NCBI RefSeq assembly: GCF_002252565.1
Contig: NZ_NPML01000013.1
Location: forward strand, 310,001 to 374,000
DNA length: 64,000 nt
Source: Petroclostridium xylanilyticum
Lineage (GTDB): Bacteria > Bacillota > Clostridia > SK-Y3
Direction of reading: 5' to 3'
The position numbers and the translations under genes were made by a program. Below the pieces are notes generated by a model that saw only the letters and a program-made list of their open reading frames with translations, did not search any database and was not told the DNA's origin. Of the stretch, positions 1 through 64,000 are shown piece by piece (positions within the stretch are counted from its first letter, which is position 1; every line of letters begins with the position of its first letter).

Positions 1-414
1 AAGACTTCTTAGGCAATCGACATCTTCATGAGGAATATTAGTGGTTTTAAGCTGTTCGAAACGATACAGTAAAGCAATTTTTCTGGCATCCACCTTATCA
101 TTTTTTACTTTCCTAACCCTGATATTTTTGATAGAATCAGATTGGATGGGGTTTATGACGCAAACCTCATATCCATTCTTATTAAGGGCTTGGAAAAGGA
201 TTTTGTGGTAATGGCCGGTGGATTCCATGACGACGACAGGCTTTGCTGCAAACTCCTTTTCCGCTTTTCTAAGGAGTTCGAAAGCTCTGTCAAAGTTGGA
301 ATATGCGTCATGGTTAATCCTAATGCGGGCATAGACTTGGTTGGAAGGCGAGAGAATCGCCATCTCTGAAAATCTCTTACCAACATCGATCCCGGCAACA
401 GGTACTTGATTCAT
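1..414 (-). CDS. IS110-family transposase, 5' part (runs off window)
   Basis: The minus strand is open from an ATG at 412-414 to the window edge, giving 138 residues of the N-terminal RuvC-like DEDD domain of an IS110-family recombinase. It begins MNQVPVAGIDVGKRFSEMAI, carrying the first catalytic Asp in GIDVGK. VVVMESTGHYH follows near residue 65 and NPIQSDSIKNIRVRKVKNDKVDA near residues 85-107 in the family order. A ribosome binding site, AAGGAGG, lies about 6 bases upstream. The C-terminal Tnp20 domain with its Ser lies outside the window, so completeness cannot be judged. The long structured leader upstream fits the IS110 layout. Confidence 0.9.
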   Translation of the reverse strand, partial: MNQVPVAGIDVGKRFSEMAILSPSNQVYARIRINHDAYSNFDRAFELLRKAEKEFAAKPVVVMESTGHYHKILFQALNKNGYEVCVINPIQSDSIKNIRVRKVKNDKVDARKIALLYRFEQLKTTNIPHEDVDCLRSL

Positions 415-420
415 AAAAAG

Positions 421-755
421 CCTCCTTCATTGTAATAATTTTGGACTTGTGGAGCATCCATTCCTTCTCCAGTAAGTATGCAACCTAGCATGTGACACGA
501 GGAACCAGCTAAAAAGCCGGCCTCAACCAGCCAAATCATGTAAACTTACCGGAATGGATAGATAGTCTAAACTACGGGTAGTCGTCTCCTAAAGGAGCCG
601 TCCCAGGAGGTGGTACATCAACCCTCCGCGTCCGAAAGCTATTATACATGATTGTCAAGGTACAGGCCAGCCAGAAACTGGTACATGGCTAAGGTGGGAA
701 GCCAGTGAAGTGAAGATGATGGCGGGCGCCGCCTTCCCCCTGGGGGAAGGCATAT
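421..755 (-). ncRNA. Candidate IS110 bridge (seek) RNA region / element left end
   Basis: About 335 non-coding bases precede the transposase on its own strand and are unusually rich in pairing. ATCCATTCC (456-464) pairs with GGAATGGAT (551-559), continued inwards by AGTAAGT (471-477) with ACTTACC (544-550). CTCC/GGAG arms occur near 586-597. A 21-base palindrome of two 10-base arms around one T lies at 731-751. IS110 elements are known to encode a guide (bridge) RNA in the non-coding end upstream of the transposase. Assigning that role here is inference, and the exact end of the element is not visible. Confidence 0.42.
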
Positions 756-879
756 ATGATGATATGCTTGATGTTTAGAAAGTGACTAACAATATTATGT
801 AGACTATTAAAAACTGGTAATTACAGTAGCTGTTTGGCTACTGATTGATTACAACTATATTGTACTAGGAGGTCTGTTT

Positions 880-2037
880 ATGAAAAAATTTATTCTATGT
901 TTTTCTCTATGTTTACTTGTCCTATTTTTTGCTGCACCCTTTAGTTATGCAGCGGATGACATCCTTGAAAGTCCAAATGTAAAGATAATTATTGATGGAA
1001 AAACCGATACATATACAGATGTCCCTATTATACTAAATGGTAGGACATTATTGCCTCTGAGGGCTGTCTTAACCAATCTCGGTGTTCAAAATGATGACCA
1101 GCATATTATATGGAATGGTTCTGAACAAAGTGTAACCATCTATAAGAATTCTGCAAAAATATATCTGAAAGTGAACAGTAAAGAGGCATATGTTAATGAT
1201 GCTCCAGTAATCCTGGATGTCTCCCCTATCCTTTACAAGGGTAGGACCTATATTCCTGCAAGATTCGTTGCCCAGAGCCTTGGTAAAAAGGTTGTTTGGG
1301 ACGGTTCCCTAAATGCAGTATTAATCAGGGATGAGAGTGAGTTTAATAAAATAAAGGAAATCCTTGATAAATCGGATGCTGCTATGAATTCACTAAAAAA
1401 AGCCAAGTTTAATATGGATATGAACATGTCAATGGCTCAAACAGGATTCAATATGAATTTTGATATTGGCATGAGAGGCGAAGTAGATAAGACAAAGAAA
1501 GTAATGTACCTCTCCATGAATATGCCTTTCTTTGGCCAGGACAAAAATATAGAATCATACTTCAGCGATAACATGCAATATACAATGAACCCCTTGACCG
1601 GTGAGTGGGAGGCTGAAACACTTCCCCCGGAAGAATATGAAGAATTGTTCAACGAAAATGACAATACATCAGTTCTAGATGTCAATGATGCCCTTTGTGC
1701 CGGTCTACTCATAGCAAATGGGGCAAATACTGATGAAATCCTGTTAAAAGGTAATGTCTATATGGATGAAATCCTTAATAAAGCTAATAAGGACAAAAAT
1801 ATATCTGAATATAAGATAGTCCAATCCTATATTGAAATCTCTATTAATAAAAATACCTACCTGGTAAACAAATTATACATGGATATGAATGGAACAATGG
1901 TTGCTGAAAATGCAGAACTGCAATTTTCAGCAAAGGTTACCTGCACCTACAGTGATTTAAACGGAGATTTTGAGATAATACTTCCTGATTTTGATGGAAT
2001 AGCAATTCCTGGAGAGACCGAACAAAACACGCTTTAA
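880..2037 (+). CDS. Secreted protein with copper-amine-oxidase-like N domain pair
   Basis: A 385-residue exported protein. Residues 1-24 form a signal peptide (KKFILCFSLCLLVLFFAAPF...YA). Residues 35-155 hold two copies of the copper amine oxidase N-terminal-like (stalk) repeat, seen as LPLRAVLTNLG and IPARFVAQSLG. These are common on clostridial surface proteins and carry no oxidase activity. The remaining 220 residues form a Met- and Asn-rich region resembling LppX/DUF6612-type beta-rich domains, which is a weak assignment. AGGAGG sits 7-8 bases before the ATG. The gene stands alone and ends at a bidirectional terminator shared with guaB. The substrate is unknown. Confidence 0.8.
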   Translation: MKKFILCFSLCLLVLFFAAPFSYAADDILESPNVKIIIDGKTDTYTDVPIILNGRTLLPLRAVLTNLGVQNDDQHIIWNGSEQSVTIYKNSAKIYLKVNSKEAYVNDAPVILDVSPILYKGRTYIPARFVAQSLGKKVVWDGSLNAVLIRDESEFNKIKEILDKSDAAMNSLKKAKFNMDMNMSMAQTGFNMNFDIGMRGEVDKTKKVMYLSMNMPFFGQDKNIESYFSDNMQYTMNPLTGEWEAETLPPEEYEELFNENDNTSVLDVNDALCAGLLIANGANTDEILLKGNVYMDEILNKANKDKNISEYKIVQSYIEISINKNTYLVNKLYMDMNGTMVAENAELQFSAKVTCTYSDLNGDFEIILPDFDGIAIPGETEQNTL

Positions 2038-2050
2038 ATAATCAAATATA

Positions 2051-2090
2051 ATAAAAGAGGTTAGATGCTCATACATCTAACCTCTTTTAT
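2051..2090. terminator. Bidirectional intrinsic terminator
   Basis: Perfect 17-base arms (2051-2067 and 2074-2090) enclose a 6-base loop, with A-rich and T-rich ends on both sides. It lies between the convergent 880-2037 gene and guaB and can stop both. Confidence 0.9.
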
Positions 2091-2106
2091 TATAAACCTT
2101 GCCGCA

Positions 2107-3579
<1,473 letters not shown>

Positions 3580-3611
3580 CTATTATTTTTTATTCAAAAA
3601 TATTAGGTATT

Positions 3612-3640
3612 AGTATACCAAAGCCGTATTATAGAGTCAA
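3612..3640 (-). promoter_or_regulatory. Sigma-A-type promoter of guaB
   Basis: On the minus strand, TTGACT (3635-3640) and TATACT (3612-3617) are separated by exactly 17 bases and lie about 40 bases upstream of guaB. Confidence 0.75.
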
Positions 3641-3689
3641 TATGAATTTGAAACAACATTTAAATTTACAATATATTTATAATGTGTCA

Positions 3690-3772
3690 TAGTGGGGAGT
3701 GGACAGTGGGGAGTATTTTTTGAGCATGATTGCTAATTTACCCACCACTCCCTACTCCCCACTACTTCGCAT
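3690..3772. repeat. Dispersed GGGGAGTGGACAGTGGGG hairpin repeat
   Basis: A 26-base unit at 3690-3715 is followed after about 35 bases by an imperfect inverted copy ending near 3772, so the pair can form a hairpin downstream of dusB. The 26-base unit recurs exactly, in reverse complement, at 49898-49923. Confidence 0.7.
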
Positions 3773-3777
3773 TTTAA

Positions 3778-4743
3778 TTATTCAACATCACTTCCATATT
3801 CCCTAAGCAGATTCTCCATTTCAGATAACGTAGTAATTCTATTCACTGCTTCTTTTACTCTCGCCGCATTTCTCAATCCCTTTATATACCATGCCACATG
3901 TTTCCTCGCTTCTCTTATGCCTACATATTCGCCTTTATATTGCACCAGCAGCCGGACATTTTCTATAGCTTTATTGATTTTTTCCTGTGGTGTTGGTTCA
4001 GGTAATAATTCTCCCGTATTGAGGTAATGGATAACCCTGCTGAAAATCCAGGGATTGCCCTGCGCACCCCTGCCTATCATAATTCCATCACATCCTGTAT
4101 ACTCCAGCATTTTTTTTGCATCTTCGGGTGTAACGATATCACCATTTCCTATAACAGGAATCTTAACGCTTTGTTTTACCTGCTTAATAATATCCCAGTC
4201 CGCTTTTCCGCTGTAAAACTGCTCCCGCGTACGGCCATGGACTGTAACAGCCTTTGCACCATTTTCTTCTGCAATCATTGCTATTTCATCAGCGTTAATA
4301 CTGCCTTCATCCCATCCTTTGCGTACTTTAACAGTAACGGGCAAATGTACAGCCTGTGAAACTGCTTTTACAATTCTTCCTACCAAATTAGGATTTAGCA
4401 TTAGTGCAGATCCCTCTCCATTTTTAACAATCTTTGGCGTTGGGCAGCCCATGTTTATATCAACAATACTTGCCCCTGTACTAGCTGCCTCATTTGCAAT
4501 CTGTGCCATGATATCAGGATCCGAACCGAAAATCTGAACAGCTACCGGCTTTTCGCGCTCATCGATTTGAAGCAGGGTTTCTGTTTTTTTATCTTCATAG
4601 TACAGCCCCTTTGCACTTACCATCTCAGTATATACCAAGCCACATCCCTGTTCCTTGCACAACAGGCGGAAAGGAAGATCGGTCACTCCAGCCATGGGAG
4701 CAAGAAATACGTTGTTTTGCAGCTGAATATTTCCTATTTGCAT
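3778..4743 (-). CDS. dusB: tRNA-dihydrouridine synthase (DusB/NifR3 type)
   Basis: A flavin-dependent enzyme that reduces uridine to dihydrouridine in tRNA D-loops. The 321-residue protein has the usual TIM-barrel length. LAPMAGVTDLPFR lies near residue 14, and the catalytic Cys sits in DINMGCPTPK near residue 100. VTVHGRTREQFYSGKADW and IPVIGNGDI bind FMN, and GIMIGRGAQGNPWIF follows. AGGAGG lies 6-7 bases before the ATG. The gene is between guaB and the broken nifJ/DUF3787 junction and appears monocistronic. The subfamily is judged from the N-terminal and GRGAQGNPW motifs. Confidence 0.93.
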   Translation of the reverse strand: MQIGNIQLQNNVFLAPMAGVTDLPFRLLCKEQGCGLVYTEMVSAKGLYYEDKKTETLLQIDEREKPVAVQIFGSDPDIMAQIANEAASTGASIVDINMGCPTPKIVKNGEGSALMLNPNLVGRIVKAVSQAVHLPVTVKVRKGWDEGSINADEIAMIAEENGAKAVTVHGRTREQFYSGKADWDIIKQVKQSVKIPVIGNGDIVTPEDAKKMLEYTGCDGIMIGRGAQGNPWIFSRVIHYLNTGELLPEPTPQEKINKAIENVRLLVQYKGEYVGIREARKHVAWYIKGLRNAARVKEAVNRITTLSEMENLLREYGSDVE

Positions 4744-4900
4744 AATGGCCTCCTGTAAAACTTGATGTTAGTATTTTAACACATTCATCATTATTTTAAC
4801 ACATAATAGAAAACTTCAAATACAATATTAATCACGCTAAAGAATTTGCATTTATAGATTGCAGTCTCTTTGAAAATAATAATAATTGAGGAGGGATACT

Positions 4901-7229
<2,329 letters not shown>

Positions 7230-7357
7230 TTAATCCTCCTTTTATGTATGACTTATAAGGTTCTCAAACATTTATCCTAGATTATTATTTGAACTTAGAA
7301 AGTTATCATACCTAAAATCATCAACTATTTTACAATTAAAATCCCCACTTTTTATGT

Positions 7358-7379
7358 TTCGGCAACCTTGGTTACCGAA
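7358..7379. promoter_or_regulatory. Operator-like palindrome upstream of truncated nifJ
   Basis: TTCGG-c-AACC-tt-GGTT-a-CCGAA is a near-perfect 22-base inverted repeat about 130 bases upstream of the nifJ start. It is the size of a dimeric repressor site. No regulator is identified. Confidence 0.35.
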
Positions 7380-7490
7380 TTTCTCTCTGAATTCAATTAT
7401 AATATCATTATAATTAAAAAATGTCCTGCAAAGGCTATATATTCTTCCCTATATAGTTCAGTATTCTTGCTATATCTCTTTATATATTGC

Positions 7491-7640
7491 AAAAAGGCTC
7501 TCTTTTTCTAAAGGTAGTAACGGTACTATTTATATGCCTAAAACCTCTCTCCTCTGAGGTTATGTTAATATCATGTGAATTCTTGACAAACTCACGTGTC
7601 AAAGTACCAACTTACCCTTTTGAAAAATAGAGCCTTTTTT
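7491..7640. repeat. Nested inverted-repeat element (MITE-like or structured RNA)
   Basis: The two ends form 37-base imperfect inverted repeats beginning AAAAAGGCTCT and ending GGTACT (7491-7527 and 7604-7640), with about 28 matching positions. Inside, AACCTC/GAGGTT (7542-7560 region) and TTGACA/TGTCAA (7583-7602 region) form two further hairpins. The GGCTCT ends resemble transposon termini such as those of ISL3-type elements (recalled), but no flanking direct duplication is visible. The alternative is a folded RNA. Confidence 0.45.
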
Positions 7641-7687
7641 AAATTATTCGATATATTCTTAATAGACTTCCATGAAACCCTATATAT

Positions 7688-7801
7688 TTATCTCTTTTCA
7701 GAATCTTTGTCAGAAAGCTTGGAAGCTACATGAATTAAATAAAATCCTCCGATAATGAAGAAACCTACCAATACAAGTACCGTAATTTGGCCAACTGTCA
7801 T
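7688..7801 (-). CDS. Small single-pass membrane protein (37 aa)
   Basis: A 37-residue frame, starting MTVGQITVLVLVGFF and ending SKLSDKDSEKR, is preceded by AAAGGAGGTGG 6-8 bases from its ATG. Residues 5-24 are a clear membrane helix followed by a short charged cytoplasmic tail. The excellent ribosome binding site and the position 24 bases downstream of the 7826-8206 gene support a real two-gene unit. I recognise no family. It could be a small regulator of a membrane complex, but nothing in the sequence says which. Confidence 0.6.
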   Translation of the reverse strand: MTVGQITVLVLVGFFIIGGFYLIHVASKLSDKDSEKR

Positions 7802-7825
7802 ATTGTCCACCTCCTTTCTGTTTAA

Positions 7826-8206
7826 TCAGAAAGTAAGGTGAACCCCCTTATACTTACTCCCTTGAAAGTACATACATATGAGGTTTGCAATCCTTTGACG
7901 CATATCAATTATATTATATTTTTGTCTCAAATGCCACAATGCTATCCAAACACAACATAGTGGTATAAGAAAATCTCTATACAATTTTCCTGCCAAAGTG
8001 GGCAGCTTAATAATTCTTCTACCGCAGTTCTGCAAAGCACCGGAAACAACCTCTCCCATCATTGGAATGATATTGGTTTGCTTCTTGCTTGCATCTTCAA
8101 AAGAATTCCTTGAAACTGTCGTAAAAGCAGGCAGTATCCTGAAGACTAACAATAGCACAATAACACATAACAAAACACGGTATATTCTTTTTTTAGTCAC
8201 AGGCAT
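7826..8206 (-). CDS. Hypothetical membrane protein
   Basis: A 126-residue protein with GGGAGGTGT directly before the ATG. Residues 6-27 are a membrane segment (VLLCVIVLLLVFRILPAF), and a second hydrophobic stretch lies at about 75-92 (DFLIPLCCVWIALW). The loop between them is polar. The C-terminus is basic and aromatic. It is probably co-transcribed with the 37-residue membrane protein downstream. No family recognised; function unknown. Confidence 0.6.
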   Translation of the reverse strand: MPVTKKRIYRVLLCVIVLLLVFRILPAFTTVSRNSFEDASKKQTNIIPMMGEVVSGALQNCGRRIIKLPTLAGKLYRDFLIPLCCVWIALWHLRQKYNIIDMRQRIANLICMYFQGSKYKGVHLTF

Positions 8207-8447
8207 ACACCTCCCTTACAATGCTTATATATTGATTATATGCATTTTATATAATAATTCAAGAGGATTATTTTAAGTATTTACATAATCTGTTATGAGT
8301 AAGGAATATTTTTGGAATACTATTAAACATGGATCGTTATTAAGCATGGTAAAAATTTTTAAATATTAACCCTCAAATAATAAGATTATGATATAATTAT
8401 TATATTGCAACATGGTTTGTTGACTGTTATAAGGAGCGTGATATATT

Positions 8448-9692
8448 TTGGATCCGGGCAGCGTGGTGCAGTTATTTATTCTAGGGATTCTTTTATGTGT
8501 ATCGTCATTTTTTTCTGCGTCAGAAACAGCTCTAATGTCGTTAAGTAAAATCAGAATCCGGCATATGTTAGATGAAAAAATTAGCGGGGCAGACCTTGTT
8601 CACAAGCTGGTGGACAACCCCAGTAAATTGCTGGGAACCATACTTGTAGGTAACAATGTTGTCAATATAGGTGCTTCCGCTTTAGCAACCTCTCTCGCCC
8701 TTGAATTTTTCGGAAATAGCGGTGTAGGTATTGCAACTGGAATGATGACTATTCTTGTTTTAATCTTTGGTGAGATAACTCCTAAAGCTATAGCAGCACA
8801 AAACTCAGAAAAAGTCTCTTTAAAAATTGCAAAACCAATCTCTTTAATAGTCATCGTGTTAAGTCCGGTTGTAATAATATTTACACGTATATCAAATGTC
8901 CTGGTAAAAGCATTGGGAGGAAAAACAGACAAAGCCCAGCCTTTTGTCACTGAGGAGGAATTAAAAACCATCGTTAATGTAGGACATGAAGAAGGTGTTT
9001 TAGAGGTTGAAGAAAAGCAGATGATATATAACGTTTTTGAATTTGGAGATCTATACGCTAAAGATGTTATGATCCAGAGAACTGATATTGTTGCTGTTGA
9101 TGTAAATTCAACATATCAAGAAATCATTGATACCATTAAAATGGAACAGTTTTCCCGTATGCCGGTTTATAGCGAAACAATTGATAATATTGTAGGTATT
9201 TTGAATGTTAAAGACCTGGTTTACCTCGAAAATATTCATAAGAACTTCGATATCAAAAAATTTATGCGGGAACCTTTTTATACTTTTGAATTTCAAAGAA
9301 TTGCTGTATTATTTAAACAGATGAAGAAAAATAGGGTCCATATGGCTATAGTACTGGATGAATATGGTGGAACCGCAGGTATTGTTACTATTGAAGACCT
9401 GATTGAAGAAATAGTAGGCGACATAGAAGATGAATATGATGAAACTGAGAATAAAATAAATGTTATAAGAGAAGATGAATATCTCGTAGCCGGCAATACT
9501 AAAATTGAACTTATTAATGAAATGATCGGGGTTAATATTCAATCGGAAGAGTTTGATTCCATAGGAGGCTTTGTAATAGGGCAGCTTGGAAGATTTCCAA
9601 GAGAGGGAGAAAAACTGGAATATGACAATATCAAGTTAATTGTCGAAAACATTGAAAAAAATAGAATAAAGAAGATAAGAATTTTTACATAA
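8448..9692 (+). CDS. Hemolysin C/CorC-type CNNM and CBS-domain membrane protein
   Basis: A 414-residue protein of the CNNM/CorC family, implicated in Mg2+ or Co2+ transport or efflux. Residues 1-190 form the DUF21/CNNM membrane domain with three or four helices ([42 protein letters not shown]). Residues 205-330 contain two CBS domains ([45 protein letters not shown]). The last 80 residues form the CorC_HlyC domain. The start is TTG at 8448, with AAGGAG about 11 bases upstream. It stands alone, ahead of a terminator at 9798-9836. The transported ion is not determined. Confidence 0.9.
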
Positions 9693-9797
9693 TGTGCTGT
9701 CTATGTGGTATTATTTAGAAGTCTTAAAGGAAGCATAATTGCGTGTGCATGGATTAGCTTGTGTTAGCGTTGTAATAATGACTGGAAATAATTACAA

Positions 9798-9836
9798 AAT
9801 AATAAAAGTCCTAAATAATTTAGGACTTTTATTATT
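9798..9836. terminator. Bidirectional intrinsic terminator
   Basis: Perfect 18-base arms (9798-9815, 9819-9836) surround a TAA loop, followed by T-rich sequence. It separates the CorC-like gene from convergent rubrerythrin. Confidence 0.88.
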
Positions 9837-9869
9837 TTTGTAGCTACTTTAAAAACAAAAACTTTTATA

Positions 9870-10418
9870 TTATTTGCCAAAATATCTCTTAAGCAATCCT
9901 GCAAATGCTGCACCGTGGCGAGCTTCATCTTTGCACATTTCATGAACGGTATCATGGATGGCATCATAATTTAATTGTTTAGCTTTTGTAGCCAGATCTT
10001 TCTTACCGCTGCAAGCTCCGAATTCAGCTTCTACTCTTAATTGAAGATTCTTCTTGGTATCAGCAAAAACAACTTCACCAAGGAGCTCTGCAAATTTTGC
10101 GGCATGTTCAGCTTCTTCAAAAGCAATTCTCTTGTAAGCCTCTGCAATTTCAGGATAGCCTTCTCTATCAGCCTGACGGCTCATGGCAAGATACATGCCT
10201 ACTTCAGTACATTCTCCCATAAAATTCGCTTTAAGTCCTTCAATCACTTCAGGGTCAATATCCTTTGCTATACCAATTCTGTGCTCGTCAGCCCATTGTA
10301 ATGCCCCTTCTTTTTTCTCTGTAAATTTCTCGGCAGGAGCCTTACATTGAGGACATTTTTCCGGTGGCTCATTTCCTTCATGTACATATCCACAAATTGA
10401 ACATACAAATTTTTTCAT
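9870..10418 (-). CDS. Reverse rubrerythrin
   Basis: A 182-residue peroxide-reducing non-haem iron protein for oxygen defence. The order is reversed relative to classical rubrerythrin. The rubredoxin-like centre comes first ([20 protein letters not shown], residues 5-25), and the ferritin-like diiron four-helix domain follows (about 40-180) with EFMGEC-type, [10 protein letters not shown] and [11 protein letters not shown] ligand motifs. This arrangement is known in clostridia as an NADH-linked peroxidase induced by oxygen. GAGGTG precedes the ATG. An AT-rich palindrome, AAATAATTATTT (about 10437-10448), lies just upstream and could be a PerR-like site, which is speculative. Confidence 0.92.
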
Positions 10419-10739
10419 TCAAAACACCTCACAGTAAAATAATTATTTTTTATGCTTACGTAGAAATTGATACCCCCAAAAATTCTATAACTAACAAACA
10501 ATTTTTATCAGGATAAAAATTCCGGTTCTAATAATGGCATACATGCCTTTTATCTGCCAGCTTTTAATAAACTCAGGGTATATAAGCTTCAAGTGAAGAA
10601 TCATGTTTATAGCATGGCAAGCGGAGGTATAATTATTACATCTCGAAAATATTCTCAAGAAATTGCCACGCCTTTGGCTTGCAATAACAGGAACTTTCGA
10701 GTTTTTATATTTACTACATAAAAGAAAGGGGAAATTTCA
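10419..10739. other. Divergent intergenic region between rubrerythrin and nifJ
   Basis: 321 bases carry the promoters of two divergent genes. The AT-rich palindrome near 10437 is the only operator-like feature. A stop-free frame of 76 codons (10491-10720, +) is present but has no ribosome binding site and no recognisable product, so I do not call a gene. Confidence 0.5.
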
Positions 10740-13700
10740 ATGAGTAAAGTAATGAAGACCATGGACGGCAACACAGCTGCAGCTCATATTGCTTATGCAT
10801 TTACTGACGTTGCAGCCATCTATCCAATTACTCCATCCTCAACAATGGCTGAACTTGTTGACCAATGGAGTGCACAGGGCCGTAAAAATATTTTTGGACA
10901 GAAAGTAAAACTAACAGAAATGCAGTCAGAGGCAGGAGCTGCCGGTGCAATGCACGGTGCACTTGCTACAGGCGCCCTGGCAACTACCTTTACTGCTTCC
11001 CAGGGATTACTGCTAATGATTCCGAATATGTATAAAATCGCCGGCGAACTGTTGCCAGGGGTATTCCATGTGAGTGCCCGCACGGTAGCTACCCATGCTT
11101 TGTCCATTTTCGGCGACCATTCGGATGTTATGGCTGCCCGCCAGACCGGTGCAGCAATGCTGGCTTCCGGCAGCGTCCAGGAAGTAATGGATTTGGGTGG
11201 TGTTGCCCACCTTGCTGCCATTAAATCAAGGATACCTTTCTTGCATTTCTTTGATGGATTCCGTACTTCCCACGAAGTTCAGAAAATTGAAGTCCTAAGT
11301 TACGAGGAATTGGAAAAATTAGTGGATTATGAAGCTATCAGTAGATTTAGACATAATGCGTTGAACCCTGAACATCCCGTCACACGGGGTACAGCTCAAA
11401 ATCCGGATATCTTCTTCCAGGCCCGCGAAGCTTGTAATAGGTTCTACGATGCTGTTCCCGATATTGTTGAAGAATATATGCAGGAAATCTATAAGTTAAC
11501 CGGCAGGGAATACCACCCGTTTAACTACTATGGTGCACCCGATGCGGAATATGTGATGGTTGCAATAGGTTCTGTGACTGAAACCATTGAAGAAACGGTA
11601 GATTACTTAATAAGTAAGGGCGAAAAAGTTGGTGTTGTTAAAGTTCACCTCTACCGTCCGTTCTCCGATAAATATTTCTTCAAGGTACTGCCGCAAACTG
11701 TAAAAAGAATCGCAGTTATGGATCGGACCAAAGAACCGGGCGCAATCGGCGAGCCGCTTTATCAGGATGTAAGAAGTTTATTCTATGGAAAGGAAAATGC
11801 TCCATTCATTATTGGCGGAAGATACGGCTTGAGTTCCAAAAACACAACCCCTGCGCAGATTAAAGCGGTATTTGACAACCTTAAATCCGAAGAACCCAAA
11901 GATCATTTTACTGTAGGTATCGTGGACGATGTTACACATTTATCGTTGCCTGTTGGAGAAAAAATTAACACCTGTGCGGAAGGAACTGTTAGCTGTAAAT
12001 TCTGGGGATTTGGTTCCGACGGTACTGTAGGTGCAAACAAGAATGCAATTAAAATTATCGGAGACAATACTGATATGTATGTACAGGCATACTTTTCTTA
12101 TGATTCCAAAAAGTCTGGTGGTGTAACCGTCTCTCACCTCCGCTTTGGCAAAAAACCAATAAAATCTACCTACCTTGTTGAGGAAGCAGATTTTATTGCC
12201 TGCCATAAAGAATCATATGTAAATCAGTTTGAAGTACTGGATGGATTAAAGGATGGCGGGACCTTCCTTCTTAACTGTACATGGCCGGCGGAAGACCTTA
12301 AAGAGAAGATACCATACAAGATGAAAAAGTACATGGCTGACCATCATATCAACTTCTATATTATCAATGCTTATGACATTGCATCTAAACTAGGGTTAGG
12401 CAATAGGATCAATATGATCATGCAAACAGCCTTCTTTAAGCTGGCAAACATTATTCCGGTAGAGGATGCGGTACAGTATCTCAAGGATGCTATTCAAAAA
12501 ACCTATGGCAGCAAAGGTGAAAAAATTGTTAAGATAAATTGCGATGCTGTAGACCATGCTCTAGACGCCCTTATAAAGGTAGATACCGCTTCCTTATTGA
12601 CCAATGCTGAAGAAGAAGCCGCAATGACAATAGAAGAATATAAGCCTGACTTTATCAGAAATATTCTGGAGACAATCAACAGGCAGCAAGGGGATTTACT
12701 GCCTGTCAGTGCCTTCGCTGGTACTGAAGACGGGACTTTTCCGCAGGGAACAGCTGCTTATGAAAAACGCGGTATTGCAATTAATGTCCCCGAATGGCAA
12801 ATAGACAATTGTATTCAATGCAACCAATGTTCACTGGTTTGTCCTCATGCAGTCATCAGACCTTTCTTGCTGGATGATGAGGAACTTGCCAACGCTCCGG
12901 AAGGCTTTGCTGTCAAACCGGCGCTTGGAAAAGAATTGAAAGGGCTGCATTACCGTATCCAGATCAGTCCATTGGATTGTACAGGCTGCGGAGTTTGCGC
13001 ACAGACCTGTCCGGCCAAGGAAAAAGCGCTTATTATGAAACCTTTTGCAACGCAGGTAGAAAAACAGAAGGAATATTTCAACTATGCCATCAATAAAGTT
13101 AAAGTCAAAGATAATTTAATAGATAAATTTACCCTTAAAGGCAGCCAGTTTGCCAAACCATTGCTTGAATTTTCCGGAGCCTGCGCCGGTTGTGGAGAAA
13201 CACCTTATGCCAAGCTGATCACCCAGCTTTTTGGAGATAGAATGTTGATTGCCAATGCAACCGGTTGTTCTTCTATCTGGGGTGGTTCAGCACCTTCTAC
13301 TCCATATACGGTGAATGATAGAGGCCATGGGCCTGCCTGGGCCAACTCGCTCTTTGAAGATAACGCCGAATACGGTTATGGTATGTATCTTGGAGTAGAA
13401 CAGATCCGGGATAAGCTTGCCGATATTGCACAGGAAGTTATAAATCTCAATCTTGATGCCGGGCTAAATGCTGCTTTAACTGACTGGCTGCAAAACAAAA
13501 ATAAAGGCGAGGAATCCAGGCTTGCTGCATCCAAATTACTGCCATTGCTAGAAAAGTACAGTGATCATACGCTCATCCATGAAATATTGGATAGGAAAGA
13601 ATTCCTGGTCAAAAAGTCCCAGTGGATTTTTGGTGGCGACGGTTGGGCTTATGATATCGGTTTTGGAGGTTTGGACCATGTACTGGCTTCTGGAGATGAT

Positions 13701-14279
13701 GTAAATGTTCTGGTCTTTGATACCGAAGTGTACTCAAATACCGGCGGCCAATCATCAAAAGCTACGCCGACAGCTGCGGTGGCTAAGTTTGCAGCTTCCG
13801 GTAAGAAAATCAGAAAAAAAGACCTGGGTAGGATGGCAATGAGCTATGGGTATGTTTATGTCGCTCAGATTGCATTGGGCGCCAACATGAATCAGGCGAT
13901 AAGAGCTATTAAAGAAGCCGAAGCTTATCCGGGACCATCTTTAATTATTGCCTACGCACCATGCATCGCCCATGGTTTAAAGGGTGGCATGGGGTGCAGT
14001 ATTATGCAGGAAAAGAAAGCAGTTGAGACCGGGTACTGGCATCTATATAGATTTAATCCTTTATTGAAAGAGGAGGGTAAAAACCCGTTTGTTCTGGATT
14101 CAAAAGAACCGGCGGAATCCTTTAAAGACTTCCTGTTAAGTGAAGTCCGCTATACCTCACTGCAAAACACCTTCCCTGAAATTGCTGAAAAATACTTTGA
14201 ACTGGCTGAACAGGATGCAAAGGAAAAATATAATATCTACAAGCGGTTAGCTGCAGACTTTGAAGACGTTAATAAGTAA
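10740..14279 (+). CDS. nifJ: Pyruvate:ferredoxin oxidoreductase, single-chain
   Basis: The enzyme converts pyruvate and CoA to acetyl-CoA and CO2 and reduces ferredoxin; it is central to clostridial fermentation. All expected parts are present in 1179 residues: N-terminal pyruvate-binding domain ([12 protein letters not shown]), gamma domain, first cluster [13 protein letters not shown] (about 690), second cluster CTGCGVCAQTCP (about 745), a further CAGCGETPY near 815, and the thiamine-diphosphate domain with GDGWAYDIGFGGLDH and NTGGQSSKATP (about 965-1005). AAAGGGG lies 8 bases before the ATG. It is monocistronic. The truncated paralogue at 4977-7226 has diverged clearly, so it is not a very recent duplicate. 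Confidence 0.97.
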   Translation: MSKVMKTMDGNTAAAHIAYAFTDVAAIYPITPSSTMAELVDQWSAQGRKNIFGQKVKLTEMQSEAGAAGAMHGALATGALATTFTASQGLLLMIPNMYKIAGELLPGVFHVSARTVATHALSIFGDHSDVMAARQTGAAMLASGSVQEVMDLGGVAHLAAIKSRIPFLHFFDGFRTSHEVQKIEVLSYEELEKLVDYEAISRFRHNALNPEHPVTRGTAQNPDIFFQAREACNRFYDAVPDIVEEYMQEIYKLTGREYHPFNYYGAPDAEYVMVAIGSVTETIEETVDYLISKGEKVGVVKVHLYRPFSDKYFFKVLPQTVKRIAVMDRTKEPGAIGEPLYQDVRSLFYGKENAPFIIGGRYGLSSKNTTPAQIKAVFDNLKSEEPKDHFTVGIVDDVTHLSLPVGEKINTCAEGTVSCKFWGFGSDGTVGANKNAIKIIGDNTDMYVQAYFSYDSKKSGGVTVSHLRFGKKPIKSTYLVEEADFIACHKESYVNQFEVLDGLKDGGTFLLNCTWPAEDLKEKIPYKMKKYMADHHINFYIINAYDIASKLGLGNRINMIMQTAFFKLANIIPVEDAVQYLKDAIQKTYGSKGEKIVKINCDAVDHALDALIKVDTASLLTNAEEEAAMTIEEYKPDFIRNILETINRQQGDLLPVSAFAGTEDGTFPQGTAAYEKRGIAINVPEWQIDNCIQCNQCSLVCPHAVIRPFLLDDEELANAPEGFAVKPALGKELKGLHYRIQISPLDCTGCGVCAQTCPAKEKALIMKPFATQVEKQKEYFNYAINKVKVKDNLIDKFTLKGSQFAKPLLEFSGACAGCGETPYAKLITQLFGDRMLIANATGCSSIWGGSAPSTPYTVNDRGHGPAWANSLFEDNAEYGYGMYLGVEQIRDKLADIAQEVINLNLDAGLNAALTDWLQNKNKGEESRLAASKLLPLLEKYSDHTLIHEILDRKEFLVKKSQWIFGGDGWAYDIGFGGLDHVLASGDDVNVLVFDTEVYSNTGGQSSKATPTAAVAKFAASGKKIRKKDLGRMAMSYGYVYVAQIALGANMNQAIRAIKEAEAYPGPSLIIAYAPCIAHGLKGGMGCSIMQEKKAVETGYWHLYRFNPLLKEEGKNPFVLDSKEPAESFKDFLLSEVRYTSLQNTFPEIAEKYFELAEQDAKEKYNIYKRLAADFEDVNK

Positions 14280-14336
14280 TATGAAAATAGCTCGGAGTTT
14301 GGAGCTCGGAGTATGCGAGACACAATAGAACCGATT

Positions 14337-14467
14337 CGGATGGGTACCATCATATATGGAATGTTGCAGCCGGAAAATAGCCATGGAGGGCGATTTTAGG
14401 CTTATCCCGGCACGGATGCCGGTATAAGCCGACGGCAAGACATGGAATATATGATGGTACTCATCCG
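14337..14467. repeat. 131-base imperfect hairpin element
   Basis: Outer arms of 21 bases (14337-14357, 14447-14467) differ at one position. An inner hairpin of 14-base arms, GGCTTATCCCGGCA with TGCCGGTATAAGCC, lies at about 14399-14430. The middle parts also partly pair. It is non-coding, sits after nifJ, and has no terminator-like T tract. It could be a mobile intergenic repeat or an RNA. Confidence 0.6.
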
Positions 14468-14543
14468 AGGGATGTATTTTCATCTTGTTCCACAATTGCG
14501 CATCTTTGTCCACAGATTTTTGTGCAAGCTATTTCCTTAAGAG

Positions 14544-14983
14544 TCAAAAAATGATATTTTTCTCTATCAACCTTCTGCTTAGCATTGCTTCCTGGATAAA
14601 AACAAAAACGCCAAAAGCAATAAATATATCACCAATGCTCAATACTTTAGGCAGCGGGTAAGGTTTAGGTATAGCGATAATATCAGCCAAAATGCTCAAC
14701 CGCGTAGATGATGTTATTAAAGTGTGAGTAATAACCATTTGGCTCTTTAACATTTCCAATTTCTCAGGGTTTACTGCCTGGAGTGCCGTGGGTGAAACCG
14801 GTTAAAATAAACGGATACAAATTCAATAAAAGCAGCAATAATTAAAAGATACCATGCCCGCATATCTATTTTTTCAATGTTTTTAAATTTTCCATTCCTT
14901 AATTTAGCTACAGCTACTGAAGCTGCTACTGATTCTATAAGTATTTGTATCCTTTTTATTGCATTTTTTAAAAAATTGTTCAT
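14544..14983 (-). pseudogene. Decayed DUF5317-family membrane protein gene
   Basis: Two frames carry the two ends of what I recognise as a DUF5317 protein. The N-terminal part (14771-14983) contains KLRNGKFKNIEKIDMRAWYLLIIAAFIEF and stops after HSRQ. The C-terminal part (14544 to about 14800, another frame) contains TRLSILADIIAIPKPYPLP and SIGDIFIAFGVFVFIQEAM. The intact family is longer, with several membrane helices, so the central helices have been lost and the frame shifted. It is therefore a pseudogene. The family assignment is from memory of its conserved ends. Confidence 0.6.
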
Positions 14984-15482
14984 TTATATTTTGTTATAAT
15001 GAATATTTATTTAAAATTCAATAATTTTTCTAAGCTTAGAATGCATTTTTAAAATTTGAAGTGTTATTCCAATAACAGGAATTCCGCTAAGAACCTGTAA
15101 ATTTGTGCCTACAGGCTCTAAACTATTTTAAGAAATATTTGTTAAGATCGTCTAATAATAAGTTTACAGCTTTTACCCCACCAGCAGTGTTCCAGATATC
15201 ATCTCTAACCTTGAAAACCTTGTTATTTTTAACAAGGATCCAACAATTTTTAAATCCCTTAAACTGCCCCACCCACACCTTTGATAAGACCGTTCTTATC
15301 CATAAATTTTATAAAATTTAGAACTAAAAACTGTTCCATACCAAATTTACTTCTAATATTAACACCATATATGAATAATTTACATAAGAGGTGACTTTAA
15401 AGTAAGAGATTTATTTTGAATTTAATCTCATCTGTCACTCTTATTGAATATTATGTACTAAAACATATTGGGAGGGAATAAA
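14984..15482. other. Intergenic region with a possible coding remnant
   Basis: 499 bases without a supported gene. On the minus strand a stop-free stretch ending at 15123 reads FKNCWILVKNNKVF and then DDIWNTAGGVKAVNLLLDD. This looks protein-like but has no start or ribosome binding site, and a second fragment, MEQFLVLNFIKFMDKNGLIKGVGG, lies in a different frame upstream. It may be a decayed gene of unknown family. Confidence 0.35.
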
Positions 15483-15860
15483 ATGTATATATGTCCATAT
15501 GCATATATGATGAACACATATATTACTGTAACTTATAGTATTACCATTAATACTTCTGCTCGGACATTAACCTTATACCGTAACGGAAGTGTATATAAAA
15601 CTTACCCTGTTGCGGTGGGTAAACCTTCCACTCCTACCCCAAAAGGGACATTTACAATTCTAAACAAAGCCGTCAACCCCGGCGGACCTTTTGGAGCAAG
15701 GTGGATGGGTTTCACCAGGCGTGGTCATGGAATTCATGGTACAAACAACCCGGCGTCGATTGGTAAAGCAGTATCACACGGGTGTGTCAGAATGTATAAT
15801 AAAGATGTAATTGAGCTCTACAATTTAGTTCCTATTGGAACTACTGTAAAGATCATATGA
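15483..15860 (+). CDS. L,D-transpeptidase (YkuD domain)
   Basis: A 125-residue protein that is essentially a single YkuD catalytic domain, which makes 3-3 peptidoglycan cross-links or edits wall peptides. Conserved features are the strand [23 protein letters not shown], the His motif GHGIHGTN, and the catalytic SHGCVRM near residue 103. GGGAGGG lies 6 bases before the ATG at 15483; a TTG at 15468 overlaps that site and is rejected. No cleavable signal peptide is evident, which is unusual for a wall enzyme. Small single-domain forms occur in spore formers, where they may act on the cortex. That role is inference. Confidence 0.88.
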
Positions 15861-16219
15861 TATCTCTTTTTCTTATAATTACATGTTCTTGAAAATTAGC
15901 TTTCCTTCAATTATTTTTTTATCAGATAAGAATTAATCATCTACCCATATAGTAATCTTGGGTGGCGATATAATTATGTAAAAATAAAATACCCTAAGAA
16001 AAAAAACTGTAGGAAGTTTATATAAACTAAAAATAAAACTTCCTACAGTCTCCAACTTTATTTGCCGTCTTTATTTTTTAGATGATTTCTATACCCATTC
16101 TTCAGAAAGAATTTCTCCTTGCAAACTCACAACAATTGCCTTAACAGGTACCTTAGTAAAAAGACATCCTGAAAGCCGGATGTCTTTTTATCTGCTGTTA
16201 AGAAATATACTCTCTTTGT
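15861..16219. other. Intergenic region with two hairpins
   Basis: 359 bases. An inverted repeat with arms ACTGTAGGAAGTTT and its complement (16006-16019, 16036-16049) may terminate the L,D-transpeptidase gene. A second at 16157-16191 (AAAAAGACATCC, 8-base loop, complement, T run) is a good terminator, serving the AEC transporter gene on the minus strand. A 23-codon minus-strand fragment ending at 16089 is too short to interpret. Confidence 0.6.
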
Positions 16220-17143
16220 CTAAATAACTAACAAAGCTATCAATGGAATAGTTATAATTGATAATAATGTGGAAATAAAAACACACTGGGCACCCAAATA
16301 CGAATTACCATTATATTTCTCTGCCAATATTGAAGCACTGGCAGCCATTGGCATTGCAGTAATTATAACGGGAATACCGATCATCAGTGATTCAAAACCA
16401 AGTACCTTGAGCACTAATAAAACACACAACGGTAAAAAAACTAAACGAATAAAGCTTACCACATATACTTTATAATTAGAAAACATTTCAGAAAACTTTT
16501 CATTAGCAAGAATAAGTCCTACAATAATCATCCCGAGTGGCGTTATAGTCGAAGCGATCATGCTGATAGACATCGATATTGGCTTGGGAAAGTCCAATGA
16601 AAACAAAAACATGATGAGGCCAATCACTACTGCCACGATAGGCGGGTTTATGATACTTTTAAAATCTATTTTCACAGTATTTTCTTGTCCTCGCTGCATA
16701 ATTACTACGCCTAAAGTATTGAATAAAAGTCTCAACAAAATAATAAATATGGATGTATAAAACATTCCTTCCTTACCGTATAAAGCGGATGTCACCGGAA
16801 AACCCATAAAGCTAAAATTCGAGAATAGAATTCCAAAATGATATACGTTTTCAGATAAACGGTCAACTTTTAGTAGTTTTACGGTGACTATTGAAACCAC
16901 ACCTGAAAATATCACTATACCCAGGCTTATCACTATAAGCCATATACCATCTATTAAAGTTTTGAAAGAAAATGGGTAATCCATTGAATAAATAATCATC
17001 GCTGGAAAAACAATATTAAATACAAAATTGGATAAATTTTTACTAAAAGAACTATCCACAAGATTTAACCTACGTACAGTAAAACCAACCATTAGCAAGA
17101 TAAAAAGCACTAATATTTGATTAAATGTCGTCAAAAAGCTCAT
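16220..17143 (-). CDS. AEC-family (auxin efflux carrier/malate permease type) transporter
   Basis: A 307-residue integral membrane protein with about ten hydrophobic segments throughout, matching the AEC family length. Typical features are the N-terminal LFILLMVGFTVRRLNLVD, then FVFNIVFPAMIIYSM near residue 45 and the C-terminal ITAMPMAASASILAEKYNGN, which resembles the conserved helix-breaking region of malate/malonate permeases. GGGAGTG lies 8 bases before the ATG. It follows the tripartite transporter genes on the same strand and may export or import the same class of organic acid. Substrate not determinable from sequence. Confidence 0.85.
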   Translation of the reverse strand: MSFLTTFNQILVLFILLMVGFTVRRLNLVDSSFSKNLSNFVFNIVFPAMIIYSMDYPFSFKTLIDGIWLIVISLGIVIFSGVVSIVTVKLLKVDRLSENVYHFGILFSNFSFMGFPVTSALYGKEGMFYTSIFIILLRLLFNTLGVVIMQRGQENTVKIDFKSIINPPIVAVVIGLIMFLFSLDFPKPISMSISMIASTITPLGMIIVGLILANEKFSEMFSNYKVYVVSFIRLVFLPLCVLLVLKVLGFESLMIGIPVIITAMPMAASASILAEKYNGNSYLGAQCVFISTLLSIITIPLIALLVI

Positions 17144-17264
17144 ATGTCACACTCCCTTTACCTAAAATTATGCTGTTATTAAAAAAGTCAAGGCACGTTT
17201 AGTACCTTGACTAATATAAAAACATACTAGAGAATGATATTATCTATTATAAAGTTTAATCAAT

Positions 17265-18776
17265 TTATGCCGCTGCGGCACTTTCTTTAGCTTTTTTAGC
17301 ATTCTTCAGGTTGCTTCTTACTGACATTACTGCTGAGAACACAGCTATTGCTAAAAATGCTCCAGCAATCGGCTTAGTTAAAAACGGTAAGAAATCCCCG
17401 TTAGTGTACATTAAACCTCTACGCAAATTGGTTTCGGCAATTGGTCCTAATATGAAACCAAGAATAATCGGTGCTGATGGGTACTTGAATTTTTCTAATA
17501 CGTAACCCAATATACCAAAGAATAAAATTGTCCATACGTCAAATACTCTGTTATTTAACCCAAAGGCACCTACAACACACAGAGCCAAAATAATTGGCAG
17601 TAGTATGTGTTTTGGTATACTGAGAAGTCTAACAAATAGTCTTAACCCGAAGAATTCCATAATCAACATAACTATATTGGCAACAATCAAAGCAGCAAAT
17701 ATACCGTACACGATATCCCCGCTATCCCGGAAAAGCAATGGGCCCGGAGTAATACCATGGATCATTAATCCTCCAAGAAGCATAGCAGTAACAGTATCCC
17801 CTGGTATACCTAATGTTAAAAGCGGAACAAGAGCTCCACCAATTGTAGCATTATTCGCAGCCTCTGACGCTACAATACCGTCTATAATACCTGTACCAAA
17901 TTTTTCAGGATGCTTGGATTGATTCTTAGCAGCCAAGTATGCCAGAATATTTGAAGTACCTCCGCCAATACCCGGCAGTATACCTATACCTGTACCTATA
18001 ATACTGGACCTTATGAAATTCAAAATTTGACTTTTAAATTCGGCCATGGTAAAGCCGAAACCTCTGATTGAATAATCTCTAATTTCATCTTTTTTGATAT
18101 TAGCGCTATTTTCTGCAGTGTTTAGTATTTCAGAAATTGCAAATAGCCCTATTAAAGCTGGTAAAAGGTCGAAACCGGCATCTAATTCGCTAATTCCAAA
18201 AGTAAATCTTGGATAAGCATCAATTGGCGCAGTACCTATCAATGCTAAAGCCATACCAATCATTCCACTCGCCAAGCCCTTTGCCAGGGAATTACCCGCC
18301 AAGCTTGCAATCATTGTTAATGAGAATATAGCAATTGCAAAGTACTCAAACGGACCAAACTTTAAAGCAACTTCAGCTAACGGTGGTGCTATAAAGAATA
18401 AAATGAAAAAACTAAAAAGTCCACCCAGGAATGAGAAGAAAATACCTACTCCCAACGCCTTACCAGCTTCCCCTTTTGCAGCCATGGGATGACCATCAAA
18501 GCAAGTAGCAATAGACGAAGGTGTCCCCGGTATCTTTAATAGGATAGCTGAAATCAGACCACCTGAAACTCCACCAATATACAAACCAATCAACAGTGCC
18601 ATACCATGTACTGGTTCCATTCCAAAAGTAATGGGTAGACACAAAGCTACAGCCATCGTTGCTGTTAAGCCAGGAATTGCTCCGAATATAATACCCACAG
18701 CAACACCAACGGCAATTAAAATTATTGCTTTAACAGTAAATATAGCACCAAAGCCGGCTATAAACATCTCTAACAC
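17265..18776 (-). CDS. tctA: Tripartite tricarboxylate transporter large permease TctA
   Basis: A 503-residue membrane protein with about 11-12 helices, the large subunit of a TTT-family solute uptake system driven by ion gradients. Characteristic motifs are GAIPGLTATMAVALCLPITFG near residue 30, IPGTPSSIATCFDGHPMA near 85, GILPGIGGGTSNILAYLAAK near 265 and LTLGIPGDTVTAMLLGG near 325. It begins 12 bases after tctB. Together with tctB and a periplasm-type binding protein (TctC, 27619) it would form the whole transporter. The C-terminus is Ala- and Lys-rich. These systems carry citrate or other carboxylates; the exact solute is unknown here. Confidence 0.94.
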   Translation of the reverse strand: MLEMFIAGFGAIFTVKAIILIAVGVAVGIIFGAIPGLTATMAVALCLPITFGMEPVHGMALLIGLYIGGVSGGLISAILLKIPGTPSSIATCFDGHPMAAKGEAGKALGVGIFFSFLGGLFSFFILFFIAPPLAEVALKFGPFEYFAIAIFSLTMIASLAGNSLAKGLASGMIGMALALIGTAPIDAYPRFTFGISELDAGFDLLPALIGLFAISEILNTAENSANIKKDEIRDYSIRGFGFTMAEFKSQILNFIRSSIIGTGIGILPGIGGGTSNILAYLAAKNQSKHPEKFGTGIIDGIVASEAANNATIGGALVPLLTLGIPGDTVTAMLLGGLMIHGITPGPLLFRDSGDIVYGIFAALIVANIVMLIMEFFGLRLFVRLLSIPKHILLPIILALCVVGAFGLNNRVFDVWTILFFGILGYVLEKFKYPSAPIILGFILGPIAETNLRRGLMYTNGDFLPFLTKPIAGAFLAIAVFSAVMSVRSNLKNAKKAKESAAAA

Positions 18777-18788
18777 GCAAATCCCTCC

Positions 18789-19274
18789 TTACCCTAAAAT
18801 ACCTGCTGGCAGCATTAATTGGAAACCGTATACAAATGTATAATAAATAACTGCTGATGCAGCAACTGCCACAGCTGCAAATAACGGAATCTTTCTCTCT
18901 GCCTTATTTGCAAGTACATAGAATTGAGCGAAGAGGTAAACAGCGGTCATAATTAAAAATCCAACTTTATCAAGTAAAGCTATATATAGTGCTATAAGAA
19001 CAAATGTAGCAATAACTGAAATATGATTAATCTGCCCCTCTTCACCAGCGGTCTCTTTAGTGTTAGTTTGTTCCCCTGATTTAAGCTGCCTGATTGCACC
19101 TATAATAATAACTACACTGAGAATTGCAAGAAAAATACCGACAAGTTGAGGTACAAATGCTGCGCCTATTCTGGATACCGTAATCTTTTTTATACTAAAT
19201 GAAGAGATAAAAATCACTGCAGCAACAACAAAAAGAAAGCTGCCCGAAATTATATCTCCGTATTTCTTAATCAT
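18789..19274 (-). CDS. tctB: Tripartite tricarboxylate transporter small subunit TctB
   Basis: 161 residues with four predicted membrane segments (GSFLFVVAAVIFISSF, AAFVPQLVGIFLAILSVVIIIG, VIATFVLIALYIALL, FAAVAVAASAVIYYTFVYGF), which is the standard TctB pattern. The loop at 70-90 is hydrophilic. The ATG at 19272-19274 follows GGGGGGTAGGAG; an in-frame ATG five codons earlier (19289) overlaps this site and is less likely. It is followed directly by tctA. Upstream lies a remnant of a tctC gene, so the original operon probably had the classical C-B-A order. Confidence 0.88.
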   Translation of the reverse strand: MIKKYGDIISGSFLFVVAAVIFISSFSIKKITVSRIGAAFVPQLVGIFLAILSVVIIIGAIRQLKSGEQTNTKETAGEEGQINHISVIATFVLIALYIALLDKVGFLIMTAVYLFAQFYVLANKAERKIPLFAAVAVAASAVIYYTFVYGFQLMLPAGILG

Positions 19275-19441
19275 ACTCCTACCCCCCATTCACATATTTC
19301 TAAATAAAAAAACTGTCTTTTTCCCCGTTTATATATTTCCACAAACAGAATGAGAAAGTCCTTTACAATACAGCCTCCGATACCCCCTATTTTTCTGCTG
19401 TAGGATGTACCAGAGGCGTCATTCAATAATTTTTACAAACC

Positions 19442-19620
19442 TTATTGCTTCATTACTTGCTCTTTAAATTTCATAAATTGCTCTTTCATCTTAGCAAGAT
19501 ATTTAACTGAATCTTCAGGATTCATATAAGTTGGAGTTAATTGATATGCTTTAGCAATATCTTCCTCATACTCTTTATTTTCTTTTTTAATATATTTTGC
19601 AGATAAATCAATTACTTTAA
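19442..19620 (-). pseudogene. C-terminal remnant of a TctC solute-binding protein gene
   Basis: The minus strand reads VIDLSAKYIKKENKEYEEDI, then AKAYQLTPTYMNPEDSVKYL and KMKEQFMKFKEQVMKQ with a stop at 19442. This matches in pattern the end of the intact TctC at 27619 (EEYKADAKKFLVTPTYMAP, then MKYIKEKEDYYNTFKDK). No start codon or N-terminal domain remains; the upstream part runs into the end of the DapA-like gene. It is therefore the tail of a deleted binding-protein gene, still located just before tctB. Confidence 0.75.
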
Positions 19621-20502
19621 TAATCCCATTTGTATAAGTATCTTTTTCAATTGTTCTTTTTCTTCAGTGCTCATCGGCCCTACCGGGTCCATACACGGAC
19701 CTGCTTCAATGCCGAGCAATTCTAATGCTTCTTTGATAACTGTCGGGAATGTCCCCAAAGTAAATCCAATTCTTAATGGAGCTAAGGTATATTGGGCTTC
19801 TAATGAACCTTTTATATCTCCTGCCATATATTTGTCGTAGATATCTGCACACAATCTTGGTGCTACGTTGGCACAAGCTGCGATAGAACCGGTTCCTCCG
19901 TAGCAAAGAGCAGCATGTATCAGTGTATCTCTTCCTGCTAATACGTGGAAGTTCTTTCCTCTTGTCAGCCTGATATATTCTCCTGTTAAAGTGAAATCTC
20001 CACTACTGTCTTTAATACCTACGATATTTTCAACGTCTGCAAGTTTTGCTGCTGTTGCTGCAGTGATAGTAACGCCTGTCTTTGGTACATTGTTATATAA
20101 AAGGATAGGCAGTTTAGTGTTTGCAGCAATTGTCTTATAGTGTGTGATTAACTGGTCCTGGCTTGGACTGATGAACATAGGTGTTAATACGGATACAGCG
20201 TCAACTCCAACTTCTTCAGCAATATTAACAAGTTTTACAACCTGCTTGGTAGTAATAGCTGCTGCACCTGCATAAACAGGAACTCTTCCCTTTGTTTCAT
20301 CCACTGTTATTTCTAAAACTTCCCTGTGCTCTTCTGGAGTCAAGCCATAGAATTCTCCGGTAGTTCCTACTGCGAAAATACCGTGGATTCCTCCATCAAT
20401 CAAATAATTCACTAACTTTCTTAATGCTTTTTCATTGATCTTACCTTCTTTGGTAAGCGGTGTAATCATTGCGGGCAATACGCCCTTTGGTACGAAGTTC
20501 AT
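19612..20502 (-). CDS. DapA/N-acetylneuraminate lyase-family aldolase or dehydratase
   Basis: A 296-residue TIM-barrel protein of the class I aldolase group that includes dihydrodipicolinate synthase and keto-deoxy sugar acid aldolases. Visible motifs are VLPAMITPLTKEGKIN, GIFAVGTTGEFYGLTPEEH near residue 40, the Tyr in ILLYNNVPKTG near 135 and the Schiff-base Lys in IVGIKDSSGDF near 162. AAGGAGG precedes the ATG. It sits in a catabolic operon with a hydroxyacid dehydrogenase, a LarA-like protein and an HpcH-type aldolase, so a sugar acid or keto acid substrate is more likely than lysine synthesis. Confidence 0.88.
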   Translation of the reverse strand: MNFVPKGVLPAMITPLTKEGKINEKALRKLVNYLIDGGIHGIFAVGTTGEFYGLTPEEHREVLEITVDETKGRVPVYAGAAAITTKQVVKLVNIAEEVGVDAVSVLTPMFISPSQDQLITHYKTIAANTKLPILLYNNVPKTGVTITAATAAKLADVENIVGIKDSSGDFTLTGEYIRLTRGKNFHVLAGRDTLIHAALCYGGTGSIAACANVAPRLCADIYDKYMAGDIKGSLEAQYTLAPLRIGFTLGTFPTVIKEALELLGIEAGPCMDPVGPMSTEEKEQLKKILIQMGLLK

Positions 20503-20556
20503 ATTATAGTCCTCCTTAATTTTTATTTTTATAAATTAATAAAATCTAACACTTCT

Positions 20557-20628
20557 ATCATTGCGGGCGAAGCGTAGCAATCTCCTTTATACTTGTTTTA
20601 TGAGATCGCTGCCGCTTCTCGCCATGAT
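20557..20628. repeat. Palindromic intergenic repeat
   Basis: ATCATTGCGGGCGAAGCG... and ...CGCTTCTCGCCATGAT form imperfect inverted arms with an ATCTC/GAGAT inner pair. The core resembles the GCGAGCGAAGCGAAGCAATCTC intergenic repeats that I recall from many Clostridia. It lies between the LarA-like and DapA-like genes. Confidence 0.55.
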
Positions 20629-20682
20629 AACAACGTGTCTCATAAAAAATCTATATTAAAACAGGTAAACCTGTTTAGTCTT

Positions 20683-21954
20683 TTAAAATAAGTTACCATT
20701 TTCATCAAATTCCATTGGCCTCGGTTCTTCCACAATTTCTATCAATGGATTAGCCCGTGCTTCATCAAGTAGATGTTCTGATATATACATGTCATCCACT
20801 TTCAAAGTGTTTTTAATCCTTATCATCCTGATTTTATCGTAATCCACATCTAAGCAGGTTTTAATTGCCGCTCTAATGGCCTGGATATCTGTGTTCATAA
20901 CCATCGGTATTTTTACAGATGCGACCACCCTTGATGTAAGCGGGTTGGCATAGGTTTTTTCGAAGTCAATTTTGGCAAACATTCTTCTGGAGCAAATATC
21001 ACCCAAACCCATACCATTTGCATTCCCATGGGTCTCTTCTGTAAGGTCCAATATAACAATCTTTTGCACTTTGGGTTCACAGGTGACTGCTGATGACGTA
21101 TATCTGCCTACAACATTTGTGTCCATGCCGGTACCACTTATGTTTTTGCCTATCTCATCTACGATAAGAACATCGTATTTATTAAACGGGATCTGGGGCA
21201 GATAGCTTTTAGCTTCCTGCAGTAGAGCAGGTTCATCTTCCATTATTCTTTCCCGCGGTACAGCTACAATCTTACAGGTTTCGTCATAAGCATTTTCTAA
21301 AATTCCTACGCCAAAAATAATGTTTGACTTATCTATAGCCACTCGGGCAATATCCTCTATTCTTGCAGACATATTGGCTAGTCCTGTTGCATGACATATT
21401 TCTGCTCCTATTTGCTTGCCCAATCCAATAACAATCATCTTTGCAAGACCACTTTCATAGTTTCCTCTAAAGGAAGTATGCGGCTTTATGCGCCCTACTA
21501 CTACCGTTGCGTCCGCCTCTGTAGCAGCGTACTTATCAAAGCATACCGGCAACCCGTTTTTTGTTGTTCCCAGTTGGACTACCTCCATTGTTGCACGGAT
21601 AGGGGCTCCTACTGCCTCCTCAGTAATTCCAAGGCTGTGAAGAACTTCTACCTGTCCTTGAGCTGTTGCTCCGCCATGGCTTCCCATAGTAGGTATGATA
21701 AAAGGGTGTGCTCCCACTTCTTTTAAACTGCTGACTATTTCCCGTATAATAACTGCAATATTTGCAATTCCCCTGCTGCCTGCAGTTATAGCAACTCTAT
21801 CACCTTTTTTTACCCTATCGAGTATACCTTCCTTTTTGAGCTGTTCTCTAACTACCGCTGGAATATCCTCCAAAACAGGTCTTGGAAACTTTTGTCTTAT
21901 TCTTGCCATTTTAGGCAGTTGAATATCTCGAACAAGTTGCTCTAAAATACTCAC
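20683..21954 (-). CDS. LarA-like (DUF2088) lactate racemase-domain protein
   Basis: 423 residues with the lactate racemase N-terminal (DUF2088) fold. Signature segments are ITAGSRGIANIAVIIREI near residue 55, FIIPTMGSHGGATAQGQ near 85, VVGRIKPHTSFRGNYESGLAKM near 155, and a C-terminal domain starting YDVLIVDEIGKNISGTGMD. Characterised LarA enzymes use a nickel-pincer cofactor to racemise 2-hydroxy acids. The larB, larC and larE maturation genes are not in this window, so cofactor use is unproven. The start is GTG at 21954 with GGGG 8 bases upstream, and it lies 18 bases after the dehydrogenase gene. Probably acts on a 2-hydroxy acid in this pathway. Confidence 0.82.
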   Translation of the reverse strand: MSILEQLVRDIQLPKMARIRQKFPRPVLEDIPAVVREQLKKEGILDRVKKGDRVAITAGSRGIANIAVIIREIVSSLKEVGAHPFIIPTMGSHGGATAQGQVEVLHSLGITEEAVGAPIRATMEVVQLGTTKNGLPVCFDKYAATEADATVVVGRIKPHTSFRGNYESGLAKMIVIGLGKQIGAEICHATGLANMSARIEDIARVAIDKSNIIFGVGILENAYDETCKIVAVPRERIMEDEPALLQEAKSYLPQIPFNKYDVLIVDEIGKNISGTGMDTNVVGRYTSSAVTCEPKVQKIVILDLTEETHGNANGMGLGDICSRRMFAKIDFEKTYANPLTSRVVASVKIPMVMNTDIQAIRAAIKTCLDVDYDKIRMIRIKNTLKVDDMYISEHLLDEARANPLIEIVEEPRPMEFDENGNLF

Positions 21955-21972
21955 GTAATTTCCCCTTTTCTC

Positions 21973-22938
21973 TTATCCCTTAATCACCGGGTTATTTACA
22001 GGCCAGCTAGGTTTTTTACCGCTGAGAACTTCGTCTATACCTATTGCTGCATGCAAGCCCATTCTGTCCATAGCTTCTTGTGTAAGTGCAGCGTTATGCG
22101 GTGTTAATATTACATTATGTAACTCAAAGAGCGGGTTATCTTTTGCAGGAGGTTCTTGTTCGAATACATCCAAGCCAGCTCCAGCGATTTTTTTTGTTTT
22201 TAGTGCTTCAATTAATTCAGCTTCATTTACAACTTCACCTCTAGCAGCATTGATTAAATATGCTGTAGGTTTCATAATTTCAAATTCTTTTTTGCCCACA
22301 ATACCCTTTGTCTTTTCAGTTGCAGGCATATGCAAGCTAACAAAGTCAGCATTTTTGAATATATATTCCCAATCATTTATTAACTCTATTTCCGGAGCAA
22401 CCTTATCTTGAGTTATGTATGGATCATATCCGATAACCTTCATACCAAGCCCTAAAGCAGCTTTTTTAGCTACCATAGTACCAATTCTTCCAAGTCCTAC
22501 CAAACCTAAAATCTTTCCTTCTATATCCATACCTTTTAACTGATTTCTAATTTCAAAATTGCCATTTCTAAATTCTTTATCCACCCTTACCATATTTCTT
22601 GCACAAGCAATAATTAAGCCTATGGTATGCTCAGCAACAGAATTCGCGTTGGATAAAGGAGCATTAGTAACATAGATTCCTAATTCTTCAGCAGTTTTTA
22701 CATCTATATTATCTACTCCAACACCGTGTCTTGCGATTACCTTCAATTTCTTGCCTGCTTTTAACACTTCTGCAGGAAATGGTGCAGTTCTTGCTAAAAT
22801 TGCATCACAATCTTCTACATCTTTTTTAATTGCATCTACAGTTGCACCGGATCCCATTTTTATTTCATAACCTCTTTCGAGGAGATATTTTTTTCCTGCT
22901 TCTGTGATATCCTGTGGAATTAAAACTTTAAAAGCCAT
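21973..22938 (-). CDS. D-isomer 2-hydroxyacid dehydrogenase
   Basis: A 321-residue NAD-dependent dehydrogenase of the phosphoglycerate dehydrogenase superfamily, without a C-terminal ACT domain. The cofactor fingerprint GLVGLGRIGTMVAKKA lies near residue 148, with catalytic residues in VINAARGEVVNEAEL (Arg, near 233), AGLDVFEQEPP (Glu, near 260) and LTPHNAALTQEA (His, near 280). AGGAGG precedes the ATG. It is second in the operon led by the HpcH-type aldolase. It probably interconverts a 2-keto and a 2-hydroxy acid, fitting the adjacent LarA-like gene. Confidence 0.92.
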   Translation of the reverse strand: MAFKVLIPQDITEAGKKYLLERGYEIKMGSGATVDAIKKDVEDCDAILARTAPFPAEVLKAGKKLKVIARHGVGVDNIDVKTAEELGIYVTNAPLSNANSVAEHTIGLIIACARNMVRVDKEFRNGNFEIRNQLKGMDIEGKILGLVGLGRIGTMVAKKAALGLGMKVIGYDPYITQDKVAPEIELINDWEYIFKNADFVSLHMPATEKTKGIVGKKEFEIMKPTAYLINAARGEVVNEAELIEALKTKKIAGAGLDVFEQEPPAKDNPLFELHNVILTPHNAALTQEAMDRMGLHAAIGIDEVLSGKKPSWPVNNPVIKG

Positions 22939-23051
22939 ATTGAATTCCTCCTTATTTATAGCTCGAAGTTCGGAGAAAAAGTTTAAAAATATTACGAACT
23001 ACGAACAATAATGATTATTATTTTGCTTATTTTATGATCTGTTCAGGCTTC

Positions 23052-23816
23052 TTACTTTTTAAGCTGGCTTAATCCTTCTCTTGCTGCATTCATTAACATT
23101 ACAACATCGTTCGCCCACAGATTCAAAGTCATTCCTTTATTGATCCATGGTTCCAAAGCCGCAGCAGACATCATGTGAATACCTGAGAACTTATTTCTTT
23201 CCTTTGCAGCTGTAATAACCTTATCCACTGCTTCAATGAACATAGGATTATCTGTTTGTCCCATAATTCCCATGCTCTGAGATAAATCATTAGGTCCTAT
23301 GAAAGCAGCATCTATACCTTCAATATCTAAGATCTTACCGACATTTTCAACGCCTTTAGGTGATTCAATCTGAACCATTAATATAGTTTCTTCATTGGCT
23401 TTTTTCATATATTCAACAGCACTTGGTATTTTTTCATAGCTGGTATGGGCTCTTAGCAAGGAAACTCCTCTGTTACCCATTGGGTAATATTTTGCATATT
23501 CTACTAAAGCTCGAGCCTGTTCAACAGTTTCAGTATTTGGAAGCAGTATACCGTCCGCCCCCATTTCCATATACTTTAATACAACTTCTCTTTTCACTTC
23601 AGGTATTCTAACTAACCCGGCAATACCTATTGCTCTTGCAATTCCAAACAGTCCTGCTACTTTACTGTAGTCCATATAACCATGTTCGCTGTCAACAATA
23701 AATAAGTCGAATCCGCACACTTTTAACATTTTTACAATATCCGGATTGTCAAATACTGTTACCATGGTTCCTATAATAGACTCACCTTTTTTTAATCTTT
23801 CTTTTACGTTATTCAA
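23052..23816 (-). CDS. HpcH/HpaI-family aldolase
   Basis: 254 residues with the class II pyruvate aldolase fold. The motifs are IGTMVTVFDNPDIVKMLKVCGFDLFIVDSEHG (residues 20-50), ADGILLPNTETVEQARALVEYAKYYPMGNRG (metal-adjacent region), ILMVQIESPKGVEN (metal-binding Glu) and AAFIGPNDLSQSMG (metal-binding Asp). Relatives cleave 4-hydroxy-2-keto acids or 5-keto-4-deoxyglucarate to pyruvate and an aldehyde. The start is TTG, 5 bases after GGGGGAG. It is first in the operon, about 120 bases downstream of a sigma-54 promoter. Together with the GarR-like reductase it suggests tartronate semialdehyde chemistry (inference). Confidence 0.9.
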   Translation of the reverse strand: MNNVKERLKKGESIIGTMVTVFDNPDIVKMLKVCGFDLFIVDSEHGYMDYSKVAGLFGIARAIGIAGLVRIPEVKREVVLKYMEMGADGILLPNTETVEQARALVEYAKYYPMGNRGVSLLRAHTSYEKIPSAVEYMKKANEETILMVQIESPKGVENVGKILDIEGIDAAFIGPNDLSQSMGIMGQTDNPMFIEAVDKVITAAKERNKFSGIHMMSAAALEPWINKGMTLNLWANDVVMLMNAAREGLSQLKK

Positions 23817-23949
23817 TACTACTCCCCCTTTTCCTTATTATTAGAATATTTCAGTTATCTTTTTATTATGTTCACTTCCATTTATTCGTTGCACACTGTT
23901 ACTTTTTAGTTAGAAGGAACATTTTTTTATTTTTGCACCTATATATACA

Positions 23950-23967
23950 AGCAATATCCATGCCAAC
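23950..23967 (-). promoter_or_regulatory. Sigma-54 (-24/-12) promoter of the aldolase operon
   Basis: The minus strand reads TTGGCATGGATATTGCTT, with TGGCA and TTGC separated by exactly six bases as in the RpoN consensus. Start of transcription would be near 23938, about 120 bases before the aldolase gene. The same 18-mer pattern recurs at 28749 and 30109. Confidence 0.9.
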
Positions 23968-24073
23968 TTTCAAAAGTCAGATAATTATTAAGGAAATCTC
24001 ACCCCTGCATATATTATGAACTTACGTCAAATCCTTAATATTTATGGAATCGATAAATATATTCTCTTAGATA

Positions 24074-24111
24074 ATAAAAAAATAACAGAATTAATTCTGT
24101 TATTTTTTTAT
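24074..24111. terminator. Bidirectional intrinsic terminator
   Basis: Perfect 19-base arms, loop-free at the centre (ATT/AAT), flanked by A and T runs. It lies between the regulator gene's 3' end and the aldolase promoter. Confidence 0.8.
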
Positions 24112-24150
24112 TTTAGAGTCTTATTCATTTAGTAAAGACAAACGTTCAAA

Positions 24151-24200
24151 ACGTTTCATCTAATGTTTCAACAATAAAATTACATTACATATATGAAACA
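24151..24200. promoter_or_regulatory. Putative activator sites for the aldolase operon
   Basis: CGTTTCA (24152-24158), TGTTTCA (24164-24170) and ATGAAACA (24193-24200) cluster about 185-250 bases upstream of the -24/-12 promoter. The same GTTTC/GAAAC half-sites precede the other two sigma-54 promoters, so they are candidate binding sites of the PrpR-like activator. Confidence 0.55.
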
Positions 24201-24278
24201 TGATTGAAAAATCTTTCACAAATTCACTCTGTGAACACTAATATAAATTATTCCCCATACTCTACGTATTACATCAAA

Positions 24279-26228
24279 TCAAATAATATCTAACTCTTTC
24301 ATACGCCTCCACAATGTTGTACGACTAATGCCCAGGCTTTCAGCTGCCTTAATTTTGTTATAACCTACACGTTCAAGTACAGCTTTTATCCTTTCTCTTT
24401 CAAACTTTTTCAATTCCTCTGTGTAATTGTATTTTATATTCATTGAATCAATAGCCTCTTCATCGTTAAAGGGGATTCTTAAATTACATCTGTCCGGCAA
24501 AACAGCCTCAACGTCTTTCTCGCTTATTATATTTCCTTGATTTAGCACTACTAATCTCTCACATATATTTCTTAACTCCCTTATATTGCCAGACCAATCA
24601 TAATCTTGCAGCCTCTCCTTTGCCTTTTGAGTAATAGTTATATCTCCCTTTCTAAATTGCAAGCAATAATTTTTTATAAAATACTCTACAATAATAAGTA
24701 TGTCTTCTCTCCTATCCCTAAGTGGCGGTAAATTAATTTTCAATATATCCAGCCTATAATACAAATCTTCCCTAAAGTCTCCTTTTTGAGCCAGAGTATA
24801 TAAATCTTTATTGGTTGCTGAGATAATTCTTACATCTACGGGTATGACCCTATCGTGTCCAAGGCGCATAATCTCTTTTTCCTGTATTACTCTTAGCAGA
24901 CGCCCTTGCAATTTTAATGAAATTTCAGAGATCTCATCCAAAAAGATAGTGCCCCTGTGCGCCAGTTCAAAAAGCCCCGGCTTTCCACCTTTTGCAGCGC
25001 CAGTGAACGCTCCCTCTACATATCCAAACAACTCACTCTCCAATAAATTTTCAGGAAGAGCCGCACAGTTAACGGCTACAAAGGGACCTCTTTTTCTAGG
25101 ACTGTAATTATGAATACTTTGAGCAAAAAGCTCTTTCCCCGTTCCTGTTTCGCCAACTATCAAAATATTTGAATCGACCTGACTAAATCTTTTAGCCATT
25201 TTTATCACATCTTTAATTTTCTTACTTTCACCAATAATATCTTCAAAGGTGTGTTTCGCAACATGCCCACGGGTATATATCTTCTCCCTTATTTTCCCTT
25301 CCATCTCCTGAATCTTTGTAACATTCTGAAAAGTAAGAACAGTTCCCAGATTTTCCCCTTTTAATACGATAGGCACTTTATTTACTGCCAGTTGTATATC
25401 GTTATGCTTTATGATTTCATCAATGCATTCGTCTTTGGTATTTACCAAATCTGTCAGCTTCGATTTTGGTATTATCTCTTCAAATTTCTTACCAATTGCT
25501 TTCTGCGCATTAATGCCAAGGGTTTTTTCAGAGGAAGAATTAAAAACAGATATTGTATTTTTATTATCAACAGCAATAATACCTTCATAAGCATAGTCAA
25601 GAATAGTCTTAAAGCGCAGCGCTTTTTCCTGCTCTATCCTACTAATGTAAGCTACCCTTTTAGCCTCCGTGATTGCTTGCCATATAGACTCTTTACCGGT
25701 TTTGATCAGTATGGTATCTAATCCCAGCTTGATTGCATACTCACATGTTGGAATTCCTCCAATAATAACCTGAATACCTTGATTTACTGCGGCATTTACC
25801 AATCTTTTAACTTCTTCTCTATTGGACATAACAAAAGGCTTTATATCTAACCCAACAATATCGGACAGACTTTCAACTCCATATATCATATTTCTTGAAC
25901 CAATGACAGCAACCGGTTTAGTCCCAAAACGCGTTTTACTCTCATGCAGACAGCGTATAAGATCATTACCTGCTACAGGTATCTCTACAACCGGTATATA
26001 GTAGTCTCTATTTCTCAGTTCATAAGCAGTAACGCCCCGCGCAACTACCACATCGGAATCTAGTTTTAGGCACCTTACTTCATCAGCCCCATAAGCAAGA
26101 ATTACTTCCAACTCATATTGGTTTAGTTCATATTCAAGTTTATGAGGATATTCATTATGCTCTCTGAAAGTCTTTTCCGCCAGGTCGACGAAATCTGCAT
26201 ACGGAGCTACAATTGTTATCTTTATCAT
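24279..26228 (-). CDS. PrpR-like sigma-54-dependent transcriptional activator
   Basis: 649 residues. Residues 1-185 form a PrpR N-terminal sensor domain (ligand-binding; ending near KTGKESIWQAITEAKRVA). About 205-310 form a PAS domain (ILDYAYEGIIAVDNKNTISVFN). About 330-560 form the AAA+ ATPase with Walker A GETGTGKE, GAFTGA for sigma-54 contact, Walker B GTIFLDEIS and DVRIISATNKDL. The end is a Fis-type helix-turn-helix (KAAESLGISRTTLWRRMKEL). It lies between the two main transport and catabolic units, whose promoters are sigma-54 type. It is therefore the likely local activator, sensing a pathway acid. GAGGGGTGT precedes the ATG. Confidence 0.93.
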   Translation of the reverse strand: MIKITIVAPYADFVDLAEKTFREHNEYPHKLEYELNQYELEVILAYGADEVRCLKLDSDVVVARGVTAYELRNRDYYIPVVEIPVAGNDLIRCLHESKTRFGTKPVAVIGSRNMIYGVESLSDIVGLDIKPFVMSNREEVKRLVNAAVNQGIQVIIGGIPTCEYAIKLGLDTILIKTGKESIWQAITEAKRVAYISRIEQEKALRFKTILDYAYEGIIAVDNKNTISVFNSSSEKTLGINAQKAIGKKFEEIIPKSKLTDLVNTKDECIDEIIKHNDIQLAVNKVPIVLKGENLGTVLTFQNVTKIQEMEGKIREKIYTRGHVAKHTFEDIIGESKKIKDVIKMAKRFSQVDSNILIVGETGTGKELFAQSIHNYSPRKRGPFVAVNCAALPENLLESELFGYVEGAFTGAAKGGKPGLFELAHRGTIFLDEISEISLKLQGRLLRVIQEKEIMRLGHDRVIPVDVRIISATNKDLYTLAQKGDFREDLYYRLDILKINLPPLRDRREDILIIVEYFIKNYCLQFRKGDITITQKAKERLQDYDWSGNIRELRNICERLVVLNQGNIISEKDVEAVLPDRCNLRIPFNDEEAIDSMNIKYNYTEELKKFERERIKAVLERVGYNKIKAAESLGISRTTLWRRMKELDII

Positions 26229-26386
26229 TAGACACCCCTCACAAAATTTAGCAGTAAAAGTGTAATATTATATTAAGCACCAAACTTAGAATCATTTTGG
26301 ATATATAGTTATACGATTGTCCACATCAAACTTATACTACTAATGTTATATTATTGCAACATTTTTTTCAACTATTAAACAAGTAG

Positions 26387-26446
26387 TAGTAAATAATAGT
26401 AAAGCACAAGACGATTAATCGTCTTGTGCTTTACTATTATTTACTA
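26387..26446. repeat. Perfect 60-bp palindrome over the UroD-family stop codon
   Basis: Two 30-base arms (26387-26416 and 26417-26446) are exact reverse complements with no spacer. The right arm encodes the last ten codons of the gene, and TAA lies at the centre (26415-26417). As RNA it would form a long hairpin but lacks a following T run. Confidence 0.9.
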
Positions 26447-27509
26447 TATATTCCATCCAGAATTTTGCTTCATCAACTGTCTCGGTTAGTTGATACAAAT
26501 GCAGTCCCCTATAAGACAAATTATTCAATGCCGTATCTATATCTTCTTTATCCATTATCCCCCGGATAATAAGCGGTTTACTTTCCTGTATCTTTTTTAA
26601 TGCAGGTAACATCTCCTTGACCGACGGACCTCCTACATCCCGGTTTACTTCAATTGCCTTGAGTTCTTCTATCCCTAACCAATAATTCAGCAGGTGGAAT
26701 GACGCGGGGTGCAGGTGTATGGTATTATATTTACAGGCCTTGCTTATTTGAACGTTAGAGCGGTGAATAAATTCCCTGTAGAGCTGCGGTGAGAATAGAC
26801 ACGAAATATCATCCTGAAACCACATACTTTTTTCTCGGGCCCATATATTATAAAAACCTATGGAATAGCCGCCATAAAAATCAGGCAGCATCTCTTCCTG
26901 TTTTTTAATAAATTTTATAAAGAAGTCTGTTGCCCTTTCTACAAATCTTTTTATGCTATCAGGATGGTCATATAGAGAATAGATCAGTTTTTCCTGTCCC
27001 ATTACAGCCCCTATTAGATCAGATATACCCCTTAATATCGGCTGTCCCACGGGATATCTCCCTTTAGATGCTTTGATCAGCACTTCTAAAAATTCAAAAT
27101 ACTTCTGATACCACGGATTCGCTTCGCTTAAAACAATGTTATCAAGGTCATCTGCATCGTTTATATACTCTCTTGAGCGAAAACTTGCTTTAGAGCCGAC
27201 TATTGGGCATCCAGCAATTCCTTCCAGCCAGGGTATACCGTTATAAGGTTCTGCTGTCCAAAATGAATCTTGCTCTACCTGCAAAGAAATTTCGTAGTTT
27301 TTTTCATAGCTCTCAATAAACTCTTCAACATTTAACATATCAGGAGTAACAGGCATATTTTCAACAAGAAGTTTACGTCCTGCTTCTAGCCGGCAAGCAA
27401 CAAAAGGGCTTCCTATCTGAAATCCGACGGTTGGCCTTTCTGTCTGTTCTCTGTTCCAAAATTTATTAAATCTTTCTATTCTTTCTTTAATATTTTTAAT
27501 TTCATTCAT
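26415..27509 (-). CDS. Uroporphyrinogen decarboxylase-family protein
   Basis: A 364-residue protein resembling the UroD fold family, which in Clostridia includes many corrinoid-dependent methyltransferases and proteins of unknown role rather than true haem enzymes. Suggestive parts are the N-terminal RFNKFWNREQTERPTVGFQIGSP, LRGISDLIGAVMGQEKLIYSLYDHP near residue 165, and IHLHPASFHLLNYWLGIEELKAIEVNRDVGGPS near residue 250, with metal-binding-type His residues. GGGGGTC precedes the ATG. It follows tctC with a partial terminator between them and is likely in the same sigma-54 unit. Reaction unknown. Confidence 0.75.
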   Translation of the reverse strand: MNEIKNIKERIERFNKFWNREQTERPTVGFQIGSPFVACRLEAGRKLLVENMPVTPDMLNVEEFIESYEKNYEISLQVEQDSFWTAEPYNGIPWLEGIAGCPIVGSKASFRSREYINDADDLDNIVLSEANPWYQKYFEFLEVLIKASKGRYPVGQPILRGISDLIGAVMGQEKLIYSLYDHPDSIKRFVERATDFFIKFIKKQEEMLPDFYGGYSIGFYNIWAREKSMWFQDDISCLFSPQLYREFIHRSNVQISKACKYNTIHLHPASFHLLNYWLGIEELKAIEVNRDVGGPSVKEMLPALKKIQESKPLIIRGIMDKEDIDTALNNLSYRGLHLYQLTETVDEAKFWMEYIVNNSKAQDD

Positions 27510-27557
27510 CTTTCTTCGACCCCCTATTGCAAAATTAATCCAAAAGCTTCTCTAAGA

Positions 27558-27588
27558 AATTAAAGTAGGGAAAACCCCTACTTTAATT
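27558..27588 (-). terminator. Hairpin between tctC and the UroD-family gene
   Basis: 13-base arms AATTAAAGTAGGG and its complement surround an AAAAC loop. On the minus strand there is only a weak T tract after it, so it may attenuate tctC transcription or protect the tctC mRNA rather than terminate fully. Confidence 0.55.
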
Positions 27589-27618
27589 TATATGCTATTC
27601 ACTTGTTTCCACTAACCT

Positions 27619-28695
27619 TTATTTCTTTTCTTCTTTCTTTTCACTGTTTTTAACATCCATAATCTTGTCTTTAAATGTGTTGTAATAGTCTTCTTTTTCC
27701 TTAATGTACTTCATGGCATCGACAGGTGCCATATAGGTTGGCGTAACCAGGAATTTCTTAGCATCTGCCTTATATTCTTCATTGGTTGTTACCACTTTTT
27801 CTACTGCCTTACTGAACTTTTCTATAACTTCCTTTGGTGTTCCTTTAGGGAAGGAGTAGAAGAAGAACTTCGTGAATGCAATATCAATCCCCTGTTCCTT
27901 AAAGGTTGGTACATCAGGAATTAAAGGATTTCTTTCGTTAGAAAGAACACCCAATGCCCTAAACTTTCCTGCTGTAATATGATCTTTAACCAATCCATAC
28001 TGAGTTCCAATGATATCAATTTGCTTTCCTAACAGTGCAGCTGTCTTTTGAGCAGCTGCACCAACATCGACTACGTTCAGTTGAACATCAGCAGCATCCT
28101 GAAATGCAAGCACCTGTAAGTGGGTGAAAGCTCCAACTTCTGTAGCGAACCTAATCTTTCCTGGATTTTTCTTCGCATCATCAATTAAATCTTTAAGGTT
28201 TTTGTATGGCGACTCGGCATTTACAACAAATACGTTAGTGTCATCCAATACAGCCACGCCGGCATTTTCAAAATCAGAGTAAGTGTAGTCTACAAGCCCT
28301 AGCAGCTTATTTAACAGCATGGAAGGATGGTAGAACAATACAGTGTAACCATCCGGGGCTGAATCCTTAACCTTTTTTGAACCGAGGGTTCCGCCTGCAC
28401 CATTTACATTTACGATTACCACAGGCTGGCCTAATTCTTTTTCAAGGTATTTACCTAATGTTCTTGCGTTTAGGTCAGTATCTCCACCTGCTCCGGCCGG
28501 AACAACAACCTGGATAGGTTTGGTTGGGTATTTAACATCATCTTGCTTGGATTCTTCTTTTTTAGGCTCTTCTTTCTTTGCTTCTTGTGCTGCAGGCTCG
28601 GTTTCTTCCTGCTTCTTGGCGCATCCCACTGCAAACACAGAAGCTAACATTAGTACTGCTACTAATAACGCAGCTACTTTTAAAAACTTTTTCAT
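27619..28695 (-). CDS. tctC: Tripartite tricarboxylate transporter solute-binding lipoprotein TctC
   Basis: A 358-residue extracytoplasmic binding protein. Residues 1-26 form a lipoprotein signal ending in the lipobox AVGC, followed by a Lys/Glu-rich linker. The Bug/TctC fold starts at YPTKPIQVVVPAGAGGDTDLNAR (near 57) and contains VVNVNGAGGTLG, TVLFYHPSML, TEVGAFTHL and LGVLSNERNPLIPDVPTFKEQG. AGGAGGAG lies 6 bases before the ATG. Located 8 kb from tctBA, it replaces in function the deleted tctC whose tail remains at 19442. It is expressed from its own sigma-54 promoter. Confidence 0.95.
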   Translation of the reverse strand: MKKFLKVAALLVAVLMLASVFAVGCAKKQEETEPAAQEAKKEEPKKEESKQDDVKYPTKPIQVVVPAGAGGDTDLNARTLGKYLEKELGQPVVIVNVNGAGGTLGSKKVKDSAPDGYTVLFYHPSMLLNKLLGLVDYTYSDFENAGVAVLDDTNVFVVNAESPYKNLKDLIDDAKKNPGKIRFATEVGAFTHLQVLAFQDAADVQLNVVDVGAAAQKTAALLGKQIDIIGTQYGLVKDHITAGKFRALGVLSNERNPLIPDVPTFKEQGIDIAFTKFFFYSFPKGTPKEVIEKFSKAVEKVVTTNEEYKADAKKFLVTPTYMAPVDAMKYIKEKEDYYNTFKDKIMDVKNSEKKEEKK

Positions 28696-28748
28696 CAAAA
28701 CTCCTCCTTAAATATATTTATAAATTTTTCTTACGTCAATTATAAAAA

Positions 28749-28765
28749 GCAATATTTATGCCAAA
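28749..28765 (-). promoter_or_regulatory. Sigma-54 (-24/-12) promoter of tctC
   Basis: The minus strand reads TTGGCATAAATATTGCTT with the six-base spacing between TGGCA and TTGC, about 55 bases upstream of the tctC start. Confidence 0.9.
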
Positions 28766-28995
28766 TTTGGAATTATTATACTATCATCAAGAAAATATTA
28801 TTTTCGGACATTAGCAAGAAAGGTCTTTAAATACACTTGTTGCTGCTTAAACAGGTAATACAGCAGTTTCCCCTGCCTTTATTAAAAAGTTTCAGCACTA
28901 CCCTACAATCTTTTTCATACAATCTTTTTTTATAACATAACGGCTTAGCTAAGTGTAAAAAGTTGTAAAGTTTAGTTGCATTTTTGAGACACCAA

Positions 28996-29020
28996 CGTTT
29001 CACTTTCCAAATAATGAAAC
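28996..29020. promoter_or_regulatory. Putative activator site for tctC
   Basis: CGTTTCA (28996-29002) and TGAAAC (29015-29020) form an inverted pair about 230 bases upstream of the tctC sigma-54 promoter. Confidence 0.5.
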
Positions 29021-29067
29021 ACACTTGTTTGTTGTTTATCAATCAATCCCTATGCTTTTGGCCAATT

Positions 29068-29100
29068 AAAAAATGCTGCTCCTGCCTTTACAGGAACAGC
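29068..29100 (-). terminator. Terminator of the GarR-like gene
   Basis: GCTGcTCCTG, a CCTTTA loop and CAGGAaCAGC form a hairpin. On the minus strand it is followed by six T, just downstream of the reductase stop codon. Confidence 0.75.
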
Positions 29101-29136
29101 CTCTACCTGTTTTCTATTTATAATGAATGTATTCCA

Positions 29137-30033
29137 TTAATTATTTTTCTTAACTTCCACTTGGGCTAATTTTTCATAAAACTGGATAACTCCCCCATGG
29201 TCGTCTTTTGCTTTTCCATCCACTTTGAGCGCCTGCATAATCTCCATGATCTGACTGGTTAAAGGTAAAGGCACACCAACCTCATGAGCCGTATCCAGGG
29301 CATTCATTAAGTCTTTGATATGTAGTTCAATTCTGAAGCCAGGATTAAAGTTTCTTTGTAAAACCAGAGGAACTTTTGCATCCAACACTGTACTGCCTGC
29401 CAGTCCGCCCCGAATAGCCTGGTATACCTTTTCAGGGTCAACTCCTGCCTTGGTGGCCAGAACCATTGCCTCGGACATGGCAGCAATATTTAATGCCACA
29501 ATGATTTGATTTGCAAGCTTGGTAGTATTTCCGCTGCCAACATCCCCAACTCTAACTGCCGAGGCGCCCATAACCAATAAAATATCTTTCACCTGTTCAA
29601 AAGCGTCTTCGGGACCGCCTACCATGATGGATAATGTCCCGTCAATCGCTTTAGGTTCTCCTCCACTTACAGGGGCATCCAGCATAATCACTCCCTTTTG
29701 TGCAACTTTAGCTGCAATTTCCTGAGAAACCAGAGGAGCAATAGAACTCATATCTACTAATATTGTACCAGGCTTTGCACCCTCTAAAACTCCATTCTCA
29801 CCCAATACAACCTGTTTAACATGAGGAGAGTTAGGTAACATAGTGATGATAATTTCACTTTTTTCTGCTACGTCTTTTGCGGATTCTCCCTGTTCAGCCC
29901 CGGCTGCTGCAACTTCTTTAACAGCTTCCATATTAATATCGTACACTCTTAGGGAATACCCTGCCTTCAATAAGTTCTTAGCCATCGGCTTTCCCATAAT
30001 TCCCAGACCAATAAATCCTATTTTTTTGCTCAT
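29137..30033 (-). CDS. NAD(P)-dependent 2-hydroxy-3-oxopropionate (tartronate semialdehyde) reductase-type enzyme
   Basis: A 298-residue beta-hydroxyacid dehydrogenase of the GarR/GlxR group. The Rossmann motif KIGFIGLGIMGKPMAKNLLKAG is at residues 3-24; the substrate-binding LDAPVSGGEPKAIDGTLSIMVGG is near 120; and the catalytic Lys is in GSGNTTKLANQIIVALN near 170. The start is ATG at 30033, 8 bases after GGAGG; an upstream in-frame ATG overlaps that site. It has its own sigma-54 promoter matching those of the transporter and aldolase. It would reduce tartronate semialdehyde to glycerate if the pathway is of the sugar diacid type. Confidence 0.9.
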   Translation of the reverse strand: MSKKIGFIGLGIMGKPMAKNLLKAGYSLRVYDINMEAVKEVAAAGAEQGESAKDVAEKSEIIITMLPNSPHVKQVVLGENGVLEGAKPGTILVDMSSIAPLVSQEIAAKVAQKGVIMLDAPVSGGEPKAIDGTLSIMVGGPEDAFEQVKDILLVMGASAVRVGDVGSGNTTKLANQIIVALNIAAMSEAMVLATKAGVDPEKVYQAIRGGLAGSTVLDAKVPLVLQRNFNPGFRIELHIKDLMNALDTAHEVGVPLPLTSQIMEIMQALKVDGKAKDDHGGVIQFYEKLAQVEVKKNN

Positions 30034-30108
30034 TAGCTTCGCCTCCATTTTATAAAAATGTAAAATGAGTACACAAAATCATATTATATATTTTATTCAT
30101 TTTAATTA

Positions 30109-30125
30109 GCAATATCTATGCCAAC
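30109..30125 (-). promoter_or_regulatory. Sigma-54 (-24/-12) promoter of the GarR-like gene
   Basis: The minus strand reads TTGGCATAGATATTGCTA with the standard spacing, about 80 bases upstream of the start codon. Confidence 0.9.
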
Positions 30126-30240
30126 TTTTTACGAATGGATAATAAATACCCTGTCCCTCACTATTTTATTAATGCTCAGGAATGATTAGCACATTAAAAA
30201 TTGTTAAAAATACTGTATAATGTTCATTTCAAGCAAAAAT

Positions 30241-30270
30241 CGTTTCTCATTGTTTCTAATATGAAACAAT
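30241..30270. promoter_or_regulatory. Putative activator site for the GarR-like gene
   Basis: TTGTTTC-TAATAT-GAAACAA (about 30250-30269) is a perfect palindrome preceded by a third half-site, CGTTTCT (30241-30247). It lies about 130 bases upstream of the -24/-12 promoter and is the clearest version of the shared motif. Confidence 0.6.
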
Positions 30271-30326
30271 CAAAATTTGAATTGAAAACAACGCTTATAT
30301 ATTTTATACTTAAGGTGAAAGTGGTG

Positions 30327-30776
30327 ATGAATATGAAAATTCTTGTAGATGCAGACGCATGTCCTGTAAAGAATATTATTACAAAAATAGCTAAAGAATA
30401 CAAGCTGCGCGTCTTAATGTTTATAGATACCAGTCATTTTCTTGACGATGGATATTCGGATGTTATAATGGTTGACAAAGGACGTGATTCGGTAGATATT
30501 GCCTTGATTAACAAAGTAGAAAAAGGTGATATTGTAGTAACGCAAGATTACGGTGTTGCTGCCATGGCATTTTCCAAACAGGCATATGGCATTAATCAGA
30601 ACGGATTTATTTATACTAAAGACAATATTGACAAACTCTTGTTTGAGAGACATCTGTCTCAAAAAATCCGCCGCGCAGGAGGCAGGACCTCCAACCCCCG
30701 CAAGAGAACAAAAGAAGATGATGAAAAGTTCGAAAGGGCATTTAGAAACCTGTGCTGCAAAAAAGAAGATAGCTAA
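30327..30776 (+). CDS. YaiI/YqxD (DUF188) family protein
   Basis: A 149-residue cytoplasmic protein with the PIN-like DUF188 fold. It begins MNMKILVDADACPVKNIITKIAKE, which is the family signature, and contains VMVDKGRDSVDIALINKVEKGDIVVTQDYGVAAMAF near residues 50-85 and the C-terminal RRAGGRTSNPRKRTKEDDEKF. I chose the ATG at 30327, 9 bases after AAGGTG; the frame is open further upstream but that extension is not conserved in the family. Function is uncharacterised in general; a nuclease-like role has been suggested from the fold. It diverges from the GarR-like gene. Confidence 0.88.
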   Translation: MNMKILVDADACPVKNIITKIAKEYKLRVLMFIDTSHFLDDGYSDVIMVDKGRDSVDIALINKVEKGDIVVTQDYGVAAMAFSKQAYGINQNGFIYTKDNIDKLLFERHLSQKIRRAGGRTSNPRKRTKEDDEKFERAFRNLCCKKEDS

Positions 30777-30792
30777 CAAATTTAGCTATCTT
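30765..30792. terminator. Bidirectional intrinsic terminator
   Basis: AAGATAGCTAA and TTAGCTATCTT arms overlap the yqxD stop codon and separate it from the convergent 30811-31155 gene. Confidence 0.7.
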
Positions 30793-30810
30793 TAAGAAAA
30801 TAGATCTATA

Positions 30811-31155
30811 TCAAAATGCCCTCGATAACAAAAATATAAAGAGTGCAATGGACAAAACCAATGCGATATTAAGAATAGTACCTACCGAAATATTCCACTT
30901 TTTTAATTTATTTACTTTGGGTGTGGAGGTAATATAACCATAACCTGAAGAATACTGCTGTATGTAATTATCAATAATACTCTGTGCTTCCTTTACTATG
31001 TAATCACTGTTTTTAGGATCATATTTATATCCGGTTTCTTTCTTTTTGCCTCTTGCATAACTATCATTACTTTTTAAAATAAATATGGCTTCCTCTATAA
31101 TGTTGGATTTAATATCTCTTATGATTACTACTTGTTTAGCATTTTCATGTTCCAT
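30811..31155 (-). CDS. Hypothetical C-terminally anchored protein
   Basis: 114 residues. The N-terminal 80 residues are soluble and charged (KQVVIIRDIKSNIIEEAIFILK, then GYKYDPKNSDYIVKEAQSIID). Residues 92-112 are a single membrane helix (ILNIALVLSIALFIFLLS), so it is probably tail-anchored with the N-terminus in the cytoplasm. GGAGGT lies 6 bases before the ATG. It is immediately downstream of spoIIE on the same strand (about 80 bases) and may be co-expressed during sporulation. No named family recognised. Confidence 0.65.
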   Translation of the reverse strand: MEHENAKQVVIIRDIKSNIIEEAIFILKSNDSYARGKKKETGYKYDPKNSDYIVKEAQSIIDNYIQQYSSGYGYITSTPKVNKLKKWNISVGTILNIALVLSIALFIFLLSRAF

Positions 31156-31233
31156 AAACTACCTCCGGCTCTTGTTGTACAAACACCTGGTAATAGTTTA
31201 AACATGTTAATGCATTTATATACATATTTTATC

Positions 31234-33636
31234 TCAAATTTTTTTCCACACCTTTGCAACCAGTACGGTCATATCATCATTTATACAGTTTCCGCTGTTT
31301 TCTACTGCCATTTTCAATAATTGATCCGCCATTTCCTGAGGATTGGTGGTGTCCATTCTACCCAAAGCCTCTTTTACCCAATCCTCCTTCTTGATAGCTT
31401 TTTCTTTTGAATCCAGAACTCCATCTGTCATCATAATAATATAATCACCTTCTCCAACAGTTTTATTCGAAAGCTCCATATCTATGTTATTTAGTATTCC
31501 TATTGGTAGAGATGTGGATTTCACCACTTCGATTTTGTTCTGTTTTTTTATAAACGTCGACGCCGCGCCAATTTTCACAAATTCAATATTACCCGTATAT
31601 AGGTCCAATACCGACAAATCTATTGTGGCAAAGGATTCATCCGGAGATTTGAGAACCAATACGGAATTTATCAGCTTTACTGCTGTATCTTTATCAAACC
31701 CCGAGTCTAAAAACTGCTCAAGCAAAGCTATGGTAGCACTGCTTTCTCTGGAAGCCCTCCTACCGCTTCCCATTCCATCACTTAAAGCCAAAACATATTT
31801 ACCATCTTTTAATTGGATAAATGAATAATTATCACCGCATTCAGTTTGCCCTTCTTTTTTTACCCGGGCAATTCCGGTAGATACCTGGTAAGTTTCTTCT
31901 TCAATATATTTTACGGTGCATTTTGACTCCCCACTGCTAAGGCTGCACACTGAATCCTGTTTAGTCATTTTTCGTCCAAGAACCCTGGAAAGTACCGGAG
32001 TAACATTTTTAATACACTTTCTAGCACCACCACAAGCTTTAAATGATATTTCCACCTCATATTTATGATTTGAATTTTCTAAAACAGTAATGTCTTTAGC
32101 AGTCATTCCCACTTTATCCAGTTCTATCATTAACTCTCTTTCCAGTTCTTCATCAAACTGCAGATCTATAGTAATTTCATTTGCCAGGTTAGCTATAATC
32201 CTGGATACACCTTGGAGCTGCTGAGAGATCAATCCCCGGCTTTCCCCTACCTTACTAGCCCATACAAGATTTACCTTATAAACTTCAAAGGCATTATTTA
32301 CTGCATTTATAAAATCTTCTATTCTTATACAGCGATGTGCAAAAAATTCCGGCATATCTCTTTGGTCAACATGCCCTTTTTCTTCCAACTTTTCTAAAAC
32401 TTTGAACATAACCTGATACGTATTATGGAATTCTCTCTCCCAACAGGAGAGGCATAACCCACAGTCTTTACATACCCGTTCAGCTACCTGGTCAAAAAGT
32501 GTCGCTACATCGTTATTATTTACCGTTGTCTTTTTTTCAGCGATATTATCAAATGTATTTGCAAGTTGTTCAAAGGATTTTGATATGCTGTTAAGCTTAT
32601 CCACAGTAATTTCCTTAATCCTGCGGCTATATGCTTTCCTATCAATGAACCTTTCAGAATTCTTGCTTAAAAATTCGCCTACATAATCCAGGGCTTTTGT
32701 AGGAGTAACGCCAAATAGCGCGACAGCAATAAAAATATCATATATATTAATGAGCACTTCAGTAGAACCATTGATATAAATGGTTAATATGGCATTCGCC
32801 AGAATGAACCCAAGGCTTACGCCAATTTTTCCAAACGTCCTAAATATGCCTGCTACCAATCCACAAAAAGCATAACTTCCTATGACATAAGATACAGCTT
32901 CCGAAGCCATACTGTTAATAAGCCCTATGGTTACACCCGCTGAAGCAGCTACACCTACCCCATGTTTTAAACTGAACATGAGAAGTATAAAAATGCACAA
33001 TGTATTTCTGAGGGAAATTCCTCCCGGAAACTGTACTTCCGTAAATCCTAAAATAAGAAGACCCAACAGGATAGAAAGACTGATTATTTCTTCATTGGAT
33101 AAAACCCTTCTCTCTCCCCTTTGCTTCAAAACCGGAATGCTTGTCCTAAAAATATATACCATTACAAAACCGATAAAGGATTCAAATATTAACATAAATA
33201 AATCATATAACAAAAAACCTTGGATAATAATAAAAATCAATCCGGAAATAAATAAACTTAAAAAAGCAAGTAGTGCTGTAAAAAATGTTTTATTAAGCAA
33301 TGTATTTTTACACAATAAAGCAAATCCTGTATATACTACCATAGCCATAATATATTTGATTGACGCTACACCCATGCCAATAGTCATAAAACCAATGATT
33401 ATACTTATGGCAACAAATATGGAGTTAACTTCTCCTGTAAAAGATGCAGCATAAAAAGGCAAGCCGAAAGGTGTAATTCCTGATAGAATAGCTGCCCGTC
33501 CCAACATAAAGCCCATCAAGTCAATCATAATATCCCTTACTGAAAAAATTCTGGAGTTTGTCCTTATATCCTTATTTCCTTTCTCCATTTTTCTGTTTTT
33601 GATTCGCTGATAAGGAAATAGTTCTGTCCTCTCCAT
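31234..33636 (-). CDS. spoIIE: Stage II sporulation protein E (serine phosphatase)
   Basis: An 800-residue phosphatase that dephosphorylates SpoIIAA to activate sigma-F in the forespore and associates with the polar septum. The first 330 or so residues hold about ten membrane helices. The middle region (about 330-590) contains a Cys-rich patch, CKDCGLCLSCWERE. The C-terminal PP2C domain has LSDGMGSGRRASRESS near 610 and IIMMTDGVLDSKEKA near 740. The ATG at 33636 follows GGGGG by nine bases; a TTG three codons upstream is less likely. Length and order match the family. Its place next to tRNAs and the yabR-divIC block reproduces the Bacillus arrangement. Confidence 0.95.
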   Translation of the reverse strand: MERTELFPYQRIKNRKMEKGNKDIRTNSRIFSVRDIMIDLMGFMLGRAAILSGITPFGLPFYAASFTGEVNSIFVAISIIIGFMTIGMGVASIKYIMAMVVYTGFALLCKNTLLNKTFFTALLAFLSLFISGLIFIIIQGFLLYDLFMLIFESFIGFVMVYIFRTSIPVLKQRGERRVLSNEEIISLSILLGLLILGFTEVQFPGGISLRNTLCIFILLMFSLKHGVGVAASAGVTIGLINSMASEAVSYVIGSYAFCGLVAGIFRTFGKIGVSLGFILANAILTIYINGSTEVLINIYDIFIAVALFGVTPTKALDYVGEFLSKNSERFIDRKAYSRRIKEITVDKLNSISKSFEQLANTFDNIAEKKTTVNNNDVATLFDQVAERVCKDCGLCLSCWEREFHNTYQVMFKVLEKLEEKGHVDQRDMPEFFAHRCIRIEDFINAVNNAFEVYKVNLVWASKVGESRGLISQQLQGVSRIIANLANEITIDLQFDEELERELMIELDKVGMTAKDITVLENSNHKYEVEISFKACGGARKCIKNVTPVLSRVLGRKMTKQDSVCSLSSGESKCTVKYIEEETYQVSTGIARVKKEGQTECGDNYSFIQLKDGKYVLALSDGMGSGRRASRESSATIALLEQFLDSGFDKDTAVKLINSVLVLKSPDESFATIDLSVLDLYTGNIEFVKIGAASTFIKKQNKIEVVKSTSLPIGILNNIDMELSNKTVGEGDYIIMMTDGVLDSKEKAIKKEDWVKEALGRMDTTNPQEMADQLLKMAVENSGNCINDDMTVLVAKVWKKI

Positions 33637-34057
33637 TATTATCAACCCCCATTTATTTGAATAAATATTACATAGTGTTTAAGAGTAAAGCTGTAGTATT
33701 AAGATTTGTTACAAGTTGAACACAGATTTTAAGTGTGTGCAGGGTTAATTATACAGCATGTCCAATAAAATATTTGTCACTTCAGGTTGATGGTTACAAA
33801 AAGTTTTTGACAGCAAATTCAAATATTTGGTAATTATTTGCAATTGGTGACATCGTTTTAATAAATAGCAGGGAGTAAGGAGTAGAGAATGTAGAGTGGA
33901 AAATTCATATATATAGGTAGGTGAACTAAAGTTTGAGATAAAGCAGGCAAGTAAAATTTTGTAGAAAGATTTTTGGAATATTTCCGGTACAGCCAGAATA
34001 TATATTATATTTATTACCTCTTACATTCTTCGTTTACTATTCAACATATAAACATAC
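33637..34057. other. spoIIE upstream region
   Basis: 421 bases without a gene. On the minus strand a TGTCAAAAA sequence near 33806-33813 is one mismatch from a Spo0A box, which would suit spoIIE, but a single imperfect site is weak. A degenerate GGAGTAAGGAGTAGAG patch at about 33873 resembles the other intergenic repeats. Confidence 0.35.
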
Positions 34058-34058
34058 A

Positions 34059-34092
34059 AAAAACCACATGGTTACTAAACCATGTGGTTTTT
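34059..34092 (-). terminator. Terminator of the Val-Glu-Met tRNA cluster
   Basis: 15-base arms AAAAACCACATGGTT and its complement with an ACTA loop; T-rich on the minus strand, directly after the tRNA-Val 3' end. Confidence 0.88.
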
Positions 34093-34093
34093 A

Positions 34094-34169
34094 TGGTGGG
34101 CACAATAGGGCTCGAACCTATGACCCCCTGCTTGTAAGGCAGGTGCTCTCCCAGCTGAGCTATGCGCCC
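34094..34169 (-). tRNA. tRNA-Val (anticodon TAC)
   Basis: The minus strand begins GGGCGCATAGCTCAGCTGG. The anticodon stem CCTGC/GCAGG encloses CTTACAA. The T arm is GGTTCGAGCC and the end is an encoded CCA. Confidence 0.96.
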
Positions 34170-34174
34170 TTAAA

Positions 34175-34249
34175 TGGTGACCCATAGGGGACTCGAACCC
34201 CTGTTACCGCCGTGAAAGGGCGGTGTCTTAACCGCTTGACCAATGGGCC
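34175..34249 (-). tRNA. tRNA-Glu (anticodon TTC)
   Basis: The minus strand begins GGCCCATTGGTCAAGCGG. The stem CCGCC/GGCGG encloses the CTTTCAC loop. GGTTCGAGTCC and encoded CCA follow. Six bases separate it from tRNA-Val. Confidence 0.96.
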
Positions 34250-34254
34250 ATATA

Positions 34255-34331
34255 TGGTAGCGGCAGACGGATTTGAACCATCGACACTACGGGTATGAAC
34301 CGTATGCTCTAGCCAACTGAGCTATGCCGCC
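34255..34331 (-). tRNA. tRNA-Met, elongator type (anticodon CAT)
   Basis: The minus strand begins GGCGGCATAGCTCAGTTGG. TACGG/CCGTA encloses the TTCATAC loop, followed by GGTTCAAATCC and CCA. The anticodon stem and D loop fit elongator tRNA-Met rather than initiator; a lysidine-modified Ile tRNA is less likely. Confidence 0.9.
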
Positions 34332-34514
34332 ATATTATTTTTATATTTTGTGAGTCAGAACATTATCTATTTTACCATAAATTCTTTATAAATCAAGTAT
34401 CAATTTATGGCAATTTAGCAGTTCATCAACTCTTAAAGCCGCTCTCACAAGCGACATGTTAAATTTTAATATAAATCGACAAAAAAGTCAATAGGGAATT
34501 TAAAATTTTTTGCG

Positions 34515-34570
34515 TATATCAAAGGTACGTATATCAAAGGGACGGTTCTTGTGATATATTCTTGTGATAT
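34515..34570. repeat. REP-like repeats, 3' side of the RAYT gene
   Basis: TATATCAAAGG is repeated, and the GGGACGGTTCT core at 34539-34549 is followed by two TTGTGATATAT copies. It is the inverted counterpart of the repeats at 35394-35468, so the transposase gene is bracketed. Confidence 0.75.
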
Positions 34571-34571
34571 A

Positions 34572-35345
34572 TTATGCTCTAATTATTATGTTATACCCTA
34601 TTCCTGTTATCCTCGCAATTTGTCTTATACTGCTTCCATCAATATCTTTAGCTTCACGTAGTATTCTATCCCGTTCCATTCTTTCCATCTGTTGCAAAGT
34701 ACTAATTGGCTTTCCTTTTAACATTTTTGTAATTTCTTTATATACTTCTTCATCACTAGCTCTTACATTTTTTTCATCTTCAAGACATCTGTCATCGTTT
34801 TCCTTCTCATTGAACTGACGAAATTTTTTTATGGCAGCCTTGTTATTTTCAGATAACAATCCCAGAGCAAAACTTGTTTGTGTTAAGCCCGGTAAATAAT
34901 CTTTCTCCCCATAATATGCACGGCAGCTGCTCCATTTGTACAGTTCCGGTTTTTTTACCATTCCCGCTTTTACTGGATTATTATGTATATAACGAATAAC
35001 TGTCATTAAATATCCATCGCTATTCACACACTCACTTTTATATCTATCCTGAAATACATGTCCAAAATGTTCATATTTCCAATTATACCAATATGCATAG
35101 CTTATTCCAATCCGCTTCATTATTTGCTCTATATGTTCTTTTCCTTCTCTTATTAATAAATGTAGATGATTTCCCATTAAACAGTAAGCATATATTTCAC
35201 AACTACTTTCCTTTTTTATCTTCTCCAAGGTTTCCAGGTATTTTTGACAGTCTTCATCATCATGAAAAATCTCCTGCCGGTTAATGCCTCTTACCATAAC
35301 ATGATAAATTCCGGTCTCGCTTCGCTTCCTTGCACTTCTTGGCAT
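34572..35345 (-). CDS. REP-associated tyrosine transposase (RAYT, Y1_Tnp)
   Basis: A 257-residue HUH nuclease of the IS200/IS605-related RAYT group. The catalytic HUH motif HLHLL lies in YCLMGNHLHLLIREG near residue 55, and the nucleophilic Tyr is in VIRYIHNNPVKAGMV near 115. A C-terminal helix-turn-helix (SSIRQIARITGIG) resembles a DnaA-type domain. I chose MPRSARKRSETG at 35345, which fits the family start; an ATG six codons earlier lacks a ribosome binding site. It is flanked by inverted GGGACGGTTCT repeats on both sides, and a lone related palindrome lies at 55486. It probably mobilises or maintains these repeats. A good promoter overlaps the upstream repeat. Confidence 0.92.
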   Translation of the reverse strand: MPRSARKRSETGIYHVMVRGINRQEIFHDDEDCQKYLETLEKIKKESSCEIYAYCLMGNHLHLLIREGKEHIEQIMKRIGISYAYWYNWKYEHFGHVFQDRYKSECVNSDGYLMTVIRYIHNNPVKAGMVKKPELYKWSSCRAYYGEKDYLPGLTQTSFALGLLSENNKAAIKKFRQFNEKENDDRCLEDEKNVRASDEEVYKEITKMLKGKPISTLQQMERMERDRILREAKDIDGSSIRQIARITGIGYNIIIRA

Positions 35346-35372
35346 ATTCTCCCACTCTTTCATTTTTCTCTG

Positions 35373-35401
35373 ATTATATCATAAGTCTATGTATATATCA
35401 A
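35373..35401 (-). promoter_or_regulatory. Promoter of the RAYT gene
   Basis: The minus strand has TTGATA (35396-35401), a 17-base spacer and TATAAT (35373-35378). The -35 box is part of the repeat unit TGTTGATATA. Confidence 0.7.
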
Positions 35402-35468
35402 CAGAACCGTCCCCTTGATATCTATATCAACAGAACCGTCCCCTTGATATCTTGGTCCCCTTGATATC
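35394..35468. repeat. REP-like repeats, 5' side of the RAYT gene
   Basis: Two tandem units TATATCAACAGAACCGTCCCC...TTGATATC (cores 35403-35414 and 35432-35443) and one truncated unit GGTCCCCTTGATATC (35454-35468). Confidence 0.85.
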
Positions 35469-35472
35469 TTCT

Positions 35473-36444
35473 TTATTGATTTTTTTCCACATTTAATTCA
35501 GGAATATCCTCTATCACATTTTCAGCATCCACAGTCTGTTCCTCTTCAATTTCTATGGTTCCAGTTTCCTCATCCCAATTAATTTTTAATCCTAAACTTT
35601 CAACAATAAATCTTAGTGGAACAACAGTTCTATTGTTAAGTGTTTCTGAAGGCACATCAATTTCAATTTCAACCTTATTTACGTATGCCAACTTACTTCC
35701 TATCTGAAGGACTATTTCTTTTCCTTCTTTAGTTATAGTTACCTTTTGTTCTTCTGCATTCCATTTGACATCTGCTCCAAATGCTTCAGATATAGCTCTA
35801 ACAGGTACCAATGTTCTTCCTGCTTTTATAACTGGCGGTGTATCAAATTTGATATTTACACCTTTAGTTATAATATTTTCTACTGGTATAACCCTAATAT
35901 CCTGGCCACTTGTTTGCAATTCTTCTGCTGTAAGCTCTAATTGTTTGAGTTCTTCACTTGTATATTTATTTTTTATAACTTCCTTCATTTGTTCTTTAGT
36001 TTGCTTCATTTGCTGTTTTAATGAATTTATTTCTGTTTTTATCTGTTGAATCTGTTGTAATAACTGCTCTGCCAACTCAAGATTTCCATTCTCTTCTGCT
36101 TCTTCATATTGTTTTTCTATGATATCTTTTTGTGCTTCTAGCTCATCTTTTTTCTCTTCTATTGCATCTTTCTCTGCTTCTAGCTTATTCTTTGCTTCTT
36201 CCCATAATTCGTCTTCATTTTCATCTTCGTCTTCATTCTCATCTTCATCTTCATTCTCATCTTCGCCTTCATTCTCGTCTTCATCTTCATTTCCAACATC
36301 TTGGCTATCTTGACTTTCTACAACTTCTTCTACTTTACTGTCTTTTTTAGAATCCTTAGCCATAACAGTAGTCGCTACGGTTGAGGTAAATAGAAATACA
36401 AAAATCATCAAAAATACAAACATCTTTTGAACTTTTTCCATCAT
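35473..36444 (-). CDS. Secreted coiled-coil protein with copper-amine-oxidase-like domain
   Basis: 323 residues. Residues 1-29 form a signal peptide (MFVFLMIFVFLFTSTVATTVMA). Residues 42-80 are almost wholly Glu, Asp and Asn in a short tandem repeat. Residues 80-160 form a charged coiled coil rich in Glu, Gln and Lys. The C-terminal half is a copper-amine-oxidase-like N domain pair (FDTPPVIKAGRTLVPVRAISEAFGADVKWN; LNNRTVVPLRFIVESLGLKINWDEE). It resembles clostridial cell-surface stalk proteins. AAGGAG precedes the ATG. It is monocistronic and lies next to RAYT repeats. Likely wall- or matrix-associated; no enzymatic role visible. Confidence 0.82.
   Translation of the reverse strand: MMEKVQKMFVFLMIFVFLFTSTVATTVMAKDSKKDSKVEEVVESQDSQDVGNEDEDENEGEDENEDEDENEDEDENEDELWEEAKNKLEAEKDAIEEKKDELEAQKDIIEKQYEEAEENGNLELAEQLLQQIQQIKTEINSLKQQMKQTKEQMKEVIKNKYTSEELKQLELTAEELQTSGQDIRVIPVENIITKGVNIKFDTPPVIKAGRTLVPVRAISEAFGADVKWNAEEQKVTITKEGKEIVLQIGSKLAYVNKVEIEIDVPSETLNNRTVVPLRFIVESLGLKINWDEETGTIEIEEEQTVDAENVIEDIPELNVEKNQ
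36209..36300. repeat. Coding microsatellite (acidic repeat)
   Basis: Short units of TCTTCATTC/TCATCTTCA type are tandemly repeated on the plus strand. They encode the Glu/Asp/Asn run of the 35473-36444 protein and could vary in copy number. Confidence 0.75.
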
Positions 36445-36755
36445 AGACCACTCCTTTTACATGTGTTTTTTAAATACAATCTCCAAGGTTTCTCACGCTT
36501 CGATAAGTTTGCTAGTATCAGAGATTACAATATTTACTATAATGCTATTATATCCTACACCAATAACGTTGTCACTGCCTAAAAATTAAATAGTGCTGAA
36601 GACCTATGCGTCAAATCAACTTTCCATAATTTCCTCTTCCCCTTGATGCTATAATTACTACCACCCTTCTTTTATTAAAAAAGGCAAAGCCATGAGAACT
36701 TAGAACGAAGTTCTTTTTCTGATTTTACGATACCACTTATTTAGCAAATGTAAAA
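36445..36755. other. Intergenic region beside IS1595 element
   Basis: 311 AT-rich bases holding the upstream region of the surface-protein gene. A small hairpin AGAACTT/AAGTTCT lies near 36697-36715. No gene or clear promoter seen. Confidence 0.4.
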
Positions 36756-36770
36756 TATAAAAATAAATGA

Positions 36771-37676
36771 CTATGTCGTTAGTTCAGTATACTTAATTTT
36801 TTGCGAGGTGATGCAGCTATTAATAATACGATTAAATAACTCACTCTCAAAAAACCTACGGTTAAACCTATAGCAAAATTCGTCCAGGTATCGTTGCAAA
36901 TGCTTCTGGTCAAGGCCATGGAAAGTTCCAGCCACAAAAGCCTTTGCATTGGAGACAATGGTGTGAAGCCATTTCAAATGTTCTTCATTTTCTTTAGGAT
37001 TGAATACCTTGGCTTCAAGCTTATAACCTTCTGCTTGAAGGTTTTGGTAAGAGCTGTATGCGTCACTTGAAATGGTTGAGCCGGTTTGTACGTTTGAATG
37101 CGCAAATTCAGCTATAGTTTCTTTTTTCAGGTCGTTTACCACCTGCATTTTGAGAAACTGGGGATGACCTTCTTCATTAAGCGACAAACCTACCATTACT
37201 TTAGCTTTACTGGTCCCCCTGCCACGTTTACCTCCTTCGTCCGGTGAACCAAAATATGCATCATCCAGTTCTACCACACCGGCAAGCAGGTATTGTGAAT
37301 CCCGATCCTTCATGGCCTTACGGATTCTGTGGAGCATGAACCAGGCTGCTTTGTAGGATATTTCAAGCTCCTTTGAAAGCATCATGGCCGAACACCCCCT
37401 TTTGTCCCTTCCTACAAAGTAAATGGCCCAAAACCACTTTTCAAGCTTAATGTGCGTCTTCTCCATAACGGTACCTACTGTGACGGATGCTTGATAGTGG
37501 CAAGCGGTGCACTCATAGCGGTTTCTTGTTGAAATAACGTAATAGGTCTCGTTACCGCATTTAGGGCACTTAAAGCCATCAGGCCAGCGCATCTTAAAAA
37601 GGTGCTCCCGGCAAGCGTCCTCACTATTAAACTTATTCTTAAACTCCATGAAGCTTATTGCTTCTTGTTTAGCCAT
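36771..37676 (-). CDS. IS1595-family (ISXO2-like) transposase
   Basis: A 301-residue DDE-type transposase. A zinc ribbon at about 34-55 (FKCPKCGNETYYV...YECTACHYQAS) is followed by a helix-turn-helix region (CSAMMLSKELEISYKAAW) and the catalytic core (VVELDDAYFGSP; TISSDAYSSY; VSNAKAFVAGTFHGLDQKHLQRYLDEFCYRFNRR). The ATG at 37676 lies 9 bases after GGGAGG. The stop codon falls inside the left terminal repeat. No frame disruption is visible, so it may be active. A promoter at 37713-37741 drives it. Confidence 0.95.
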   Translation of the reverse strand: MAKQEAISFMEFKNKFNSEDACREHLFKMRWPDGFKCPKCGNETYYVISTRNRYECTACHYQASVTVGTVMEKTHIKLEKWFWAIYFVGRDKRGCSAMMLSKELEISYKAAWFMLHRIRKAMKDRDSQYLLAGVVELDDAYFGSPDEGGKRGRGTSKAKVMVGLSLNEEGHPQFLKMQVVNDLKKETIAEFAHSNVQTGSTISSDAYSSYQNLQAEGYKLEAKVFNPKENEEHLKWLHTIVSNAKAFVAGTFHGLDQKHLQRYLDEFCYRFNRRFFESELFNRIINSCITSQKIKYTELTT

Positions 37677-37712
37677 AGTCAACAACCTCCCGAACAAACG
37701 TTTGTAGTTAAA

Positions 37713-37741
37713 TTATACCAAACAAACGTTCGGTTGGCAAT
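37713..37741 (-). promoter_or_regulatory. Promoter of the IS1595 transposase
   Basis: The minus strand has TTGCCA, exactly 17 bases, then TATAAT. CAAACGTT-type repeats on both sides (AACAAACGTT twice, CCGAAC/GTTCGG ends) could be an operator. Confidence 0.75.
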
Positions 37742-37783
37742 AGGTTACTGACTAAAAGTCATAGTCATATAAAAATAAAAAAA

Positions 37784-37815
37784 ACTTGCAAACTTTAAGA
37801 CTTTGCAAGTTGTGA
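37784..37815 (-). terminator. Terminator of the fMet-Leu tRNA pair
   Basis: AACTTGCAAA and TTTGCAAGTT arms, followed on the minus strand by eight T. Confidence 0.85.
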
Positions 37816-37821
37816 CTTTCT

Positions 37822-37898
<77 letters not shown>

Positions 37899-37921
37899 AT
37901 ATAGATGTTATTAAATTAAAG

Positions 37922-38010
37922 TGGTGCCGGAGACCGGAATCGAACCGGTACGATCTTTTGGGACCGCAGGATTTTAAGTCCTGTGCGTCTGCCAGTTCCG
38001 CCACTCCGGC
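37922..38010 (-). tRNA. tRNA-Leu (anticodon TAA)
   Basis: An 89-base class II tRNA. The minus strand begins GCCGGAGTGGCGGAACTGG. The stem CAGGA/TCCTG encloses the TTAA-containing loop. A long variable arm and encoded CCA are present. Confidence 0.96.
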
Positions 38011-38397
38011 ATATTTTAATAACTTTATAATATTTTAATTATTATCACTTTTTATTGCTGTCGTCTAGCGACAAATATTATTCTACATCCTTTTTTCATT
38101 TTTGTCAACACTTTTTTTCAAGAAATTTTTGGTAATATTAAAATGCTCATAGTTAACAAGTCACGGTTCACAAATTTTGATATGTACTTTAATTATGGTG
38201 AATTGCTAACTGATGATAAGGGACTCTTTTTAGTACTATCATACAATAGTAAAGCCGGGGAATCCCCGGCACTCTGCCTTCATGTCCTTTATTAGCATCT
38301 ATATCAAAATCTTCTGCTTAATCTAATAGAGCACTACAGTTTACATGATGAATGTGCAATAACCCATCAAAATAACTATTAATTGTGAACTAATTTA
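38011..38397. other. Intergenic region between tRNA-Leu and yabR-like gene
   Basis: 387 bases. It holds a single GTCACGGTTCAC repeat unit (about 38160-38171) and a strong GC hairpin (GCCGGGG-AAT-CCCCGGC, 38254-38270). The hairpin could terminate the yabR-like transcript, but no T run follows it on either strand. No gene seen. Confidence 0.5.
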
Positions 38398-38835
38398 TTA
38401 AAATATATTCGCTGACCTCTTATATCCTCCGCCTCTCTTAGACTCAATGCTCCTTTTGAGATCCTGCATTCTTTCATCACTATCTTGTTTAAATTTTAAT
38501 AATTTATCTTCAAAAGACAAATTCTCATTATTATTTCTACGTGACCAATCAATATCTACTGGCGGCCTTGAAGATGATCTAGTGGATCTATTAGATTCAT
38601 TCTCAAGAGCTTTTTTAATTGACAGGCTAATCTTCCCATCATTATCCACCGATAATACTTTTACTTTTACTACTTGATTTTCTTTGAGATGTTTTTTAAT
38701 GTCCTTGACATATTCCACAGCCACTTCAGAAATATGAACCAAGCCTGTCTTGCCGTCAGGTAGTTGAACAAAAGCTCCAAAACCTGTAATTCCAGTAACC
38801 TTTCCTTCAACTACTTTGCCTACTTCAACCAGCAT
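38398..38835 (-). CDS. S1-domain RNA-binding protein (YabR/YugI type)
   Basis: 145 residues. Residues 1-72 are one S1 domain (EVGKVVEGKVTGITGFGAFVQLPDGKTGLVHISEVA...VKVKVLSVDNDGKISLSIKKA). The rest is a basic, Ser/Arg-rich tail (RSTRSSSRPP, KRGGGYKRSANIF). AGGAGG lies about 11 bases before the ATG. It is the last gene of the yabP-yabQ-divIC run, as in Bacillus where yabR follows divIC. It probably binds RNA or ribosomes; its exact role is unknown. Confidence 0.88.
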   Translation of the reverse strand: MLVEVGKVVEGKVTGITGFGAFVQLPDGKTGLVHISEVAVEYVKDIKKHLKENQVVKVKVLSVDNDGKISLSIKKALENESNRSTRSSSRPPVDIDWSRRNNNENLSFEDKLLKFKQDSDERMQDLKRSIESKRGGGYKRSANIF

Positions 38836-38928
38836 ACTAAAAAAATTCCTCCTTTAGTTTTTAGCAGCGCTTATGCGCTTCATTACCTAAGCTAATTATA
38901 TATTGGTTTATCTCACCTGTCAAGAAAT

Positions 38929-39213
38929 TTACCGATTTGTTGCATCAATAAATACTTTTTCACCATTTTTTACAAAGCCCAGCTTATCCCTGGCAATTTG
39001 TTCAATATATGCTTCAGTGCTGTATAGAACCTTAAGTTTTTCCAAATGTTCTGTTTTTGCTTTTTCTTCTTCAATTTTTTGTAAATAATACTTTTCTTGA
39101 TCTCTATAATAATTTAACATCACTTGTTGTTGAATCAATATATAGACTACATATATGGCTGAAGCAGTCAATAATATTTTTTTTAACACCGATTTTATAC
39201 CCTTTTTCTTCAT
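38929..39213 (-). CDS. divIC: Septum formation initiator (FtsB/DivIC family)
   Basis: 94 residues with the family layout. A basic cytoplasmic N-terminus (MKKKGIKSVLKK) is followed by a membrane helix (ILLTASAIYVVYILI, about 13-30), a leucine-zipper-like coiled coil (QQQVMLNYYRDQEKYYLQKIEEEKAKTEHL split across heptads) and the conserved tail YIEQIARDKLGFVKNGEKVF. It acts in the divisome with FtsL and DivIB. The ATG at 39213 lies 8 bases after GGGTG; a GTG five codons upstream is less likely. Order after yabQ supports the name. Confidence 0.88.
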   Translation of the reverse strand: MKKKGIKSVLKKILLTASAIYVVYILIQQQVMLNYYRDQEKYYLQKIEEEKAKTEHLEKLKVLYSTEAYIEQIARDKLGFVKNGEKVFIDATNR

Positions 39214-39337
39214 TTGTTTTGCACCCACTCTATTCTTGTGTTCATATTAATATATTATTCTTCGCAAAATCAAAAATTCCTGCTAGGTTACCCATTTTTT
39301 TACTTAAAATGTTAATAAACATTCTGCTATCATATAA

Positions 39338-39856
39338 CTAAACCTTTTTTAGCATCTTGTTTACACTTTTAATCGAGAATACTATTTTGTCTATCCCCTT
39401 CTTTATGAGCTTATAAAGGCCTCTGAATATCTTCTTTATTGTACCAAGCAAAAACATGCAGGGCTTTCTAAATATCTTATAAATGAATACAAAGGGAAAT
39501 AAGATGATTTTTATTATAAATAACAGCACTTTTTTTATAAAATTGATAACGGTAACAGAGACTACTATAACATATGTACTAAACAGTAAATTATAGAATA
39601 TCACTCCCAATATTACGCCCAGAAATTCATACCATCTTAATTCGCCATCATTTGTAATAAAAACCAATGAAAAAATTATAATTGTCACCAGGATCCAGAA
39701 TAATATGTCCTGTAAATAGATAATAAAATTTGCAGTTTTTATAACCCGCCTTAGTATTCTAAAAATATCAAATACAAAGCCGACAATTAATCCACCTATA
39801 ACCGAACTCAGAAATATGAACGCCTGATTGGTCACAGATACTTCCAAACGCCTCAC
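39338..39856 (-). CDS. yabQ: Spore cortex biosynthesis protein YabQ
   Basis: A 172-residue membrane protein with helices near 8-30, 45-65, 72-90 and 100-130 (FIFLSSVIGGLIVGFVFDIFRILRR; DILFWILVTIIIFSLVFI), then a basic C-terminal third. In Bacillus, YabQ localises to the forespore membrane and is needed for cortex formation. It lies 15 bases after yabP and before divIC, the conserved arrangement. Length and hydrophobic pattern fit. The start follows a GAGGTG sequence. Confidence 0.9.
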   Translation of the reverse strand: MRRLEVSVTNQAFIFLSSVIGGLIVGFVFDIFRILRRVIKTANFIIYLQDILFWILVTIIIFSLVFITNDGELRWYEFLGVILGVIFYNLLFSTYVIVVSVTVINFIKKVLLFIIKIILFPFVFIYKIFRKPCMFLLGTIKKIFRGLYKLIKKGIDKIVFSIKSVNKMLKKV

Positions 39857-39871
39857 CTCAATTATAAGACC

Positions 39872-40177
39872 CTATCTAAACATTTTACCCAGGAATCCTA
39901 GCCCTTTTGACTTCATATTATCTTCATCAGTATAGGTACAACTGCTTATGTCCCCTTCGATTGCTAATTCACCACTATCTATGTCCAATTTATTAATGTG
40001 CAGTTCTTCTCCTTTTATAATAAGAACACCGAGCTCAGTATGCAGAATGATACCCTCTTCATCAAAACTTTCTACATCTATTACTCCGGTAACACTCAGT
40101 TTTTCTCTATTCTCCATCACCAGGTTCTGAGTTACTGCTTTAGTTCCCGTCTTTACGTTTTTCTTATCCTCAGCCAT
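39872..40177 (-). CDS. yabP: Sporulation protein YabP
   Basis: 101 residues of the YabP/YqfC fold. NLVMENREKLSVTGVIDVESFDEEGIILHTELGVLIIKGEELHINKLDIDSGELAIEGDI spans residues 20-80 in short beta strands, and the tail KGLGFLGKMFR is typical. The ATG at 40177 follows GGGGG with good spacing; an ATG five codons upstream overlaps it. It is coupled to yabQ. The family is expressed under sigma-E and required for spore coat or cortex steps. Confidence 0.92.
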   Translation of the reverse strand: MAEDKKNVKTGTKAVTQNLVMENREKLSVTGVIDVESFDEEGIILHTELGVLIIKGEELHINKLDIDSGELAIEGDISSCTYTDEDNMKSKGLGFLGKMFR

Positions 40178-40269
40178 TGTTAATACCCCCATTAACGCAT
40201 TTTTGACAATATCACATCTACTACATATATATGCGTTGCAAGATGAGAATATGACAAGCAGCAGTGGTT

Positions 40270-40399
40270 AGATACAGATAAAGATAAAGATGAAGATGAA
40301 AAACTCTAATAGAGTATTATCTATCAGAGTTTTTCTTCATTATGTTTATCTTCATTATGTTTATCTTCATTATATTTATCTGTATCTTTATCTGTATCT
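40270..40399. repeat. GATAAA/TTTATC hairpin with 15-base tandem repeats
   Basis: The left arm, AGATACAGATAAAGATAAAG... (40270-40307), is complementary to much of the right arm (40326-40399). The right arm contains three 15-base units, CTTCATTATGTTTAT (40335-40379), and touches the stop codon of the S4 gene. Confidence 0.75.
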
Positions 40400-40641
40400 C
40401 AATCTATAACTCGGTAAAGCCCTGCCGCATCACCTTTTTGTACATGCTCAGAAATATTGAGAACTTCTACCTTTACGATTTTTTCACCAAACTGAATCTC
40501 AATTACATCACCTACTTTAACCTCTGCGCCGGCTTTCGCTACTCTTTGGTTTATTTTTACCCGCCCTTGATCACATGCCTCATTGGCAATAGTCCTTCTC
40601 TTAATTAACCTGGAATTTTTTAAAAATTTATCTAATCGCAT
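40399..40641 (-). CDS. S4-domain RNA-binding protein (YabO/RqcP type)
   Basis: 80 residues that form a single S4 domain: MRLDKFLKNSRLIKRRTIANEACDQGRVKINQRVAKAGAEVKVGD. The Bacillus homologue YabO (RqcP) helps ribosome-associated quality control by supporting alanine-tail synthesis on stalled large subunits. Identity is based on length, sequence and position between HU/mazG and yabP. A GGGGAG site precedes the ATG. The end overlaps the GATAAA repeat hairpin. Confidence 0.88.
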   Translation of the reverse strand: MRLDKFLKNSRLIKRRTIANEACDQGRVKINQRVAKAGAEVKVGDVIEIQFGEKIVKVEVLNISEHVQKGDAAGLYRVID

Positions 40642-40710
40642 GTCCTACACTCCCCTAAAAAACATTACAGGGAGAACCCTGCCTTTACAAATAAAACTGA
40701 TGAAATTGAA

Positions 40711-40736
40711 AAAAATCAGGCTTTAACCTGATTTTT
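40711..40736 (-). terminator. Terminator downstream of HU gene
   Basis: AAAAATCAGG and CCTGATTTTT arms around CTTTAA, just after the HU stop codon. Confidence 0.82.
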
Positions 40737-40755
40737 CAATTGTGTACGTTATTTA

Positions 40756-41031
40756 TTATTTGCTTACAGCATCTCTTAATGCTTTTCCTACCTTGAATAC
40801 CGGTACCTTTGAAGCAGGAATAGTGATTTCTTCTTTAGTTTGAGGGTTTCTTCCCTTTCTTTCTGCTCTTTGTCTAACTTCAAAGGATCCGAATCCAACT
40901 AGTTGTACCTTGTCTCCTTTTACAAGAGCATCTTGTACACTGTCAATAAATGCGTTTAATGCTTTTTCTGCATCTTTTTTGGACATTTCACTTTTTTCAG
41001 CCATTGCGGCTACTAATTCTGCCTTATTCAT
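40756..41031 (-). CDS. hup: DNA-binding protein HU
   Basis: A 91-residue histone-like protein that bends and compacts DNA. It shows the full HU pattern: MNKAELVAAMAEKSEMSKKDAEKAL, VQLVGFGSFEVRQRAERKGRNPQT with the DNA-contacting arm RKGRNPQTKEEITIPA and VPVFKVGKALRDAV. AGGAGG lies 6-8 bases before the ATG. It sits between mazG and the S4 gene, as in many Clostridia. It is closed by a terminator at 40711. Confidence 0.97.
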   Translation of the reverse strand: MNKAELVAAMAEKSEMSKKDAEKALNAFIDSVQDALVKGDKVQLVGFGSFEVRQRAERKGRNPQTKEEITIPASKVPVFKVGKALRDAVSK

Positions 41032-41102
41032 GTTGTACTCCTCCTATTGTAATATTGTGTACATATAGCATATTCGCTATAGTTTTTAAAAATCCTTCTT
41101 TT

Positions 41103-41915
41103 TTAGTCATAGTTTTTATCTTTTTTTTGAAAAATATGTGTTTTTGCCTCATTCCACAAGAAATCCATCTCTTCTAATGTCATTTCTTCCAATTTTTTGT
41201 CGAACCTACTGCAATTTTGTTCTATGTATTCAAACCTGCTTATGAACTTTTCAATTGTCGCAGTAAGTGCCAACTCGGGATGAACTTTTAGGAACCGGGC
41301 AACATTTACAACTGCAAAAAGAAGATCTCCTATTTCTTCTTCAATTTTTCCCATATTTTCGGTCTTATATACCTGCTCCAGCTCATTTATCTCTTCTTTT
41401 ACCTTTTCTACGGCCCCGGTTACATCATCCCAATCAAAGCCAACTTTTGCGGCTTTCTGCTGCACCTTATAACTTCTCATTAATGCAGGAAGGTATGACG
41501 ATACATCCCTCAGCACCTGGGTATGGTTCTGAAGGCCTTTTTCTTTCTTTTTTATCTCTTCCCAATTGCCCAATACCTCATCAGCTGTGTCCGCCTTGGC
41601 TTGTCCAAAAACATGGGTATGCCTGTCAATCATCTTCTGGCATATTAGTGATATAACGTCATTTATGTCAAAAGTCCCTTCTTCTTTGCCAATTTGAGCA
41701 TGAAATACAATCTGCAGCAGTAAATCTCCCAGCTCATCTGCAAATTTATGCCTATCCCCCGAATCAAGAGCTTCCAATGCCTCATAAGTTTCTTCTATCA
41801 GGTATTTCTTTAAACTCTCATGAGTCTGTTCCCTATCCCAGGGACATCCCTTCTCGCTGCGCAACAGTTCCATGATATCTAGCAGTTCTTCAAATGTGTA
41901 TTGCTTTTTTGTCAT
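41103..41915 (-). CDS. mazG: MazG-family nucleoside triphosphate pyrophosphohydrolase
   Basis: A 270-residue two-domain MazG protein that hydrolyses NTPs to NMP and pyrophosphate, cleaning abnormal nucleotides. Each half has the all-alpha fold with EExxE-type metal sites: CPWDREQTHESLKKYLIEETYEALEA and KFADELGDLLLQIVFHAQI in the first, and EEIGDLLFAVVNVARFL in the second. It lacks the N-terminal methyltransferase domain of Bacillus YabN. The ATG at 41915 follows GGAGG by 7 bases; an upstream in-frame ATG lacks such a site. Confidence 0.93.
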   Translation of the reverse strand: MTKKQYTFEELLDIMELLRSEKGCPWDREQTHESLKKYLIEETYEALEALDSGDRHKFADELGDLLLQIVFHAQIGKEEGTFDINDVISLICQKMIDRHTHVFGQAKADTADEVLGNWEEIKKKEKGLQNHTQVLRDVSSYLPALMRSYKVQQKAAKVGFDWDDVTGAVEKVKEEINELEQVYKTENMGKIEEEIGDLLFAVVNVARFLKVHPELALTATIEKFISRFEYIEQNCSRFDKKLEEMTLEEMDFLWNEAKTHIFQKKDKNYD

Positions 41916-41935
41916 ATGTACACCTCCAATAATCA

Positions 41936-42015
41936 GTTCACGGTTCACAGGTCACGGTTACAAGAAGCTAAAAGGGTGCATTTTCTGAATTTTCTGTAAA
42001 CCGTGAACCATGAAC
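41936..42015. repeat. GTTCACGGTTCAC hairpin repeat
   Basis: Two tandem units (GTTCACGGTTCAC, GGTCACGGTTAC) are followed about 40 bases later by the inverted copy AACCGTGAACCATGAAC. Related copies lie at 38160, 53873 and 60518. Confidence 0.75.
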
Positions 42016-42041
42016 GCATGATAAATTAATAGTTAAAAATT

Positions 42042-43649
42042 TTATTTTAATAGTCCAAATTTATTAAATAACTTTAATATTTTTTCGCCCTTTGGCATCA
42101 TTTCAATATCATCTTTCTTGATACCACCGATAGCAATAAGCATTAATCCGTAGATAAGCGCTCCTGCTGCGATTGCTCCAAGCGTAGATATAGTATTGCT
42201 TTGAGTGATTAGCATTGATTTATTATATGTAAAAATCACTGCTATACCCATTGATGCAACTGCTATAATTGGCTTTAGTATAAAATCAATGAATTTATAC
42301 TCAGCGTTTGTGGCTTTTCTTACTGCTGCCAAGTTTAACACAATTATAACAAAATAACATATATTTGTCCCTATTGGTGCTCCATTTATATTAATTTCGG
42401 GAATACCTACTAAAATGTAGTTTGTAATAACCTTGACGCTTCCACCTATAAGCATGTTTCTTACCGGAATCATGACTCTTCCGGTAGCCTGCAATATTGC
42501 ATTGGTAACTAAAACTAAAGAAACAAATACCACTGCTATCCCTAATATATTTAATAAAGTTGTTGCTCCGGTGTCTTTATAAACAAGCTGTAAAATAGGT
42601 TCTGCAAGTAAGGATAAGCCTATTGCAGAAGGCAATGCAAAAAGCAGTGTTATTCTTAATGCCGATTCGGTTGTCTTTTTAGCCAATTTAATATTATTTA
42701 CTGCAAGGGCACTCGCTATAGCAGGTACAATGCTTATACTTAAGGCGACAATGATTGTAGGTGGAAGGTTAAACATCGGAACCGCATAACCGGAATGGGA
42801 ACCATATAAACTACTCGCCTCAATCTCCGAAAAACCTATGGATTTCAACCGATTCATAATCATTGCCATATCTATAACGTTTGTCAAACTAAATACTGAA
42901 GCGCCAATTGTGATAGGCACGGCAATTCGGACAAGTTCAGAAAGAATTTGCCTTGTAGATCTAATTTTTATATTACTACTTTTTGCAGTATCTACTCGAT
43001 TAAGTAATTTTTCATGTGATATTTGATAAATAATATAAAGACCTACAGCTCCTAAAAAAGCACCGGTTGAAACCCCCAAAACAGCTCCTGCAGAGGCATA
43101 TTCTACCCCTCGGGATAACCATAAATAGGCCAGCAAATATCCTATAACCAATTTCCCCAGTGCTTCAATTACCTCAGAAACAGCTGTCGGTATCATATTC
43201 TGAAGCCCCTGAAAATATCCTCTGTAAGCGGACATTAACGCCACAAATAAAAGTGCTGGAGATACAGCCATTATCGCAAGATAAGCACGGGAATTCCCCA
43301 AAGCGTCGGCAAAAAACTTTGCTCCAAAGAATAACACTGCCGTTCCTGCAATTCCAATTACGCTCAAAAGATAAAATGCTACATGAAAGACCTTATGTGC
43401 TTCCTGCCGATTGCCGCGCGCGACACTTTCTGAAACCATTTTAGATACAGCAATAGGCAATCCTGCAGTTGCAATTACAAACATCCATGTATACATTGTA
43501 TATGCAGTGTTAAATATGCCCATTCCATCCCGATGTATCAGATAGGTCAAAGGAACTTTAAATAAAGCGCCAATAATCTTTACTAATGCATTTGCAGCTA
43601 CTAATATTAAAGCCCCCTGTAAAAATGTCTGCCTATGAGTTTTACCCAA
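42042..43649 (-). CDS. MurJ/SpoVB-like polysaccharide (lipid II) flippase
   Basis: 535 residues with about 14 membrane helices, of the MOP exporter superfamily (PST/SpoVB subgroup). It starts LGKTHRQTFLQGALILVAANALVKIIGALFKVPLTYLIHRDGMGIF. A TTG at 43649 is the likely start, with GGGCGGGAG just upstream; the longer reading adds a non-conserved 19-residue head. Bacillus has yabM, a close relative, at this place between spoVT and yabN (mazG). Members flip undecaprenyl-linked wall precursors. A specific role in growth or spore cortex cannot be told from sequence. Confidence 0.9.
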   Translation of the reverse strand: MGKTHRQTFLQGALILVAANALVKIIGALFKVPLTYLIHRDGMGIFNTAYTMYTWMFVIATAGLPIAVSKMVSESVARGNRQEAHKVFHVAFYLLSVIGIAGTAVLFFGAKFFADALGNSRAYLAIMAVSPALLFVALMSAYRGYFQGLQNMIPTAVSEVIEALGKLVIGYLLAYLWLSRGVEYASAGAVLGVSTGAFLGAVGLYIIYQISHEKLLNRVDTAKSSNIKIRSTRQILSELVRIAVPITIGASVFSLTNVIDMAMIMNRLKSIGFSEIEASSLYGSHSGYAVPMFNLPPTIIVALSISIVPAIASALAVNNIKLAKKTTESALRITLLFALPSAIGLSLLAEPILQLVYKDTGATTLLNILGIAVVFVSLVLVTNAILQATGRVMIPVRNMLIGGSVKVITNYILVGIPEININGAPIGTNICYFVIIVLNLAAVRKATNAEYKFIDFILKPIIAVASMGIAVIFTYNKSMLITQSNTISTLGAIAAGALIYGLMLIAIGGIKKDDIEMMPKGEKILKLFNKFGLLK

Positions 43650-43802
43650 TGTTCTCCCGCCCTCTCGTATTATATAAATAGCATTAAAGATTTTATATAA
43701 AAGCACATAAAATAATGAAAATACAATTTTTATATTAATTTATTCACCCGACTTGATATATTATACCAATCATTTCTAACAAAAGAAAGATGCAAATGTG
43801 AA

Positions 43803-43837
43803 AAAAACAGACAGCAACGCTTATGCCATCTGTTTTT
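43803..43837 (-). terminator. Terminator downstream of spoVT
   Basis: AAAAACAGA and TCTGTTTTT arms separated by a 17-base loop, placed about 30 bases after the spoVT stop codon. Confidence 0.55.
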
Positions 43838-43868
43838 ATATGATAAAGCTCATATTTTTAATCTTTAG

Positions 43869-44417
43869 TTACTGTTCTAATTGTTTTCCAAGGAATCCGG
43901 CTGCGGATTGGGCAAGTTTGCTTTCCACTTCACCCATATGCACATTGGGATCAGCAGTTAAAAATACAACTGAACCGATGGTGTCACCTTCAGATATGAT
44001 GGGCGCTACTACTCCTACAGAATATTTATTATCCCCACCTTCAACCACTGAAATCTTTTTTTCTTCTCCAGGCTTCATCATGAAGGTGGTTTTCTCCTGC
44101 ATTACCTTTTCTAAATCTCCGCTCACCCTTTTTTCAAAGAAATCCTTTTTAGGAGCTCCTGAAACAGCTATTACTGAGTCCTTATCTGTTATGCAGATAG
44201 CATGTCCGCTCGTTTTTGCAAGAGTTTCTGCATATTGGGAGGCAAAGTCACTTAATTCCCCTATTGGAGAATATTTTTTGAGTATTACTTCTCCTTCCTT
44301 ATCAGTAAATATTTCTAAAGGGTCTCCTTCTCTTATTCTCATTGTCCTTCTTATTTCTTTAGGGATTACAACTCTTCCAAGGTCATCTATACGTCTTACT
44401 ATTCCGGTCGCTTTCAT
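43869..44417 (-). CDS. spoVT: Stage V sporulation regulator SpoVT
   Basis: A 182-residue AbrB-type regulator acting in the forespore under sigma-G. The N-terminal swapped-hairpin DNA-binding domain (MKATGIVRRIDDLGRVVIPKEIRRTMRIREGDPLEIF) is followed by a GAF-like domain (about 55-180; GHAICITDKDSVIAVSGAPKKDF, SEGDTIGSVVFLTADP). Length and sequence match the family closely. GAGGAGGTAATA lies just before the ATG. It is located between the prsA-like gene and the flippase. Confidence 0.97.
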   Translation of the reverse strand: MKATGIVRRIDDLGRVVIPKEIRRTMRIREGDPLEIFTDKEGEVILKKYSPIGELSDFASQYAETLAKTSGHAICITDKDSVIAVSGAPKKDFFEKRVSGDLEKVMQEKTTFMMKPGEEKKISVVEGGDNKYSVGVVAPIISEGDTIGSVVFLTADPNVHMGEVESKLAQSAAGFLGKQLEQ

Positions 44418-44545
44418 GTATATTACCTCCTCTTTTCAATTTGTAATAATTGTAAATGTTAATTACATTTTTAGTATTATTAATTTATTGGTGTTTTATA
44501 CATGTTTTTGCACTCTCTGCATTCATTGGCGTAATTATGCCAAAA

Positions 44546-44578
44546 AAAAATAGCCGAAATTCTATTTCGGCTATTTTT
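44546..44578 (-). terminator. Intrinsic terminator after the prsA-like gene
   Basis: Fifteen-base arms AAAAATAGCCGAAAT and its complement with a three-base loop, directly downstream of the foldase stop codon. Confidence 0.85.
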
Positions 44579-44582
44579 ACTA

Positions 44583-45641
44583 TTATTTATCTGTTTTTAC
44601 TTTTATCTGCTTTAAAACTGCTTCATTTGTCACGATATTCGCTGCATCTTTCCATTTCTTAACTGCATCATTATATTTCTGTCCGATGATATACTGCTTA
44701 ATTCCTTCTTTTACCTGATCGAAAGAATAATATTCATCAAACTTATCTTCAACTTTTATAATGTGATACCCAAAGTCCGTCTTAACAATATCGCTTATTC
44801 CTCCTTTTTCAAGAGAAAAAGCTGCATTTTTAAACTCCTCAGCATAAGGTTCATCTTTACTAAAGGTGTATCCTTCAGGATAATCCTTAAGCCCGGGGTC
44901 CTGGGAATATTCTTTCATCAGTTTGTCAAAATCCTCGCCTGCTTTTACCTTTGCATAAACTTCTTCTGCTTTTTTCTTAGCTTCATCCTGTTTTTCCTGA
45001 GGAAGCGGTTTTTTATTTTCATCAACGATACTTAAAAGAATATGTTTTGCTCTTACTTTTGATACTTTCAATTGTTCTTTATTTTTTTCATAGTAGTCTT
45101 TCATTTCTTGTTCAGAAATGTTATATTCTGTACCTTCACTTGTAACCTTCTTATAAAGCTTTTCAGATATCTTTAATTTTTCAAGAATCTCGGTAAAGCT
45201 TTTATCGGATAATCCCTTCTCTTTCAACAACTTTTGGTAATTTTCCTTTCCACCCCAGCTATTCACATAGGCTTTTTTCTGCTCCGTAATCTCTTTTAAT
45301 TCACTTTCGGTTAAGCTTAACCCCAACTCTTTTGCCTTTTGTAATTCAATTTTGTTTTTTACGGCTGCCTCCAGTGCTTTTTCTTTTGCTACATCAACCG
45401 CCTTTTTACCTTCTATTTCTGTATCCCAGAAATTTTCTACATTTTCCTTATATGCTTCCAGCTCCATTCTTTCTTTCACAGTCCACAGAAAGAAGTTGTA
45501 TTCCCTGACTGTAATCTTTTCACCGTTTACAGTTGCAACTTCTTTATTTATATCTACATCACTGCATCCCGAAAAAATAAAACCAAAAACAAGACTCATG
45601 CATAAAACCAGTGATAACGCCTTAATTTTCAAGTAGAACAA
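44583..45641 (-). CDS. PrsA/SurA-type peptidylprolyl isomerase lipoprotein
   Basis: 352 residues. The signal ends in the lipobox IFSGC near residue 26, so the protein is anchored outside the membrane. Residues 30-190 form a SurA N-like chaperone domain. A parvulin domain follows at about 195-300 (KVRAKHILLSIVDENKKPLPQEKQDEAKKKAEEVYAKVKAGEDFDKLMKEYSQDPG; ggISDIVKTDFGYHIIKVED). It assists folding of exported proteins. It lies downstream of mfd with 57 bases between them. In Bacillus no prsA lies here, so this is a clostridial arrangement. Confidence 0.92.
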   Translation of the reverse strand: MFYLKIKALSLVLCMSLVFGFIFSGCSDVDINKEVATVNGEKITVREYNFFLWTVKERMELEAYKENVENFWDTEIEGKKAVDVAKEKALEAAVKNKIELQKAKELGLSLTESELKEITEQKKAYVNSWGGKENYQKLLKEKGLSDKSFTEILEKLKISEKLYKKVTSEGTEYNISEQEMKDYYEKNKEQLKVSKVRAKHILLSIVDENKKPLPQEKQDEAKKKAEEVYAKVKAGEDFDKLMKEYSQDPGLKDYPEGYTFSKDEPYAEEFKNAAFSLEKGGISDIVKTDFGYHIIKVEDKFDEYYSFDQVKEGIKQYIIGQKYNDAVKKWKDAANIVTNEAVLKQIKVKTDK

Positions 45642-45698
45642 CTCCTAACATTAAATTTATCTTAACATGTTTTTTCCTATTATAATTATACTTGAAAT

Positions 45699-48600
45699 TT
45701 AGCTTGTCTGCAATTCTTTCAGCTGTTGTAATATAATCTTAATATTATCCAATAGTTTAGTATTTTCCATACTTGCTATTTTATAGGTTAAATAAGGTTT
45801 ATCACTGGCTGTAAATAATATTTGCCCTTTAAACTGATTCACCACCTCAACAACTGCCTTCATATTAATACTTTTATCATTGTGAAATTGTATGAATATA
45901 TTCGCACCTTTCTGACTGACTGTTGAGATCTTTAATTCATTGGCAAGACTTTTTATCAGGGCTATCTTTATAAGATTGGCTGCCGGGACAGGCAAATCAC
46001 CATAGCGGTCCTCCATTTCTTCTTCAACATCATAGGAATCCTGTAAATCCTGTATGGATGCAATTTTTTTATAAATCTCCACCCGCTGGCTGTGATTTTT
46101 AATATAACTCTCCGGTATATATGCATCCACATTAATATCAACAGCAGTTTCAACCATTTCTTCCACAGGCTCTCCTTTTAATTCCTTTACTACCTCTTCC
46201 AACAGCTTGCAGTACATGTCATATCCTACTGCTTCCATATGTCCATGCTGCTCCGGTCCAAGAAGATTACCGGCACCCCTGATTTCCAGGTCACGCATTG
46301 CTATTTTAAATCCTGAGCCGAATTCTGTAAACTCCTTTATCGCCTGTAATCTCTTCTCAGCGGCTTCCTGCAGCACTTTATCCTTTCTATAGGTAAGATA
46401 CGCATAGGCAAGCCTGTTAGACCGCCCTACTCTTCCTCTCAACTGATAGAGCTGTGATAATCCCATCCTATCAGCATCTTCAATAATAATGGTATTCATA
46501 TTCGGAATATCCAGACCTGTTTCAATAATAGTGGTGCAGACCAAAACATCCGCCTCTCCATTTAAAACCTTGAGCATAGCCTCTTCCAGCTCATCTTCAT
46601 TCATCTGTCCATGGGCTACCGTTACTCTTGCCTCCGGTACCATCTGCTGAATTTCCTGTGCTACCTTATATATTTCTTTAACCCTGTTATATAAGTAATA
46701 TACCTGTCCTCCCCTATTGATTTCTCTAATAATGGCATCCTGAATTAACGCATAATTGTATTCTAACACATATGTCTGGACAGGGTATCTGTCTTCCGGT
46801 GGTTCTTCAATAACGCTCATATCCCTTATTCCTATCATGGACATGTGCAGTGTCCTGGGTATTGGGGTAGCGGTTAGTGTCAGCACATCCACATCTTTTT
46901 TAATATTTTTCAGCTTCTCCTTATGCGCAACACCAAACCTTTGCTCTTCGTCTATAATTACAAGTCCCAGGTCTTTAAACTGCAAATCCTTCTGGAGGAT
47001 CCTGTGGGTACCAATAATAATATCGATTTCTCCTGTTTTTAGCTGCTTCACTATATTTTTCTGTTCTGCCGCACTCCTAAACCGGCTTAACATTTCAACT
47101 TTCACGGGAAAATCCTTCATTCGCTGTACAAAGTTGCTGTAATGCTGTTGCGCAAGTACGGTTGTAGGCACCAGGTAGGCAACCTGTTTCCCATCCATAG
47201 CCGCTTTAAAAGCCGCCCTGATAGCCACTTCAGTTTTACCGTATCCTACATCGCCGCACAACAGCCGGTCCATCGGCATGGGTTTCTCCATATCCTTCTT
47301 GACTTCCTCTATGCACCGCAGCTGGTCGGCTGTTTCTTCATAAGGAAAGGTATCTTCAAACTGGCGCTGCCACGCAGTATCGGGTGAAAATGCATACCCT
47401 TTTAGAGCCTGCCGGGCAGCATAAAGTTCCAGCAGACCCCTGGCAAGTTCCTGGACAGATTTTCTAACCTTGCTTTTTGTTTTTGCCCAATCAGTACCTC
47501 CCAGTTTATGCAGACGGGGTATCTTCCCGTCCGCCCCTATATATTTTTGAATGAGGTCCAGCTGGTTTGTGGGAACATATAAAAAGTCATCCCCCTGGTA
47601 CTTTATTTTTAAATAGTCTTTCGATGCTCCTTCCACCACCAATTTCTCTATTCCAATATACTGGCCTATGCCGTGATTTTGGTGGACGACATAATCCCCT
47701 ATGCTTAAATCTGTAAATGCCTTAATCCTATTAGCTGACTTTCTAAGTTTTGCCTTATTTATCTTTCTCTCTTGTCCGAATATCTCTTTATCGCTTACAA
47801 GGACGAAATTTATCAAAGGATATTCGAAGCCTTTATTTAAACTTCCATGGGTTACTACGATTTGTCCTCTGGGAATCACTTCGTTTAATTCGTGAACATA
47901 TATGCTGTTCAGTTTCATATCATTTAGTGTTTCAACAAGTTTCTCTCCCCGGTTTTTGGTACCGGATAGCACTACAATCCTATATTTTTTCTCTTTCCAT
48001 ACCTTTAAATCGTCATATAGGAATTCAATCTTCCCATGAAAGGAATGTAGTGTTTTGGTTACCATATTCACGATACGCTTAGGTTTATAATCAGGGCTTG
48101 AATGGGAAAGCGCGCTGATCCCTATAAGTACCCTGGCAGTAAATTGCTTTATCAAGTCAGCATAATCAATAAGCAATTTACTCGTTTCTTCCAGTAATAA
48201 CCCTTTTTCCATCATCGATTTAACTGTTTCATTAAATTCCAACTCAACTGTCTCTGCTCTTTGCCTTACCCTTGACGGTTCGTCAATAAAAATGAGTGCA
48301 TTATTGCTTAAATATTGTAAGAGAGTTGGCTGTCCTGTGTATATAATAGGTAGATATTTGTCTATGGAAGCAAAATAGTGCTGCTGCCGGATTTTTTCCA
48401 CATCCTCGCCCAGGTGCTGGATAGCCAGGTTGATAACTTCCTTGTTCTTACTAACAGCTAATTTATTTTCAAGTTTTTTTAACATTGTGCCCATTTTATC
48501 AGCAATGTTATCTATATCATCCTTATGAAACACTACTTCTCTTGCCATAGGTACGCTTACTTCATCTACCTTATCTATGGATAATTGTGTTAGTACGTCA

Positions 48601-49220
48601 AATTCCCGGATAGAATCTATCTCATCGTCAAAAAATTCTATCCTGTAGGCGCAGTTGGAAATAAGAGGATAAAAATCAACAATTCCTCCTCTTACGCTGA
48701 ACTGTCCTCTGCCTTCCACCATATCGACACGTTCATAGCCCATAGCTGTAAAATTTTCAATTATTTCATGCTGGTCATAGATCATGCCGACTCTTAAAGT
48801 CATTCTATGTTTTATGTAAACCTCATGAGGAATAGTATATTGCTGCAGCGCCTCTATTGATGCTATTACAACTGTCTTTTCACCATCTCTGCATAACGCA
48901 TCCAATACTTCAATCCGCTTCTGGAGTATCTCGGTACTATGAGCTTCAATATCGTAAAGTATCAATTCTTTACTTGGAAACAACTTTACTTTATCCCCTA
49001 TAAAGAAACTCATATCTTCATAAAGTTTTTTAGCCTGCAGATCATTATAAGTAACAATCAGGCACGGCCTTTTAGTATGTTCACACACTGAATACATCAG
49101 GTGGGTTTTCTGAGAATCGGAAGCGCCGATAATATTGATAGGACTTATTCCTTCTTTTATCCCGGCAAGTAATGTATTATATTCTTCCAGTTCTAAAAGA
49201 AAATCAGTAAAACCTTTCAT
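45699..49220 (-). CDS. mfd: Transcription-repair coupling factor
   Basis: A 1173-residue ATP-dependent translocase that removes stalled RNA polymerase and recruits UvrA. Domains in order are the UvrB-like N region (residues 1-300), the CarD-like RNA polymerase-interacting domain (IGDYVVHQNHGIGQYIG near 490), superfamily 2 helicase motifs (LLCGDVGYGKTEVAIRAAF Walker A, DEEQRFGV box, TATPIPRTL) at about 630-1000 and the C-terminal TRCF domain. The ATG at 49220 follows GGAGG by 5 bases. It starts one base after the pth stop codon, so the genes are coupled. Confidence 0.97.
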   Translation of the reverse strand: MKGFTDFLLELEEYNTLLAGIKEGISPINIIGASDSQKTHLMYSVCEHTKRPCLIVTYNDLQAKKLYEDMSFFIGDKVKLFPSKELILYDIEAHSTEILQKRIEVLDALCRDGEKTVVIASIEALQQYTIPHEVYIKHRMTLRVGMIYDQHEIIENFTAMGYERVDMVEGRGQFSVRGGIVDFYPLISNCAYRIEFFDDEIDSIREFDVLTQLSIDKVDEVSVPMAREVVFHKDDIDNIADKMGTMLKKLENKLAVSKNKEVINLAIQHLGEDVEKIRQQHYFASIDKYLPIIYTGQPTLLQYLSNNALIFIDEPSRVRQRAETVELEFNETVKSMMEKGLLLEETSKLLIDYADLIKQFTARVLIGISALSHSSPDYKPKRIVNMVTKTLHSFHGKIEFLYDDLKVWKEKKYRIVVLSGTKNRGEKLVETLNDMKLNSIYVHELNEVIPRGQIVVTHGSLNKGFEYPLINFVLVSDKEIFGQERKINKAKLRKSANRIKAFTDLSIGDYVVHQNHGIGQYIGIEKLVVEGASKDYLKIKYQGDDFLYVPTNQLDLIQKYIGADGKIPRLHKLGGTDWAKTKSKVRKSVQELARGLLELYAARQALKGYAFSPDTAWQRQFEDTFPYEETADQLRCIEEVKKDMEKPMPMDRLLCGDVGYGKTEVAIRAAFKAAMDGKQVAYLVPTTVLAQQHYSNFVQRMKDFPVKVEMLSRFRSAAEQKNIVKQLKTGEIDIIIGTHRILQKDLQFKDLGLVIIDEEQRFGVAHKEKLKNIKKDVDVLTLTATPIPRTLHMSMIGIRDMSVIEEPPEDRYPVQTYVLEYNYALIQDAIIREINRGGQVYYLYNRVKEIYKVAQEIQQMVPEARVTVAHGQMNEDELEEAMLKVLNGEADVLVCTTIIETGLDIPNMNTIIIEDADRMGLSQLYQLRGRVGRSNRLAYAYLTYRKDKVLQEAAEKRLQAIKEFTEFGSGFKIAMRDLEIRGAGNLLGPEQHGHMEAVGYDMYCKLLEEVVKELKGEPVEEMVETAVDINVDAYIPESYIKNHSQRVEIYKKIASIQDLQDSYDVEEEMEDRYGDLPVPAANLIKIALIKSLANELKISTVSQKGANIFIQFHNDKSINMKAVVEVVNQFKGQILFTASDKPYLTYKIASMENTKLLDNIKIILQQLKELQTS

Positions 49221-49221
49221 T

Positions 49222-49788
49222 TTATCCTCCATTAAACCTGTTCATTGCTTCATTTACTCCTGCCTGGATAATGACCGGCACAGCATCAGCAGCTTTTTTC
49301 AGGGAATTTATCATAATCTCCTGCTCTTTTTCACTAAATCGGCCTAATACAAAGTCTGCAAGATCATAGTCCGGGTGTGAAGGCTGTCCTACACCGATTT
49401 TGATTCTTGGAAAAACATCTGAGTTCAGCTGGTATATAATAGATTTAATTCCATTGTGTCCTCCTGCACTGCCCTTGGCTCTAATTCTTAATTTCCCCGG
49501 TTCGAGACTGATGTCATCATATATTACAATTATGTTATCATTATTAATTTTATACCATTCTTTCATTTCCCTGATGCTCTCGCCACTGAGATTCATATAT
49601 GTCTGCGGCTTTGCAAGTACCACTTTTTTTCCTTGTATCATTCCTTCACCAATTAATGCTTTATGTTTTACCTTTGTAACTGCAATATTGTATAAAGCTG
49701 CTAAATAGTCTATTACTTCAAAGCCAACATTATGTCTGGTTCCTGCATATTTACTGCCCGGGTTGCCCAGGCCAACGATGAGATACAT
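49222..49788 (-). CDS. pth: Peptidyl-tRNA hydrolase
   Basis: 188 residues. The enzyme cleaves peptidyl-tRNA released from ribosomes; the Bacillus gene is also known as spoVC. Conserved residues are MYLIVGLGNPGSKYAGTRHNVGFEVID (His near 20), KPQTYMNLSGESI, IIVIYDDISLEPGKLRIRAKGSAGGHNGIKSI (catalytic Asp near 92) and RIKIGVGQP. The start at 49788 matches the family; a TTG four codons upstream is possible. The ribosomal protein ctc, which usually precedes pth in Bacillus, is missing here. Confidence 0.96.
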   Translation of the reverse strand: MYLIVGLGNPGSKYAGTRHNVGFEVIDYLAALYNIAVTKVKHKALIGEGMIQGKKVVLAKPQTYMNLSGESIREMKEWYKINNDNIIVIYDDISLEPGKLRIRAKGSAGGHNGIKSIIYQLNSDVFPRIKIGVGQPSHPDYDLADFVLGRFSEKEQEIMINSLKKAADAVPVIIQAGVNEAMNRFNGG

Positions 49789-49897
49789 AGCTTTAATCAA
49801 CCTTTCTATGTTATCATTGAATCATACGACCAAAAGGCCAGGCATGAATACCTGACCTGATAGGTTGCTGCATATTTCCATTTTTGTGGTTCGGTTT

Positions 49898-49923
49898 TAC
49901 TCCCCACTGTCCACTCCCCACTA
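49898..49923. repeat. Dispersed GGGGAGTGGACAGTGGGG repeat, second copy
   Basis: The 26-base sequence is the exact reverse complement of 3690-3715 and lies between pth and prs. Confidence 0.8.
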
Positions 49924-49931
49924 TTTTCATA

Positions 49932-50888
49932 TTACACAAACAGCGTGCTCACCGGTAAGTCTTCGTAAATCCTTTCAATTGCTTCTGCAAATATTGGTGC
50001 GACTGATAGCACTTTAATTTTGTCAATGGTTTTCTCCGGTGATAGTGGAATTGTATCCAGTGTTACCAGCTCTTTTATTGGTGACTGAGCAATTCTCTCT
50101 ATCGCCGGACCGGAAAGTACACCGTGTGTGCAGCAAGCATATACTTCTTTGGCCCCTCGCTCCATTAATGCTTTCGCACCGTGCGTAATGGTACCGGCAG
50201 TATCAATCATGTCATCGACAAGAATTACCTTCTTGTCAATAATATCGCCTATAACATTCATTACCTCCGCTACATTTGCCTTCGGTCTTCTTTTATCAAT
50301 AATTGCCAGTGGAGCATCAAGACGGGCAGCAAAATTTCTCGCCCTTGTTACGCTTCCCAGGTCAGGTGAAACGACTACTACATCATCTTTACTATCTTGG
50401 AATTTATTTGTATAGTATTGGCCTAATATCGGTACTCCCAGCAAATGATCTACCGGAATATTAAAGAAACCCTGTATCTGCGGAGCATGAAGGTCCATTG
50501 TCAGCACTCTGTCTGCTCCTGCTGTTGCTATAAGGTCTGCTACCAGTTTCGCAGAGATAGGGTCTCTTGCTTTTGCTTTACGGTCCTGCCTTGCATAACC
50601 GAAATAAGGAATAACCGCAGTAATTCTTCCTGCTGAAGCTCTTTTAAATGCATCAATCATTATAAGCAATTCCATTAAATGATCATTAACAGGGTAGCTT
50701 GTGGATTGAACCACAAAAACATCAGAACCTCTTACTGTTTCTCCAATGTTAACAAATATCTCTCCATCACTGAAAGTTCCAACTTCGGAATTTCCTACAG
50801 GAATTCCAATGATTTCTGCTATTGCTTTTGCCAGCTTAGGATTTGCATTGGCAGTAAATATTTTAATGTTTTTTCCATGTGTTATCAT
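49932..50888 (-). CDS. prs: Ribose-phosphate pyrophosphokinase
   Basis: A 318-residue enzyme that makes PRPP from ribose 5-phosphate and ATP, feeding nucleotide, His and Trp synthesis. Clear motifs are [24 protein letters not shown], the flexible loop [40 protein letters not shown] and the PRPP site [19 protein letters not shown]. The ATG overlaps the glmU stop codon (ATGA), so the two are translationally coupled. Confidence 0.98.
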
Positions 50889-52261
50889 TTGTGTACTCTC
50901 CCCCTCTTTTCCACCCAGCCTTCTTTGACTACCTGGCGTTCTCTTGCAATGGCCAGTGATCCTTCGGGCACTTCATCTGTAATCGTAGAGCCGGCTGCTA
51001 TGTATGCATTCTTATTAACAGTAACCGGAGCAACAAGATTTACATTGCAACCAACAAAGGTATTATCTCCTATCACGGTCTTATGCTTCCTCTGTCCATC
51101 ATAGTTCACTGTTACCGTACCGCACCCCATATTCACATTTTTTCCCACTTCAGCATCCCCTATGTAAGTAAGATGAGAAACTTTTGTGTTATCACCAATT
51201 ACCGACTTTTTAATCTCAACAAAGTCACCAATTTTTACATTTCGTCCAATTCTGCTTTCCGGTCTTATATAGGCAAAAGGGCCTACATGAGTGTCTTCAC
51301 TTACATGACTTTCTATGACAACTGAATTTTGTACTTCTACATTTTTCTCAATAGTAGAGCTTATAATCCGGCTATTAGGCCCTATGGTACAACCTTCACC
51401 AATCCTGGTATTTCCCTCTATGATGCAGCCGGGATAAATAATGGTATCCATTTCTATTTCTACATCTGCCTGAATGTACGTATTAGAAGGGTCAATAATG
51501 GTTACACCATTCTCCATGTGTTTTGACAAAATTCTCTGTTGCATTACCTTTTCAGCCTGAGAAAGCTGTATACGGTTATTGATACCTGATAATTCGTTGG
51601 AATCATCAATTTTTAGTGCTCCAACTTTGAATTTTTCATTGATGAGAATTTCAATAGTGTCTGTAAGATAATATTCACCTTGTGAATTGTTATTATTTAT
51701 TTTGCCTAGAGCGTCCAATAAATGCTTTATTGTAAAACAATATACCCCTGGATTAACTTCTTTGATTGCTCTTTCCTGTTCATTCGCATCTCTATGCTCT
51801 ATTATCTTTACAACATTACCTTGAGCGTCCCTTATAATTCTCCCATAACCTGTAGCATCTTCAAGTTCAGTAGTAATAATAGTAGCAGCGTTACCGTTTT
51901 GGATATGATAATCAAGTGCTTTTTTTATTGTTTCTCCTTTTATTAGTGGAGTATCTCCATATAATACAATTACATACCCTTGTTTATTCTCCAGCATGGG
52001 TTGAGCCTGCATTACCGCGTGTCCGGTACCTAACTGTTCCTTCTGTAAAGCAAATCGTACTTTATCCCCCATATATTCCATTACTTCTTCGGCTTTATGT
52101 CCTACTACCACTATACAGTCCTGAATACCTGCATTTTGAACAGAACCATATACCCATTCCACAAGTGCTTTGCCACATATTTTATGGAGTACCTTGGACA
52201 TTTTTGACTTCATTCGCTTGCCTTCACCAGCAGCTAAAATAATTGCGGACAAGTCTTCCAA
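50885..52261 (-). CDS. glmU: Bifunctional UDP-N-acetylglucosamine synthesis enzyme GlmU
   Basis: A 458-residue enzyme with uridyltransferase and acetyltransferase activities, giving UDP-GlcNAc for peptidoglycan. The N-terminal pyrophosphorylase motif [28 protein letters not shown] is at residues 9-36. The left-handed beta-helix of hexapeptide repeats starts near 250 ([31 protein letters not shown]). Active-site parts for acetyl transfer include [26 protein letters not shown] and [13 protein letters not shown]. Order spoVG-glmU-prs matches Bacillus. Confidence 0.98.
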
Positions 52262-52421
52262 ACAAAAACACCATCCTCGTTAAATTTTTACCGTTACTAT
52301 TCTCTCACTTTTTTAATTTTTTTTCAACCCTTTAAATAAAATATTGTATACAAAATTTATTTAAAGAGTATTCTTCCAATAACTGATATTCCTGAAGTTT
52401 TACTATAATATTCCATACAAA

Positions 52422-52445
52422 AAAAGACACCATACAGTGTCTTTT
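52422..52445 (-). terminator. Terminator of spoVG
   Basis: AAAAGACAC and GTGTCTTTT arms around CATACA, just downstream of the spoVG stop codon; ahead of glmU. Confidence 0.8.
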
Positions 52446-52463
52446 CTTCAGAATCAGTAAATC

Positions 52464-52757
52464 TTATAAAATTCCCTCATCCTGTGTAAGCTCATTTTCC
52501 TGGATTACAGTTGTTTCAAACTTCTCCAATATGGCATTTTGAAGCATTTCACGCATCTCAGCATTAATTGGATGTGCAATATCCTTGAATTCACCATCGG
52601 GTGTTTTTCGGCTGGGCATTGCAATAAACATCTTATCCTGACTTTCGATAACTTTAATATCATGTACTACAAAAGCATTATCAAAGGTTACAGATACAAC
52701 TGCTTTCATTTTACCTTCTGCATTGATTTTTCTTATACGAATATCAGTTATTTCCAT
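52464..52757 (-). CDS. spoVG: Septation protein/RNA-binding regulator SpoVG
   Basis: 97 residues with the full SpoVG pattern: [38 protein letters not shown], then [30 protein letters not shown]. It is a nucleic-acid-binding global regulator of sporulation, septation and surface traits. AGGAGGTGG lies about 10 bases before the ATG. It follows purR as in Bacillus except that the RidA-like yabJ is absent. I did not find a convincing sigma-H promoter upstream. Confidence 0.98.
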
Positions 52758-52857
52758 GATGTGCTCTCCACCTCCTGCGAAGTAACTAGGTTAGCTGCAT
52801 GTCGTAAATCCTAATGCTCTTTTTAATATTCTCAATTCATAATTTATCATTCGCAAT

Positions 52858-53676
52858 TTAATCTAATTTTATACCCGGTTTTAAGTCTATGATATTTTGT
52901 TGTTCATCAACGTCATTTAATATCATTAAAGAAAAATATTCATTGATAAATTTTTTTGAGGGTTCTTTTGTTGAAATTAAAACTGCGATGCCTTCTACTG
53001 TCGACTCAAACTCTTTCATAAGTTCAATAATCCCCCGTGCTGTCCCTCCGCCTTTCATAAAATCGTCAACGAATAAAACTTTTGAATTTTTTTTGATTGC
53101 CCTTCGTGACAGGGACATGGTCTGAATTCTCCGGCTGGAGGCAGATACGTAGTTAATATTCACCGATGATCCTTCAGTTACCTTACTATCCCTTCTTACA
53201 ATAATTAAAGGCACATTTAAATATCTTGCAGTCATCATTGATATCGGAATTCCCTTTGTTTCTACTGTTACTACATAATCAATATCATCGTTTATAAACT
53301 GTCCTGCAAATATCTTACCTATATTATCTACAACGGTTGGATTGTAAATAATATCTGTCATATACAGAAACCCTCCCGAAAGAATCCGGTTGGAATCCGA
53401 AAGACTGTTGCACAAATTAGATACAATCGTTTTTACTTTTTCTTTTCCAAGTACAGGTATATATTTAACTCCTCCAGCTGCTCCCGAAACAGTCTCGATT
53501 GTACCCAGTTCAAATTTTTCCACAATTCCTTTTAATAGCTCAACATCTTCACTTAGTGTAGATTTTGCACAATTAAAGTTTTCAACAAAATAATTAAATG
53601 TAAACAGTTGATTCGGCTGATCACTTAGAATTTTAATCAAGGCTGCAATTCTCTCATTTCTTTGTAACTTCTCCAT
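52858..53676 (-). CDS. purR: Purine operon repressor PurR
   Basis: A 272-residue Gram-positive PurR. The winged-helix N domain (residues 5-75; ERIAALIKILSDQPNQLFTFNYFVENF, STLSEDVELLKGIV) is joined to a phosphoribosyltransferase-like domain with VETKGIPISMMTARYLNVPLIIVRRD and the PRPP-binding KVLFVDDFMKGGGTARGIIELM near residue 205. It represses purine genes until PRPP rises. The position before spoVG is conserved. The start follows GGGAGGATAGCTA. Confidence 0.96.
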   Translation of the reverse strand: MEKLQRNERIAALIKILSDQPNQLFTFNYFVENFNCAKSTLSEDVELLKGIVEKFELGTIETVSGAAGGVKYIPVLGKEKVKTIVSNLCNSLSDSNRILSGGFLYMTDIIYNPTVVDNIGKIFAGQFINDDIDYVVTVETKGIPISMMTARYLNVPLIIVRRDSKVTEGSSVNINYVSASSRRIQTMSLSRRAIKKNSKVLFVDDFMKGGGTARGIIELMKEFESTVEGIAVLISTKEPSKKFINEYFSLMILNDVDEQQNIIDLKPGIKLD

Positions 53677-54050
53677 TAGCTATCCTCCCACGAACTACTA
53701 ACTATTTATCCATCATTATACACAAATAGACGAATATTTAAAAGCTTTTTTAAAAAATTATTCACTATACCTGGTGCTGCTTTTTTCTACCCTGCTTACA
53801 TCTATAAAACAAATTTTATTCAAAGCAGAGTATATATTTTAAAAAATTTTTCCATATAATAATTAAGGAAAAGTTCACAGTTCGCTAATTTTAGTATTTG
53901 CGTACGACAAACTATTTTTATTCTTGCATTAATGATGTATAATAAATAGGTAAAATAATGAATGCAATATGTTAGAATTGATAATAATTGACAATAACCC
54001 CAAAGCTGAGATGAATACTTATGTTTTGGGTTAAGTGAGGAGTGTTACAT
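53677..54050. other. Divergent intergenic region purR-murC
   Basis: 374 AT-rich bases. A TATAAT at 53938-53943 may be the murC -10 box, but no good -35 lies 17 bases upstream. A short GTTCACAGTTCG repeat fragment lies at about 53873-53884. Nothing else seen. Confidence 0.4.
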
Positions 54051-55472
54051 TTGCCTGAATTTAAACTCGAATTATTAAAACCCGGTACCCATATCCATTT
54101 TATCGGTATTGGCGGTATTAGCATGAGTGCCCTTGCTGAAATACTTGTAAACAATGGATGTTTAGTTTCCGGCTCCGATATAAAAGAATCGTCCCTTACC
54201 GATAAGCTGAAGGATATAGGGGTTAGATTCTTTCTTGGTCATGCAAAGGAAAATGTTACAGGAGCAGATCTTGTAATATATACAGCAGCAGTAAAAAATT
54301 CCAACCCGGAAATGCAAGCTGCCAGAGAATTAAATATCCCTATTATTGAAAGGCCTGCCTTATTAGGGGAAATTATGAAAAAATACCAGAATGCCGTTGC
54401 AGTATCAGGAACTCATGGAAAAACAACTACTACATCTATGGTTTCGTTGATCCTGATGCATGCGAATCTGGACCCTACCATATTGGTCGGTGGTGAACTA
54501 GATGCGATAGGTGGCAACGTCCGGGTGGGGAATAGTACATATTTTGTTACAGAAGCTTGCGAATACGTTGAGAGCTTTCTTAAGTTCTATCCGTATATTG
54601 GGATAATACTTAATATTGAAGCAGATCATCTTGACTATTTTAAAGATTTAGACCATATTATTCACTCGTTTAGAAAATTTGCCCAACTTATTCCCGTTAA
54701 TGGATATGCAATAGTATGCGCTGACGATAGCAATGCACTTAGAGCCGTTGATGGTCTGAAATGTAACATATTAACCTATGGAATGAAAGAGCAATCTTAT
54801 GACTGGAAGGCAGAAAATATTACCTTTAATTCATATGGTTTTGCGAATTTTGATATTATTTATAGAGGGATCAAGCTTACAAATATACAGCTTAGCATCC
54901 CGGGTATTCATAATGTATATAATGCGCTTGCAGCCGCTGCGTGCGCTTATGCTCTGAACGTAGATATAAAGCATATTGCCGCTGCCCTTTATGCTTTTAA
55001 AGGTACTCACCGGCGCTTTGAAATCAAAGGAAAACTAAACGGTTTTACAATTGTGGATGACTATGCCCATCATCCTACCGAGATAAAGGCGACCCTTGCA
55101 GCAGCATCGAAATTTCCTCACAAAAGACTATGGTGCATTTTTCAACCCCATACTTATACAAGAACGCTGGCACTGCTGGATGAATTTTCAGAAGCCTTTG
55201 TAGATGCTGATAGAGTTATTATAGCTGATATTTATGCTGCGAGAGAAGCAGATGAGGGAAAGGTACATTCAAGAGATTTGGTTGAACAAATAAACGATAA
55301 AGGTGGTCGTGCACAGCACATCTCCGATTTTGATGAAATTGTTTCATATATCCTTGAACAAGCCCAAGAGGGAGACCTCGTAATTACGATGGGAGCCGGA
55401 GATATTTATAAGGTCGGAGAAATGATGCTTAAGAATGCAGAATTTGATTCAAAAGCTCTGGTTCAGATATAG
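54051..55472 (+). CDS. murC: UDP-N-acetylmuramate--L-alanine ligase
   Basis: A 473-residue cytoplasmic ligase adding L-Ala to UDP-MurNAc. Domain 1 has HIHFIGIGGISMSALAEILVNNG near residue 17. The ATP loop AVSGTHGKTTTTSMVSLIL is near 118. Further Mur motifs are TEACEYVESFLKFYPYIGIILNIEADHLDYF, GIHNVYNALAAAA and DDYAHHPTEIKATL. The start is TTG at 54051, nine bases after GAGGAG; an in-frame GTG at 54042 overlaps that site. It is transcribed opposite to its neighbours and links the spoVG block and the mbl block. Confidence 0.97.
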   Translation: MPEFKLELLKPGTHIHFIGIGGISMSALAEILVNNGCLVSGSDIKESSLTDKLKDIGVRFFLGHAKENVTGADLVIYTAAVKNSNPEMQAARELNIPIIERPALLGEIMKKYQNAVAVSGTHGKTTTTSMVSLILMHANLDPTILVGGELDAIGGNVRVGNSTYFVTEACEYVESFLKFYPYIGIILNIEADHLDYFKDLDHIIHSFRKFAQLIPVNGYAIVCADDSNALRAVDGLKCNILTYGMKEQSYDWKAENITFNSYGFANFDIIYRGIKLTNIQLSIPGIHNVYNALAAAACAYALNVDIKHIAAALYAFKGTHRRFEIKGKLNGFTIVDDYAHHPTEIKATLAAASKFPHKRLWCIFQPHTYTRTLALLDEFSEAFVDADRVIIADIYAAREADEGKVHSRDLVEQINDKGGRAQHISDFDEIVSYILEQAQEGDLVITMGAGDIYKVGEMMLKNAEFDSKALVQI

Positions 55473-55485
55473 ACTAACTTACATA

Positions 55486-55557
55486 TATGCGACTGAGGAA
55501 CCGTCCCCATGTCGCGAAGGAGACGCGCGACAGGGGACGGTTCTCGGTTGTCGCATA
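55486..55557. repeat. Orphan REP/BIME-like palindrome with GGGGACGGTTC core
   Basis: Outer arms TATGCGAC/GTCGCATA, inner GAACCGTCCCC (55498-55508) and GGGGACGGTTC (55533-55543), with GTCGCG/CGCGAC at the tip. The core equals that flanking the RAYT gene at 34572. It lies between convergent murC and fabZ. Confidence 0.85.
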
Positions 55558-55560
55558 TTT

Positions 55561-55992
55561 TTATTTATTCTCAACAATTGCAAACATTAGCTCGCCGGAA
55601 GCTGCTACTTCATCACCTATATAAGCTGTACCATTTGCTTTGCCAATACCTCTTTTGAATGCTGTCATTTCTACTTCCAGCCTGAGTGTATCACCCGGTC
55701 TTACCTGTTTCCTGAATCTGAAATTATCAATACCTGTAAATACTCCTAACTTTCCTTTATATTCTTCCATAGAGAGTATTGCAACTGCTCCTACCTGAGC
55801 TAATGCCTCAACAATGAGCACACCGGGCATAATAGGATTGCCAGGAAAATGCCCTTGAAAGAATGGTTCGTTTACCGTTACATTTTTAATTCCAACAGCT
55901 TTTTTACCAACTTCCATCTCTTCAATTCTGTCCACAAGCAAAAAAGGATACCTGTGAGGGATGATCTTTTGAATTTCTACGTTAGAAAGCAT
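55561..55992 (-). CDS. fabZ: 3-hydroxyacyl-ACP dehydratase FabZ
   Basis: A 143-residue hot-dog-fold enzyme of fatty acid elongation. The signature is [20 protein letters not shown] at the start and [26 protein letters not shown] with the catalytic His near residue 49 and Glu near 63. Length is normal. AGGAGG lies just before the ATG. In Bacillus, fabZ (ywpB) is also adjacent to the flhP-flhO-mbl run, so the position is conserved. It is separated from the flagellar genes by the glycosidase gene. Confidence 0.96.
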
Positions 55993-56076
55993 TTCATTTC
56001 CTCCTGTCTCTTAAATTAAAAACTATTAATTACCTAATACTATCACCTGCTAATAAAAATTATATGTAATTTTCCT

Positions 56077-57213
56077 TCATTTGTCAACCTTAATAATAAT
56101 CGCCCCTCCTACATCCCGTTCTCTCCCCCTGTATGAAGGGCTGTTTACAACTTTTCCATTTACTACCATTGTGGTGGAAGCACCTCCATCAAGCATAAGC
56201 GCATTATTGATACCTTTTGATAGAAGATATCCGGCAAGTTCATCACCCGTAAGGCCTGTGCTGTACCCCGGTTGTCTTCCGTCTATAGTCATAAAGATGG
56301 CTGTATTTTCATTCTTCGTTCCTACTACTGTACGTGGTTCTCTGTTAGTCATCAACCCTACCCAGGGTTCCCTCTCTCTCACTACTTTTCTGCCATCCTT
56401 CACTACCCAGAATCCTCCTTCAAGGGCCTGGACTATTTTCCCGTAAGAAGGAAAAGTATTATATACGACCTTAATATTTTTCCTCTTATATGCGATAAAT
56501 GATTCAAGTTGTCGAATTTTTTCACCTGCTGCCGCTACCAGTAAACCATTTCGTGGGATTTTGACCTCAGTCTCTGATAAAATAAAGTCAGATATTATAT
56601 TATCGTCTGCAATAACATTAAAAGTAGCCCTTCCATTGATTCTTGTCGTTAACCCATATTCAGGAGTATATACTATTATTTCATCCTCTCGCGGGTTACG
56701 ATTGATTCCGTCAATTTTCAGTCTGTAACCCTCAATATCCAATTCTAACTCAATATCTATATCCAATATTTTAAAATTACGATGTTCATCAATGATGAAT
56801 ACAGGCCTGTCATTTAACTTTGGTGCCGTACATAGTAATTTACTGTCTATTACCACAAACCCTGCAGGCTGTCCATAGGGATAAAAAAAGCCTCCATTGA
56901 TTGCTGCATCAGCTTTTTTTCTATTGGCCATAGCACTCGTCTTTTCAAATCCGAAAATACTGTCATGGGAAAGAACAGGAGTAACATATACGCGCCGGTC
57001 TTTTATATTTACCTCCAATATATTAATTACCTGTACATTGCCGTTAATCTCTTCCTGTACCTGTTTATGTACAAGCGGCTCAATCTTACTGGAAGCTTCT
57101 CCCTCTTCCTCTGAAAGGTCTCGTCCTCCCCTGGTACCATGGTTATAAAATAAAAAAACAGCGGTAACCACAAGTACCACTGCTGCAGATATTATCAAAT
57201 TTCTTTTTTTCAT
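56077..57213 (-). CDS. Phosphodiester glycosidase (NAGPA-domain) protein
   Basis: 378 residues. Residues 5-24 form a membrane anchor (LIISAAVVLVVTAVFLFYN). The catalytic-type domain covers about 110-375 with KADAAINGGFFYPYGQPAGFVVID near 100, TAIFMTIDGRQPGYSTGLTGDEL near 305 and NALMLDGGASTTMVVNGKVVNSPS near 338, the family signatures. Relatives remove GlcNAc from phosphodiesters, and bacterial members may act on wall polymers. It overlaps the rod-binding protein gene by four bases, so it is translated with the flagellar-type operon. Substrate unknown. Confidence 0.86.
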   Translation of the reverse strand: MKKRNLIISAAVVLVVTAVFLFYNHGTRGGRDLSEEEGEASSKIEPLVHKQVQEEINGNVQVINILEVNIKDRRVYVTPVLSHDSIFGFEKTSAMANRKKADAAINGGFFYPYGQPAGFVVIDSKLLCTAPKLNDRPVFIIDEHRNFKILDIDIELELDIEGYRLKIDGINRNPREDEIIVYTPEYGLTTRINGRATFNVIADDNIISDFILSETEVKIPRNGLLVAAAGEKIRQLESFIAYKRKNIKVVYNTFPSYGKIVQALEGGFWVVKDGRKVVREREPWVGLMTNREPRTVVGTKNENTAIFMTIDGRQPGYSTGLTGDELAGYLLSKGINNALMLDGGASTTMVVNGKVVNSPSYRGRERDVGGAIIIKVDK

Positions 57214-57620
57214 TCTTTTTCATCCTCTGTACCTTCATTAGTCTTCTCATTACTGCTTAGAGGCTTATACATACTTTCCATTTTCGCCGATAACTGCTTG
57301 AAGAGCATTTCACCTAATCCCATTCCACGGCCTTCACTTGCCTTGGAAACAAATTCTTCATCCAGCATTGATTCAAAAGTCTCCCGTGCAAAACTATTTG
57401 GAACGAGTTCTGATTTTAGCACCGTAGCTTTCATCTGTTTATACACCATATTCATAAACAACTGTTCAAAACCTCGACAGGCTTCTCTTAACTTTTTTTC
57501 GTCCTTTTGGTCAAATGCCTTTTGCAGTTCATCCTGAAAACTATTATCTTTCACGCTGCCAGTTTGAAATTGTACAGTATCTGTCCTTGCTGCTCCTAAT
57601 GAAATACTATCTATTTTCAT
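57210..57620 (-). CDS. FlgJ-type rod-binding protein (N-terminal domain only)
   Basis: 136 residues with the rod-binding motif LREACRGFEQLFMNMVYKQMKATVLKSE (near 45-75) and FESMLDEEFVSKASEGRGMGLGEMLFKQL (near 90-120). The peptidoglycan hydrolase domain found in proteobacterial FlgJ is absent, as usual in Firmicutes. The ATG at 57620 follows GGAGAGG. It lies 23 bases after flgG, so it probably works in rod assembly. Confidence 0.86.
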   Translation of the reverse strand: MKIDSISLGAARTDTVQFQTGSVKDNSFQDELQKAFDQKDEKKLREACRGFEQLFMNMVYKQMKATVLKSELVPNSFARETFESMLDEEFVSKASEGRGMGLGEMLFKQLSAKMESMYKPLSSNEKTNEGTEDEKE

Positions 57621-57643
57621 ATTCCTCTCCAAGTACATAAAGA

Positions 57644-58447
57644 TTATCTTTTTAGGTTATTGGCAATTCCCAACATATCATCTGCTGTTTGCACAGATTT
57701 TGAATTGATTTCATAAGCTCTTTGAGCTACTATTAACCTAATCATTTCTTCCACTACCTGAACATTGGATGATTCCAAAAATCCCTGCATAATCACACTC
57801 GGCTTTTCTACCTCAGCTTCCAGCACCGGTTCACCGGACGCGGAAGACGGACTGACAAAGTTGGAGCCAATCTTTAGAAGGCCGTCCCTGTTAGGGAACT
57901 GAACAATCTTTATTGTTTGCCCTAACGGCTGTACCACATTGTCGCCATCAATATAAGACAATTCCCCGTGGGCCCCCACCGAAAGCCGGTTGATATCAAT
58001 GCCGGTAAGATTAATCTCGTTATCTCCGTCGTCTAATACAGGATATCCTTCCGAAGTTACCAATATTGCTTCTCCATCGTTAATGCTGATTTTAAAACTT
58101 CCATCCCGCGTATAGACCGTTTCCCCATTTGCATTCCTTACTGCAAAAAATCCTTCCCCGTCTATAGCAAAATCCAAAGGGTTATCAGTTTTCTCAAGGT
58201 TACCCATAGTATAGGTTGTTACCGTAGAAGTCGGTGTAACTCCATGACCTACCTGCAGGTTAACAGGCTTTCCCTGTCCTTCCAGCACGCTTGCCCTCGA
58301 GAGCGTTTCATATAACAGGTCTCTAAATTCTACTCTTTGTTTTTTATATCCGGTCGTATTCACATTTGAAAGATTGTTTGAAATTACATCAACATTAAGC
58401 TGCTGCGCTGACATGCCAGATGCCGCTGTCCATAATGCTCTCATCAT
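57644..58447 (-). CDS. flgG: Flagellar basal-body rod protein FlgG (FlhP type)
   Basis: 267 residues. The N-terminal rod motif MRALWTAASGMSAQQLNVDVISNNLSNVNTTGYKKQRVEFRDLLYE and the C-terminal QGFLESSNVQVVEEMIRLIVAQRAYEINSKSVQTADDMLGIANNL are hallmark flagellar axial sequences. The middle domain contains FAIDGEGFFAVRNANGETVYTRDGSF. It is one of two adjacent paralogues, equivalent to flhP next to mbl in Bacillus. CGGAGG precedes the ATG. Confidence 0.94.
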   Translation of the reverse strand: MMRALWTAASGMSAQQLNVDVISNNLSNVNTTGYKKQRVEFRDLLYETLSRASVLEGQGKPVNLQVGHGVTPTSTVTTYTMGNLEKTDNPLDFAIDGEGFFAVRNANGETVYTRDGSFKISINDGEAILVTSEGYPVLDDGDNEINLTGIDINRLSVGAHGELSYIDGDNVVQPLGQTIKIVQFPNRDGLLKIGSNFVSPSSASGEPVLEAEVEKPSVIMQGFLESSNVQVVEEMIRLIVAQRAYEINSKSVQTADDMLGIANNLKR

Positions 58448-58461
58448 AATAAAACCTCCGT

Positions 58462-59235
58462 TTATGTTCTTCCCACTTCATTAATCACTTTATCCAAAGT
58501 ATCGTCATAAGCTTTGATCACTTTCTGGTTTGCTTCATAGGATCTCATAACATTGATCATTTCTACCATTTCTTCGATAGAATTAATATTTGATCCCTCC
58601 ACGAATCCCTGGGCAACTTGCCCTTGAAATTGTTGGGTTTGCACACCTTCTTGTGCCTGTACCAGGTTATTCCCGTATTTTTGAAGCAAGGATGTATCAG
58701 CAAAGCCTGTAATTCTCAATGTATCTATGTATTCATCATTTAAATATATGCTTCCGTCTTCCTGTACAATAAAATTATCCGATTCAAGTTGGATATAGCC
58801 CTTTTGTCCTAAAACCCGATACCCTTCCCTTGTTACCAGATATCCCTGCCTATCAATTGTCCATGAGCCGTCCCGGGTGTACATTTCCCTATCTCCACCT
58901 TCTCCAGGAACGGCTACCGTAAAGAAGGCTGTATTACTGTTTTTAATGCTTAAATCGGTAGATTTGCCAGTTTTAAGCAGTGTCCCCTGGGTATAATCAG
59001 TATATATCTGCACTACATCACTCCCCAAACTCATATTCCCTATACGTGCCGAAGGAGGCTGTCCCTTTTTCATATCATTCATTCTCTTTGTAAGTAATTC
59101 CGGAAATGTCTGAGAAACTGCAATATCTTTCTTGTATCCTGTAGTAGATCCATTTGCCAGGTTATTGGCTATAATATCCATCTTCTTTTGTGCTTTCAGC
59201 ATACTGCTTGACGAAGTATATAAACCTCTTATCAC
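58462..59235 (-). CDS. Flagellar hook-basal body protein (FlhO/FlgF type)
   Basis: 257 residues with the same layout: MIRGLYTSSSSMLKAQKKMDIIANNLANGSTTGYKKD at the start and GFVEGSNINSIEEMVEMINVMRSYEANQKVIKAYDDTLDKVINEVGR at the end. It is the first of the pair, 14 bases before flgG, and corresponds to flhO, the distal or proximal rod subunit. GAGGTG lies before the ATG. It is co-oriented with mbl upstream (about 80 bases). Confidence 0.92.
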   Translation of the reverse strand: MIRGLYTSSSSMLKAQKKMDIIANNLANGSTTGYKKDIAVSQTFPELLTKRMNDMKKGQPPSARIGNMSLGSDVVQIYTDYTQGTLLKTGKSTDLSIKNSNTAFFTVAVPGEGGDREMYTRDGSWTIDRQGYLVTREGYRVLGQKGYIQLESDNFIVQEDGSIYLNDEYIDTLRITGFADTSLLQKYGNNLVQAQEGVQTQQFQGQVAQGFVEGSNINSIEEMVEMINVMRSYEANQKVIKAYDDTLDKVINEVGRT

Positions 59236-59318
59236 TGATTATCACCTCGTTTATCTTGTTCGGATATATTTTTTAAATCTGAAGAATATTATTCCAACAG
59301 CTAATTATGTAATATTTC

Positions 59319-60323
59319 CTAACGTTTTCCCCGTTCCCTGAGTACTTCTATGTTATCCAACGCTTTGCCCGTTCCCAGTGCAACACAAGAAATTGCATCA
59401 TCAGCAATAATTACGTTAATTCCCGTTTTCTCCTGAAGAAGCTTATCCAAACCATAGATTAAACTTCCTCCACCAGTTAATACAATACCTCTGTCACTTA
59501 TATCCGCTACTAATTCAGGTGGCGTCTTTTCCAGCACTCCATGCACAGCTTCAACAATACTCGCTACCGATTCCTCCAAAGCTTCCATCATTTCAGATGA
59601 AGTAACCGTAATTGTCCTGGGCAGCCCGGATATCAAATTTCTTCCCCGTACATCCATCGTAATCTCCTGCTCTCTTGGATAGGCAGAACCTATATTGATC
59701 TTCATCTCTTCCGCTGTTCTTTCACCGATCATAATATTATGCTTCTTGCGCATATACCTTACAATAGCTTCGTCAAACTTATCTCCTGCCACCTTGATAG
59801 AAGTGCTGACAACCGTTCCTCCTAAAGAAATAACTGCAATATCGGTAGTTCCTCCGCCAATATCTACCACCATGCTTCCGCAGGCTTTGGAGATATCTAT
59901 TCCTGCCCCAATTGCAGCAGCTATAGGTTCTTCAATTAAAAAAGTCTTTCGTGCTCCTGCCTGCATTGCCGCATCTATTACTGCCCTTTCCTCAACTTCC
60001 GTTACTCCGCTTGGCACACAAATAATGATACGCGGTTTAAAAATCCTGTACCCGCAAACCTTTTTTATAAAATATTTTAACATTCTTTCCGTTATGTCAT
60101 AATCAGAAATAACTCCATCCCTAAGTGGCCTTATTGCTACAATGTTTCCGGGAGTTCTTCCCAGCATTTTTCTTGCATCTTCACCGACTGCAAGAAGGCG
60201 GTTGGTATTTTTATCAATTGCAACCACTGACGGTTCTCTAAGTACTATACCCTTCCCTTTAATATAGACCAATACCGTTGCCGTACCTAAATCAATTCCT
60301 ATATCCTGACCAAAGCCGAACAA
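59319..60323 (-). CDS. mbl: MreB-like cell-shape actin (Mbl)
   Basis: 334 residues. The actin-type ATP motifs are GQDIGIDLGTATVLVYIKGKGIVLREPSVVAID at the start, IICVPSGVTEVEERAVIDAAMQAGARKTFLIEEPIAAAIGAGID near 105-150, SMVVDIGGGTTDIAVISLGG near 160 and GIVLTGGGSLIYGLDKLL near 285. It guides lateral wall synthesis. I place the start at TTG 60323 (MFGFGQDIG), 7 bases after GGAAG; the longer ATG reading adds a non-family head. Position beside spoIIID and flhO identifies it as mbl rather than mreB. Confidence 0.94.
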   Translation of the reverse strand: MFGFGQDIGIDLGTATVLVYIKGKGIVLREPSVVAIDKNTNRLLAVGEDARKMLGRTPGNIVAIRPLRDGVISDYDITERMLKYFIKKVCGYRIFKPRIIICVPSGVTEVEERAVIDAAMQAGARKTFLIEEPIAAAIGAGIDISKACGSMVVDIGGGTTDIAVISLGGTVVSTSIKVAGDKFDEAIVRYMRKKHNIMIGERTAEEMKINIGSAYPREQEITMDVRGRNLISGLPRTITVTSSEMMEALEESVASIVEAVHGVLEKTPPELVADISDRGIVLTGGGSLIYGLDKLLQEKTGINVIIADDAISCVALGTGKALDNIEVLRERGKR

Positions 60324-60694
60324 AATACATCTTCCTTTCAAACCGTAGAAAAACTCTACTCTTATTTTTTATCGTCAAGTTCACGCCATTACTTTAATTA
60401 TATATATTTTTTTTAAATTAGTAAAATAGTTTTCTATTGTTTTACGCAAAATTTACAACTCTGAACTATTTTCATACTATATTTATAATGATTTTACATG
60501 GCAGGTAAAGTCAATAAGTTCACGGTTCACGTTTCACAGTTCACGGTTCACAGTAAATAAATCCAGCATGTCAATCCGTGAACAATGAACTGCGAACTAT
60601 ATAATTTGGGTATTTCCCACTCTTCCCTGTAATATACCGCTAAAATCAAGCATATATATGTACAGAGCATTACGTAGTAAAGGGGGCCGCTCAG
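60324..60694. repeat. mbl-spoIIID intergenic region with GTTCACGGTTCAC repeat
   Basis: 371 bases between divergent genes. At 60518-60553 the units GTTCACGGTTCAC, GTTTCAC and GTTCACGGTTCAC lie in tandem. An inverted copy CCGTGAACAATGAACTGCGAAC is at 60576-60597, so a hairpin can form. The rest is AT-rich; no clear promoter seen. Confidence 0.7.
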
Positions 60695-60982
60695 TTGAAA
60701 GCTTATATAGAAGAACGAACAGTAGCGTTAGCTGAATACATTATTGAAAACAAAGCAACAGTAAGAGAAACTGCAAAGAAATTCGGGATATCAAAGTCAA
60801 CAGTACATAAAGATGTAACAGAGCGACTTCTAAAGATAAATCCTCAACTTGCAGAAAATGCTAAAATTATTCTGGAGGAAAATAAGGCTGAGAGGCATAT
60901 AAGAGGTGGCCTTGCCACCAAACAGAAATACAAAAAGGAGCTCAAAAAAACAAAAAATAAAACACATAAGTTCAGAGTATAA
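60695..60982 (+). CDS. spoIIID: Stage III sporulation transcriptional regulator SpoIIID
   Basis: 95 residues with a helix-turn-helix typical of SpoIIID: MKAYIEERTVALAEYIIENKATVRETAKKFGISKSTVHKDVTERLLKINPQLA, followed by a basic tail. It modulates sigma-E-dependent genes in the mother cell. The start is TTG, 8 bases after AAGGGGG. It faces away from mbl and converges on the spoIIQ-type gene, with its stop codon inside the shared terminator. In Bacillus it also neighbours mbl. Confidence 0.96.
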   Translation: MKAYIEERTVALAEYIIENKATVRETAKKFGISKSTVHKDVTERLLKINPQLAENAKIILEENKAERHIRGGLATKQKYKKELKKTKNKTHKFRV

Positions 60983-61000
60983 GCTCTGAACTTATGTGTT
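60961..61000. terminator. Bidirectional intrinsic terminator
   Basis: Perfect 17-base arms (60961-60977, 60984-61000) around TATAAG, with T-rich flank; contains the spoIIID stop codon. Confidence 0.9.
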
Positions 61001-61014
61001 TTATTTTCTATTAA

Positions 61015-61857
61015 TTAATTCGGTAAGTACGTTTTGGGGTCTACATTTTTCCCATCCTTAATTACTTCAAAATGTAAATGCGGTTGGTCTCCAATTTCAA
61101 AGATAGCCGTATCGCCTACCCCGCTTATTACTTCACCCTGTTTTACCTTTTGATTTTCTTTTACCATATTATCTGAAGACAAGTTACAATATTTTGTTTT
61201 TAGGCCGTTACCGTGGTTAATAATGATAGTAATTCCCAGACCATTATCTTTGTAAATCTTTTCTACCATACCATCAGCAGCTGCTTTTACCTGTGTACCT
61301 CTATCGCTTCTAATATCTATTCCACTGTGAGTACGCCATTCTTCTAAGGTTTTTGAATAAACTAGCTTTTCCATTGCATAATCCAGGATGATTTCTCCAC
61401 TTACAGGAGGCATCAGCCTGGTAATGGTCTTTGGCTTTTCTGTTGTTTTATCTGTCTGGGATTCTGACGGTTTAGCATCTTCTTTCTTTGTTACCGGCTG
61501 TTGAACGATGATAGGTGTTTTCGCCGATGATATTTCTTTATTTGTTCCTTCTGATTTTTTCACGCCATTTTCGTCAACAGCCTGCCTGGCTGTATCTTTT
61601 GGGTCGACATTGGCCGCTACAGGTACATCCGCTTGTTTAGATGCCTCTTCCCCAGGACTTTCTTCTACTGCCGGTTCGTCATCTACAATTCCATCTCTAG
61701 CGTAGAAGTCGAGATTAGTTCTGGTAACAAGTACTGCTGTAACACCTATAATAAGTACGCACATGAACAGAACTATGTAGAATCCCTTTTTATCTAGAAA
61801 TTGAATAAATTTGCCCCGAGAATTCGGATCGAGTTTACTAAAAAATGACTTTTTCAT
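61015..61857 (-). CDS. M23 peptidase, SpoIIQ type
   Basis: 280 residues. A basic N-terminus and one membrane helix at about 28-46 (FYIVLFMCVLIIGVTAVLV) precede a Lys/Glu/Pro linker (70-145) and a LytM domain (about 150-280). That domain has EWRTHSGIDIRSDRGTQVKAAADG, GLGITIIINHGNGLKTKYCNL and HLHFEVIKDGKNVDP. The zinc ligands HxxxD and HLH are present, so unlike Bacillus SpoIIQ it may be an active endopeptidase. The position between spoIIID and spoIID matches spoIIQ, which forms the forespore half of the engulfment channel. Confidence 0.88.
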   Translation of the reverse strand: MKKSFFSKLDPNSRGKFIQFLDKKGFYIVLFMCVLIIGVTAVLVTRTNLDFYARDGIVDDEPAVEESPGEEASKQADVPVAANVDPKDTARQAVDENGVKKSEGTNKEISSAKTPIIVQQPVTKKEDAKPSESQTDKTTEKPKTITRLMPPVSGEIILDYAMEKLVYSKTLEEWRTHSGIDIRSDRGTQVKAAADGMVEKIYKDNGLGITIIINHGNGLKTKYCNLSSDNMVKENQKVKQGEVISGVGDTAIFEIGDQPHLHFEVIKDGKNVDPKTYLPN

Positions 61858-61947
61858 TCAAAATTACACCTCCATATAATATTGTTGCCTGAATTGCCAA
61901 TATTATACTAGAAGGTATAATTCTGAAGTAAATTTTTTAATCAAACC

Positions 61948-62961
61948 TTAATTTTTAATTTTGGCATTTAATTCTTCACTCATTTTAACAATTTCTACAT
62001 CTTTATAATAGTGCTTCAAAATTTCCTCATAATATTTCCCCTGTTGCGCAAGGTAATTTGCACCATACTGACTCATGCCCACACCATGTCCGTTGCCTTT
62101 AACATTAAAAACTACCTTATCGTTGTCAATCGTTATAGTAAAGTTAGCTGAATTAAGTTCAAAGATCTTTCTTATTTCTGTCCCTTTAAAATCACAACCA
62201 CCGATTCTTATTGTTTTAATGCTTCCTCCTTCGGTTTTTTCAAATTTTTCTATAAAATCACCAGGATTACCTTCAAACTTTATTTCCGGCCTGACACTGC
62301 TTAACTTTTCCTTGAACTCAGTCAAAGTTATTTCCAATTTTGAGGTAAATTTAGGCGATGCTTCTTCCCCTTCACTGATAACGCTTCTAAGATATGGAAT
62401 TGTATTTGCCCACACTTCTTCTGAATTTTCAGTTCTTCCACTGCTGGTAGAATGGAAAACCGCATCAATAGGTTCATGTTCATAAGTTATAATCATATCG
62501 GTTGTTTCATCTACAGCCTTGTTAATTTTATCCCAATACTTCCCTGAAGATAATAATCCCCATTTCTCCAACGCTTTTTTTTTCGAAATCCACGCTTTAC
62601 AATGTGCAGGATTTGTGCATATATCGGCACCTTTATGTTCAGGCACATCAATGCCATTCTTTTCATTATTTATAAGCCTGTGATAGACATATGTCCTGGC
62701 TGCAACCGCCTGAGCTTTCAGTGCCTCAATATGAAAGCTGGCAGGCATTTCTGCTGCAACGACTCCTTTTAAATATTCATTAAAATTCATTTCCACCACT
62801 TTATCTTCCTCAGTAATATATACCTTGATGGTAAGCTGTGTTTCCTCAGCCTTTTTCGTCTTAGGTTGTGTACTGCTTTGACTGCATCCTTTCACAAGGA
62901 CGAGAGGAATAAATATAATAACAAACATTAAAAATATAACTGCATATCCTATCTGTTTCAT
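61948..62961 (-). CDS. spoIID: Stage II sporulation protein D
   Basis: A 337-residue lytic transglycosylase that drives engulfment together with SpoIIM and SpoIIP. The N-terminal membrane anchor (IGYAVIFLMFVIIFIPLVLV) is followed by the SpoIID domain: YLKGVVAAEMPASFHIEALKAQAVAARTYVYHRL with the catalytic Glu near residue 72, AVFHSTSSGRTENSEEVW and a C-terminal VKGNGHGVGMSQYGANYLAQQGKYYEEILKHYYKDVE. It lies just downstream of murA, as in Bacillus. Complete length. Confidence 0.96.
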   Translation of the reverse strand: MKQIGYAVIFLMFVIIFIPLVLVKGCSQSSTQPKTKKAEETQLTIKVYITEEDKVVEMNFNEYLKGVVAAEMPASFHIEALKAQAVAARTYVYHRLINNEKNGIDVPEHKGADICTNPAHCKAWISKKKALEKWGLLSSGKYWDKINKAVDETTDMIITYEHEPIDAVFHSTSSGRTENSEEVWANTIPYLRSVISEGEEASPKFTSKLEITLTEFKEKLSSVRPEIKFEGNPGDFIEKFEKTEGGSIKTIRIGGCDFKGTEIRKIFELNSANFTITIDNDKVVFNVKGNGHGVGMSQYGANYLAQQGKYYEEILKHYYKDVEIVKMSEELNAKIKN

Positions 62962-63068
62962 TTTCTTCCTCCCCTATACTTTGTCCATATTTCTATATAT
63001 ATGTCGTTTATGAATATTTTAGAATTAGAATAAAATAAATTATAAAATGCCCTAACAAAACATATATC

Positions 63069-64000
63069 TCATTCCGCGTCTATTCTCTTCATCTTCGCAC
63101 CTAACGATATCAGTTTTTTCTCAAACTCACAATACCCACGATCGATATGTTCAACGTCACTTATCTCCGTTTCCCCTTCTGCAGCAAGGCCTGCTAAGAC
63201 CAGGGCAGCACCTGCTCTTAGATCTGTAGCTTTCACTTGTGCTCCTGTAAGCTTCTTTATCCCTTCTATTACTGCTGATCTTCCTTCAATCTTTATATTT
63301 GCTCCCATTCTTTTTAATTCGCTGACATGCATAAATCTATTTTCAAATATAGTTTCAATGATTATGCTTGTCCCATCTATAATGCTCATAAGTGCCATAA
63401 ATTGTGACTGCATATCTGTCGGAAATCCTGGAAAAGGCAATGTCTTGATATCGGCTGGTTTAAATTTGTCTGTGGCACTAACAATAATTGAAGTATCCTC
63501 TTCTTTTACATCAACACCAATCTCCCTCATTTTTGCACTTACAGGTTTTAGATGATCAGGCACTACATTGTCAATTTTTATATTGCCTTTTGTTATTGCT
63601 GCAGCTACCATGAAGGTTCCGGCCTCTATCCGATCAGGAATAACAATATGATTGCATCCTTTTAAGCTTTTTACTCCGTTAATTTTTATAGTATCTGTCC
63701 CTGCTCCTTTGATATCTGCACCCATGGTAATTAAAAAATTTGCCAGGTCTACTATCTCAGGTTCAACCGCAGCATTTTCTATAATTGTCTGCCCTTCTGC
63801 CAGACAAGCTGCCATTAGTATGTTTTCAGTAGCTCCAACACTGGGAAAATCCAGATATATTTTTGCTCCTTTTAACTTTCTGGCTTTTGCTTCCACATAT
63901 CCGTGACCTTGTGTAATTTTTGCCCCCATAGCAGTAAAACCCTTTAGATGAAGGTCTATGGGTCTTGTTCCAATTGCACATCCTCCAGGTAAGGATATTC
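63069..64000 (-). CDS. murA: UDP-N-acetylglucosamine 1-carboxyvinyltransferase (5' end beyond window)
   Basis: The enzyme transfers enolpyruvate to UDP-GlcNAc, the first committed step of peptidoglycan synthesis. The frame continues beyond the edge: upstream of the internal ATG at 63929 it reads [19 protein letters not shown], which holds the fosfomycin-sensitive catalytic Cys. Visible parts then include [53 protein letters not shown] and [17 protein letters not shown]. About 310 of some 420 residues are in the window. It is the first gene of the spoIID and spoIIQ-type run. Confidence 0.97.

Follow-up and report, generated by a model that had tools for sequence, protein, structure and literature searches.

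The window, i.e., the whole analysed stretch of 64,000 nucleotides from Petroclostridium xylanilyticum, contains a small RAYT element at approximately 34513–35470, located between three tRNA genes (34094–34331) on one side and a gene ending at 35473 on the other. In this element, a gene encoding a Y1/HUH protein of 263 amino acids is bracketed by inverted GGGACGGTTC units with all the cores pointing inwards. One unit and one truncated copy were found on the 3' side of the gene, and two tandem units and one truncated copy on its 5' side (Table 1). The truncated outer copy on the 3' side reads CGTATATCAAAGG at 34513–34525, the inner arm of the 3' unit is duplicated at 34560–34572, and the truncated third unit on the 5' side leaves 2 nt between the element and the stop codon of the adjacent gene. 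A first-pass annotation had described an HUH gene between inverted units, with one core on the 3' side and two tandem units plus a truncated one on the 5' side, and this arrangement is confirmed here. It missed, however, the truncated outer copy and the duplicated inner arm on the 3' side, and its end points, 34515 and 35468, each lie 2 nt inside those found here.

The same core with another stem forms a non-autonomous doublet elsewhere in the window, where both cores, at 55498 and 55534, are exact matches. One more exact match (1298–1307) is situated within a long open reading frame that looks like ordinary coding sequence, and it is probably a chance occurrence and no repeat unit. A transposase gene of the IS1595 family, with a zinc ribbon and an ISXO2-like domain, lies near the RAYT element at 36771–37697 and is probably complete.

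Table 1. Parts of the RAYT element and the non-autonomous doublet in the window
Feature	Position	Strand
Truncated outer copy on the 3' side of the gene: outer arm CGTATATCAAA + GG, then TA	34513..34527	+
3' unit: outer arm ("tag") CGTATATCAAA, the complement of inner arm TTGTGATATA	34528..34538	+
Core GGGACGGTTC, 3' end of the element	34539..34548	+
3' unit: inner arm TTGTGATATAT with a partial duplication (TCTTGTGATATAT), extending to the stop codon of the RAYT	34549..34572	+
RAYT, Y1/HUH transposase, 263 aa; NHLH, YIHNNP, weak C-terminal helix-turn-helix	34572..35363	-
Inner arm TGTTGATATATA, gene-proximal 5' unit	35392..35403	-
Core, gene-proximal 5' unit	35404..35413	-
Outer arm AGATATCAAG, gene-proximal 5' unit	35414..35423	-
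Truncated inner arm, second tandem 5' unit	35424..35432	-
Core, second tandem 5' unit	35433..35442	-
Outer arm AAGATATCAAG, second tandem 5' unit	35443..35453	-
Truncated third 5' unit: outer arm AAGATATCAAG (35460-35470) + GGGACC (35454-35459)	35454..35470	-
Non-autonomous tail-to-tail doublet, same core, other stem (TATGCGAC...GTCGCATA)	55486..55557	.

The protein matches the Pfam family Y1_Tnp (61.8 bits, cut-off 23) and the NCBIfam model NF047646, REP-associated tyrosine transposase (82.9 bits, cut-off 80). Its HUH motif is NHLH, the catalytic-type Y-x-x-x-N-P motif is YIHNNP, and the residues H66, H68, Y125, N129 and P130 are invariant across 14 relatives. At the C-terminus, HTH_7, HTH_28 and HTH_23 give weak matches at residues 233–257 (E 0.002–0.008, below the curated cut-offs), and helices were predicted in the region 220–262. 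The AlphaFold model, built with 14 relatives, has a mean pLDDT of 77. The nearest PDB structure to this model is 4er8, the complex of the E. coli RAYT with a REP hairpin (TM 0.76 by target), followed by the transposases of ISDra2 and IS608; by sequence, 4er8 is the only plausible solved relative, with a weak E of 0.05.

The GGGACGGTTC core is highly repeated. With up to one mismatch, 9 matches were found in the window against 0.94 expected, and the genome assembly, consisting of 41 contigs, contains 217 exact copies against 3 for the reversed-pattern control. Among 193 inspected cores, 173 lie outside open reading frames of 120 aa or more, and the open reading frame cover of the loci concerned is 72%. 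In addition, 45 inverted core doublets with a spacing of 28–34 nt are present in the genome, and a 68-nt doublet folds into one long hairpin (−27.5 kcal/mol, z −9.6). The ATATCAA stem of the RAYT from the window recurs in doublets at C3:123827, C3:125097 and C7:88604, which is what spreading by this RAYT, or by close relatives of it, would produce. A second genome from the genus of G017 gave 0 doublets. In 60 relatives, searched with one genome per species, the median number of core copies was 19 in genomes having a RAYT relative and 2 in those without it (Mann–Whitney p=0.0002), and the reversed-pattern control gave p=0.79. Thus, both the genome-wide recurrence of the units and its connection with RAYT presence, which the first-pass annotation had put forward for checking, were confirmed by counting. 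Exceptions include G038 and G050, which carry cores without a detected RAYT; possible reasons are RAYT loss or divergence and incomplete genome sequences.

Each unit has the order outer arm, GGGGACGGTTC, inner arm. The complementary arm pairs in the window are GATATCAA/TTGATAT and TATATCA/TGATATA, and the pairs GTGACA/TGTCAC, GCGAC/GTCGC and CAATA/TATTG were found in other units of the same genome. Of 61 ends taken from 40 RAYT loci, 33 have at least five contiguous pairs between the arms, and 31 distinct stems were counted; 2000 permutations gave a mean of 10.3 and a maximum of 25. In the own genome, a stem of this kind was found in 62 of 137 cases (permuted mean 26.6, maximum 42 of 500 permutations). 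Shared ancestry somewhat inflates these tests, since permutation removes kinship only in part; the stems are nevertheless too varied for one inherited sequence. Folded as single-stranded DNA and compared with shuffled sequences, the two ends in the window gave z values of −3.2 and −2.9 and a GCGAC-type unit −4.2, but z was only −1.1 for a CACA-type unit taken from a relative, and no good stem was found at the L098 5' end and in L108, L111 and L112. These data indicate that the ends are stem-loops: the fixed core occupies the loop, and the stem, with its covarying arms, differs from one element to another.

Where both ends of one element are readable, their core variant is nearly always identical, and the variants differ between RAYT lineages, with 11 changes over the RAYT tree. 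The variants include GGGACGGTTC, GGGACGGTCC, GGGACGGGGTT, GGGACAGGTA, GGGACAGAT, GGGTCAGGC, GGGACGTGCC and others. The RAYT sub-lineage L352–L358, having the GGGGACGTGCC core, has ends with an inner hairpin GTGC...GCAC and no stem of outer and inner arms, and it appears to use this hairpin instead of the arm stem.

Many ends are preceded by tandem ladders, in which the outer arm together with a truncated start of the element is repeated ahead of a complete end, as in the 5' array of the window. An unseeded search found perfect tandem duplications in 86 of 379 core contexts and in only 4 of 634 nearby control windows. The left break is nearly constant: 63 of 77 distinct duplicated units start 7–13 nt outside the core, and their right ends vary. 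In a first count, seeded on the outer arm, 2 of 62 tandem copies fell outside the range of 6–13 nt. The base preceding the left boundary is A in 32 of 63 cases (background 0.34, p=0.004), which is a weak hint of a site preference. Microhomologies of 0, 1, 2 and 3 nt were observed in 35, 17, 8 and 10 events against 43, 22, 8 and 3 expected, i.e., near chance except for the excess at 3 nt.

This excess (10 against 2.7) is what speaks for passive replication slippage or template switching at the hairpin, which could have given rise to the tandem copies, and possibly also to the matched stems, without participation of the RAYT; in fact, hairpins and inverted repeats have a known tendency to cause template switching. 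However, slippage normally needs longer matching repeats, and 60 of the 77 events have only 0–2 nt of microhomology. The left breaks fixed at about 10 nt from the core, with variable right ones, also disagree with this explanation, and we consider it rather unlikely, although it is the most serious of the alternatives. A constant left break with no required homology is what would be expected if the enzyme bound the hairpin and nicked a set number of nucleotides away, and if the nick were then extended and resealed. Tentatively, and with some doubt, the ladders may be regarded as a natural record of RAYT chemistry, comprising repeated nicking at a fixed distance of about 10 nt outside the loop-borne core, short synthesis and resealing by the enzyme.

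In our opinion, the whole set of data is probably best explained by a small mobile group-1 RAYT/TIRYT element whose HUH protein acts on terminal stem-loops and makes the ladders by nicking, extension and resealing. The protein would recognise the terminal stem-loop on single-stranded DNA, with the lineage-specific core (GGGGACGGTTC here) held in the loop and the short stem formed by the inner arm and the outer arm, the latter comprising some 8–10 nt outside the core. Besides working in cis on the ends of its own element, it would act in trans on non-autonomous relatives, namely deletion derivatives of about 130–300 bp and REPIN-like inverted doublets. The nick is predicted at the foot of the stem, approximately 10 nt outside the core; the freed 3' end would sometimes be extended by a few to about 35 nt and then rejoined to the 5' end held by the enzyme, so that tandem copies of the outer arm plus a truncated element start would be left.

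The elements look mobile, because they are multicopy and have non-autonomous derivatives. The own genome contains six RAYT-like genes of at least 171 aa, plus fragments. Fifteen RAYT matches were found in G003, including seven near-identical copies of 275 aa at different places, one of them with a longer upstream reading frame, and Desulfosporosinus genomes contain full copies together with many internal-deletion derivatives. Direct target duplications were not apparent in the inspected copies, a provisional result, as the search for complete two-sided empty sites, with one genome per species, gave one-sided comparisons only. In the own genome, no clean site was found, only the rearranged copy L056 and recombined loci. 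In Desulfosporosinus, the flanks are usually part of further mobile or rearranged DNA, and informative comparison was confined to one side at a time. Viral contigs scanned with GGGGACGGTTCTNNTG gave mostly single matches consistent with chance and were therefore of no use for this purpose. No relative of the Pseudomonas element described below was found in E. coli genomes, and plasmids provided three records only. At the Desulfosporosinus locus L256, three RAYT or deletion copies begin where neighbouring multicopy sequences lose homology to other genomes.

The outer arm might alternatively be host target DNA selected by pairing with the inner arm, similarly to the guides of IS200/IS605 elements. 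Pairing of the arms above chance fits this explanation, as does the variation of the distal outer-arm bases among copies of one family. However, in two Desulfosporosinus comparisons (G063 and G093, one copy each), the homologous uninterrupted sequence of a sister genome lacks the outer arm and continues differently, all seven G003 copies have GTATATG at their 5' ends despite their different places, and the G061 copies keep end-specific outer arms (GACACAAG and GGCACAGG) although both their inner arms are TGTGTC. A host origin of the arm is therefore improbable. The two Desulfosporosinus comparisons and the GTATATG shared in G003 suggest that the outer arm, at least in its core-proximal part, moves together with the element. 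Its distal bases vary between near-identical copies, which the proposed mechanism does not account for.

Di Nocera et al. (2013; PMC3733652) gave the name TIRYTs (TIRtron) to RAYT-like genes having GGGGWSAS in their terminal repeats, and Quentin et al. (2018; PMC6006769) assigned most of them to TnpA-Y1 subclass 2.1, corresponding to RAYT group 1. By its features rather than by a tree, the element of the window best fits this group. It shares with TIRYTs a RAYT-like Y1 protein with a C-terminal HTH and Y-x-x-x-N-P, terminal inverted repeats starting with GGGG..C, and repeats dispersed as singles, dimers and clusters. Its core GGGGACGG differs from GGGGWSAS by one letter (G and not A at position 7); among the relatives, L035 from the same genome has GGGACAG(G), as do L101/L102, and one from Pseudomonas has GGGGACAG. 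Automatic and manual searches had found no REP-like sequences in subclass 2.1 (PMC6006769), whereas the ends considered here are stem-loops with covarying stems, and the tandem ladder with a fixed left break is undescribed in the cited RAYT papers. In L287, a Pseudomonas relative, the layout is the same, including a ladder, and the core sequence is GGGGACAGA; the end architecture is therefore probably general to group-1 RAYTs. The stem-loop reading, the pairing of core with enzyme and the ladders are thus added to the knowledge of TIRYTs. A literature search for the core string returned unrelated papers only, which is weak evidence of absence, as most subscription journals were outside its coverage.

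The first-pass annotation took the arrangement for that of a REP-generating system, which is well known in gamma-proteobacteria and less studied in Clostridia. Its RAYT-type gene, also indicated by the name of the NCBIfam model, and the abundant inverted repeats flanking it stood. In gamma-proteobacteria, such a classical REPtron combines a RAYT with palindromic REPs headed by GTAG. Similarly to the REP/RAYT systems of E. coli and Stenotrophomonas, there is a Y1 HUH protein related to 4er8 with inverted flanks, repeats of high copy number and inverted doublets, which resemble REPINs in their ability to fold as one long hairpin. However, the GTAG/GTGG head is absent at the stem foot of the three units in the window; GTAG-dependent recognition is described for RAYT groups 2 and 3 (PMC8266576). 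The core is not a palindrome, as had been supposed, but sits in a conserved loop above a variable, element-specific stem, and the length of the protein, about 260 aa, and its C-terminal HTH are those of group 1, for which PMC6006769 lists no REP. The REP-generating arrangement turned out to be an incomplete description, too: several related RAYT copies per genome, seemingly mobile, contrast with one resident RAYT per REP family, and one core is common here to doublets with many different stems in one genome, unlike in REPINs. Hence a classical REPtron is very unlikely. With IS200/IS605 elements (IS608, ISDra2), the HUH Y1 fold and the predicted single-strand chemistry are shared, but Y-x-x-x-N-P (YIHNNP) replaces Y-x-x-x-Q, the ends are inverted repeats and tnpB is absent.

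An immobile, domesticated RAYT whose hairpins serve the host as terminators or in mRNA stability would agree with the mostly intergenic cores and with the treatment of many RAYTs as domesticated in the literature (PMC8266576), but it is made hardly probable by genomes with more than one RAYT and RAYT fragments, by near-identical copies sitting in different locations and by the deletion derivatives.

If the mobile group-1 element acts as proposed, RAYTs of this group build repeat arrays through nicking, extension and resealing, and recognise a fixed loop with an interchangeable stem, which would explain why earlier repeat searches missed these sequences. The elements would then be a concrete and testable source of clustered palindromic repeats in Clostridia. 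The stem-loop ends would serve as ready assay substrates, and the ladders predict the cut position within a few bases.

Some 25 inspected loci, including L056, L057 and L082 (C7, C14), contain a composite repeat, an imperfect inverted repeat of about 150–250 bp (GAAACCAC...GAAAAAGTCCGGTTCAGCAGGAAGAAGGG), often with a 51-bp doublet at its centre. Local duplications dense in doublets were found in L083, L084 and L085 (C15, C17, C18:1-11000), where the left and right flanks are reshuffled and look like the outcome of recombination through the elements.
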